Of a stretch of 34,349 nucleotides of DNA, positions 1-34,349 are shown piece after piece; positions within the stretch are counted from its first letter, which is position 1, and each line of letters begins with the position of its first letter. Source of the DNA: a virus; IMG/VR virus record IMGVR_UViG_3300010400_000040, positions 1 through 34,349 of that record; one strand, given 5' to 3'. The notes below the pieces were generated by a model, which was not told where the DNA came from, made no database searches, and was given only the letters and a program-made list of their open reading frames with translations. The position numbers and the translations under genes are program-made.

Positions 1-216
1 AGCCTGTGCCCTGTAGTGTCCACCGATCTCAGGATGATTGTTTTTGGCAGCCTGAAGACTCAACAGGCCATTATCAATAGGAGTAATAAGAGCATCAGGG
101 ATTTGAACGGTAGTAAGTTCGGGCACATCCAAAGCCGTTTTGATAGCATCATCGTCAAGCTTTACGCCTGCTTTCTGAAGTAAAATCGTGAGAAACTCTT
201 TTCCGGTCTTAGGCAT
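1..216 (-). CDS. Probable phage scaffold-like head protein (N-terminal part, cut by window end)
   Basis: An open frame starts at the ATG complement at 214-216 and runs off the left edge, giving 72 residues with no stop. It begins MPKTGKEFLTILLQKAGVKL and contains a stretch reading LLSLQAAKNNHPEIGGHY. The charged, helix-rich character and the words about amino acids AAKNNHPEI resemble capsid scaffold or minor head proteins of Bacteroidetes phages, but this is recognition by feel and not by a domain hit. It lies directly downstream of the small minus-strand gene at 274-558 and in the same direction as portal and MuF, so a major capsid gene would be expected beyond the left edge. The coding call is firm; the function is an inference. 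Confidence 0.6.
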   Translation of the reverse strand, partial: MPKTGKEFLTILLQKAGVKLDDDAIKTALDVPELTTVQIPDALITPIDNGLLSLQAAKNNHPEIGGHYRAQA

Positions 217-273
217 TATCTTCTTGGTTTTGGCTTTGTTGTACCACGACGACCGCCGCAGCAATATGTTTTA

Positions 274-558
274 TCAGGCTTCTGCATGTTTAGGTTTTGG
301 CCCTGGCTTTTTTCTGATTACAGGGTTTTCCTTCGTTGCAATGGGTCTTGGTTCGTCAACTGAAGTACTGACGTGCTCAATTTTCTTTCTTAAGTGAGCA
401 GGCAATCTCCGGTTTTGAATCTCCATTGCTTTTTTGGCTGTCGTTGGAAGAGCGGTCTCTTTGAAAACCGGCATGTTGGTGACCGGATCAATCTTCGGAC
501 GATTACCGTCTTCAGTAACAGGGGATATAACCCTTAAATAATCTCCTTTGAAATACAT
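274..558 (-). CDS. Small phage protein with basic Pro/Lys-rich tail, unknown function
   Basis: The predicted protein has 94 residues from the ATG at 558. The frame stays open up to 651, but the extra N-terminus would overlap the start of the divergent gene at 638, and the sequence from MYFKGDYLRVISP onward looks like the true beginning. It has a KxDPxTxxPxFKE segment, a KKAMEIQNRRLPAHLRKKI helix and ends KKPGPKPKHAEA, an AT-hook-like or nuclear-tail-like basic end. Similar small proteins with a conserved 'N..LP..L' helix and a KKPGPKPK tail occur in Bacteroidetes phage head-gene regions (from memory, not searched). It sits just before the probable scaffold gene. A head-completion or DNA-binding role is possible but unproven. 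Confidence 0.6.
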   Translation of the reverse strand: MYFKGDYLRVISPVTEDGNRPKIDPVTNMPVFKETALPTTAKKAMEIQNRRLPAHLRKKIEHVSTSVDEPRPIATKENPVIRKKPGPKPKHAEA

Positions 559-584
559 GGAAGTAAAATTACTTTCATTTTTTC

Positions 585-613
585 TTGAAAGTACTGTAAA
601 TTCAGTATTTTCG
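585..613 (+). promoter_or_regulatory. Candidate Bacteroidetes-type promoter for the plus-strand operon
   Basis: TTG at 585-587 is followed after 18 nt by TATTTTCG at 606-613, close to the Bacteroidetes primary sigma pattern TTTG-N17-19-TAnnTTTG. It lies 25 nt before the start codon at 638 and inside the divergent gap between the minus gene at 558 and the plus operon. Only sequence resemblance supports it. Confidence 0.35.
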
Positions 614-637
614 CTTAACAAGGCTAAGCAATATTTA

Positions 638-832
638 ATGAGTGTAATCAAAAAGGACAGGAAAACTTACAGCTTTCGGGAGGGCATGCCGACGGATGTT
701 TATCAAATAATCCTCCGCGAGCAAAACCGAATTAAGGAAGAAAAGAGCACCACGCAATACAGCATGGAACGAACTATTTATAATATTATCCGGGAATTTG
801 ACAGGTTGAAAAAATTGGAGGATAAAAAATGA
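638..832 (+). CDS. Small basic/coiled protein, unknown; first gene of the plus-strand operon
   Basis: The 64-residue frame starting at the ATG at 638 begins MSVIKKDRKTYSFREGMP and is rich in Lys, Glu and Arg, with a C-terminal helix ending RLKKLEDKK. A longer frame from 548 exists, but it would overlap the minus-strand gene at 274-558 and runs through the likely promoter, so the inner start is preferred. The stop overlaps the start of the next gene as ATGA, the pattern seen throughout this operon, which supports that it is translated. I do not recognise a family. The sequence TDVYQIILREQNRIK suggests a short helical protein. Confidence 0.6.
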   Translation: MSVIKKDRKTYSFREGMPTDVYQIILREQNRIKEEKSTTQYSMERTIYNIIREFDRLKKLEDKK

Positions 833-1017
833 ATGACTTAAAACAAGCTGCTATTGAATTAAAACACGAGAAAATATTTCTCGAAATAAAAATTCGAAAA
901 TTAATTGAAGAGTTTCAAAACAAAACCGGTTTCGAGGTCCAGGAAGTGGTCATAACAGAAATTCTCAACTATGGGGATAAGGCAGTAAGGGAGTATTACG
1001 TAAAACTTGCATTATAA
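829..1017 (+). CDS. Small helical protein, unknown
   Basis: This 62-residue protein begins MNDLKQAAIELKHEKIFLEI and is predicted by eye to be two amphipathic helices followed by a short VVITEILNYGDKAVREYYV segment. A GGAG ribosome binding sequence sits at 817-820, inside the end of the preceding gene. Its start overlaps the upstream stop as ATGA, and its stop overlaps the start of the glycosyltransferase as TAATG, so translation of the three genes is probably coupled. The second half resembles small phage proteins that carry an Ile/Val strand followed by a Tyr-rich end, but no function can be assigned. Confidence 0.6.
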   Translation: MNDLKQAAIELKHEKIFLEIKIRKLIEEFQNKTGFEVQEVVITEILNYGDKAVREYYVKLAL

Positions 1018-1748
1018 TGAACCTATCCCTTGCCATAACAACCTTTAACAGATATGAATTCACCATCGAATCATTCTGCCAGGTGATCGATGATCCGCGA
1101 ATTGATGATATAATTATACTTGACGACTGCTCAACAGATGGAAGTTTTGAAAAACTGGTCAGACATTTTGCAGGAATTGAGAAGGTCAGGGTAATGAGGC
1201 AGCTTAAGAATCGGGGGATGAGCTTGAACAAAAGGGATGCTATAAGTTTTGCGAGGAACGAGTGGGTGATAATCTTTGACAGTGATAATGTAATCACACC
1301 ATCGTTCATCGATGCCTTCGAAAAATCTCGCGTGCTAACTGAATCATTTGGTGAAGTTTTGGAAATAGATGACCCTTATTACAAGATTATCTATTGCCCC
1401 GACTTCGCCTCGCCAAGGTTCAATTATTTGAAATACTCTGGGAAAATAGTAAATAGGGAAAATGTAAAAAGAGTAATTAAAGATGAAATGGGCAACTGCT
1501 TGCTCAACACATGTAATTGCATAATTAACAGGGACGAATATCTTAGAGTATACAAGCCTAACCACGAAATGATCGCAACAGACACGATCTGGATGAATTA
1601 TTTATGGCTGAATGCCGGCAATTGGTTTTACGTAGTCCCTGACATGCAATACTTTCACCGCGTTCACCCCGGAAGTGGATTTCTGGAGGATGCGGCTTAC
1701 AATATGAAACAGGCAGAGAAGATAAAAAAAATGATCATGGCGCTATGA
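1017..1748 (+). CDS. Glycosyltransferase family 2 (GT-A fold)
   Basis: The 243-residue protein begins MNLSLAITTFNRYEFT, the classic GT2 opening strand. A nucleotide-binding LDDCSTD motif lies at residues 35-41 and the metal-binding DSD at 88-90, preceded by the conserved NRGMSLNKRDAISFA stretch. GT2 enzymes transfer a sugar from a nucleotide-sugar donor to a glycan, lipid or protein acceptor in the cytoplasm; the donor here cannot be told from sequence. No membrane segment is apparent, so it is likely soluble. Its start overlaps the preceding stop by one base and its stop overlaps the next gene as ATGA. It is the first recognisable enzyme of a cassette that also holds GT11, exostosin-like and GT7-like enzymes and three methyltransferases. 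Confidence 0.9.
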   Translation: MNLSLAITTFNRYEFTIESFCQVIDDPRIDDIIILDDCSTDGSFEKLVRHFAGIEKVRVMRQLKNRGMSLNKRDAISFARNEWVIIFDSDNVITPSFIDAFEKSRVLTESFGEVLEIDDPYYKIIYCPDFASPRFNYLKYSGKIVNRENVKRVIKDEMGNCLLNTCNCIINRDEYLRVYKPNHEMIATDTIWMNYLWLNAGNWFYVVPDMQYFHRVHPGSGFLEDAAYNMKQAEKIKKMIMAL

Positions 1749-1909
1749 AAGAAAAATTATTGACTTATCTGGCTGACAGGATTAAGCAAGAGGCCAGCTC
1801 CGCCGAGGAATATGTGCAGGAAATTGGAGATGAAACTAAAGCCGATGAGCATCTTGCAAAAATGGCCGCTTTTCAGGAAGTTGCTCGTTACGTAGAATCA
1901 AATCTTTAA
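1745..1909 (+). CDS. Small acidic helical protein, unknown
   Basis: A 54-residue frame starts at the ATGA overlap with the GT2 stop and ends with TAA at 1907-1909. It begins MKEKLLTYLADRIKQEASS and is rich in Glu, Ala and Lys, probably a helical hairpin with no Cys. It is short enough to be missed by gene finders, but the stop/start overlap and the way it fills the gap between GT2 and the next gene argue that it is real. I recognise no family. A small adaptor or regulator of the neighbouring transferase would fit but is speculation. Confidence 0.6.
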   Translation: MKEKLLTYLADRIKQEASSAEEYVQEIGDETKADEHLAKMAAFQEVARYVESNL

Positions 1910-1912
1910 TTC

Positions 1913-2254
1913 ATGACCATCCTCCAACCATTCCAGTTAAAAAGATACTTCACCAAAGAGCAGGAAAAAGATATGGAGAAAGATTTGGTGGGATATTTTA
2001 CCGGAAAAGCAAAGATCGGACTTTATACTATAGTGACCGAAAGCCCGGGTAGGAAGACAGACTATTATGTGGGGTTTATAGTTGAGCAGCCAGATAATCC
2101 CCGTCCGTTTATTATAGCGGTGCTTATTGAGGAAAAGAGGAAAACGTCAAAGGATTACTTTATGAAAGTGGCCGATCAGATTGCTGAGAAGGCAGATAAA
2201 TTACCTGAAAGAAAAAAGGCTTTAATTAAAAATCTTCAATCAATATTTAATTAA
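1913..2254 (+). CDS. Hypothetical protein, unknown
   Basis: The 113-residue protein begins MTILQPFQLKRYFTKEQEKD. It has an N-terminal charged helix, a central beta-type segment (GLYTIVTESPGRKTDYYVGF, then RPFIIAVLIEEKRK) and a C-terminal Lys-rich helix ending KKALIKNLQSIFN. The alternating hydrophobic pattern suggests a small alpha/beta fold. It starts 4 bases after the previous stop and its TAA overlaps the start of the fucosyltransferase as TAATG. I do not recognise a domain. Its place between two glycosyltransferases suggests it belongs to the same transcript but does not define a role. Confidence 0.65.
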   Translation: MTILQPFQLKRYFTKEQEKDMEKDLVGYFTGKAKIGLYTIVTESPGRKTDYYVGFIVEQPDNPRPFIIAVLIEEKRKTSKDYFMKVADQIAEKADKLPERKKALIKNLQSIFN

Positions 2255-2991
2255 TGGTTACTTGTAAGCTATGGGCCGGGGCCGCCAACCAGTTATTTAT
2301 GATCAGTGCAACGATTTGCCATGCTTTAAGAATGAATACAAGTTGCGCCTTCCCCAAAAAGACTATTAATCCAAAAATATGGAGAACTTATATTCATAAT
2401 CTTCCTGAGGTAAGGCCAGGATATTCGACAAAGAATTACTTCAAACAGCCAGATCATTCTTTTACGCCTATCCCCGATGAGCAGGATATTACATTAGAGG
2501 GATATTTCCAGAGTGACAAATATTGGTATGCGCATAAGGAACAACTAGGTGAGATTTTAAGATTTGAATACAAGCCAGCTGAATATGTTGCCATTCATGT
2601 GAGAAGGGGGGATTACCTCTTATATGCTGACAGGTTCCCGGTACTACCCACTGCATACTACCAAACGGCAATTGATTACATGACTGGCGAAGGACACGAA
2701 TTATTCAGAATTTTTTCCGACGACATCCCATGGTGCAAAAAATTCTTTGGTGACAGTTTGATCGATCCCGATTTTGAGTATTCAATTGGAAAAGATCCAA
2801 TTCAGGATATTAAAGACATGTTCAATGCCAAGGCATTTATAATTGCAAATTCGACCTTCAGCCTTTTCCCGGCTCTATTAAGGAGCGATAGCCCAATTGT
2901 GATTTCCCCGTCAGAACACCGGTGGTTTGGGCCCAATGGACAGGATATGAATTCGTTGGACCGATTGCCCGATAGGTTTATTAAAATATAA
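2254..2991 (+). CDS. GT11-family fucosyltransferase-like protein
   Basis: The 245-residue protein carries HVRRGDY at residues 115-121, the donor-binding signature of GT11 alpha-1,2-fucosyltransferases (also shared with GT23/GT37-type folds). Near the N-terminus, WAGAANQLF at 7-15 matches the family's G-L-G-N-Q-L/M-F opening with changes, and the later FSDDIPWCKKFF and NSTFSLFPALL segments match the family's conserved C-terminal half. Known GT11 enzymes transfer L-fucose from GDP-fucose in alpha-1,2 linkage, usually to galactose. The length is near but shorter than the usual 280-300, mostly from a compact middle. Fucose transfer is inferred. A GT7-like galactosyltransferase further along the operon could supply a galactose acceptor. 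Confidence 0.88.
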   Translation: MVTCKLWAGAANQLFMISATICHALRMNTSCAFPKKTINPKIWRTYIHNLPEVRPGYSTKNYFKQPDHSFTPIPDEQDITLEGYFQSDKYWYAHKEQLGEILRFEYKPAEYVAIHVRRGDYLLYADRFPVLPTAYYQTAIDYMTGEGHELFRIFSDDIPWCKKFFGDSLIDPDFEYSIGKDPIQDIKDMFNAKAFIIANSTFSLFPALLRSDSPIVISPSEHRWFGPNGQDMNSLDRLPDRFIKI

Positions 2992-2995
2992 GCAA

Positions 2996-3511
2996 ATGAC
3001 CCTCCAAGACCTCGCAATCAAATATGGTTCAGATAAAGCAGAACATGGATATTGTCCATTCTATGAACAAACCTTGCCAAAATCGCCTAAAAAGATATTG
3101 GAAATAGGGGTTTTTAAAGGTGCTTCAATTCGTATGTGGAAAGAATGGTTTCCTGAATGCCAAATTCACGGTCTTGATCTGTTTATAGAAAACCCAATCC
3201 CGGATATACCTGGCATTATCTGGCACAAAGGCAATCAATGTGATTGGGAATTACTGGAACTGTTGAGAAAAGAAAATTTTGATATTATTATCGATGATGG
3301 AAGTCATGCCAGCCGTGACCAGCTAATGACATTTTTCGGTTTATTTAATGGTAACGAATATTATATCGAGGATATTCATTGTTGTGATCATGAGTTTTAC
3401 AGGAACGGGCTGCCTTTTTCTCAAACTGCCAAAAGGTTGTTTTCTGATAATAACAATACATCTGTATTTTATGACTGTCAATCACCCATAGTTCTAATAC
3501 AATCAATATGA
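2996..3511 (+). CDS. Class I SAM-dependent methyltransferase, macrolide/sugar O-methyltransferase-like
   Basis: The 171-residue protein has the SAM-binding motif LEIGVFKGAS at residues 35-44, an acidic strand-end HGLDLF, and IDDGSH at 99-104, which is typical of the mycinamicin/rhamnosyl O-methyltransferase group (MycE/MycF type, metal-dependent sugar O-methylation). The opening MTLQDLAIKYGSDKAEHGYCPFYE is also typical of that group, where a conserved YGSDK motif precedes the fold. It is shorter than most members, which run to about 200-250 residues, so the C-terminus may be reduced. It overlaps the next methyltransferase by 4 bases as ATGA. Methylation of a sugar hydroxyl on the glycan made by this operon is the likely role. 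Confidence 0.85.
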   Translation: MTLQDLAIKYGSDKAEHGYCPFYEQTLPKSPKKILEIGVFKGASIRMWKEWFPECQIHGLDLFIENPIPDIPGIIWHKGNQCDWELLELLRKENFDIIIDDGSHASRDQLMTFFGLFNGNEYYIEDIHCCDHEFYRNGLPFSQTAKRLFSDNNNTSVFYDCQSPIVLIQSI

Positions 3512-4257
3512 GTTGGAAGCTTGACAAAAAAAACACAACCTCCTATCTTGAGATTTGCCAACGGGCGGTAGATGATGAGGAAACATTTGCCAATTTCAGG
3601 CAAATGGACCCGATCAACATGATCATCGAGAATAGCCCTGAAAAGAGTGGCCGCGAATATTGGAATTGTATAAATGACCGACACCCGCGACTGCTACCCC
3701 ACTTTGACAAATTCCAAACCTCGGATGATATTGGGAACCCCGCTAAAATGTTCGTAGGTGATTATGTATTATCTCCCTCTACACTAAGATATATTAAAAC
3801 ACTTGGCGACCTTGATAATTTCTTTGGTTCATTAAGTGGTATGACAATAGCTGAGATCGGAGCCGGTTACGGGGGTTTGTGCAAAATAATTCACGATGTT
3901 TACACGCCCGCAGACTATCACATTTTTGATCTCCCTGAACCTATTGCACTACAAAAAAAGTTTCTTTCATCGTTCGGCATAAATCCCATAACAGATGAAT
4001 ATCCCGATGAGATTGATCTTCTTATAGCAATGTATTCCTGGTCGGAATTGTCAGAAGAACTACAGGTGGAATATCTAAACAAGGTTATTAAGAAGGCAAA
4101 AAACTGCTACATCATGTTGAACTATGATATGGATAGTTGTTATCAACTGTTAATGGATGCCTTCCCATCTGCTAACATTTCAGACTGGAACATTTTCTAT
4201 AATGAGCAGAATACCGAATATGCCCCATATAACCGGTTTATAATTATAAAAAATTAA
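3508..4257 (+). CDS. Putative sugar O-methyltransferase
   Basis: The 249-residue protein has a class I methyltransferase core with EIGAGYGGLCKII starting at residue 116 and a following HIFDLPEPIALQKKF segment, where the Asp and Pro residues resemble the second SAM-contact strand of the 'putative sugar O-methyltransferase' family found in polysaccharide gene clusters. The N-terminal 100 residues are family-specific and include the words REYWNCIND and FVGDYVLSPSTLRYI. Residues YSWSELSEE fit the family's motif after the fourth strand. It starts on the preceding stop (ATGA) and ends three bases before the FkbM gene. Substrate is unknown, probably a sugar of the glycan made by the neighbouring transferases. 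Confidence 0.83.
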   Translation: MSWKLDKKNTTSYLEICQRAVDDEETFANFRQMDPINMIIENSPEKSGREYWNCINDRHPRLLPHFDKFQTSDDIGNPAKMFVGDYVLSPSTLRYIKTLGDLDNFFGSLSGMTIAEIGAGYGGLCKIIHDVYTPADYHIFDLPEPIALQKKFLSSFGINPITDEYPDEIDLLIAMYSWSELSEELQVEYLNKVIKKAKNCYIMLNYDMDSCYQLLMDAFPSANISDWNIFYNEQNTEYAPYNRFIIIKN

Positions 4258-4260
4258 TCG

Positions 4261-4896
4261 ATGCTCCTTAATTTCCCCCAACTGGTTTCAAAATACAAAG
4301 TCAAAGCCGATGGATGTATCCATGTAGGCGCCCACTACGCCCAGGAACACCCCCAATATGCCGCTGCTGGAATAAAACGCTTCGTATACATTGAACCATG
4401 TGCCGATGCCTTCAATGTTCTTAAAAACAAGTTCGGCGCCCATCATCACATTCAGCTTTTCAACTACGCCTGTGGTGATACGGAAGGTCAACAGGTCATG
4501 TATACCGGTAGCCAGAACGAAGGCCAGAGTAATAGCCTTCTAAAGATGGATAAACATCTTCAGATCCACCCGGGAATAACCTTACCCAATACCGAACTGG
4601 TTAGCGTTAAGAGATTGGATAGTCTGGGACTCGCTCACAAGGGATATCAATTACTGGTCATGGATTGCCAGGGATATGAGGGCCGAGTCTTAAAAGGTGG
4701 AATGGAAACGCTGAAGCAGATGAATTACGTCTATACCGAGATCAACCGGGACACTGTTTATAAGGATTGTACCCTAATTGAGGAATTAAATGAATTGCTT
4801 GATGATTTCATGCCTGTAGAAATCGGGGGCTGGGTCGGTGGCATGTGGAGCGATGCCTTTTATGTCCGTAAAACCCTTTTAATGGCGTCAATATGA
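4261..4896 (+). CDS. FkbM-family methyltransferase
   Basis: The 211-residue protein shows the FkbM layout. CIHVGAH begins at residue 19 (SAM-binding glycine loop). It is followed by FVYIEPCADAF, where the acidic residue binds the SAM ribose, then NYACGDTEGQQVMY and the VKRLDSLGL region. MDCQGYEGRVLKGG is the strongly conserved FkbM motif near the C-terminal third. FkbM proteins methylate hydroxyl groups on sugars or polyketides and are common in polysaccharide loci. It overlaps the next gene by 4 bases. It is the third methyltransferase in a row, so multiple positions on one glycan, or alternative sugars, may be capped. Confidence 0.9.
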   Translation: MLLNFPQLVSKYKVKADGCIHVGAHYAQEHPQYAAAGIKRFVYIEPCADAFNVLKNKFGAHHHIQLFNYACGDTEGQQVMYTGSQNEGQSNSLLKMDKHLQIHPGITLPNTELVSVKRLDSLGLAHKGYQLLVMDCQGYEGRVLKGGMETLKQMNYVYTEINRDTVYKDCTLIEELNELLDDFMPVEIGGWVGGMWSDAFYVRKTLLMASI

Positions 4897-5762
4897 GACT
4901 CAACGCTCAACAACTGGAAAGATATCACCAACGCATAGCACTGGCCAATGCTATTCAAAAAGTGCATCCCGAGTACCAACCAAAACAAGTTCACCGATAC
5001 CCGGAAGACAATACCCATGAGTTCGAGCGGTGGTTTAGTGACAACACATCAGTCGAGGAATTAATTGGAAAGGCAAGAACCTACCTTCCCATTTTCTGGA
5101 CGGCCTATTGGTGCAATAACGGTTATGGAAGAAAAGAAAAAGGACATAACCGGTTACAGAGATATATTGACTCACTGCCCAGAAACAAAACTTACTTTAC
5201 TATCTGCCAATATGATGATGGATGTATGGTTGACTTCAAAGATTTGGACATTAAGATATTCGGAATGAGTGGGGGACGAATTGACTACCCTATCCCACTA
5301 CTCTGTATGCCTCATAAGTTTGAATTCCCAGGAATAGAGAAAGATATTTTTTGTTCGTTTGTAGGAGGCGATACTCATCCAATAAGGCGGGAACTGGTTA
5401 AACAATTGGAAGGAAAAGATGGGTATTATGTTACGATGAAAAAGCATTCATTACAAGATTACTGCCGCATAATGGCAAGGTCGGTATTTGCATTGTGCCC
5501 AAGGGGGTATGGGAAAACCAGCTTCAGAATATCCGAGGCAATACAATATGGTGCGATACCGGTTTATGTGAGTGATGAGTTTATCACACCTTATGATGAA
5601 TACGCTTATTACATGCTCTGCGAAACCAATATCTCCAACGCTGTCAACGAAATAAGCCGTTATCACAATGAGACAATTGCTTTGGCACAGCAAAAAGTAA
5701 AAACAGCTTCAGAACTTTTCACTTACCAAGGCTGCAAACAAAAGATACTGGAGAATATATGA
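4893..5762 (+). CDS. Exostosin/GT47-like glycosyltransferase
   Basis: The 289-residue protein resembles the exostosin (GT47) C-terminal GT-B domain. The key segment ALCPRGYGKTSFRISEAIQY followed by GAIPVYVSDEF is the family's donor-binding region, where the pattern CPxGxxxxSxRxxEAxxxGxIPVxxSD is conserved. An upstream CSFVGGDTHPIRRELVKQL also matches the usual 'F-x-G-x-x-x-x-x-R' strand. No membrane anchor is seen, unlike animal exostosins, as expected for bacterial and phage forms. The N-terminal 80 residues have a charged helix. Bacterial members act in polysaccharide and surface glycan synthesis; donor and linkage are unknown. It overlaps both neighbours by 4 bases, so it is translationally coupled. 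Confidence 0.88.
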   Translation: MRLNAQQLERYHQRIALANAIQKVHPEYQPKQVHRYPEDNTHEFERWFSDNTSVEELIGKARTYLPIFWTAYWCNNGYGRKEKGHNRLQRYIDSLPRNKTYFTICQYDDGCMVDFKDLDIKIFGMSGGRIDYPIPLLCMPHKFEFPGIEKDIFCSFVGGDTHPIRRELVKQLEGKDGYYVTMKKHSLQDYCRIMARSVFALCPRGYGKTSFRISEAIQYGAIPVYVSDEFITPYDEYAYYMLCETNISNAVNEISRYHNETIALAQQKVKTASELFTYQGCKQKILENI

Positions 5763-6166
5763 GGAAACAACTCCACACTCTCGACGCCGGGATATTCCCT
5801 TTCAAAGTAATGCTATCATCGGGATTCACGTATGATGAAATCATTAAGGAACTTAAGAAACAGAAATGCGATCAATGGGCATTAGGATTAAGAGATGATA
5901 AGGAGTTCATTGGAGGTGGGAAAAATTTCGCGCTTCACCGAAATATAAACCATCCGAAGAATGGTGAGTCAACTTTCTTCTATATAATTTTTATTGAACC
6001 ATTTAACTTTTCTGATTGGTCAATGTGTAAACTTGCCCATGAAGTACTTCATATTTGCCAGTTCATGTTGCCATTAATGCTTGACCGGAATAGAGAGTAT
6101 GAATGTGAGGCTTATTTACATAGTCATTTAATGGAGCAGGCTTTAAAAAAATTGAGAGGAAGATGA
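5759..6166 (+). CDS. Small zincin-like protein (HEVLH motif)
   Basis: The 135-residue protein has LAHEVLHICQFM, containing HExxH at residues 94-98, followed about 17 residues later by YECEAYLHSH with Glu at 115 and 117, as expected for the third zinc ligand of gluzincin-like folds. The first 70 residues form a plausible beta-rich lead-in. No signal peptide is present, so it would act in the cytoplasm or in the virion. Metallopeptidase function is not proven, because several small phage zincin-like proteins are of unknown activity. It lies between the exostosin-like transferase and an unknown gene with ATGA overlaps on both sides. Confidence 0.7.
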   Translation: MRKQLHTLDAGIFPFKVMLSSGFTYDEIIKELKKQKCDQWALGLRDDKEFIGGGKNFALHRNINHPKNGESTFFYIIFIEPFNFSDWSMCKLAHEVLHICQFMLPLMLDRNREYECEAYLHSHLMEQALKKLRGR

Positions 6167-6492
6167 ATACAATAACTGAATTGGATAAAATTCCAAAGTC
6201 GGAATGGCCGGAAATTTATTGTAGTCTTAACAGATGGATAATTCCAAACCAATTAATACACTTAAGACCTAACTGGTGGCCTTATATATTACATTACGAT
6301 AACTTTTCAGACGTTAAAACTTTTATAGACCCGCTTATGGAACATATAAAGAACCATATACCCGATAAGGTACTAAGTCGAGAATGGAATAAGGATACCA
6401 TGTCTGATGAACAACATGAACGATGGTATAATTTATCTGAAAATGAAAAGTTGAATTTTAATGCAACCGACAATCATAATCCCATACCGTAA
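6163..6492 (+). CDS. Hypothetical protein, Trp-rich
   Basis: The 109-residue protein begins MNTITELDKIPKSEWPEIYC and contains many aromatic residues, including LRPNWWPYILHYDNF. The C-terminal part is acidic and Asn-rich, ending NATDNHNPIP. It overlaps the zincin gene by 4 bases and the GT7-like gene by 32 bases in a different frame. I do not recognise a domain. The overlap with the following gene could reflect translational coupling, and the last 11 residues may be dispensable. No Cys pattern or membrane segment suggests a function. Confidence 0.6.
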   Translation: MNTITELDKIPKSEWPEIYCSLNRWIIPNQLIHLRPNWWPYILHYDNFSDVKTFIDPLMEHIKNHIPDKVLSREWNKDTMSDEQHERWYNLSENEKLNFNATDNHNPIP

Positions 6493-7084
6493 CCGCCAAA
6501 AGCATATCCAACAATTCCTTCCTCATTACAGGAAGCTGTTACCGGCCACTACATTCTTAGTCATCGAGCAATCAATAAATAAACCATTCAATGCTTTTAA
6601 GCTACTTAACGTTGGCGTCAAGCTTTCATGGGATACCGCTGACTACTTTTGCTTCCATGATGTGGATATGCTGGTTCAAGGAAAGCCTGATTATTCTTAC
6701 CCGGAGAATCCTACCCACCTCGCCACAAATGCATCTCAATTTAACTGGCAAATGCCATTTCCGGAATACTTTGGAGGTGTTACATTATTCAATAAAGCTG
6801 ATTTCGAGAAGTGTAACGGCTTCAGCAATAACTTTTTTTCATGGGCCGGAGGCGACAACGAGATGTATTATAGGGTGAAATCCGTGGGTCTTAAAATAAC
6901 CAGGCGTCCGCACAGATACTTATCTTTGCCTCATCCTAAATCCCATCCTACAGGGTTTGATCCAGTGAGACAAAAGCAGGCCGAACAGCCACGGAAAGAT
7001 GATGATGGCTTGAGTCATGTGGATTTTAAGATTATTGGGGAGAAGGAAATACAAAATGGGAAAATTATAACTGTTGAGATATGA
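6461..7084 (+). CDS. GT7-like (beta-1,4-galactosyltransferase-like) glycosyltransferase
   Basis: The 207-residue protein has the GT7 pattern in order: TIIIPYRNR near the N-terminus, FNAFKLLNVG at residues 43-52 (family pattern FNR-A-LLN-G), FHDVDM at 65-70 (metal-binding DxD region), EYFGGVTLFNKADFEKCNGF at 102-121 (family YFGGV), and SWAGGDNEMYYRV at 127-139 (family GWGGEDDD-R). Eukaryotic members transfer galactose or N-acetylgalactosamine from UDP-sugars to terminal GlcNAc. Bacterial and phage forms are less studied. The DNE in place of EDD keeps acidic character. This enzyme would be expected to act on the same glycan as the GT2 and GT11 enzymes. The ATG at 6461 gives the complete fold. 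Confidence 0.88.
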   Translation: MQPTIIIPYRNRQKHIQQFLPHYRKLLPATTFLVIEQSINKPFNAFKLLNVGVKLSWDTADYFCFHDVDMLVQGKPDYSYPENPTHLATNASQFNWQMPFPEYFGGVTLFNKADFEKCNGFSNNFFSWAGGDNEMYYRVKSVGLKITRRPHRYLSLPHPKSHPTGFDPVRQKQAEQPRKDDDGLSHVDFKIIGEKEIQNGKIITVEI

Positions 7085-7524
7085 ATGTTCCAGTTGAAAG
7101 AATAATTGAATTATCGGAATTGCGTATAGGCAATTACTTGGAATACGATGGCCAGATCGTCCATGTAACCAGCCTATCATTAGATATTGACGATGAGTAT
7201 AACGACACAATAGGCTTTTGCAAATTGGGTTCATTTAATAATGAGCAGTCGAATTGGAACAGGGCTTTAGCAGATAAGCTGAAGCGTATCCAAATAAGTC
7301 CTGAATGGTTGTTAAACCTTGGTTTTGAAAAGAAAAACGACCCCAACTTTGGGCATGCCGAATATTATGAAATTCCCGGATTCACTTTGTACAAATTCAA
7401 TGAAAATCAAATTGAGCCTTATGATTATGATACTCTATACCCTGTTATTAAATATGTCCATCAGTTGCAAAATTTCTACTACTGGCATACTATGACCGGA
7501 GAAGAACTAACCATTAAAAAATAA
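7081..7524 (+). CDS. Conserved Bacteroidetes phage protein, unknown
   Basis: The 147-residue protein has [20 protein letters not shown] near the N-terminus, [14 protein letters not shown] in the middle and [20 protein letters not shown] near the end. This N-to-C pattern (RIGNY..., then PEWLL.LGF, then VHQLQN.Y....GEEL) is one I recognise from many Bacteroidetes chromosomes and prophages as a hypothetical protein of unknown role. Here it starts as ATGA on the GT7-like stop. The fold looks like two beta-rich halves. Its presence at the end of a glycan operon is probably incidental to sugar chemistry, although it is translated with it. Confidence 0.7.
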
Positions 7525-7528
7525 CCCC

Positions 7529-7669
7529 ATGCCACTCAAAAAAGGATACTCAAAGAAAACCATCTCCCGCAATATTAAAACCGAAATCAAGTCAGGTAAG
7601 CCACGAAAACAGGCCGTTGCCATCGCCCTCAATGTTGCCCGTATGGCTAAAAAAGCAAGAGGGAAATGA
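7529..7669 (+). CDS. Small very basic protein, unknown
   Basis: A 46-residue frame from the ATG at 7529 reads [20 protein letters not shown] followed by a Lys/Arg/Ala-rich end. About one third of residues are Lys or Arg. Small proteins with the words [34 protein letters not shown] are widespread in phages of many hosts (known to me as a recurring pattern, unassigned). Nucleic-acid binding is plausible from composition only. It starts 4 bases after the preceding stop and its stop overlaps the next start as ATGA, which supports translation despite its size. Confidence 0.7.
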
Positions 7670-7899
7670 AACCCAGAACCCTCACCATATCTTTCTTTGA
7701 TTACTCTATAGACCCCAAATCTGACGGTTTGAAGCATGTTCTTTTCCGGATTGAGAACCAATCCAACGGCCAATTTATAGCCTTCGATTGGGGCTATGCA
7801 AACTTTGAAGGCGGTAAATGGGAACAATTAATAGTCGAAAACAAGCTGGCCACGGTCGTAAAATGGGCCGAAATACCTGATCCTCAATATATTCTGTAA
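7666..7899 (+). CDS. Hypothetical small protein, unknown
   Basis: The 77-residue protein begins [20 protein letters not shown] and has an alternating beta-type pattern through [20 protein letters not shown], ending [14 protein letters not shown]. It overlaps the basic 46-residue gene by 4 bases, so it belongs to the same transcript. No cysteines, no membrane segment and no family that I recognise. It is the last of the tightly packed genes; the following gene is separated by 50 bases with a possible promoter. Confidence 0.6.
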
Positions 7900-7914
7900 T
7901 TAACAATATCTATC

Positions 7915-7945
7915 TTGCACATAGCGTTTAAGGGTTATACTTTTA
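7915..7945 (+). promoter_or_regulatory. Weak candidate promoter before the secreted-protein gene
   Basis: TTG at 7915-7917 and TACTTTTA at 7938-7945 resemble the Bacteroidetes -33/-7 elements, but the 20-nt spacing is slightly long. The -7 element ends only 4 bases before the ATG at 7950, so any transcript would be nearly leaderless. Confidence 0.2.
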
Positions 7946-7949
7946 CGTT

Positions 7950-8468
7950 ATGAAATATTTGCTACCCCTTCTTCTTATTTGTTCTTCGGTTAGCGGTCAA
8001 AAGTTGATTACCAATGAAAAGGACAAGTTTACTGGTAAGCAGATCAAGCGAACCTCTTGGGAAAGTATCGGTTCTACCGGTAGTTTAGGTGGATACACTT
8101 TCTATACTCAATTAACCAAGATTGATACAACAGCCTATTTTGATTTGCGAGTAATGTATACTGGCAGAAAACTTCTTTCTGTTCATAAAGATGATGAATT
8201 GATGTTTATGTTACAGGATAGCTCAATAGTTAAATTGAAGTCCAGTGAATTCAAAATATCATCCTACGGTGGGGGTGCCACCGGGTTATCGGGTAGCCAG
8301 GCACTTGGAATGGTCGTTTCTTACTTTATAAATGATAAGGATCTCAAATCTCTGCAAGGGAAAATAACCAAGATCAGGTGGTACACCACCGACGGATACA
8401 TCGAGCATGATATAAAGGGTAAGAACTCCAATAAGATTAATGAGATCGTTAAGTTGATTTCAGAGTAA
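7950..8468 (+). CDS. Secreted protein with signal peptide, unknown
   Basis: The 172-residue protein begins MKYLLPLLLICSSVSGQKLI, a good type I signal peptide with a cleavage point near SG/QK, of the style common in Bacteroidetes exported proteins. The mature part is beta-rich, with repeated strand-like segments (AYFDLRVMYTGRKLL, ELMFMLQDSSIVKLK), a Gly-rich stretch and a C-terminal ITKIRWYTTDGYIEHDI. It resembles periplasmic or surface proteins of host chromosomes more than phage structural proteins. It ends two bases before the convergent zinc-ribbon gene. An effect on the host envelope, for example superinfection exclusion, is possible but unsupported beyond its export signal. Confidence 0.75.
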   Translation: MKYLLPLLLICSSVSGQKLITNEKDKFTGKQIKRTSWESIGSTGSLGGYTFYTQLTKIDTTAYFDLRVMYTGRKLLSVHKDDELMFMLQDSSIVKLKSSEFKISSYGGGATGLSGSQALGMVVSYFINDKDLKSLQGKITKIRWYTTDGYIEHDIKGKNSNKINEIVKLISE

Positions 8469-8469
8469 G

Positions 8470-8646
8470 CTATTCTTTCACGCATTCATAACAAGCCTGG
8501 CAAAGCTTTGTATCTGTCTCACCTCCGGGCTCCAAAAAGAGTTGATATTGTTTACTAAAGATGGGTTCATTGCAAACAGAGCATGGTTCGCCTGTCGTTT
8601 GTACTTCACGGTATTCCAGATTAATTATTAGTAAACTCTCAGCCAT
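8470..8646 (-). CDS. Small zinc-ribbon protein (two CxxC knuckles)
   Basis: A 58-residue frame runs from the ATG complement at 8644-8646 to TAG at 8470-8472. It begins MAESLLIINLEYREVQTTGE and has CSVC at residues 22-25 and CQAC at 49-52 with another Cys at 55, spaced as a four-cysteine zinc ribbon. It is short enough for gene finders to miss, but the two paired cysteines and the fit between the plus operon end (8468) and the structured gap at 8647-8795 support it. The role is unknown; small ribbons often bind nucleic acid or proteins. It reads in the same direction as MuF and portal. Confidence 0.65.
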   Translation of the reverse strand: MAESLLIINLEYREVQTTGEPCSVCNEPIFSKQYQLFLEPGGETDTKLCQACYECVKE

Positions 8647-8700
8647 TTATTATCTTTGCATTGCTCTTAAAGTATTCCCTTCAGCAAGGATAGAATAAAG

Positions 8701-8785
8701 GGTAAACCGCCATCATGATCTTGGTTCCTACCTTATCGGCGGACCGGGGCCGGTCAAACTGATCGCTGAAATCAGTCGGCTCCGG
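8701..8785. other. Structured GC-rich intergenic element (possible RNA)
   Basis: Between the zinc-ribbon gene and the MuF stop lies a GC-rich block that can fold. CCGGGGCC at 8744-8751 pairs with GGCTCCGG at 8778-8785 (8 pairs, one G-U). An inner stem pairs 8758-8763 with 8771-8776 around a 7-base loop. CCGCC at 8707-8711 can pair with GGCGG at 8738-8742. No U-tract follows on either strand, so it does not look like an ordinary intrinsic terminator. A TATCTTTG at 8651-8658 fits a plus-strand -7 box but has no good -33 partner. Confidence 0.35.
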
Positions 8786-8795
8786 GGTGGTGGGC

Positions 8796-9740
8796 CTAAT
8801 TTTCAGACTTCCATTTTTGATAAGCCGAAGTATTATATACTCTATCCCGGTAATCTAAAGGTACATTTCTCTCGGGTACCGCCCTTATTGCATGGCCGCA
8901 GTTGTATCCCCCGGCACGAATAAAAAAGTTCTCAGGGTTAGTTCCTTCAATCATTCCTGCCGGAAGTCCGGTCTTTGGATAAATAGGAACCTTGGTTTTC
9001 TCGCCATCTTTAATGTAGTACAAGTCTTCCGCTCTTAATAGTCTTGGTACTTCGGAAACGTGAAAGTAACGCAAATCAGTCATAGCATCGCAAAAAGGGC
9101 GGGTAGTTTTAATATCACTCCCTTGGTAGGCATACCATTCGAAGCCCAGGCCGGCCGCAGCTTGGTGGGAATACTGTCGGTTGTATTGTTGAATCGCGTC
9201 AGTCGTGATTTGTTTACTATATCTCGTCAGCAACCCGTCCGACTTGTCGGTATCGGTCAGACTTTCCAACAGTTGTGCATTTAAAGCCTTATAACTGCCC
9301 CCACTGGTTATGTTGGTTCGCAGGATGCCAGCAATTTTATCACCGATATTTGCCCCTATCCCGGCCTCTGTAAGCGATTGGACGGTATCTCCTATCGCCT
9401 GTAACCTGATCTGTTTTAATAATGGAGTTGGCTTGAATTTATCTTCCACTCCTTTCCAGTATTCGTTTTGTAAGGAAGCCACGGTATTAAACGACTTGAC
9501 AAACTCTTTTACATCGGAAAGGTAATCGTCCGTCAGTATTAACCTTGTCAGCTTATTTTTTATAGACTGGATTATTTTAAGATTGGCTACCGTAGTTTTT
9601 ATAGTATCCCCATTAAGGTCAAGGCGCCGGAGTTCGCTGACCAATTCCTGGTACATAGCCTTCTGGGAAGCCGGAATGTTCTTATTGAACCGGTTAATCG
9701 ACCGGTCAATATCTTTTAATATGTCATTGAAATCAGCCAT
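8796..9740 (-). CDS. MuF-type minor head protein
   Basis: The 314-residue protein ends with the signature of MuF/SPP1 gp7-like head proteins: an IKTTRPFCDAMTDLRYFHV segment followed by a GGYNCGHAIRAVPE motif near the C-terminus. In this family the C-terminal domain carries conserved Cys and His residues and follows a long helical N-terminal region; here residues 1-200 are helix-rich and charged. MuF proteins are few-copy head proteins that associate with the portal and DNA entry. Its position immediately downstream of the portal gene is the usual arrangement. No toxin domain is fused at the C-terminus, unlike some members. The start at 9740 follows the portal stop by 27 bases. Confidence 0.9.
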   Translation of the reverse strand: MADFNDILKDIDRSINRFNKNIPASQKAMYQELVSELRRLDLNGDTIKTTVANLKIIQSIKNKLTRLILTDDYLSDVKEFVKSFNTVASLQNEYWKGVEDKFKPTPLLKQIRLQAIGDTVQSLTEAGIGANIGDKIAGILRTNITSGGSYKALNAQLLESLTDTDKSDGLLTRYSKQITTDAIQQYNRQYSHQAAAGLGFEWYAYQGSDIKTTRPFCDAMTDLRYFHVSEVPRLLRAEDLYYIKDGEKTKVPIYPKTGLPAGMIEGTNPENFFIRAGGYNCGHAIRAVPERNVPLDYRDRVYNTSAYQKWKSEN

Positions 9741-9767
9741 TAATAACCCCAGCGTGGTTTTTTGGGT

Positions 9768-11561
9768 TTAGGCTGCTTGACCATCAGCTTGAACATCATT
9801 GATTATCTTTTTTGAATTATCCAATTTTTCGAGAACCTCGGTTGCGTATTTAAGCATAACCCCCTTTTGTTCCTGTAAAGTCTTGCTCGCAAATTCTGGA
9901 TCTTGCTCTATAGCCCGTTGAACGAACTCATTAATGTTTGAACTTATAATATAGGATTCAGGAAGAATTCCTTTATTACTTAACCGGCTCATTTTTTCGT
10001 CCTCTGATATATTCGGTAACGGGTCTAACTTAATGGTCAGAGCCACCAAGTCCCTTATAGAATGATCGGTATTAAAGAGTTTCCCCGCATAGTCTATCTC
10101 CATCGCATTCAGGGTAACCGGGTTCATTTTACTATCCTTCGCTTTTTTGAGATCTTCCTGGAGATTATTAATAGAGAAAAGATCATATTTCTCAGGGACC
10201 GCTATCGCCGGTAACATAGCCTCAATTTCCTCGAAAGAATATTGGTCTTTATATCGATAATCAGCGTTTAATGAATAAAGCTGATCCATAATCTTGACAA
10301 TATCCTCGGCAATTGCATGCACCGTGTTATTCTGTTCGTCACGGTCTACAGCTTTAGCTATTCCGCTTTCCTGCATGGGGACCGAGGCCAACTCTTGAAA
10401 GTTAATGGCAGCTAGGGCATCATAAATATGTTGTCGGACGCTTTCGTCCATTAGTCTAACAATCTCTATATCCTTCTGAACATAACCTTTCGGGGGTGTT
10501 GGTAGCTGTTGTTTCCCCATTTCGGCGGGCTTGACCAACAACCCAGAATAAGGTCCGGCTGAAATGTACCCAACACCTTTACAGGTTTCGCAGTCGATTT
10601 GGGATTGTATTGTTGCGTCACAACCGGTAAACCAAGCGGGGTTCTGGCGCCTGCCGGTTCCCTTACATTTTGTGCACTCGTTATTCGTGTATTGCCATGG
10701 TTCTGGGTATACATGAAGAACTTTAGCGGCTTGTAGATCACTGTACTCTCTCACTGCTTCATCAAGTTCCGGGAGTATCCCGCAAATACGGCTTTCGTAC
10801 ATATAATTACTTCCCTGCGCTTCACAGATTGCCCCACCAAGCTTGAACACCGGAAGCCTGCCAAGCCCATGTTTATATTCAGCAACCAAGGTCATATTTC
10901 CTTTTGCATCCGTCTGATCGTATTTGATTATTGAAATTGTATCAACAACATAATAAGACTTTCCTTTTTCCATTTTTGTTTTGTTCCCGGCTCTAACCTG
11001 GTAATAACATCCAGCCTGGTCGTTTAAAATAGCGTGATCTTCCGCAACGAACTCCACTACATCACAACAATCAAAAATAGTCGGGAAAGGTCTTAAATAC
11101 TCAGTTGGTTCGACCTCTGTTTCAAGAGGCATCACTAAAATAACACCGTTCGGATCAGTCAGGTAATTTTTAAGACAGACAGCAAACATCCAGTTGGTGA
11201 CAGACTGAAAATAAGGGAAGTTCTTTTCGCAGTATTCCTCTAAAGTTTCTCCCTCTCTGATCTTGGGGAAGTTCTCAAGACCCGTGTATTTAATGGACCA
11301 ATCCGGGCTCCTCCTGATCTTACTTAAAGAAGAAACTATCCTCGAAAACGTGGGCTTGGTTTTTGGAACCCAAATTGTTTTTCTATAGTCTTTTACCTCA
11401 AGTGGTTCGTTGGGTCTCCTGCACTCTATAAGCTCGGTAGGAAAACATCCTTCTGAGTGCGGTTCAAAAGCTTTGCATTTTTTTAAAGCCCTATCATAAA
11501 AGAAGTGAAACCGTTCTCCTGCAAAATAGGGCCTCAGGTAATCGTAAGTTAAGTCTGCCAT
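9768..11561 (-). CDS. Portal protein with inserted DnaJ-like zinc knuckles
   Basis: The 597-residue size, the position just upstream of MuF and the overall pattern (N-terminal RKTIWVPKTKPTFSRIVSSL, later helical stem-like region with VRQHIYDALAAINFQELASV, acidic Gln-rich C-terminus) fit a phage portal, which forms the dodecameric DNA channel at the capsid vertex. Residues 296-303 (CTKCKGTG) and 324-331 (CETCKGVG) are two CxxCxGxG knuckles of the DnaJ zinc-finger type, with a lone Cys at 314 between them. This insertion is unusual for portals in general, though I believe it occurs in related Bacteroidetes phages. Portal assignment rests on context and length more than on a single motif. The start at 11561 is one base after the glycosyltransferase stop. 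Confidence 0.8.
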   Translation of the reverse strand: MADLTYDYLRPYFAGERFHFFYDRALKKCKAFEPHSEGCFPTELIECRRPNEPLEVKDYRKTIWVPKTKPTFSRIVSSLSKIRRSPDWSIKYTGLENFPKIREGETLEEYCEKNFPYFQSVTNWMFAVCLKNYLTDPNGVILVMPLETEVEPTEYLRPFPTIFDCCDVVEFVAEDHAILNDQAGCYYQVRAGNKTKMEKGKSYYVVDTISIIKYDQTDAKGNMTLVAEYKHGLGRLPVFKLGGAICEAQGSNYMYESRICGILPELDEAVREYSDLQAAKVLHVYPEPWQYTNNECTKCKGTGRRQNPAWFTGCDATIQSQIDCETCKGVGYISAGPYSGLLVKPAEMGKQQLPTPPKGYVQKDIEIVRLMDESVRQHIYDALAAINFQELASVPMQESGIAKAVDRDEQNNTVHAIAEDIVKIMDQLYSLNADYRYKDQYSFEEIEAMLPAIAVPEKYDLFSINNLQEDLKKAKDSKMNPVTLNAMEIDYAGKLFNTDHSIRDLVALTIKLDPLPNISEDEKMSRLSNKGILPESYIISSNINEFVQRAIEQDPEFASKTLQEQKGVMLKYATEVLEKLDNSKKIINDVQADGQAA

Positions 11562-11562
11562 A

Positions 11563-12423
11563 TTACATTTTTTGTCTGTCCGGAATGAAACTCTTTTTAT
11601 CCATTAAAGGGAAAATATGTTGTGTTCTCATCTTATAAGCGGCGGCTTTCATAATGTTGTTGTATAACATCTTCAGATCACCGGTCGCGTAATTACTACC
11701 GCAGCTTAAGAGATAATATTTGTTATACACATCAGCCGGTTTGGTCGCGTTGTTTCCATGTAATCTTGGCCATAGAGCAGGGCACCATTTATAAGAATGA
11801 GGATGAATGTCATAATAAGCACACGCGATATTAAAAGCCAGCTCGTCGGGTACCTGGTTGCCAAATTTGATAAGAGTCTTGAGGTCTGGGTTTGCGTAAA
11901 CCCTTCTTGCCATAGCAAACATTTGTTTTACCTTATTATTCTTTTTGAAGTAAATAACCTCGCTCCGCCATTGATAGATTCGTCCCGTGATCTCATATTT
12001 CTTCCTGATCTCCTCCGGGTCAGCCCAGAAGTAATATTTTGGGCTCTTGTCCTCAGTGTGACCTTCTGTGATACTAGTAAATTCAACATCTTTTAACTCT
12101 TCGAATAAGTCAGAAGGGCCTCTTTTGGGCATCCATGCCATATCGGCATCTAAGTATAAGGTTTCTTCGAATGGGGAAAGAGTGTCGAGATAAAGCTTAC
12201 AACCGAATCCCGTTCCTCCCGGCAACAAAATCAATTGATCGAAAATTTTCTTTCTTTCATCTGATAAGTGAGAAAGAGACCCCTCACTATGAATAACGGC
12301 TACAGGGAAGGACGGATCAACCGCCTTGATAGATAACGCAAGATTATACGCAAGCCTGCCATAGTAGTTATGACCACAAGCGACTAGTACAATTCCTTTA
12401 TGTGCAAGGTTCAACATACTCAT
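11563..12423 (-). CDS. GT-A glycosyltransferase, GT8/glycogenin-like
   Basis: The 286-residue protein has an N-terminal GIVLVACGHNYYGRLAYNLA strand-helix and then LYLDADMAW near residue 95, the DxD motif of GT-A enzymes as seen in GT8. The context FEETLYLDADMAWMPKRGPSDLF is typical of GT8-like enzymes, and a later PDELAFNIACAYYD resembles their second conserved block. No membrane segment is visible. It transfers a sugar from a nucleotide-sugar donor to an unknown acceptor. It is embedded in the head-tail gene string, overlapping the upstream FN3-like gene by 26 bases and abutting the portal gene, so it is expressed with virion proteins. This argues for virion protein glycosylation, although host-surface modification is not excluded. 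Confidence 0.8.
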   Translation of the reverse strand: MSMLNLAHKGIVLVACGHNYYGRLAYNLALSIKAVDPSFPVAVIHSEGSLSHLSDERKKIFDQLILLPGGTGFGCKLYLDTLSPFEETLYLDADMAWMPKRGPSDLFEELKDVEFTSITEGHTEDKSPKYYFWADPEEIRKKYEITGRIYQWRSEVIYFKKNNKVKQMFAMARRVYANPDLKTLIKFGNQVPDELAFNIACAYYDIHPHSYKWCPALWPRLHGNNATKPADVYNKYYLLSCGSNYATGDLKMLYNNIMKAAAYKMRTQHIFPLMDKKSFIPDRQKM

Positions 12424-13585
12424 AAGATGTTACTCCATTAATTTCTATAGGTACTCCGGGTGATTCTTCCAGTGTACAGATTATTTTTGACTGCAGATTG
12501 ACTATGAAGTCATTCTGAAGGTTCCCGGAACAATTTATGTATGAGAAAATGTGTGGATCTCCGCCTGGTATTCCTGATCCGTCATTATAAGTAACCATAT
12601 ATCTTCCACAACTGCTTTCACTGACCGGCGTACAAAATTCAATACTGATAAATTCACTGGTTCCTCCGCCTTCGCAAACTGACTGGACAAAGAAAGTATA
12701 ACAAGTCCCCGGATTCAGGTCATTGAAATTTACTGAGGTGTCTGAAGTGTTCCCGCTATGAACAGGCGTAAAAAGATCATCACTTTCATATAAAGTATAA
12801 TTATAGCTTTCCGGTAATGGGGTCGGAAGATCAAACCAGTTTGGTGTTGCTTCGGTCTCGGTTACGGTTCCAGGGTCCACCGATCCGGGAGCAAGACAAG
12901 CCTCTTCACTTCCGGAGATATTAGCAAATACATCCGCATCATCATAAGAACCATTAGGACAGGTCACACGATAGGTAAGAAGGTTAACATTCGTTCCCGA
13001 AGGCGTGGTTGGTAAAAGAGTGATCGTTACAATACCTGATGTTGCATCGATTTCAGCAGACTCAACATAAGTACTATTGATCGTTACGGTTTCGGCTGTG
13101 ATTGGTTTGCAACAAATAGAGTCGTTAGCAAATACATTGTATTCGGTTGTACTTCCCTCTGTCAGTGATTCATAGGTCCCTGTAATCGTGTCGTCCACTA
13201 AGGCAAGTTGAGTAGCTTCCTCACATGTTTGACAATTATCATTAGTATTATCGTAAGGGGTAACCTCAACTTTGAACTCTGCTTTGGCAAGGGGCCAGTC
13301 AAGCATGGACGTCAACCACTGGATATTGTAATCACCATCCTTAACCACTCCTATTCCTGACAAATACCTGAACCCCTCAATAGTTATATTATCATGGCTG
13401 AGGGCGATAACCAGGCGTTCATGAATATCAGACGGAAGCCAGTCTGTTTCTCCTTCAAATAATTTCCTTACAATAACAGACTGTACTTTTGTTTGCCCAT
13501 TGGCCAGACGAAATACATTCTTCTCGTCCGGAAACTGAGGACGAGTTATGTAGAAAGGAAGTCGGACGCGGTTAAGAAATGGCAT
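12398..13585 (-). CDS. Virion surface/tail protein with FN3-like domain
   Basis: The 395-residue protein begins with a phage-like region (MPFLNRVRLPFYITRPQFPD, then WLPSDIHERLVIALSHDNITIEG) of about 110 residues. A Thr/Ser-rich bacterial-type repeat region follows, with VFANDSICCKPITAETVTI and TTPSGTNVNLLTYRVT segments typical of Ig-like modules. A probable fibronectin type III domain, with NWFDLPTPLPESYNYTLYES and NDLNPGTCYTFFVQSVCEGG, comes near residues 240-320. The last 60 residues contain several cysteines. FN3 and Ig-like modules in phage tail proteins usually bind carbohydrates or face the host. The Ser/Thr content and nearby glycosyltransferase make it a candidate glycosylation target. 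The exact tail position is unknown. Confidence 0.7.
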   Translation of the reverse strand: MPFLNRVRLPFYITRPQFPDEKNVFRLANGQTKVQSVIVRKLFEGETDWLPSDIHERLVIALSHDNITIEGFRYLSGIGVVKDGDYNIQWLTSMLDWPLAKAEFKVEVTPYDNTNDNCQTCEEATQLALVDDTITGTYESLTEGSTTEYNVFANDSICCKPITAETVTINSTYVESAEIDATSGIVTITLLPTTPSGTNVNLLTYRVTCPNGSYDDADVFANISGSEEACLAPGSVDPGTVTETEATPNWFDLPTPLPESYNYTLYESDDLFTPVHSGNTSDTSVNFNDLNPGTCYTFFVQSVCEGGGTSEFISIEFCTPVSESSCGRYMVTYNDGSGIPGGDPHIFSYINCSGNLQNDFIVNLQSKIICTLEESPGVPIEINGVTSYEYVEPCT

Positions 13586-13763
13586 GTTTTTTATAATTTT
13601 GTTCTTTCATGATCACACATCTTCTCCAAAAGAATGAAAAGTAATTGGGCACATTATATTGTGCATCTTTGTATGTTCCCCATAATGGAAATTCAATTGG
13701 CAGCATAATTATAAAATACACTGGGTAAATAATTATACAGAATATCGTTGTACATGTTTTCAT
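13572..13763 (-). CDS. Possible small membrane protein
   Basis: A 63-residue frame from the ATG at 13763 begins MKTCTTIFCIIIYPVYFIIM and is strongly hydrophobic for about 25 residues, followed by an aromatic and basic end. It sits between the stop of the upstream structural gene (13768) and the start of the next (13585), overlapping the latter by 14 bases. A longer frame from 13802 would run into the upstream gene, so the inner start is preferred. The hydrophobic segment suggests a single transmembrane helix, as in a holin-like or accessory membrane protein, but composition alone cannot decide. Confidence 0.4.
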   Translation of the reverse strand: MKTCTTIFCIIIYPVYFIIMLPIEFPLWGTYKDAQYNVPNYFSFFWRRCVIMKEQNYKKHAIS

Positions 13764-13767
13764 TTTA

Positions 13768-14517
13768 TCATCTGATAACCACGATCCCACTGGCAGGGCC
13801 ACCCAGATCCACGTTTATAATATTCACAGGATAGGTGTCAAATGTTGCTGTTATGCCCATATTCACAAGGTTTGTTCCATCGCTTACCCAAATTTGTACC
13901 GAGGGGGCCAAACCATAGGCGTCCTTCAGTGACTGCGTATAAGGAATGGTCAGCGTTGATACATTTGTAAATTGTACTATTGTAGGCGCACAGCTTATTG
14001 ATTCTTCACTCACCGCCCCGGAGTTACAATAGTTGAATCCGAAAGCATTTTCATCATTCCCATACTCAATTACCGATGTAAAACAATTGTCAGCCGTTCG
14101 TTGTAAACAATTGCTGCAAAACTTCTCATCTCCTATCTGAACCCTGATCCGGAAACAATCCTGTACATTTCTTACAGCTGTAAACCCCGGTACTCCATGT
14201 GACCAGTTGACAAGTATTTGGGTTGGGCTCAGTCTGAACAACTCGGCTTCATCATTATACGGAGAACCAGTGAAGTCAAGTAGAAAGTTCTCATCATCAC
14301 ATTCTGCCACAATCCCGACCTGTACCTGTGTTCCGTAAACCCCGCATAAAGCATCTATTTCAGTTTCTGTTCCGTTTACGAAAAACTGGAAAGCAATGTC
14401 TCTGTCATCGTAAACAGGTAAACAGAACTGAAGAAAATTGAATATGCAATGATCGATTACCCCTGTTTCATTGAACTGGATAAAACTATTTCTTGGGCTT
14501 TGTATACTAAGAGCCAT
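13768..14517 (-). CDS. Structural protein with repeated C-terminal module
   Basis: The 249-residue protein is Cys-rich and beta-rich (FLQFCLPVYDDRDIAFQFFV, VQDCFRIRVQIGDEKFCSNC). Its last ~70 residues (from about residue 180) form a module ending VDLGGPASGIVVIR, which also appears in the small proteins at 21290-21529 and 21726-22325. The module pattern is SLKDAYGLAPSVQIWV, then a DG-type turn, then FDTYPVNIINVDLGGPASG. In the DNA, 13822-13844 and 21344-21366 share 21 of 23 bases, so a duplication is likely. It overlaps the large upstream tail protein by 11 bases. The repeated module is probably a virion subunit-interaction or decoration domain; this is inference. Confidence 0.65.
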   Translation of the reverse strand: MALSIQSPRNSFIQFNETGVIDHCIFNFLQFCLPVYDDRDIAFQFFVNGTETEIDALCGVYGTQVQVGIVAECDDENFLLDFTGSPYNDEAELFRLSPTQILVNWSHGVPGFTAVRNVQDCFRIRVQIGDEKFCSNCLQRTADNCFTSVIEYGNDENAFGFNYCNSGAVSEESISCAPTIVQFTNVSTLTIPYTQSLKDAYGLAPSVQIWVSDGTNLVNMGITATFDTYPVNIINVDLGGPASGIVVIR

Positions 14518-16714
14518 ATTTAATTTTTAATACAAAATCACATTCACCTTTCATTAGCCTATAATTTGCACTTTGGATATATGCTTTTACGTAATCCCCT
14601 GAACCACACTGAACAGAAATGTATCCATAGGGGTTGGCCTTGATAATCTTGTAATCCCTCACACTCAATGAATACTTCAGTGTCATATATTCCGGTTTCC
14701 ATAAAGGAGTAGCCTCTGATTGATCGGCAAAGTCCGTCCTGTGTAAATCCTGGTTCTCAGATTTCTCCCCGTTCTCAAGTTTACAGGTTGGGTAAGCTCC
14801 GGCAATTTCACCTGTAGCTTGTAGGTTCCCCTCTCCTGAGGAAAAGAAAAGCTTGCTAGCCGTATCAACAATATTCGCATAGGAATTAGCGATACTCTTA
14901 AACCACCTCATGAGGTTGTAAAAAGGACGTATGCGCCAATTATAAGCCGTTGCAGGGCTGAAAATATTGGCCGCATCTTCTATGTTCCCTTGCTCTATAT
15001 GGAAACCATAAGCATCCCTTTCAACGCAGGCAATAAAAATCTCGTTGTCGTAAGTGGTATCTGCTGCCCCTGTATCAGCAAAGGATTGACCCCTTGTTAT
15101 TTCCCATGGGTAACCCCCTGCTACAAATTTTGAGGTAATGTCAAGCGTATTACTTACGGTCGATAGTCCTGTTCTGAATTCTTTATTACTATTGAACTCA
15201 TCAAGCCCGTTAATATCCTCAACCTCCCATTTCTCGTAACCAACTTTTATAAGGGAGTAGTGAAGTTGTTCCTGGATGTTAGTTTTAGCGGTCGGTACAA
15301 ATGGGAATGATAAAATCTCGGTATCCTGGTAAAAGTATTCAACCGGTTCAATTCTTAACCACTGAGCATTGGGTAGAAAAGGATTGTCTTCAATCCCCAT
15401 TCCTATGTTATCTATTCCTCTAAGTCCATCGAATAAATCTTTAAGGCTGGCGAAAAGTTTAGGATTCTCGGCCTGGCGGATATATAAACCGCTGGTAATA
15501 ATACGAAGTGAGCCACAACCATCTTCAGAACTGGTGTAAGGCTGGCTGTCTGTTCTCCCGAAGTAATCGCTTTTTACTTTCAAACAATTATCCGTAATAG
15601 CCTCAGTGACACGCGAGAGACTTTCATTAATGGCATAAACAGTACAATCTGTATCCGCACAGGTTTTCTTACCAACTATAAAGAAAAGAGTTTCCTTATC
15701 GAAAGTGGTATGGATAGACATTATGGCCTCAGGTAGGATGATATCGTGTTCATTGGTTTTGTACTCTATGTAGGCATAGAGTCCCACTCCTTCAATAAGA
15801 GCGGTACTACCAGTGAAAGTAATGTCGAAAGCTCCCGTAACAGGAAACCCATCACTACCGGAAAAGAATTCAGTTTCCTGAATTAATATGGAGTCATTGT
15901 TAATATCGCCGTTCCCATCCCATGTAACCAATCTTGCCTTTCCTAACTCTAAATCCACCGCACCGACGCTGTGCATTTCGTAAGATCCTTTTAACCTTAC
16001 ATTGTAATCAAAATCAGAAGTTATACATTTAGTATTCTCCTCAAAAAGAATCTGCGGAGACATTGGAGTATCAAAACAGTCCGTATTCCTTATATTATTT
16101 TCAGGTTGAGGCTCCCCAGTAGCGATACTATTGAACCTGATAACATTATAAGTGGGCCTCATGATAGTAGTAGAGTTCCCGGAGGTATTACAATTGTTGA
16201 GTTCAACTGTATCCCCTGACTCATCTACCTGGCAATCCAATGCTATTTTTAATTCCTGCGCAGCCAGGCTCATTACAAATCCAAGGTTATCATACTGTGC
16301 AAGTGCTGACATTTTACTAAAAGTAACCTCAGCATCCATATCCACTTTCTGATCATATCGGTTCCTCATGGTCATTAAACACCCTGTTTGCTCAACCGGG
16401 AGGGTGACAGAGCAAGTTGTTCCACAGGTATCCGAGTACTTCCTGAAGTCTAATTTACCTTCTAAAATAGTTTCCAATTCCTCATAAATGCCACAGGATT
16501 GAAGTGCTTTAAAAGTTACATCGGCCTTAAGGCCATAGGTCTTTTTTTTGTCCTTAAGATAATCCGCAGCCTCACCAAAAAATTGAAGGTCTGATGTACT
16601 GGCCTCGAAAAATATACCATGCCAGTTATCATCCCGTTTCATATTAAGAACGATATCAGAAAAACCCTGCGGTTCGTCAATTAAAAGATCGTCTAAGTAG
16701 AATTCGAAATACAT
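14507..16714 (-). CDS. Large tail/baseplate-type structural protein
   Basis: The 735-residue protein directly follows the small lipoprotein-like gene downstream of the tape measure. It begins MYFEFYLDDLLIDEPQGFSD, a start typical of Bacteroidetes phage tail proteins, where a short N-terminal beta domain precedes a large mixed region. It has paired cysteines (CGTTCSV, then VEQTGC) and many beta-like segments with a C-terminal SLSVRDYKIIKANPYGYISV close. No peptidase, lysozyme or known adhesin motif is visible. By position it corresponds to distal tail or tail-hub proteins that follow the tape measure in siphoviruses. Exact role is inferred from place, not motif. Confidence 0.65.
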   Translation of the reverse strand: MYFEFYLDDLLIDEPQGFSDIVLNMKRDDNWHGIFFEASTSDLQFFGEAADYLKDKKKTYGLKADVTFKALQSCGIYEELETILEGKLDFRKYSDTCGTTCSVTLPVEQTGCLMTMRNRYDQKVDMDAEVTFSKMSALAQYDNLGFVMSLAAQELKIALDCQVDESGDTVELNNCNTSGNSTTIMRPTYNVIRFNSIATGEPQPENNIRNTDCFDTPMSPQILFEENTKCITSDFDYNVRLKGSYEMHSVGAVDLELGKARLVTWDGNGDINNDSILIQETEFFSGSDGFPVTGAFDITFTGSTALIEGVGLYAYIEYKTNEHDIILPEAIMSIHTTFDKETLFFIVGKKTCADTDCTVYAINESLSRVTEAITDNCLKVKSDYFGRTDSQPYTSSEDGCGSLRIITSGLYIRQAENPKLFASLKDLFDGLRGIDNIGMGIEDNPFLPNAQWLRIEPVEYFYQDTEILSFPFVPTAKTNIQEQLHYSLIKVGYEKWEVEDINGLDEFNSNKEFRTGLSTVSNTLDITSKFVAGGYPWEITRGQSFADTGAADTTYDNEIFIACVERDAYGFHIEQGNIEDAANIFSPATAYNWRIRPFYNLMRWFKSIANSYANIVDTASKLFFSSGEGNLQATGEIAGAYPTCKLENGEKSENQDLHRTDFADQSEATPLWKPEYMTLKYSLSVRDYKIIKANPYGYISVQCGSGDYVKAYIQSANYRLMKGECDFVLKIKYGS

Positions 16715-17065
16715 TTATTCTCGTAACTCCAATTGCAGGGAATCGATCTGCCTTAGTAATTGTTTTTTAATAATTTTAATACTATCAGTCTTGGCAATAT
16801 TTTGAGCTTCATATTTTATATACTTATTGTAATTCGCGGTATCATTCATCAGCTCCAGGTCTCTAATAATTTGTTCTTGACCTGAAGTGTCTGTAGAATG
16901 AAATATTTCTACGAACTTTCTTTTGCTATCCTTTTCGATAGCAGATAATTGATTGTCTAAAGACGAGCAACTATCTTTTAGTAATAAAATACGCTCAGTC
17001 AACCTATGTTTTCCAAAACAAGCAAAGAGCATAGTGATCACCGTAATTGTGATTAAATTTTTCAT
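16715..17065 (-). CDS. Small lipoprotein-like coiled-coil protein
   Basis: The 116-residue protein begins MKNLITITVITMLFACFGKH, an N-terminal hydrophobic segment with an LFAC lipobox ending at Cys16, followed by Lys/Glu-rich helices (KDSCSSLDNQLSAIEKDSKR and later KIIKKQLLRQIDSLQLELRE) that look coiled. This pattern is consistent with an exported lipoprotein, such as a spanin-like outer membrane subunit or a host-exclusion protein. It sits between the tape measure and the large tail protein, an odd place for a lysis gene. Its stop abuts the next start. The lipobox is imperfect at position -2 (Phe), so lipidation is not certain. Confidence 0.6.
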   Translation of the reverse strand: MKNLITITVITMLFACFGKHRLTERILLLKDSCSSLDNQLSAIEKDSKRKFVEIFHSTDTSGQEQIIRDLELMNDTANYNKYIKYEAQNIAKTDSIKIIKKQLLRQIDSLQLELRE

Positions 17066-17110
17066 AATTGATAATTTTACACAAATAACGGATAATCATA
17101 TATTTAATTG

Positions 17111-20083
17111 TCATTTACTGCTGTATACCCTATCCATATAGTTTGTCCTTGATATCCCTTCCTGAACCCAGACCTTTATACCATCCTCATTCACATTCAC
17201 ATGTGGGTTTGGTAATTTTTTAATTTCATTAGCTACGGCTGCCGCCACTGTTGCAGCAAATTCTTTGGAGTCTATGGTTTCTTTCTCAGGCTGGTAATTC
17301 AAAATTTTCCGATCAACTTCTGGAAGCATCTGTTTTGTTTCGGTAGGAGTGAATACCTTGTCATCCTTACCCAACCAAACAATGGATTTACTTTTTGCCA
17401 GATACATTTGGCCGTCTTTCTGTAAAAGTTCCGCACCATCCTCGCCGATCTCACCGGGGCCCTGGTACTTGTTCTTTTTGCCGGTCCGAAATTTTGGTAT
17501 GGGCCTGTTTGCGATCAATCCTATCTGGATGGCACCCAGTGCCCCGACTATTGCAGCCAGTATAGGCCCCCCGGTAGCAAGAGCCCGGGTAACTGCGTTT
17601 GCCGTATTGATCACGGCGTTGAATATTGCAAGTGCCTTGTCCCTTTGTGCCTGTTCCCGTCTCAATCGTTTCTCATCGCCTTCAATCCTTTTATTTCGGG
17701 CTTTCGCTTCCTTCTCAGTTATAGCACCGGCATCCAGAAGTTCCTGAACACGGTTCTTTTCATCCTGAATATGCTGGTTCTCGCTGGCTGCCTGTTCGTC
17801 GTTAATCCCCTGAAGAGCCTGGGAAATGATGCTAAGGGTTTCCTGTATTACCTGGATACGCTTTTCATTTTCCCTTTTTTGCAATTCGGAAATTCTAAGC
17901 TCCGTCTCTTCAGAAATTTTTGCTTTCTCATCCTGTATCTGGGCATACTTTACATTAAATTCATCCTCACTTATTAACCGTTGGGCCAGTTCATCCTTTA
18001 AAGTATCTTCCCTTTTTTGCAGGGTATCTAACTCTATATCCGCTCCTTCCCGGATGGCAGCAATACGAACCTGGAGGGATTTTTTTTCATCGGCGGCAAG
18101 GCGTTGGAGCGATCGCACATGTCTGCCCTGTTCGGCATTTTGCAAGTCAAGTTCCTGCTGTGCCTGCTGTTCAAGCGATGCCCTTCTTGCTGCCAATATA
18201 TCCGCGTCCCTCTTGGCGTTGATCTCTTTAATTTTGGCCGCGTTACCTTCTGCGGCCCGGACTTCTAAATCTGCCCCTAGTTCTATATTGCTTATTTCAA
18301 CTAATAATCTGTCATCCGCGCTCGTTTGAATGGAGGACAGAAGTGCTTTATTAATAGAAATTTGATTTTCAATCGCTTCCCTGCTAAGTCTTTGGTTTCT
18401 TTCTCTCTCTAAACCTATATTCTCTTTAAAACCTTTTTCCTGAATTAATTTCCGCTGGTTAGATGTTAATTCTTCAGCCTCCAGGTCTATTTTTACTTTC
18501 TGTGTGACTATGCGCTGCTTTAATCGCAGTTCCTGTTCGCTTCCCACTTCCGCATTCAATAACTGTCTTTCTAGTGCTGCAAGCTGATCCTGTAAATCAA
18601 CCAAACGAAGACGTTTTAACTCTTTTACCCTGTCTACGGCATTCAATTGGATTTGCTTACCGGCCTCATCTATTTGCTGAACGGCGGCAACCCCGGCGCT
18701 CAGTAAAGGCTTTAAAGCGTCTGCCTGTGCCTGCAATTGTTGTCTTAATTTCTCAGCGGCCTTTGCAGTTCGTTCGTTATTGTCTTTAAGCTGCTCATCT
18801 TTGGCGGCTTCATTCAGCGTTGCCAGTTTACCTATAAGAGCATCATATTGGTTTTGTAACCGCTCTACTCCAATCCGGGTTAAACCCAAATTTTCGAGTG
18901 AGGCTTTCCCTATTTTACTGTCCTCTTTTGCAATGCGATCTTTTAGCGCCAATAACTTCAGTTCACTATCCCCTCTCGCCTCAGCTAACCGGAGATCATC
19001 TTCTAACCCTTCTTTTACGCTGCTGAGTGCTTTAATATAGGCTTCATTGCTTTGCGCAAGGGCTTCATTACTTTCTTTCAAAGCATTGTTTAACCTCAAT
19101 TGTTCTTCTCGGGCATCTTCAGCGGATGAGGCGAAATCTTTGAGGGCATTAACGGCAGCTATCACCCCCAGAATAAATAACCCTATACCGGTAGCAGCAA
19201 AGGCAATCCTGAGCGCCTTAAGTAAGCCTGTGCTTTGCCCCACAACCAGGTTATAAGCCAACTGAGCGGCTATCTGTCCCTTTGTCTGGATAGTGTCTAT
19301 TAGCTTTACGGCCGCACTTTCTTTTTGCAATACATTCCCCACCTGTTGCAATCCCTGAAGGATAGCCATGACTGCATTGACTTTGAGTAATGTTTTTTGC
19401 AGTTCTTCCGATTCATCCCCGAACAATGCGGTAGCTCCCTGAGCCACGGCGAAGGCGCCTGCAACTCCTTGTGCTGCCGAAAAGAGTCCGTCGAATGTTG
19501 AAGTATCTGAAGCAACGTTTTTAATTTCCTGCCCGGCATCGGCCATGGCGTCTTTTATCCTACCGGCTTCACTTACAAGTGAGTCAAGCTGTCCCGCCCA
19601 CTGCTCACCGGTAAGCTTCACTTGTACTATCTGCTGGGTAAGATTTTTTAATCGCTGTCGGAAAGATTCTGTCGTCTGTTCAGTTTTCCCGGCCTGGTTG
19701 CCTGCGGCCTGAAGTGCCGCGATATAATCGTCAACGCTTACTGCCGCCTTGTCGAACCCTGCCGCGACCTCCCCCGTTGACATTTTAAGGAGGTTCTCAA
19801 CAGCTTTCTTGCTTTCTCCGGACAATGTTTTTAGTGAAGCAACCAGTTTGTTGTATATCTGTTGTTCGCGCGTTGCTGAAGCTGCAACCTGGTTCGTTAG
19901 CTGGTTTCTCTTAGCCAGTTCGGCATTGGTTTGTTTGAAGCTGCTGGCCATCTTCGCATCGATCTGACCAGATTTTTCAAGCTTATCTAAAGCCGGTTCT
20001 AGCTGACTATCGTCCAGAACGAGCTCTATTACTATTTGATTGTCTGCCACTGACTTTTGGTTTAATTTGAGAGAGTTTGACAT
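17111..20083 (-). CDS. Tail tape measure protein
   Basis: The 990-residue protein is the longest in the window, Gln/Glu/Lys/Ala-rich and dominated by coiled-coil heptads, such as EAKARNKRIEGDEKRLRREQ. It begins MSNSLKLNQKSVADNQIVIE and has a DDSQLEPALDKLEKSGQI opening like those of other tape measures. A hydrophobic segment (LRIAFAATGIGLFILGVIAA, about residue 290) and another near AAIVGALGAIQIGLIANRP could be the membrane-inserting parts. Tape measures set tail length and help DNA entry; by the usual length rule this one would suit a tail of very roughly 150 nm. It lies downstream of the G/GT chaperone as in lambda, but its start overlaps the end of the T extension by 77 bases. Confidence 0.88.
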   Translation of the reverse strand: MSNSLKLNQKSVADNQIVIELVLDDSQLEPALDKLEKSGQIDAKMASSFKQTNAELAKRNQLTNQVAASATREQQIYNKLVASLKTLSGESKKAVENLLKMSTGEVAAGFDKAAVSVDDYIAALQAAGNQAGKTEQTTESFRQRLKNLTQQIVQVKLTGEQWAGQLDSLVSEAGRIKDAMADAGQEIKNVASDTSTFDGLFSAAQGVAGAFAVAQGATALFGDESEELQKTLLKVNAVMAILQGLQQVGNVLQKESAAVKLIDTIQTKGQIAAQLAYNLVVGQSTGLLKALRIAFAATGIGLFILGVIAAVNALKDFASSAEDAREEQLRLNNALKESNEALAQSNEAYIKALSSVKEGLEDDLRLAEARGDSELKLLALKDRIAKEDSKIGKASLENLGLTRIGVERLQNQYDALIGKLATLNEAAKDEQLKDNNERTAKAAEKLRQQLQAQADALKPLLSAGVAAVQQIDEAGKQIQLNAVDRVKELKRLRLVDLQDQLAALERQLLNAEVGSEQELRLKQRIVTQKVKIDLEAEELTSNQRKLIQEKGFKENIGLERERNQRLSREAIENQISINKALLSSIQTSADDRLLVEISNIELGADLEVRAAEGNAAKIKEINAKRDADILAARRASLEQQAQQELDLQNAEQGRHVRSLQRLAADEKKSLQVRIAAIREGADIELDTLQKREDTLKDELAQRLISEDEFNVKYAQIQDEKAKISEETELRISELQKRENEKRIQVIQETLSIISQALQGINDEQAASENQHIQDEKNRVQELLDAGAITEKEAKARNKRIEGDEKRLRREQAQRDKALAIFNAVINTANAVTRALATGGPILAAIVGALGAIQIGLIANRPIPKFRTGKKNKYQGPGEIGEDGAELLQKDGQMYLAKSKSIVWLGKDDKVFTPTETKQMLPEVDRKILNYQPEKETIDSKEFAATVAAAVANEIKKLPNPHVNVNEDGIKVWVQEGISRTNYMDRVYSSK

Positions 20084-20758
20084 CGAGTACCGCTAAGTAC
20101 TCAATCAGTGGCATGCGTGTGTACGCATCAATTGTGGTAGGATCGTAATTTGCCAGCCATCGAAGTTCTTCCTCCCTGGCCGTTATGGATTTCCCGACAA
20201 CACTTTTGTAAGATTGTCGCGGTGAATTCTGTCTACTTTTTCGGCTATCCCCATATATATTTGGGTACCGCTTCCGGCAGACTTCAAAGATGGAATTAAG
20301 TCGGTGACAAGCCTGCTCAAAAAAAAATCCAACATCTCCGGATCTTTCTTCCACTTCTCTATTTTCTTCTTATTGTAATCAAAATCATAAGAATACTTAC
20401 TCTCCGATTCATCAAAGAAAATAACCGAAGCGAGTTTATAAACAAAGTCTGGCATCACCATTAGTTCCAGTCTTTCCTTAAGATTCAGGTTTAGCTGAGC
20501 TATGTAACTTAAATTGATCTTCCGGTCTGCAGGGTTCAAAAGCTTCTCCATGGCCTTTGTGTGAGCTTCCAGGTACTCTTTATCGCACCTCATTTCCATC
20601 TCTGCATAGACAGCCATAGCCGCAAAAGCCCTCCCCGTTGGAACCTCGAAAGCATTATCGAACATTAAATATTTCTTCCCGCCGTGGTCGAATGCTTCTA
20701 TAATCCGATATTTCTCATCCAGTAAGTAGGGCTTAAATTTTTTCTTCCAGAACCACAT
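20007..20758 (-). CDS. Tail assembly chaperone GT fusion by -1 frameshift
   Basis: If ribosomes slip at 20189-20195, the product continues from residue 190 of G into SITAREEELRWLANYDPTTI and on to a stop at 20007-20009, giving about 250 residues. The extension is clearly protein-like (EEELRWLANYDP, RMPLIEYLAVLDVKLSQI), whereas the zero frame stops two codons after the slip site. In lambda the GT product binds the tape measure and the tube protein. The extension overlaps the start of the tape measure gene by 77 bases, which is more than usual. The slip is predicted, not measured. Confidence 0.72.
20183..20758 (-). CDS. Tail assembly chaperone, G-type (short product)
   Basis: The 191-residue protein begins MWFWKKKFKPYLLDEKYRII and is helical, ending in the sequence LTKVLSGNP. 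It lies directly upstream of the tape measure gene, which is the position of tail assembly chaperones. Near its 3' end the slippery heptamer GGGAAAT is in the right frame for a -1 shift (see the site at 20189-20195), and the -1 frame continues for 60 residues before its stop at 20007. This G/GT pair is a hallmark of long-tailed phages; the chaperones coat the tape measure and recruit tail tube subunits. I do not see a specific domain match. It overlaps the upstream 83-residue gene by 26 bases. Confidence 0.8.
   Translation of the reverse strand: MWFWKKKFKPYLLDEKYRIIEAFDHGGKKYLMFDNAFEVPTGRAFAAMAVYAEMEMRCDKEYLEAHTKAMEKLLNPADRKINLSYIAQLNLNLKERLELMVMPDFVYKLASVIFFDESESKYSYDFDYNKKKIEKWKKDPEMLDFFLSRLVTDLIPSLKSAGSGTQIYMGIAEKVDRIHRDNLTKVLSGNP
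20189..20195 (-). promoter_or_regulatory. Programmed -1 slippery heptamer GGGAAAT
   Basis: Read on the minus strand, the heptamer GGGAAAT falls as G GGA AAT in the zero frame, matching the X XXY YYZ rule, two codons before the G stop (TAA at 20183-20185). It differs from the lambda G/T site GGGAAAG only in the last base. The -1 frame after it remains open for 60 codons. An alternative slip at the A-run a few codons upstream is possible but weaker. Confidence 0.75.
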
Positions 20759-20984
20759 CGGGGAATAATTGTTTTAAAACGGTTTTTAAATTGGTCAGCT
20801 TCTGAACAGGCGCCACTATCTCATTCTTTTTTTTGATCCTGAATACATATTGTCTTTTTCGATAGTATAGGTAATAAGCATCCAGTTTATAAATCTCGTT
20901 CCTCGTTCCCCCGCAATTACAATTCCCGGCCCGGATGAAACCGTACTGTTTAAGTAATTGATCGTGAGGTTGTTCATAATGCAT
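20733..20984 (-). CDS. Hypothetical protein with Cys knuckle
   Basis: The 83-residue protein begins MHYEQPHDQLLKQYGFIRAG and has NCNCGGTRNEIYKLD at residues 21-35 followed by a Tyr/Arg-rich YYLYYRKRQYVFRIKKKNE. The CxC pattern may bind a metal but lacks a second pair. It overlaps both neighbours (11 bases upstream, 26 bases into the chaperone gene), so translation is coupled. It is in the place where a minor tail or neck protein would be expected, but no family is recognised. Confidence 0.6.
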   Translation of the reverse strand: MHYEQPHDQLLKQYGFIRAGNCNCGGTRNEIYKLDAYYLYYRKRQYVFRIKKKNEIVAPVQKLTNLKTVLKQLFPDVVLEEKI

Positions 20985-21297
20985 CTGCTATATCCTGTAG
21001 CTTATTTTCAATCGTGACAATTATTGCATTGAATCCCATGGCTGCGAAAATCACCGGTATCATTTCTATTTGCCATCCCCAAAGGAACACGTAAAGAGGA
21101 ACACCGTACCATGGAACCATACAAATAGGGCATTCAAATAATGGTTTACACAGGTATTCCGGAAGTCTCTCTTTTAACCAGGCTGCAACTCCCCCGAATA
21201 TTGCTTTCTCCCAGAAACAGGCATAGTAACCGTAAATGGCGAGGGCGATTATGATGGCGTGGTTAAGAATCTCTTTATTATCGTGCATATCATCCAA
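20974..21297 (-). CDS. Small membrane protein with CPICMVPW motif
   Basis: The 107-residue protein has an N-terminal hydrophobic stretch (HAIIIALAIYGYYACFWEKA), a central LFECPICMVPWYGVPLYVFL with a CxxC pair, and a second hydrophobic C-terminal segment (MIPVIFAAMGFNAIIVTIEN). Two or three membrane helices around a CPxC loop resemble the DUF1360-like group and similar small phage membrane proteins. A holin-like role can be considered, but the conserved CxxC and the context in tail genes do not prove it. It overlaps the upstream repeated-module gene by 8 bases. Confidence 0.65.
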   Translation of the reverse strand: MDDMHDNKEILNHAIIIALAIYGYYACFWEKAIFGGVAAWLKERLPEYLCKPLFECPICMVPWYGVPLYVFLWGWQIEMIPVIFAAMGFNAIIVTIENKLQDIADAL

Positions 21298-21529
21298 TTT
21301 TTATCAGCCCCGTTGCCGGCCCTCCATGATCCACCGTTATACTATTCACAGGGTAGGTATCAAATGCTATACTCGTACTTATGCCCGCTGCTACATATTG
21401 AACCCCATCCCAATAAAGAACCGTAATCTTTGGAGCCGGGCCATAAGCCGCCTGCATGGAAGGTCCATATCCTATTGTGGTTGAGGGAGTGTTGAAAAAA
21501 GTTGTTATGGACGGGTTGCAGCAGCTCAT
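21290..21529 (-). CDS. Small protein consisting of the repeated GGPATG module
   Basis: The 79-residue protein is nearly all one copy of the module seen at the C-terminal end of the 249-residue structural protein at 13768-14517. Shared words are AYGPAPKITVLY / AYGLAPSVQIWV, FDTYPVNSITVDHGGPATG / FDTYPVNIINVDLGGPASG. At the DNA level 21344-21366 matches 13822-13844 at 21 of 23 positions. It begins MSCCNPSITTFFNTPSTT, with a Cys pair at the start. It is likely a virion-associated subunit. It overlaps the neighbours by 4 and 8 bases. Confidence 0.65.
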   Translation of the reverse strand: MSCCNPSITTFFNTPSTTIGYGPSMQAAYGPAPKITVLYWDGVQYVAAGISTSIAFDTYPVNSITVDHGGPATGLIKIG

Positions 21530-21723
21530 TCGCCATCAATTATTTGTCGGGCCTTAATTACCGCTAATTCACATTGCATATTTGCACATACTATATCAGC
21601 TTCTCTTTTTAATTGACTTAATGATGAGATAATTGATTGAGCAGCTTTTATTTTCTTCTGTTCGGCAGCAACCTCGCTGTCAGACTGCTTTAATAAGTCC
21701 CATATTTTTTCAAGATCAACCAT
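21526..21723 (-). CDS. Small coiled-coil protein, unknown
   Basis: The 65-residue protein begins MVDLEKIWDLLKQSDSEVAA and is helical over almost its whole length, with two Cys near ADIVCANMQCELAVIKARQI. It overlaps the next gene by 4 bases and follows the previous stop by 2 bases. The length and helical composition suit a small structural or chaperone protein. I recognise no family. Confidence 0.55.
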   Translation of the reverse strand: MVDLEKIWDLLKQSDSEVAAEQKKIKAAQSIISSLSQLKREADIVCANMQCELAVIKARQIIDGE

Positions 21724-21725
21724 AG

Positions 21726-22325
21726 CTAACTTATTAGTGCATATCCTGTAGCGGGTCCACCATTATCTATCTCGATGCTCTGCAATACTCCACTATTAAA
21801 CACTTGCTCGATTGTAACGTCAACCAACTGGTAAGTATCAGGAGCAGTTAAATGGTAAATTTGTACAGTGGGGTTATTCCCAAAAGCAGCCAGTAAAGCG
21901 GGCGTCCATGTGATTGAAAAAGTGGCTGCGCTCGTAAAGGGGAATATTCCCGTCTGACTTCCAACCGGGGGACTACAGGTAAAATCACAACCGAGCGTAT
22001 TCTTTTCGTACGTCCCGCCTTTGACAGTGAAATCAATACAGTCGAATTCACCAGCCACCTTGAATTTCACTGGTTTACATCCTGTATCCTGAACCTGTAA
22101 AGAGAATTGACCTGAAAACTCAGTAAGAAGTCCGGGAGGTAACTCATCTACCGGGATAGTCCAGAATCCATTTGCATCAGTTGTAAAATCCCCTTGATAT
22201 TTTTTTCCGAATTTGTCCGTAATTATCCATCGGTAATCAGAAAGTGGGGCTAATTGAGCATAAACCTGTAGCTCTAAATTGCACTTGGCAATAAAGTCGG
22301 TAAAACAGCATGCACAACTTGTCAT
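21726..22325 (-). CDS. Structural protein, beta-rich, with C-terminal GGPATG module
   Basis: The 199-residue protein has a Cys-rich start (MTSCACCFTDFIAKCNLELQ), an Ig-like middle with YRWIITDKFGKKYQGDFTTD and GFWTIPVDELPPGLLTEFSG, and the repeated module at the end (ALLAAFGNNPTVQIYHL, then SIEIDNGGPATGYALIS). The middle is a pattern I associate with Bacteroidetes phage structural proteins, in which a TDKFGxxYxG strand is followed by a PxGLL turn. It is the first gene after the terminase large subunit, where a head-tail connector or major tail protein could lie. Exact role is not determined. Confidence 0.65.
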   Translation of the reverse strand: MTSCACCFTDFIAKCNLELQVYAQLAPLSDYRWIITDKFGKKYQGDFTTDANGFWTIPVDELPPGLLTEFSGQFSLQVQDTGCKPVKFKVAGEFDCIDFTVKGGTYEKNTLGCDFTCSPPVGSQTGIFPFTSAATFSITWTPALLAAFGNNPTVQIYHLTAPDTYQLVDVTIEQVFNSGVLQSIEIDNGGPATGYALIS

Positions 22326-22372
22326 TTCATAAAGTTATAGAACTTTCAGAAATTATTGGAAAATAAATAACT

Positions 22373-23680
22373 CTACTGCTTAAGTACCCATTTGAAGAAG
22401 GTATTCAGGTAGTACCTGAAGCAGTCCAAGGCATCTAATTGTTTGGTGGGATCATTGCGGTTGCTCTTGTCTAATGAACCATCAGGAAGCACACGGGCAT
22501 GTTCCAGGTCATAAATCAGGCCCTTGCAGTTATCTTTATCAAAAACGGTTTGGTAATTGTGAAGTACGTAATTGATGAGTACGCGATTCTCCTCGATTAC
22601 TGGGTTAACTGTATCTACCTTTAGCTGACCGCTCCCAAGACCGAGTTTGTTTTTAATTATCGTATAGTAATTGATATTATCCTTTACCAATGCACTAGAA
22701 GCCTGTCCTGTTGCATCGCCGGTTACTATGAACAGGCATCCCCCATATTTGGCAATTATATTATCGCATAGGTCATATATGTTTGAGTTAGATAGCTTTA
22801 TCTGCTCAATTCCATATATCCAGTTATTGTAGTGCTGAAATACTGCACAGGTGATCGGATCCCGATTAAAATCAAATGACAAATACACCTCGAAAGCCTT
22901 ATTCAATTCCGTTTTGCCTACATGCTTCTTTCTATCATAACAGTAAGCAAATCTATTGTCTGTCTCATCGAAATTAGTCCAATCTCCTTCAATGAATTGC
23001 TTCTGATATCGTTCATCCATCGTAGCCCAGGCATTCCATTGATCCTGCGTAACATAAGGATTATCCTTTGGAGTAGCGGTCATGTATAAGAAATCATCCG
23101 GCAACTCCCCCTTAAGAAACGCTTCGTGGATAAATTCCTTAGGCCACTTTTGCGTAGGATTCAGCGTAGTAAGCATTAACGCCGGAGGCATGGGGTCAAT
23201 ATACCAGGAGCCTGTCCTTGAAAGAGATATATCCCAGAGCTTTTTGCTTAGTTCCTCCAATTGCTCCATGAAAACACCATTCGTTTCCAGCCCGAGGAAA
23301 TCATTTAATTCAGGGTCCTGCTTCAAATTTTCGCCCTTAAAGAAAATCTTCGAATCTTTTCGGTTATATGCAAAATAATTAGCCCTGTCCCGATTCCATC
23401 TCCAATTAGGAGAGCCGGCTATAATTTTCTCAAACGAGGGGATTGCGGTTCCTTGAAGTGCAGGGAAATCCTGCCTCATAATGTGCCACTTGGAATTCTC
23501 GTATTTATTGGCTAACCTAATTAGCGCACCAAGATTTATAAATGTTTTGCCCCCGCGAATTGCACCCCCATAACCGAATTTCCGGTATTGATTAAGCCCG
23601 GCACAGGCTTTCATTATCTCTACAAAATATTGATACTGTTTTGGATTAACTGAAAGATCAATAGTGGGGGTTGATATCAT
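22373..23680 (-). CDS. terL: Terminase large subunit
   Basis: The 435-residue protein has the ATPase Walker A FGYGGAIRGGKTFINLG with GGAIRGGKT at residues 38-46, a Walker-B-like GVFMEQLEEL and an AIPSFEKII coupling region. The RNase H-like nuclease half has VYLSFDFNRDP and IVTGDATGQ with acidic residues as expected for metal binding, and ends with DALDCFRYYLNTFF. TerL packages DNA into the prohead, using ATP, and cuts the concatemer. The length is typical. It overlaps the small subunit by 4 bases (start 23680 within the end of TerS). This is the anchor for calling the window a tailed phage. Confidence 0.93.
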   Translation of the reverse strand: MISTPTIDLSVNPKQYQYFVEIMKACAGLNQYRKFGYGGAIRGGKTFINLGALIRLANKYENSKWHIMRQDFPALQGTAIPSFEKIIAGSPNWRWNRDRANYFAYNRKDSKIFFKGENLKQDPELNDFLGLETNGVFMEQLEELSKKLWDISLSRTGSWYIDPMPPALMLTTLNPTQKWPKEFIHEAFLKGELPDDFLYMTATPKDNPYVTQDQWNAWATMDERYQKQFIEGDWTNFDETDNRFAYCYDRKKHVGKTELNKAFEVYLSFDFNRDPITCAVFQHYNNWIYGIEQIKLSNSNIYDLCDNIIAKYGGCLFIVTGDATGQASSALVKDNINYYTIIKNKLGLGSGQLKVDTVNPVIEENRVLINYVLHNYQTVFDKDNCKGLIYDLEHARVLPDGSLDKSNRNDPTKQLDALDCFRYYLNTFFKWVLKQ

Positions 23681-24159
23681 AATTCCAGCATTGTACCATC
23701 TGGAAGTTTTAATACCGGAGCTTTAATTTGTTCTCCTTTTGAAGTAAAGTCTGTTTTTTCGGAAAGGCCAAGATCACGGGCTATAATATTGGCATTTAAC
23801 AGGTCAGCAGCGGCACCCTGGAACTTCTGATTATAAATAACTGATTCGATTTCACTTATGACCGTGTTAAAATCTTGCTCGTCGACAGGCAATTGCGACT
23901 TAAACGTTCTGAAATATGCTTCATTACAATTCAAATAGAAACACAACCCGGAAAGTGTCATAGCCCGCATTTTCGGAATTTCTGCTGTGGTTATTTCTCC
24001 CTGATAAGCAAAGGCTTTGGACTCATATAACGGATTTTCTGCGCACCATTTGAAGTACTCGCAGCAGGCTTCCCATAACATTTTTGGGGATTCGAAAAGC
24101 TTATCCCGTCCATGTTTTGAGCGCAATTCCCAGAACCTATTTCCGATTGGAGCCGCCAT
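23677..24159 (-). CDS. terS: Terminase small subunit / DNA-packaging protein
   Basis: The 160-residue protein begins MAAPIGNRFWELRSKHGRDK and continues with MLWEACCEYFKWCAENPLYE, the N-terminal pattern of Bacteroidetes phage small terminases (NRFWxxRSxHGRxxxFxSPxxLWxACxEYFxWxxxNPL). MTLSGLCFYLNCNEAYFRTF is a helix-turn-helix-like segment, and the C-terminus QIKAPVLKLPDGTMLEL is the usual TerL-contacting tail. It recognises phage DNA and loads the large subunit. It overlaps terL by 4 bases. The divergent gap of 115 bases upstream separates it from the plus-strand HNH-like gene. Confidence 0.88.
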   Translation of the reverse strand: MAAPIGNRFWELRSKHGRDKLFESPKMLWEACCEYFKWCAENPLYESKAFAYQGEITTAEIPKMRAMTLSGLCFYLNCNEAYFRTFKSQLPVDEQDFNTVISEIESVIYNQKFQGAAADLLNANIIARDLGLSEKTDFTSKGEQIKAPVLKLPDGTMLEL

Positions 24160-24274
24160 AACCCGAAGTTACTATAATTTCATTATTTCCTGAAAATTCA
24201 ATATATTCGGTACTTACGATAAAATGTGTCATGTGGAACAATTATTGACTCCGGCCTTTAAGAAACCCAGCAAG

Positions 24275-24589
24275 ATGAGTTTGAACTGTTGTAATTGCGG
24301 CAATCCCTTGGAAGATAGTAGAGCTGGCAAACAACGATATTGCAAAGCTTGTCATGCGGCATACATGAGGGCGAATAGGCCAAAATATATTGATCTTTCA
24401 TCAGGACAAAAGTTCAAAGCTAATACGCGATCCTATTCAAGAGTATACCAAAAGAGGGGTAAATTATTGCCACAGCTTTGCGCTAAATGCGGTGATCCAA
24501 AAGCAGAAAAGCACCACGAAGATTATTCTAAGCCATTAGAAGTAATATGGTTGTGCCGTAAATGCCATCTTGAACTTCATAACTCTTAA
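24275..24589 (+). CDS. HNH-like zinc protein on the plus strand
   Basis: The 104-residue protein starts at the inner ATG at 24275, where it begins MSLNCCNCGNPLEDSRAGKQ. It has a first ribbon (CCNCGNPLE...RYCKAC) and a second zinc/HNH-like part CAKCGDPKAEKHHEDYSKPL followed by WLCRKCHLELH. The words KHHEDYSKPLEVxWLCRxCHLxLH are frequent in phage zinc proteins that are often annotated as HNH endonucleases. The catalytic HNH pattern is not fully clear, so nuclease activity is uncertain. HNH genes adjacent to terminases help packaging in some phages. Here the gene runs opposite to the terminase genes and overlaps the convergent gene at 24586 by 4 bases. A frame upstream to 24224 exists, but its first 17 residues do not look protein-like. 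Confidence 0.7.
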   Translation: MSLNCCNCGNPLEDSRAGKQRYCKACHAAYMRANRPKYIDLSSGQKFKANTRSYSRVYQKRGKLLPQLCAKCGDPKAEKHHEDYSKPLEVIWLCRKCHLELHNS

Positions 24590-24789
24590 TGTGCCCTCAC
24601 CACCCTCTTATTACAAGGCCAGGATTGAGCTTTAAATGTTCTCAGGTTAATGATTTCCCGGCAACCGAAGTAAGGAACGGTGTTCATAGGTGGATAGCCC
24701 ACTGTCTCGTACCGGATGCGGGATCCCGGTAACCTGAACTGCTCCATAAGCCCAAGGCTACCGAGATAAACAGGTTTTGGCCTGCTCAT
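24586..24789 (-). CDS. Hypothetical small protein, beta-rich
   Basis: The 67-residue protein begins MSRPKPVYLGSLGLMEQFRL and continues with PGSRIRYETVGYPPMNTVPY, then FKAQSWPCNKRVVRAH. A short 'LGSL...EQFRLPGSRIRYETV' motif is one that I recognise from phage genomes as a small beta domain of unknown function. It overlaps the plus-strand HNH-like gene end by 4 bases and the upstream gene by 4 bases. Function unknown. Confidence 0.55.
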   Translation of the reverse strand: MSRPKPVYLGSLGLMEQFRLPGSRIRYETVGYPPMNTVPYFGCREIINLRTFKAQSWPCNKRVVRAH

Positions 24790-24977
24790 CCCTTCCCTCC
24801 TTTGAGTTCTTCGACCAGTTTTTCAGCCCGCTCTCTCCTGGATTCCAATTCTTTAGTTATTAATTCACGGATGGCGATTAAGTCTTTGTGATCAATGTCT
24901 GAAAGCTGCTGTTCGAACTGCGATGGAGTGATCTTGTAAGTGGGTGATTTGCGTTTCTTCTCTGCTGTCTGTGTCAT
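24786..24977 (-). CDS. Hypothetical small charged protein
   Basis: The 63-residue protein begins MTQTAEKKRKSPTYKITPSQ and is charged and helical, with ESRRERAEKLVEELKGGKG at the end. It overlaps the next gene by 4 bases. It could bind nucleic acid or act as a small regulator, but nothing specific supports that. It begins 32 bases downstream of the ParB-like gene's stop. Confidence 0.55.
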   Translation of the reverse strand: MTQTAEKKRKSPTYKITPSQFEQQLSDIDHKDLIAIRELITKELESRRERAEKLVEELKGGKG

Positions 24978-25009
24978 AAAAGTGTACCCGTTATACCGAA
25001 CGGGGCGGT

Positions 25010-25903
25010 TTATGGCCGTGGGGCCGGTGTGTTATAGACGGTCGAATGTGGCAAATTGAAATACTCATGAATTATTATGAGTGTCGGGAAAAGCGGTGAT
25101 TCAAATTTGTGTTCCATTTGCCTACCAAAATATTTCGTTTCAGTGGCATAAATATCTTTATGGCTCGAATATGGATTTTTTAACTTATTCAATTCATGGA
25201 GATACTCATCGAAATTTTGAATATCAGGATGACCATCAGTATATAGCTTTAGAAACTCATTAAAAAAAGGCAGGTTCGCTATGTAATCCACAGCTTTTGA
25301 AACATTATAAGAATCCCCGCTCAGAATATCTAAAATGGTTTGTATTTCCATTGGCAGATAATCAAATTTCTGAGTACACGCCGCTATAAATTCTTGTACT
25401 TTCTTAAGTCTAAAATCATCCTCTTTCTTATATTCCATCAACCCATTCTTAAATAGATTGTAATTTTCCCGACTTCTTTTTTCCAAATATGGCGTTTGAA
25501 AGATGCCTATTATTTCTCCGAAAGAATAAGGAAGAATCTTGCTCCACTCTAAAACCTTACGATATGCCAACTTATCTCTATGAAAATATAGAAACTCGAA
25601 ATCTGTTGGTTTATGAACCAGAGCTCCGGCCTTCATCAAGTCTAATGCGGAGGAAACTTCAGAAATTTTGTAATAAATCGACTCCTTCAAAGACTTGTTT
25701 GCCTCAAACCTATACACTCCGTCAAGAATATTATATTCTTTATCGACTATAATCGGCAGGTCTTTGCTAAGATTTTTTATTGCCATTTCGCCTATCAATA
25801 TCATTAGTTTCTTTTCATAAAACTTCGGGCGTTCTTCATATCTAAAAAGACCATACTCGGTAGTACTCAATACCCTATTTACTTCTGATTGCAAAACTTT
25901 CAT
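25010..25903 (-). CDS. ParB-like domain protein
   Basis: The 297-residue protein has an N-terminal ParB/Srx-like region. LPIIVDKEYNILDGVYRFEA (residues 49-68) followed by NKSLKESIYYKI matches the family pattern PIIVDxxxxIxDGxxRxxAxxxxxxxxIYYxI. The C-terminal 200 residues are helix-rich with no motif that I recognise; residues EIQTILDILSGDSYNVSKAV include a possible helix-turn-helix. ParB-like domains bind CTP or nucleotides and DNA, and phage versions act in partition, gene control or packaging. The full pattern of catalytic residues of nuclease-type ParB is not clear. It stands alone between non-coding gaps, without a ParA partner nearby. Confidence 0.65.
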   Translation of the reverse strand: MKVLQSEVNRVLSTTEYGLFRYEERPKFYEKKLMILIGEMAIKNLSKDLPIIVDKEYNILDGVYRFEANKSLKESIYYKISEVSSALDLMKAGALVHKPTDFEFLYFHRDKLAYRKVLEWSKILPYSFGEIIGIFQTPYLEKRSRENYNLFKNGLMEYKKEDDFRLKKVQEFIAACTQKFDYLPMEIQTILDILSGDSYNVSKAVDYIANLPFFNEFLKLYTDGHPDIQNFDEYLHELNKLKNPYSSHKDIYATETKYFGRQMEHKFESPLFPTLIIIHEYFNLPHSTVYNTPAPRP

Positions 25904-26018
25904 ATTGTTAAAATTTAATAATGAGACTATATAATAATGTACTCAACCTTCTTTCTCCAACAACCCTATTATCAATAAACTAGCTACTACCAGTAGCCAC
26001 CACCCCCAGATATAAACC

Positions 26019-26501
26019 CTATGCCTTGAATGCGCTGTCATTTCTCAGTAGTTTTAGTCCTCGTACGATCTGATTCCTCACCGTATGAACCGAGATCCCC
26101 AGTTTCCCCGCTATCTGGGGGTTAGTCAGTCCTCCCCAGAATCTCATTGTAACTACCCTGCGGGTCTGGGCCGGCAGTCCTGCCAGGGCCCGGGCGATGT
26201 GGGCGAAGACCTCTGCGTCCAGCTGGGCTACCTCATCCACTTCAGGCAGGGTGCGCAGGCGCCGTTCTTTCATGCCCTCGTGTTGCAAATAGTTCAAGCA
26301 GGCATTATGAACGATACGGAACAGCGGGTGATCGTCTATTGGTCGTCCGCCTGTGATCAGCTTAACCCACACATCCATCACTACATCCTCTGCTGCCTGC
26401 CTGTCGTTTAGGATTCTCCAGGCATAGTAGAGAAGCGGGATATAGTGCAGTTTGAAAGACTGCTCTATGGTGAGTGAGGGGCTGCGGTGCTGGGTGTTCA
26501 T
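26019..26501 (-). CDS. ECF-type RNA polymerase sigma factor
   Basis: The 160-residue protein has sigma region 2 (LLYYAWRILNDRQAAEDVVM, residues 23-42, followed by DVWVKL) and region 4 with a helix-turn-helix (NPQIAGKLGISVHTVRNQIV, residues 127-146, followed by RGLKLLR). No anti-sigma partner is visible beside it. ECF factors direct RNA polymerase to specific promoters. In Bacteroidetes they often come with FecR/TonB systems, none of which is present here. The gene is clearly richer in G and C (for example around 26160-26280) than its AT-rich neighbours, which suggests acquisition from a different background. It overlaps the upstream 148-residue gene by 4 bases, so it is in the phage's early operon. 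Confidence 0.88.
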   Translation of the reverse strand: MNTQHRSPSLTIEQSFKLHYIPLLYYAWRILNDRQAAEDVVMDVWVKLITGGRPIDDHPLFRIVHNACLNYLQHEGMKERRLRTLPEVDEVAQLDAEVFAHIARALAGLPAQTRRVVTMRFWGGLTNPQIAGKLGISVHTVRNQIVRGLKLLRNDSAFKA

Positions 26502-26944
26502 CGTTGGCCGGTTTTGACGAACAATTCATACAATTCTGCACTGCTATATTTTTCTCCGACGTTACCCACCCATAATTCATCAGTATCAGACCATCCATAG
26601 AATTCTACACACCACTCCGCGAACCGAACCGCCTCCGGCACTTCCTCCTTACGGGTTAGGGCGTATTTCTCCGATAATTGAACTATCGCTGTGTGTTCAG
26701 ATATAGTTTCCGCATTGATGGCATATAATCGCTTTGCTGCTTCAGCCAAAAACTCCTTCCATAGTTCTCCTTTTTCCGGCTGTGATAACAAGCTTTCATC
26801 ACCTTCAAAGTGAATTACAACTTTGTAAGCTGATCCTGCTCCGACTTCGCCACATCCGCGTGTATATTTGTCGTATTCTTCACGAGTCCAGATATGGTAC
26901 TTGTCATCGTAATCTTTAACTACTAAATATTTTTTGAAGTCCAT
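26498..26944 (-). CDS. Hypothetical protein, unknown
   Basis: The 148-residue protein begins MDFKKYLVVKDYDDKYHIWT and is acidic, with many Glu and aromatic residues (RFAEWCVEFYGWSDTDELWV) and an ending YSSAELYELFVKTGQR. The segment AEWCxxxxxxxxxxxWxxxxxxxYSxxELYxxF is a pattern of small phage proteins in Bacteroidetes, unassigned. It overlaps the sigma factor start by 4 bases, the only gene directly coupled to it, so it might be translated together with it. Promoter-like elements upstream are obscured by A-rich sequence (26945-26965). Confidence 0.65.
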   Translation of the reverse strand: MDFKKYLVVKDYDDKYHIWTREEYDKYTRGCGEVGAGSAYKVVIHFEGDESLLSQPEKGELWKEFLAEAAKRLYAINAETISEHTAIVQLSEKYALTRKEEVPEAVRFAEWCVEFYGWSDTDELWVGNVGEKYSSAELYELFVKTGQR

Positions 26945-26999
26945 AACTTAATTTTTTTAATGGCTGGCTGATATGTATTTACTGGTCATGGCTGTTGTG

Positions 27000-27191
27000 T
27001 TATTTGTTGATATCATCTGCATACCAATTATGTTTGGCCATTTTTGGAACTATTAAACCACCGTATGAATTAAGATGATACATATCATTTAGTCTCTCAA
27101 TGGCTTTTTGTCTGGCCTCTTTTTCGTCTTTAGCCTCAACTTCAAAATCTACTTCTAATTCCAGCGTACCCCAAATATTGAATGTTGGCAT
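27000..27191 (-). CDS. Hypothetical small protein
   Basis: The 63-residue protein begins MPTFNIWGTLELEVDFEVEA and continues with EAKDEKEARQKAIERLNDMY. An initial beta strand pair followed by an Ala/Glu helix with AxxxAxxxL repeats is typical of small alpha/beta phage proteins. It follows the preceding gene's stop by one base (27193 side). Function unknown. Confidence 0.6.
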   Translation of the reverse strand: MPTFNIWGTLELEVDFEVEAKDEKEARQKAIERLNDMYHLNSYGGLIVPKMAKHNWYADDINK

Positions 27192-27192
27192 A

Positions 27193-27747
27193 TTATTGTT
27201 GTTTAAGTGCTTCTGTGGCTATGGATACTACCCATTTCAAAACTTCTTTATGATTACCATCGAATTTGCGCCCATCACCAGCAAACTCCCATTTTGCTAT
27301 ATCTTCCAGCCCCTTCCTCAGTCTTGCTATCTGTTCATCTTTGCTCTCTTCCTGCTTAATATATTCTTTAACTTTCCCTCTTGCCCATTCCATATCTTCA
27401 TCGGTCGGCTTTTTCCCGATTATAAATTTCGGGTTCTCTATGATTAGTTCCGGGCAATCGGCGAAGCGAAGAAGGTTTTGAAGGTGGGATATGTATTCAT
27501 CTTTCTGGATGCAGATTATTTTAGCATACTTCATAGCACAATCCATATATTCTGCCCTTGCTGCTCCCGTGGCTATAATATCTTCAGGGTTACCATTATT
27601 TATAAATGGATATTTTTTGTCTAAATCCTGTTGTATCTGCTTACGAATATCTTCAGGCAGTTGTGCTTGTGTCATGGCTAATAATTGGGATGGACAATTG
27701 AATTTATGATGACCATTTATTTCATTGCAAAGAGGACACGCTTCCAT
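27193..27747 (-). CDS. Hypothetical protein with zinc-knuckle start
   Basis: The 184-residue protein begins MEACPLCNEINGHHKFNCPS, with CPLC...HH...C near the N-terminus that may bind zinc. The rest is helical, with a long charged segment (KGLEDIAKWEFAGDGRKFDG, and EWARGKVKEYIKQEESKDEQ). The pattern 'LLRFADCPELIIENPKFIIG' suggests a small alpha/beta core. Proteins of this type occur among small early genes of Bacteroidetes phages. An AAAAAAG-type leader precedes the ATG at 27747. Function unknown. Confidence 0.6.
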   Translation of the reverse strand: MEACPLCNEINGHHKFNCPSQLLAMTQAQLPEDIRKQIQQDLDKKYPFINNGNPEDIIATGAARAEYMDCAMKYAKIICIQKDEYISHLQNLLRFADCPELIIENPKFIIGKKPTDEDMEWARGKVKEYIKQEESKDEQIARLRKGLEDIAKWEFAGDGRKFDGNHKEVLKWVVSIATEALKQQ

Positions 27748-27748
27748 G

Positions 27749-28138
27749 TTATAACTTTTTTAAAATTGCATATCGGTTATTGATATTTATTGAGTTGGCT
27801 CTTAACCAGCTTTGATAGGATTCAAGGGCGGTGGGGAAAAATTGCGGTAACCCCCAATTCCATTCGTAATTACGATATCTAAAACTTGTAAATGAATTTG
27901 GCTTACATTCATAATCCACAATCTTCGCCGCCATCTCTTCGGTTATTGCATCACTTGTTCCTATGAATTGCCAGTTGCCTGCGGGGAGTTTGAGCATATC
28001 GCCACCACAATTACACGGGTCTTGTATTTGTGAAGTAAATACAATCTTCATGTAGTCATCAATCTCATGAAGCATGAAATCAGTGGCATCTTCCGGCACC
28101 TCTACCAAAAGGATATTATCTATAGTGATTTGGTTCAT
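27749..28138 (-). CDS. Hypothetical protein, unknown
   Basis: The 129-residue protein begins MNQITIDNILLVEVPEDATD and contains DPCNCGGDMLKLPAGNWQFI, a CxC knuckle, followed by KPNSFTSFRYRNYEWNWGLP. The LPAGNWQFIG motif is one that I recall from small Bacteroidetes phage proteins in the same genomic region, where a strand is followed by an EEMAAKIV helix. It is preceded by an A-rich leader. The function is unknown. Confidence 0.6.
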   Translation of the reverse strand: MNQITIDNILLVEVPEDATDFMLHEIDDYMKIVFTSQIQDPCNCGGDMLKLPAGNWQFIGTSDAITEEMAAKIVDYECKPNSFTSFRYRNYEWNWGLPQFFPTALESYQSWLRANSININNRYAILKKL

Positions 28139-28148
28139 GGCTTAAATT

Positions 28149-28418
28149 TTATACCGCGTTTGCATGGATATCAAATCCGCGTCGATTAAGCAATATGATC
28201 AAAGCTTCTGCGATTCCGGCTCCATAATTAGAGCTGTGGCCGTACCAATCCGTAGACCACGCGAATTTGTTGGAATCTGTTATTTCGTCACTATCATCTT
28301 CCTCTGCGTTTTCTTTCCTTCTGGGAACAATCATATACCACATATCGTTATCGATATCGAATTTGCAGGATGGATTCTGCTCAATTAAATCGGCTAATTT
28401 TTCTGCTTCTTTTTTCAT
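28149..28418 (-). CDS. Hypothetical acidic protein
   Basis: The 89-residue protein begins MKKEAEKLADLIEQNPSCKF, and the middle is strongly acidic (RRKENAEEDDSDEITDSNKF) with an aromatic WSTDWYGHSSNYG. It ends GIAEALIILLNRRGFDIHAN. Domain not recognised. The composition suggests a small intracellular protein. It lies 10 bases from the downstream gene start at 28138 and 22 bases downstream of the gene at 28441. Confidence 0.55.
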   Translation of the reverse strand: MKKEAEKLADLIEQNPSCKFDIDNDMWYMIVPRRKENAEEDDSDEITDSNKFAWSTDWYGHSSNYGAGIAEALIILLNRRGFDIHANAV

Positions 28419-28440
28419 ATACTATAGGTATTACTCTGGT

Positions 28441-29007
28441 TTAAGTGTTTGGGTTGGCGGCTTTTATTACAATCAGATCAATAATAAATGTTGAATATTT
28501 GTCGATTTGGTCACACACTTTTTGTATTTCACCTTCAAGCTCTTTCTTCCGCCGCATCCAATGTTCTTTGGTAGCCTCATATTCTGCAATTCCATAATCA
28601 ATTGCCTCTTGATGGGTTTTGAAATAAGTGTTATCGTGCATTATTATGCCGTCAATAGTCGTGTTTGGCCATCCATAAGCATCAGTAAATGTTGCAATAA
28701 GCGCCCCATCTTCACAAGTATAAACCGGTAGAGGATTTTCAATTTCATCCACTCCATTGACAATTTCTTTTATTTCGCCGGAAGCAATAAGCTCTAATAG
28801 TTTGTCCCAAATAAATATCAATTCAGGGTGATTCAGCGCTTCTCGCCCTTTATGCCAAGTATCAAGCGCATAGGTCATTTTAAATCCATCCTTCGTAACC
28901 TTGATTAAGTCGTGACAAAGGGGGCTACCAATTGCTATGTAATCACCGTAATTGCCAACCGTATAGCCAGTGTTATTAAGAATCTTTTTAAGCAATCGTG
29001 CTTTCAT
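28441..29007 (-). CDS. Hypothetical protein, unknown
   Basis: The 188-residue protein begins MKARLLKKILNNTGYTVGNY, includes a beta-rich central part (YTCEDGALIATFTDAYGWPN) and ends in a charged helical stretch (RRKKELEGEIQKVCDQIDKY) followed by STFIIDLIVIKAANPNT. The opening KARLLKKILNNTGYTVxNYxxYIxIGSPxCHDLI is typical of early phage genes in Bacteroidetes but has no assigned role that I can name. The C-terminal hydrophobic end is too short and mixed for a clear membrane helix. Confidence 0.6.
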   Translation of the reverse strand: MKARLLKKILNNTGYTVGNYGDYIAIGSPLCHDLIKVTKDGFKMTYALDTWHKGREALNHPELIFIWDKLLELIASGEIKEIVNGVDEIENPLPVYTCEDGALIATFTDAYGWPNTTIDGIIMHDNTYFKTHQEAIDYGIAEYEATKEHWMRRKKELEGEIQKVCDQIDKYSTFIIDLIVIKAANPNT

Positions 29008-29039
29008 CTTTACTCTTTTATAGGTGGGTTAACTGTTAT

Positions 29040-29453
29040 TTAATCTTTGGTGGCGGGTGGTGGCTTGCTATTATTGCCAATCAGGTATCTTTTGGCTGTT
29101 TTAATAATGGTTGTTAAAATTTCTTCTGGCACCAATTCGCCGGTATACCAAAATTTCCATCCATGATTATCGAGCCTGACGGCATCATATCCATACTTAT
29201 GTTCAACGATTATGGACACATCAAATGGGAAATTATTGCCCACTACCGGCACCCATGCTTCATCCTGCTCATCTTCTTTTAGCCACTTAACAAGATTCAA
29301 TTTTGGGGCATCCTCTTTTTCTCCGTGATAATTGATGATCCTAAATCCCCCGTCATGAACTTGAAAAATGCAGTGGTCACCGTTATACAGACAGTTGTAA
29401 ATACCGACTCCCGGAAGTTCATCGCTTGCTTTAATCTCTTTATATTTTTTCAT
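29040..29453 (-). CDS. Hypothetical protein, unknown
   Basis: The 137-residue protein begins MKKYKEIKASDELPGVGIYN and is beta-rich through CIFQVHDGGFRIINYHGEKE and the SIIVEHKYGYDAVRLDNHGW segments, ending in a Lys-rich tail. The 'WVPVVGNNFPFDVSIIVEHK' part resembles small phage proteins related to the DUF551 group, where a short aromatic/Pro-rich sequence follows a beta strand, but this is a weak resemblance. Function unknown. Confidence 0.55.
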   Translation of the reverse strand: MKKYKEIKASDELPGVGIYNCLYNGDHCIFQVHDGGFRIINYHGEKEDAPKLNLVKWLKEDEQDEAWVPVVGNNFPFDVSIIVEHKYGYDAVRLDNHGWKFWYTGELVPEEILTTIIKTAKRYLIGNNSKPPPATKD

Positions 29454-29482
29454 TTGTAGTAGGTGTTTTGTATTTGTGGTGG

Positions 29483-29722
29483 TTACCGATTAAGGCGTTC
29501 CGGCTCTTTCTCGTTTTTCTTTACCGTCGTTTCGCATTGCTGAATTGCCCAATTAATTTTATCATCAGGCATATTATCGACAACCTCATTAATTGGAAGC
29601 TCCAGGTTCTTGTGCGAATACATTCGCTTGAACATTAGTTGTTGACCTTCAGAACACTTTGCAAGGAGCGACTTCAGTTCATTGCGCCTGAAATCTTCAA
29701 TCTTTTTTAATGTTTCACTCAT
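29483..29722 (-). CDS. Small helical protein, unknown
   Basis: The 79-residue protein starts at the ATG at 29722, whose ATGA overlaps the stop of the preceding gene. A longer frame to 29764 exists, but it would lie inside that gene. It reads MSETLKKIEDFRRNELKSLL and is helical and charged, with an EGQQLMFKRMYSHKNLELPI segment and a 'INEVVDNMPDDKINWAIQQC' end. The words QQLMFKRMYSxxNLxxxIxxVVDxMPxDKLxWAMxQ occur in several Bacteroidetes phages as a small early protein of unknown role (from memory). Confidence 0.65.
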   Translation of the reverse strand: MSETLKKIEDFRRNELKSLLAKCSEGQQLMFKRMYSHKNLELPINEVVDNMPDDKINWAIQQCETTVKKNEKEPERLNR

Positions 29723-29964
29723 GGTTGGGTGTTTATTACGGCGGTTTGTAAAATTTGATTGCAAACAGAATCCATTACAGAGCCCAAAAGTTCGGAAGCA
29801 TTGGCAACCTCCGTTGCCTGCTTATTTACCGGGACGAATTTGGTTTCCACGAAATGCGGCTTATCTCCTTGCTGATTAGGACAGAAATCACCTTGTGCGC
29901 TGTGGTAGGAAAATGTATCCCCGCAAATGGCGCAGACCTCATTGAGATTAAATTTTTCTGACAT
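29719..29964 (-). CDS. Hypothetical zinc-finger-like protein
   Basis: The 81-residue protein begins MSEKFNLNEVCAICGDTFSY and has CAIC at residues 11-14, HSAQGDFCPNQ with another His and Cys, and a long non-descript C-terminus. The spacing CxxC...H...C fits a small zinc finger. The sequence VCAICGDTFSYHSAQGDFCP is a pattern shared by small phage proteins. It overlaps the next gene by 4 bases and is preceded by an AAAAAC-rich leader. Function unknown. Confidence 0.6.
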   Translation of the reverse strand: MSEKFNLNEVCAICGDTFSYHSAQGDFCPNQQGDKPHFVETKFVPVNKQATEVANASELLGSVMDSVCNQILQTAVINTQP

Positions 29965-29974
29965 AAGTTTTTAT

Positions 29975-30337
29975 TTATTTTGATGTATTTAATGATGACT
30001 GATACCACTGAATGAAATCGTAGACGGCTTTGTGGAGTTCCGTTTTTTCAATTTTGGTCAAAGCCCAGATAAGTCCTTCCATTATTTCTGCAACCTCATT
30101 AGTTCTATTCATGTAGAAGGTTGGCTCATAATAAATGTCTCTTATTTTTGTGGCCACAGAAAGCAATTGATTCCAATCCTCATGGTATTTAAGTTCAAAC
30201 CACTGATAATCGCAAGCCTCTCCTTTCCATTTTTTGAACTCCTTAGTTCCTCTCAATGGATAAACAGTTTTACCCATAAAAGCGGCAATAGCCATATTTT
30301 CTTTGATCGGTACTTCTTTTGTAACTTCTGTACTCAT
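29975..30337 (-). CDS. Hypothetical protein, unknown
   Basis: The 120-residue protein begins MSTEVTKEVPIKENMAIAAF and continues with a beta-strand-like YQWFELKYHEDWNQLLSVAT and helix-rich end (VAEIMEGLIWALTKIEKTEL). The phrase YHxDWNxLMxVxxxI is common in small proteins of Bacteroidetes phages, where this type of gene sits near an ASCH or methyltransferase gene, as it does here. No function is known. It is preceded by a characteristic A-rich leader of the type ATTAAAAAAGTAAGTT. Confidence 0.65.
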   Translation of the reverse strand: MSTEVTKEVPIKENMAIAAFMGKTVYPLRGTKEFKKWKGEACDYQWFELKYHEDWNQLLSVATKIRDIYYEPTFYMNRTNEVAEIMEGLIWALTKIEKTELHKAVYDFIQWYQSSLNTSK

Positions 30338-30348
30338 AACTTACTTTT

Positions 30349-31128
30349 TTAATGATTCTCCCATCCCTGTTCCTCAGATTCTCTTTTCCAGGTGTCGGGG
30401 TCGGGCTCCACTGTAGCGGTATCCGGCCTGCCTGTTTTAGATAATGATTTAAAGTTGATGGCATAGACGGGAGGGTTGGCCACCCAGCTACCTTCACCGT
30501 GAATGGATTGCCATAAGCTTTCAAATGATTCTAAGGCCGAATAAGCAGGGAAATCATCACCGTCTCTTAGGTAGTGGACATATTCACCTTCGGTCTGACA
30601 ACCTTTTTCCTTACAATAAGGAGATGGGCAACTTTCTTTCCCCGAGCAGTTGGGCTCCACGCCCTCCTTGATCGCCTGCTCCTCCGTTATATCCTGAACC
30701 CTTTCGCAAGAGACGGTGGTCACTTCAGCCCACAGGCGGGCGGCTTCTTTTGGGAGATGGATGGAAGGGCGCCACCCTCCATCGGGTCGCATGTGTGAGT
30801 GACTGGCTTTGTAGAGCGTCGTACCCATAAATTCATGACCCCACGTCTCACGGAACCATAGCCAATCTCCTTTTTTATAAATAGGTTCTACAAAAACAAA
30901 TGTCCCTAGTTTGTTAGACCAAATGGCAAAACCCATTTTTACCTCAAAAGCTTCGCAGACTTCATATCTTGTGAAATCCAACTCCAATGCTTTCCAGCCG
31001 TTTCTGCTCAGTCTCTTGCCGTCCACCAGCGAGTTCATAGGTCCGGGAATTCTTCTCGTTACTTGTTTGCGGTCAGCGAGGAAGGCGAGGACCATTTCAG
31101 TTGACAATAGTAATGCGTGTTCTTTCAT
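30349..31128 (-). CDS. ASCH-domain-like phage protein
   Basis: The 259-residue protein matches the phage ASCH/EVE-like family in three places: an N-terminal LLLSTEMVLAFLADRKQVTR (family: S-xxMVxAxLxGRKxxTRR), a central YKKGDWLWFRETW (family GDxLWVRETW), and a C-terminal EVTTVSCERVQDITEEQAIK followed by EGV. ASCH domains are PUA-like folds linked to RNA or nucleotide metabolism. Between about residues 145-215 lies a Cys-rich part (SGKESCPSPYCKEKGCQTEG) that may bind metal and is probably an insertion. It ends with FESLWQSIHGEGSWVANPPV and a typical VYAINF strand. It overlaps the upstream small gene by 4 bases. Confidence 0.82.
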   Translation of the reverse strand: MKEHALLLSTEMVLAFLADRKQVTRRIPGPMNSLVDGKRLSRNGWKALELDFTRYEVCEAFEVKMGFAIWSNKLGTFVFVEPIYKKGDWLWFRETWGHEFMGTTLYKASHSHMRPDGGWRPSIHLPKEAARLWAEVTTVSCERVQDITEEQAIKEGVEPNCSGKESCPSPYCKEKGCQTEGEYVHYLRDGDDFPAYSALESFESLWQSIHGEGSWVANPPVYAINFKSLSKTGRPDTATVEPDPDTWKRESEEQGWENH

Positions 31129-31352
31129 GCTTTTGTTTTTTTAATTTGTCTTTCAATCTCCATCCACTCGTTTATTCCTTTTATTGCCGCTTTTGTTTCA
31201 TCGATCTGTTTCTGGATGGCAGGGATCATATCAAGCGAATAGGGGTTCTTTCCTGCCCAATGCCATTGATTATCGCAATACCGTGGGATCATCATCTTAC
31301 GGTGTTCCAATTGGCCGAGACGAGCTTCCAGTTCCTTTTTCAATGTTCCCAT
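31125..31352 (-). CDS. Small helical protein, unknown
   Basis: The 75-residue protein starts at the ATG at 31352, chosen because a purine-rich GGGAGTAAAAGAAGAAGT sequence lies just before it. Longer versions from 31409 or 31442 would add a Pro/Ser-rich segment and overlap the methyltransferase gene by 14 or more bases. It reads MGTLKKELEARLGQLEHRKM and MIPAIQKQIDETKAAIKGIN, two helices separated by an aromatic loop (NQWHWAGKNPYSLD). It may form a helical hairpin. Its stop overlaps the start of the ASCH-like gene as ATGA. Function unknown. Confidence 0.6.
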   Translation of the reverse strand: MGTLKKELEARLGQLEHRKMMIPRYCDNQWHWAGKNPYSLDMIPAIQKQIDETKAAIKGINEWMEIERQIKKTKA

Positions 31353-31395
31353 ACTTCTTCTTTTACTCCCCTGCGGGGATTGTTTTGGGGGCGGA

Positions 31396-32250
31396 TCATA
31401 GCAACTCATATTGTTCAATTGATTTAAAAATCTGTAATGCAACCTGCGGCACTATTGCATTTCCTAAAGACTTAAGTCGGTCCATCCAATCGGGAACCCC
31501 ATCATCTCCTCCACAAACAGGGGATTGAGTAGGGAATTCGTCCCATCCGCTGCTACTGCAGCCAGATTCAATCCATGCTTTCCGGACTTCTGCGAGGGAG
31601 AGAGTTTCCTTTGCCTGTTCTCGTTCGGTGAGCTGCGTGGTGTCGGTAATAATCCCTTCGATGCCATGACTGCTAAGTTCATCCCATAATCCTGACCCGA
31701 TTTCCGAAGAATTCGATTGCCCATAACTCTTGCATCTTCCCTTTCCAAAGGCATTACTGTCCGAGGCGTGGGCAATAATCCAGATCCTGTCTCTTCTGTG
31801 CGGGGCGTCGACACCGCAAGCTGGAAGTAGAAACGGGAGCACTTCGTAGCCTTCAGCTTCAAGGTCAGCCTGCACCTGGTCGAATACCAGCCCTCCATTC
31901 CAATTAGTAAGGCCGCGAACGTTCTCGCCCACAATCCAGTGCGGGGAAATCTCCCGAATTGCTCTAAGCATCTCCGGCCAGAGGTGGCGATCATCTTCAC
32001 TGCCCTTTCTTTTTCCTGCTGTGCTGTAGGGCTGACAAGGAAATCCTCCGGTAATAATATTGATCCTTCCACGGTAAATGCTAAAGTCTGTTGTCTTGAT
32101 GTCCCCATGTTGAATGCTATTTGGGAAATGCTTTTTAACTACTTTGTTACAGAACTCATCTATCTCGCAATGAAAAATGTTTGTCCACCCCATCCAATGT
32201 GCGGCTAGCTGAAAACCTCCGATTCCGTTAAACAATGCCCCATGCGTCAT
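31396..32250 (-). CDS. C5 cytosine-specific DNA methyltransferase
   Basis: The 284-residue protein has the C5 methyltransferase motifs in order. ALFNGIGGF (residues 5-13) is motif I. GGFPCQPYS at 68-76 holds the catalytic Cys with PC at 71-72 (motif IV). ENV at 109-111 is motif VI. HRRDRIWIIA at 151-160 is motif VIII. LGNAIVPQ at 262-269 is motif X. The region between motifs VIII and X, where the target recognition domain should lie, is only about 100 residues and low in recognisable structure (KETLSLAEVRKAWIESGCSS). The protein would methylate cytosine at C5 in a recognition sequence that cannot be told. A second 214-codon frame overlaps it (see 31464-32108), and a G8 tract lies shortly before the start codon. 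Confidence 0.92.
   Translation of the reverse strand: MTHGALFNGIGGFQLAAHWMGWTNIFHCEIDEFCNKVVKKHFPNSIQHGDIKTTDFSIYRGRINIITGGFPCQPYSTAGKRKGSEDDRHLWPEMLRAIREISPHWIVGENVRGLTNWNGGLVFDQVQADLEAEGYEVLPFLLPACGVDAPHRRDRIWIIAHASDSNAFGKGRCKSYGQSNSSEIGSGLWDELSSHGIEGIITDTTQLTEREQAKETLSLAEVRKAWIESGCSSSGWDEFPTQSPVCGGDDGVPDWMDRLKSLGNAIVPQVALQIFKSIEQYELL
31464..32108 (-). other. Overlapping second frame inside the methyltransferase gene, possible dual coding
   Basis: The open frame of 214 codons in the +1 register runs entirely inside the C5 methyltransferase gene. It contains TGLWARTFAALLIGMEGWYS, LQLKATK-like basic text, two LLPTPR repeats (SGLLPTPRTVMPLE and KGLLPTPRSSPNEN) and ends LNPLFVEEMMGFPIGWTDLS. 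The words LLPTPTxxD and LNPxFVExMMGFPxGWT occur in many phage proteins linked to DNA cytosine methylation (from memory, not searched). The main frame gives an equally sensible ending (VPDWMDRLKSLGNAIVPQ) from the same DNA. It could be a translated overlapping gene, or a remnant left when an ancestral methyltransferase changed frame. Confidence 0.4.
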
Positions 32251-32259
32251 AACTTTTTA

Positions 32260-32267
32260 CCCCCCCC
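32260..32267. repeat. Mononucleotide C8/G8 tract upstream of the methyltransferase
   Basis: Eight consecutive C bases on the plus strand (G8 on the coding strand) sit between 10 and 17 bases before the methyltransferase ATG at 32250, after an AAGGAG-like sequence about 18 bases upstream of the start. The tract is outside the reading frame as annotated. Homopolymer tracts of this length can vary in length by slippage, or mislead sequencing. Confidence 0.6.
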
Positions 32268-32323
32268 ACTCCTTAAGCACTACTATACTCCCCTGTTGGA
32301 TAGCAGTGAAGGCGTGGTTTGTT

Positions 32324-32701
32324 TTAGTATTTGTAATTTTCATCATCGTCGTAATCATACTCATGCTCAAACTGAGCCTGCCACTTTTCATTCTCGTATT
32401 GCTTGAGCATACCTATTTCCTTTAACGTCCGGTCGTGTTCATCCTTTGCCTTAATTTTCTTACATTCAGATTCGAAGTTTTGCATTTGGTAAACCCCATC
32501 ACTTCTCTTAGCGGCTGCGGCCTTAGCTGTTTTGTACTGATTCACCGCTTTATCCGCTAACCGTTGGCAGTCTTTGCGGGCATTGTCAATGTCTTTAGTT
32601 GTCAGCCCTGATTCGTTCTCAAGAGACATAGCCACTTCAAAATGACAATAATCGTAGCTAAGCATTACTTTTACTGAAGCTGATTTCCTGATTGTTTCCA
32701 T
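32324..32701 (-). CDS. Hypothetical coiled-coil phage protein
   Basis: The 125-residue protein begins METIRKSASVKVMLSYDYCH and has a strand-like start (VKVMLSYDYCHFEVAMSLEN) followed by an LTTKDIDNARKDCQRLADKA helix and a Lys-rich helical region, ending in an acidic, Tyr-rich tail (EYDYDDDENYKY). The pattern 'KVMLSYDYCHFEVxxSLE...DIDxARKxxQRLADKAVxQY' is typical of small Bacteroidetes phage proteins next to DUF1064-type genes. It starts 2 bases before the DUF1064 stop. Function unknown; the helical part may mediate protein contact. Confidence 0.7.
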   Translation of the reverse strand: METIRKSASVKVMLSYDYCHFEVAMSLENESGLTTKDIDNARKDCQRLADKAVNQYKTAKAAAAKRSDGVYQMQNFESECKKIKAKDEHDRTLKEIGMLKQYENEKWQAQFEHEYDYDDDENYKY

Positions 32702-32703
32702 TT

Positions 32704-33105
32704 TTAGACTTCTTTAATTGTAATTCCTAATATTTCCTGCATCAACTTTTTCTTCAACAGGTACAATCTCAGTTTCCTGGTCGCCTCGCTCTTCACATCT
32801 TCCACAATTTTTTCGCCTGTTTTCTGATCTGTATAAACAAAGTCAGCGATATATTTGCAAACTCTTTTATCGCCAATCTTAATTTCAAATACTACCTGTC
32901 TTTCCAGTAATCCTATCTCTCCTATTTTAAGTAAAATCATCAATTCGCCGTACCTCTTTGCTTCTTTTTTGCTGTCGAACTTTATTCCATCAACTACAGT
33001 TTTTTTATTCCCGTACTTTGATTTTTTTTTCTCCGGTTCTGTGAAGAGATGAGGGTTCCTTTTTGCACAAGCTGAGTTTTTTATATCGTTGAGGGTAATG
33101 GGCAT
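32704..33105 (-). CDS. DUF1064-family nuclease-like protein
   Basis: The 133-residue protein has KSKYGNKKTVVDGIKFDSKK followed by EAKRYGELMILLKIGEI, the DUF1064 opening (YGNKKTxxDGxxFxSKxEAxRYxEL), and later YIADFVYTDQKTGEKIVEDV and KSEATRKLRLYLLKKKLMQE. In DUF1064 proteins the D-F and E-D-V-K region forms an endonuclease-like core. Family members occur in many phages, and a role in replication or recombination-associated DNA cleavage (Holliday junction resolvase-like) has been suggested for the group. The catalytic Glu/Asp/Lys pattern (E in EAKRYGEL, D in ADFVY, E-D-V-K) is present. It lies between a small helical gene and the helicase, consistent with replication. Confidence 0.85.
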   Translation of the reverse strand: MPITLNDIKNSACAKRNPHLFTEPEKKKSKYGNKKTVVDGIKFDSKKEAKRYGELMILLKIGEIGLLERQVVFEIKIGDKRVCKYIADFVYTDQKTGEKIVEDVKSEATRKLRLYLLKKKLMQEILGITIKEV

Positions 33106-34349
33106 TTAAAAAGGGTTGTCGTCTTCCTCATTGGTTTCAATTCTATCATTTCGTTCAATCCTAACCGGAACCGGCGCCCATTGACCCATTGCCGGCCTTT
33201 CTTTAAAGTTCATCTTACTTGGTTCGAAATCCAGATCCACAATAAAATTGCTCATCCCATTTCTCCATTTACGAATAACCAGGTGGGCCTGTCTTTCGGT
33301 ACTATTTCCGCTTTCATCCGCCGTTATCCCATTCAGCCAATCCCTGTGAAGGAACATAACGATATCGCTGTCCTGCTCAATCGAACCACTTTCCCTGAAG
33401 TCTGAAAGCTGCGGGAATCTATCCTGCCCTTTTCTATGAACTACCTGTCGGTTTAACTGGCAGAGTACGATAACAGGTATATCCAGTTCCTTAGCCATTA
33501 GCTTACAACCCCGGCTCATCTCAGAAACTTCATTTTCCCTATTGCGGTTTTTATTTCCGGTACTGATTGAATCCACAAGCTGCAGATAGTCGATTATCAG
33601 GATATCCAAACCATGTTGATGTTTAAGTTTTATCGCCCTCGTTTTAATGTCCATAATATTCACCTTCGTTTTATCACTGACCCAGATAGGTAGGTTCGCT
33701 GTTTGCTGACCGAGTTTGTAATATAGATTTTCAGCCTGCTGCTGGTCAATCTGCAGCCCCCGGAACAAAATATTAAAATCGGTGTCCGTGTCGATAGAAG
33801 CCAATCTGTTAGCTATTTCAACATTATTCATCTCGAGTGAGATTATCCCAACCTTATACCCTTGCCTCGCTACATTAATCGCTAATCCCCCAATGAATGC
33901 AGATTTACCAACAGATGGACGAGCTCCGATTGAGATCATTTGTCCTTTACCTAAACCACCATTAGCCTTATCGATAGTTTTTATCCCCGTAGGTATCCCT
34001 ATCCCACCTTTTTTCTGCATCTCTTCCCGGTGGGTGTAAAGCATAATCATCAGGTCGGTCATATCATACCAGTCCTTTTCGAAATCCTGAGACTGAAGGG
34101 TGGTAAGTTTACTCATCAGGTCGGCAACCTGTTGTTTTAAGTGCCCTTTAGGGGGACCTGAGTAGGTAAGCCGGATGATCTCCCTTTCAATCCACATAGC
34201 GTGGATGCAGTGACACCAGTATTCCAGGTGAAGAGAGGAAACCACGGCATTCGTCATTTGCATGATCAGGAAACCAACACCCCAGTTGCTGATAGTTGAA
34301 ATCCCTCTTCTCCGGTAAAGATCATCTGCAACCGTAAGCATGTCAATCG
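33106..34349 (-). CDS. dnaB: DnaB-like replicative helicase (5' end beyond window)
   Basis: The frame runs from 33106 to the right edge and continues upstream: codons before the ATG at 34341 read I-D, giving the word IDMLTVADDL, which is a conserved sequence inside the DnaB N-terminal domain, so the ATG is internal. From that methionine, GARPSVGKS at 139-147 is the Walker A motif and LDILIIDYLQL the Walker B. Later IPVIVLCQLNRQVVHRKGQD and SDFRESGSIEQDSDIVMFLH match the H3 and H4 motifs, and the end is acidic (ETNEEDDNPF). It unwinds the phage replication fork with ATP as a hexamer. The N-terminal domain also includes EYWCHCIHAMWIERE. Confidence 0.93.
   Translation of the reverse strand, partial: IDMLTVADDLYRRRGISTISNWGVGFLIMQMTNAVVSSLHLEYWCHCIHAMWIEREIIRLTYSGPPKGHLKQQVADLMSKLTTLQSQDFEKDWYDMTDLMIMLYTHREEMQKKGGIGIPTGIKTIDKANGGLGKGQMISIGARPSVGKSAFIGGLAINVARQGYKVGIISLEMNNVEIANRLASIDTDTDFNILFRGLQIDQQQAENLYYKLGQQTANLPIWVSDKTKVNIMDIKTRAIKLKHQHGLDILIIDYLQLVDSISTGNKNRNRENEVSEMSRGCKLMAKELDIPVIVLCQLNRQVVHRKGQDRFPQLSDFRESGSIEQDSDIVMFLHRDWLNGITADESGNSTERQAHLVIRKWRNGMSNFIVDLDFEPSKMNFKERPAMGQWAPVPVRIERNDRIETNEEDDNPF

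Follow-up and report, generated by a model that had tools for sequence, protein, structure and literature searches.

In the C5-cytosine DNA methyltransferase (MTase) M.EcoHK31I, the small subunit is encoded in another reading frame inside the large one. The usual layout of these enzymes is monomeric, with a recognition region and motif IX that follow motif VIII and precede motif X in a single polypeptide. According to the account given in PMC3404938 (citing Lee, Kam & Shaw 1995), M.EcoHK31I (YGGCCR) is composed of two polypeptides, with motifs I–VIII and X in the large subunit and motif IX in the small one. In M.AquI (alpha/beta) the enzyme is split over two polypeptides after motif VIII, and both motifs IX and X are in the small subunit (PMC3404938). 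A second protein in a phage methylase gene may also be of another kind, as in the ShiLan domain, an out-of-frame HNH endonuclease within a phage methylase gene (PMC11855218). In this work we analysed a window of 34,349 nucleotides (positions 1 to 34,349 of the IMG/VR virus record IMGVR_UViG_3300010400_000040), and we show that positions 31396–32250 hold two nested same-strand genes, P1 and P2, which probably make together one two-subunit C5-cytosine DNA MTase.

The two frames of the locus

P1 is the MTase frame (31396–32250, minus strand, 284 amino acids); in profile searches it matches PF00145 (E=3e-42), TIGR00675 (3e-35) and phrog_363 (1.4e-72). It carries on the minus strand, in order, motif I (FNGIGGF, 32212–32232), motif IV with the catalytic Cys (GFPCQPYS, 32023–32046), motif VI (ENV, 31918–31926), motif VIII (APHRRDRIW, 31780–31806) and motif X (GNAIVPQ, 31444–31464). 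The motif residues, including PCQ in motif IV and ENV in motif VI, are invariant across 71 aligned relatives: G9 and G12 in motif I (alignment A2), G69, P71–P74 and S76 in motif IV, E109-N110-V111 in motif VI, A149, H151, R153 and R155 in motif VIII, and G263, N264, A265 and P268 in motif X. P1 differs from the usual monomeric layout after motif VIII: motif IX was looked for in the P1 frame and none is in frame, the match of M.HhaI to the P1 family profile is limited to positions 2–169, i.e. up to motif VIII, and residues 168–236, between motif VIII and 'FPTQSPVC', contain no conserved region in the family alignment.

P2 is nested in P1 in the +1 frame (31464–32108, minus strand). It starts with an ATG and codes for 214 amino acids, its N-terminal half overlaps motif IV of P1, and it is matched by phrog_1008 (E=3.9e-17), as are 75 of the 75 relatives scanned. 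It contains two copies of GLLPTPR, at residues 110–116 and 152–158. The first LLPTPR element (31761–31778, minus strand; G110–L112 and T114 at least 90% conserved) is a candidate target-recognition segment, and the MTase codons that face it are unconserved in the alignment of relatives; the second lies at 31635–31652 (minus strand; L154–P157 at least 90% conserved). Closer to the end is a motif IX-like segment, LNPLFVEEMMGFPIGW (31482–31529, minus strand), identified by a profile match to the in-frame VIII–X segment of monomeric actinophage MTases, and the protein ends in LNPLFVEEMMGFPIGWTDL. P2 stops directly at motif X of P1, whose first codon starts at the last base of the P2 stop codon. 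A preliminary description of this DNA had pointed out both frames, with motifs I, IV, VI, VIII and X in the first, two LLPTPR repeats and the C-terminal ending in the second, and all of these are confirmed, on the minus strand.

No HNH, other endonuclease or other known domain was found in P2 with the Pfam and NCBIfam models, and on this ground a homing endonuclease or other inserted element was rejected. A sequence search among solved structures gave no match for P2, and the protein modelled alone, from an alignment of 70 relatives, is predicted with low confidence (pLDDT 58.6, pTM 0.28). No restriction gene was seen beside the pair in the window. Elsewhere in the window, positions 26019–26501 (minus strand) encode an ECF-type sigma-70-family factor (Sigma70_r4_2, E=1.3e-15; Sigma70_r2, E=7e-7), and positions 1017–7084 (plus strand) hold consecutive genes on the strand opposite to that of most of the phage genes, among them several glycosyltransferases (family 2, family 11 and exostosin GT47), an unusual cargo for a phage.

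Constraint on both frames and the start of P2

Several measurements bear on whether P2 is a coding sequence. In synonymous-codon permutations of the window MTase gene, a +1 ORF at least as long as the observed one arose in 118 of 100,000 trials, and none of its length arose in 20,000 redraws from the phage's own codon usage; 9.2 stops are expected in +1 across the P2 stretch, and the longest +1 stretch in 12 other measured genes of the window is 32–94 codons. For selection, 102 non-redundant relatives were compared with within-gene synonymous shuffles, which preserve each MTase protein and its codon usage. Across MTase codons 48–165 these relatives have 11 stops in +1, compared with 433 in shuffles (minimum 398), and a +1 identity of 0.541 compared with a null of 0.335 (sd 0.0017); across codons 237–262 the +1 identity is 0.657, compared with 0.273 in shuffles. 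Outside P2, stops are not depleted (294 for 193 expected in codons 1–46, and 208 for 76 in codons 264–284) and the +1 identity barely exceeds the null. In the MTase frame, synonymous diversity at conserved residues is 0.40 in the overlap and 0.63 outside for 4-fold sites, and 0.46 and 0.72, respectively, for 6-fold sites. Each of the two frames codes for protein and is maintained by purifying selection.

These results make it practically inconceivable that P2 is a chance or shadow ORF, whose conservation would be a by-product of that of the MTase protein. The DGxPxW of the MTase does make part of MGFPxGW likely in +1, but the synonymous permutations, which keep the MTase protein, reproduce neither the scarcity of stops nor the identity observed, P2 is better conserved than the MTase frame in the variable region between motifs VIII and X (0.33 versus 0.21), and the canonical C5 MTases sampled have no such +1 ORF. 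The preliminary description had left a choice between two proteins encoded by the same DNA and a fossil of a frame change between two versions of the enzyme. The first of these is borne out, since separate database searches found homologues for each frame, stops are depleted and synonymous diversity is reduced in the overlap. The second fails in so far as it means that one frame is a dead remnant, which is extremely improbable: the frame that holds the LLPTP/IX segment differs between lineages, which shows that frame changes did happen, but both frames are intact and constrained in hundreds of divergent phages and prophages. What survives of it is the origin, as the occurrence of this segment in either frame in different lineages means that a past frame change may have produced the arrangement.

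The start of P2 is an ATG in 99 of 104 relatives, a count helped by the start-picking rule, which prefers ATG; the third-base T that this requires is present in 48% of comparable codons. Among loci of the gammaproteobacterial branch, 67% have a Shine-Dalgarno-like site ahead of the first P2 ATG, versus 26% for control ATGs. There is no Shine-Dalgarno site before the P2 start of the window, and in the window's own family such sites are rarer before P2 than in controls; this depletion fits Bacteroidota and gives no positive signal. The position of the start is relevant to the possibility that ribosomes enter P2 from the MTase frame through programmed frameshifting, so that core, recognition part and motif IX would form one fused chain. 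The colinearity of the two frames with an ordinary enzyme and the existence of relatives that appear naturally frame-swapped (loci L190 and L278–L281) are in keeping with such a fusion. Nevertheless we regard it as very unlikely, because an ATG is conserved for P2 at codon 47–51 of the MTase, because its conserved N-terminal half would be superfluous to a fusion made after motif VIII, and because of the Shine-Dalgarno-like sites before P2 starts in one branch; moreover, motif X is back in frame 0, so a fusion would need two shifts. In locus L190 (a Paludibacter MAG, 2086–3303), the ORF that contains P2 is matched by the MTase profile as well, owing either to a natural swap of frames or to a sequence error of one base midway through the pair.

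Motif IX and the frames used by relatives

A scan of IMG/VR with P2 gave 587 relatives, and one with P1, in which the +1 frame plays no part, gave at least 599. Leaving aside loci cut by contig ends and two loci with a broken main frame (L057 and L168), a +1 ORF of about 190–360 codons is present in all relatives retained from the two scans. This ORF starts within the first 20% of the MTase, in most cases around codon 38–51, and ends 13–52 codons upstream of the MTase stop (L063 is an outlier), and the longest +2 stretch in these relatives has a median of 35–39 codons. The P2 profile also found 130 relatives in 84,980 bacterial and archaeal genomes, and the 80 loci examined among them belong to Bacteroidota, Bacillota, Pseudomonadota, Acidobacteria and others. 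PF00145 loci collected by Pfam in 20 Bacteroidota genomes (n=30) fall into two clean classes: 17 have P2, with a +1 ORF of 227–371 codons and motif IX in +1, and 13 do not, their longest +1 ORF being 33–186 codons; this ratio is not a population frequency, because the 20 genomes were picked for holding a P2 locus. The MTases of four small enterobacterial R-M plasmids have no +1 ORF of this kind. A phage-like plasmid, Bacteroides finegoldii plasmid 28 (1501–2568), carries a nested MTase/P2 pair at a locus for which just one short hypothetical protein is listed, in a collection whose gene table is incomplete.

The identity of the P2 C-terminal part is suggested by actinophages in which the same elements are found in frame. 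In gp71 of the mycobacteriophage WillSterrel, motifs I–VIII, LLPTP elements, LNPAFPEWMMGWPTGWVT and motif X are in a single frame and form one protein, which matches both phrog_363 and phrog_1008; the best solved match of the monomer's predicted structure is M.HhaI. In Jarcob (gp69/gp70), RemusLoopin (gp34/gp35) and TaylorSipht (gp40/gp41) the core and the recognition/IX/X part are two genes, as they are in Camperdownii (gp76/gp75), where they overlap by 182 bases. The P2 profile matches the VIII–X segment of the monomers with 97.4% probability (E=1.2e-11). In a direct profile comparison with ordinary MTases, the sole sensible alignment of the P2 segment is with canonical motif IX (LTPRE..RLQGFPD), a weak and ungapped match (P=0.0014, probability 18%), so the putative assignment of motif IX to P2 leans on the in-frame relatives. 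The LLPTP elements are a candidate recognition segment by their position. The +1 text had been associated with phage methyltransferase-linked proteins in the preliminary description, and rightly so, as it most likely represents the motif IX/recognition part of the enzyme. Homologues of P2 outside the overlap are found for its C-terminal half, in actinophages, in frame or as separate genes, but none was found there for the N-terminal half.

The arrangement of the motifs varies among related loci. Of 334 loci that the motif pattern could classify, 297 have IX in +1 with X in the MTase frame; all motifs are in one frame in 29, and IX and X are together in another frame in 8, these loci being non-independent samples, with two of the five seed sets picked by P2 itself. 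A further 36 of 370 loci have no IX/X pair by pattern, likely because of the strictness of the pattern, short contigs or other MTase types. Loci L278–L281 show a mixed form, with LLPTP in the +1 ORF and IX and X in frame 0, which is a possible intermediate between the one-frame and nested enzymes. The different placement of the LLPTP/IX segment among loci means that the recognition/IX part is carried in different frames in related phages.

P2 could instead be a real overprinted accessory protein that is not an MTase subunit and acts, for instance, in the regulation of P1 or against restriction. Such a function would agree with the poor prediction of P2 alone and with an N-terminal half that has neither a known domain nor a homologue outside the overlap. 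We consider it unlikely, since the P2 C-terminal segment matches the VIII–X segment of monomeric MTases, since exactly that segment is missing from P1, and since P2 sits in +1 within an MTase in 80 of the 80 genome loci examined and is found without P1 in none of them.

The most probable reading is the two-subunit enzyme: both frames are coding, they co-occur, P1 lacks motif IX, and the C-terminal segment of P2 corresponds to the in-frame VIII–X segment of monomeric relatives. P1, in frame 0, would provide the AdoMet-binding and catalytic core (motifs I–VIII) together with motif X, and P2, in frame +1 with its own ATG, would provide the small-domain functions, i.e. the LLPTP recognition segments and motif IX; the DNA for motifs IV–VIII is overprinted by the N-terminal half of P2. 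Since P2 ends where motif X starts, the core–recognition–IX–X order of an ordinary enzyme would be kept on the DNA, spread over two frames. The two proteins would be translated from separate starts on one mRNA, P2 independently of P1, and would assemble into a physical complex able to methylate a target site; its probable role would be the methylation of the phage's own DNA against host restriction. More tentatively, these loci may all derive from one enzyme whose recognition/IX part changed frame repeatedly, giving the one-frame, two-gene, nested and mixed forms, of which the nested one became fixed across several bacterial phyla; the overprinted N-terminal half of P2 might serve to dock the recognition part onto the core encoded by the same DNA.

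Comparison with known enzymes and annotations

In double-stranded DNA phages it is unusual for two genes on one strand to overlap over a long stretch with strong conservation of both frames, and the P1/P2 overlap occurs in hundreds of viral contigs as well as in bacteria of several phyla. Should P2 be the recognition subunit, the annotation of many phage MTases covers only half of the enzyme; expressing the annotated gene by itself in a heterologous test would then require that the nested gene be left intact, and the determinant of specificity would have to be looked for in a gene often omitted from annotations. The coexistence of one-frame, split and nested forms also offers a natural series for studying the origin of overlapping genes.

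Parts of this arrangement are present in existing annotations. The families phrog_363 (P1) and phrog_1008 (P2) are both labelled 'DNA methyltransferase' in PHROGs, where nothing is said of the nesting or of how the motifs are divided. Paenibacillus phage Shelly (gp55/gp56, 'g55 internal gene') and Escherichia phage K1ind1 (ORF29/ORF28) have likewise nested genes, already annotated as two; these are single instances, in which the shared enzyme and the family are not stated. In Porphyromonas phage018a (2245–3192) P2 is annotated as a hypothetical protein and the overlying MTase frame is unannotated, which is the reverse of the usual omission. No paper on a family-wide MTase/P2 overlap was found in the literature searched, most subscription papers being outside its reach, and no functional paper was found there for the 'Mte8-like' label of some phage records.

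Like the ShiLan domain, P2 is an additional protein encoded out of frame by a phage methylase gene, but ShiLan is a mobile insertion that codes for a homing endonuclease, whereas P2 has no HNH match, spans the catalytic core and is fixed in the family. The plan of M.AquI is broadly followed by the actinophage pairs of Jarcob, Camperdownii and RemusLoopin; the window locus differs from it in that motif X stays in P1, not in the small subunit, and in that the large gene contains the small one. The division of motifs resembles that described for M.EcoHK31I, as P1 has motifs I–VIII and X and lacks IX, and P2 has the putative motif IX. The two differ in that, as far as the enzyme is described in PMC3404938, the recognition domain of M.EcoHK31I is predicted in its large subunit, whereas the recognition-like LLPTP elements of the window are in the small one. 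We regard the P1/P2 pair as a new variation on the two-subunit plan already known for C5 MTases, one that is widespread and poorly covered by annotation.
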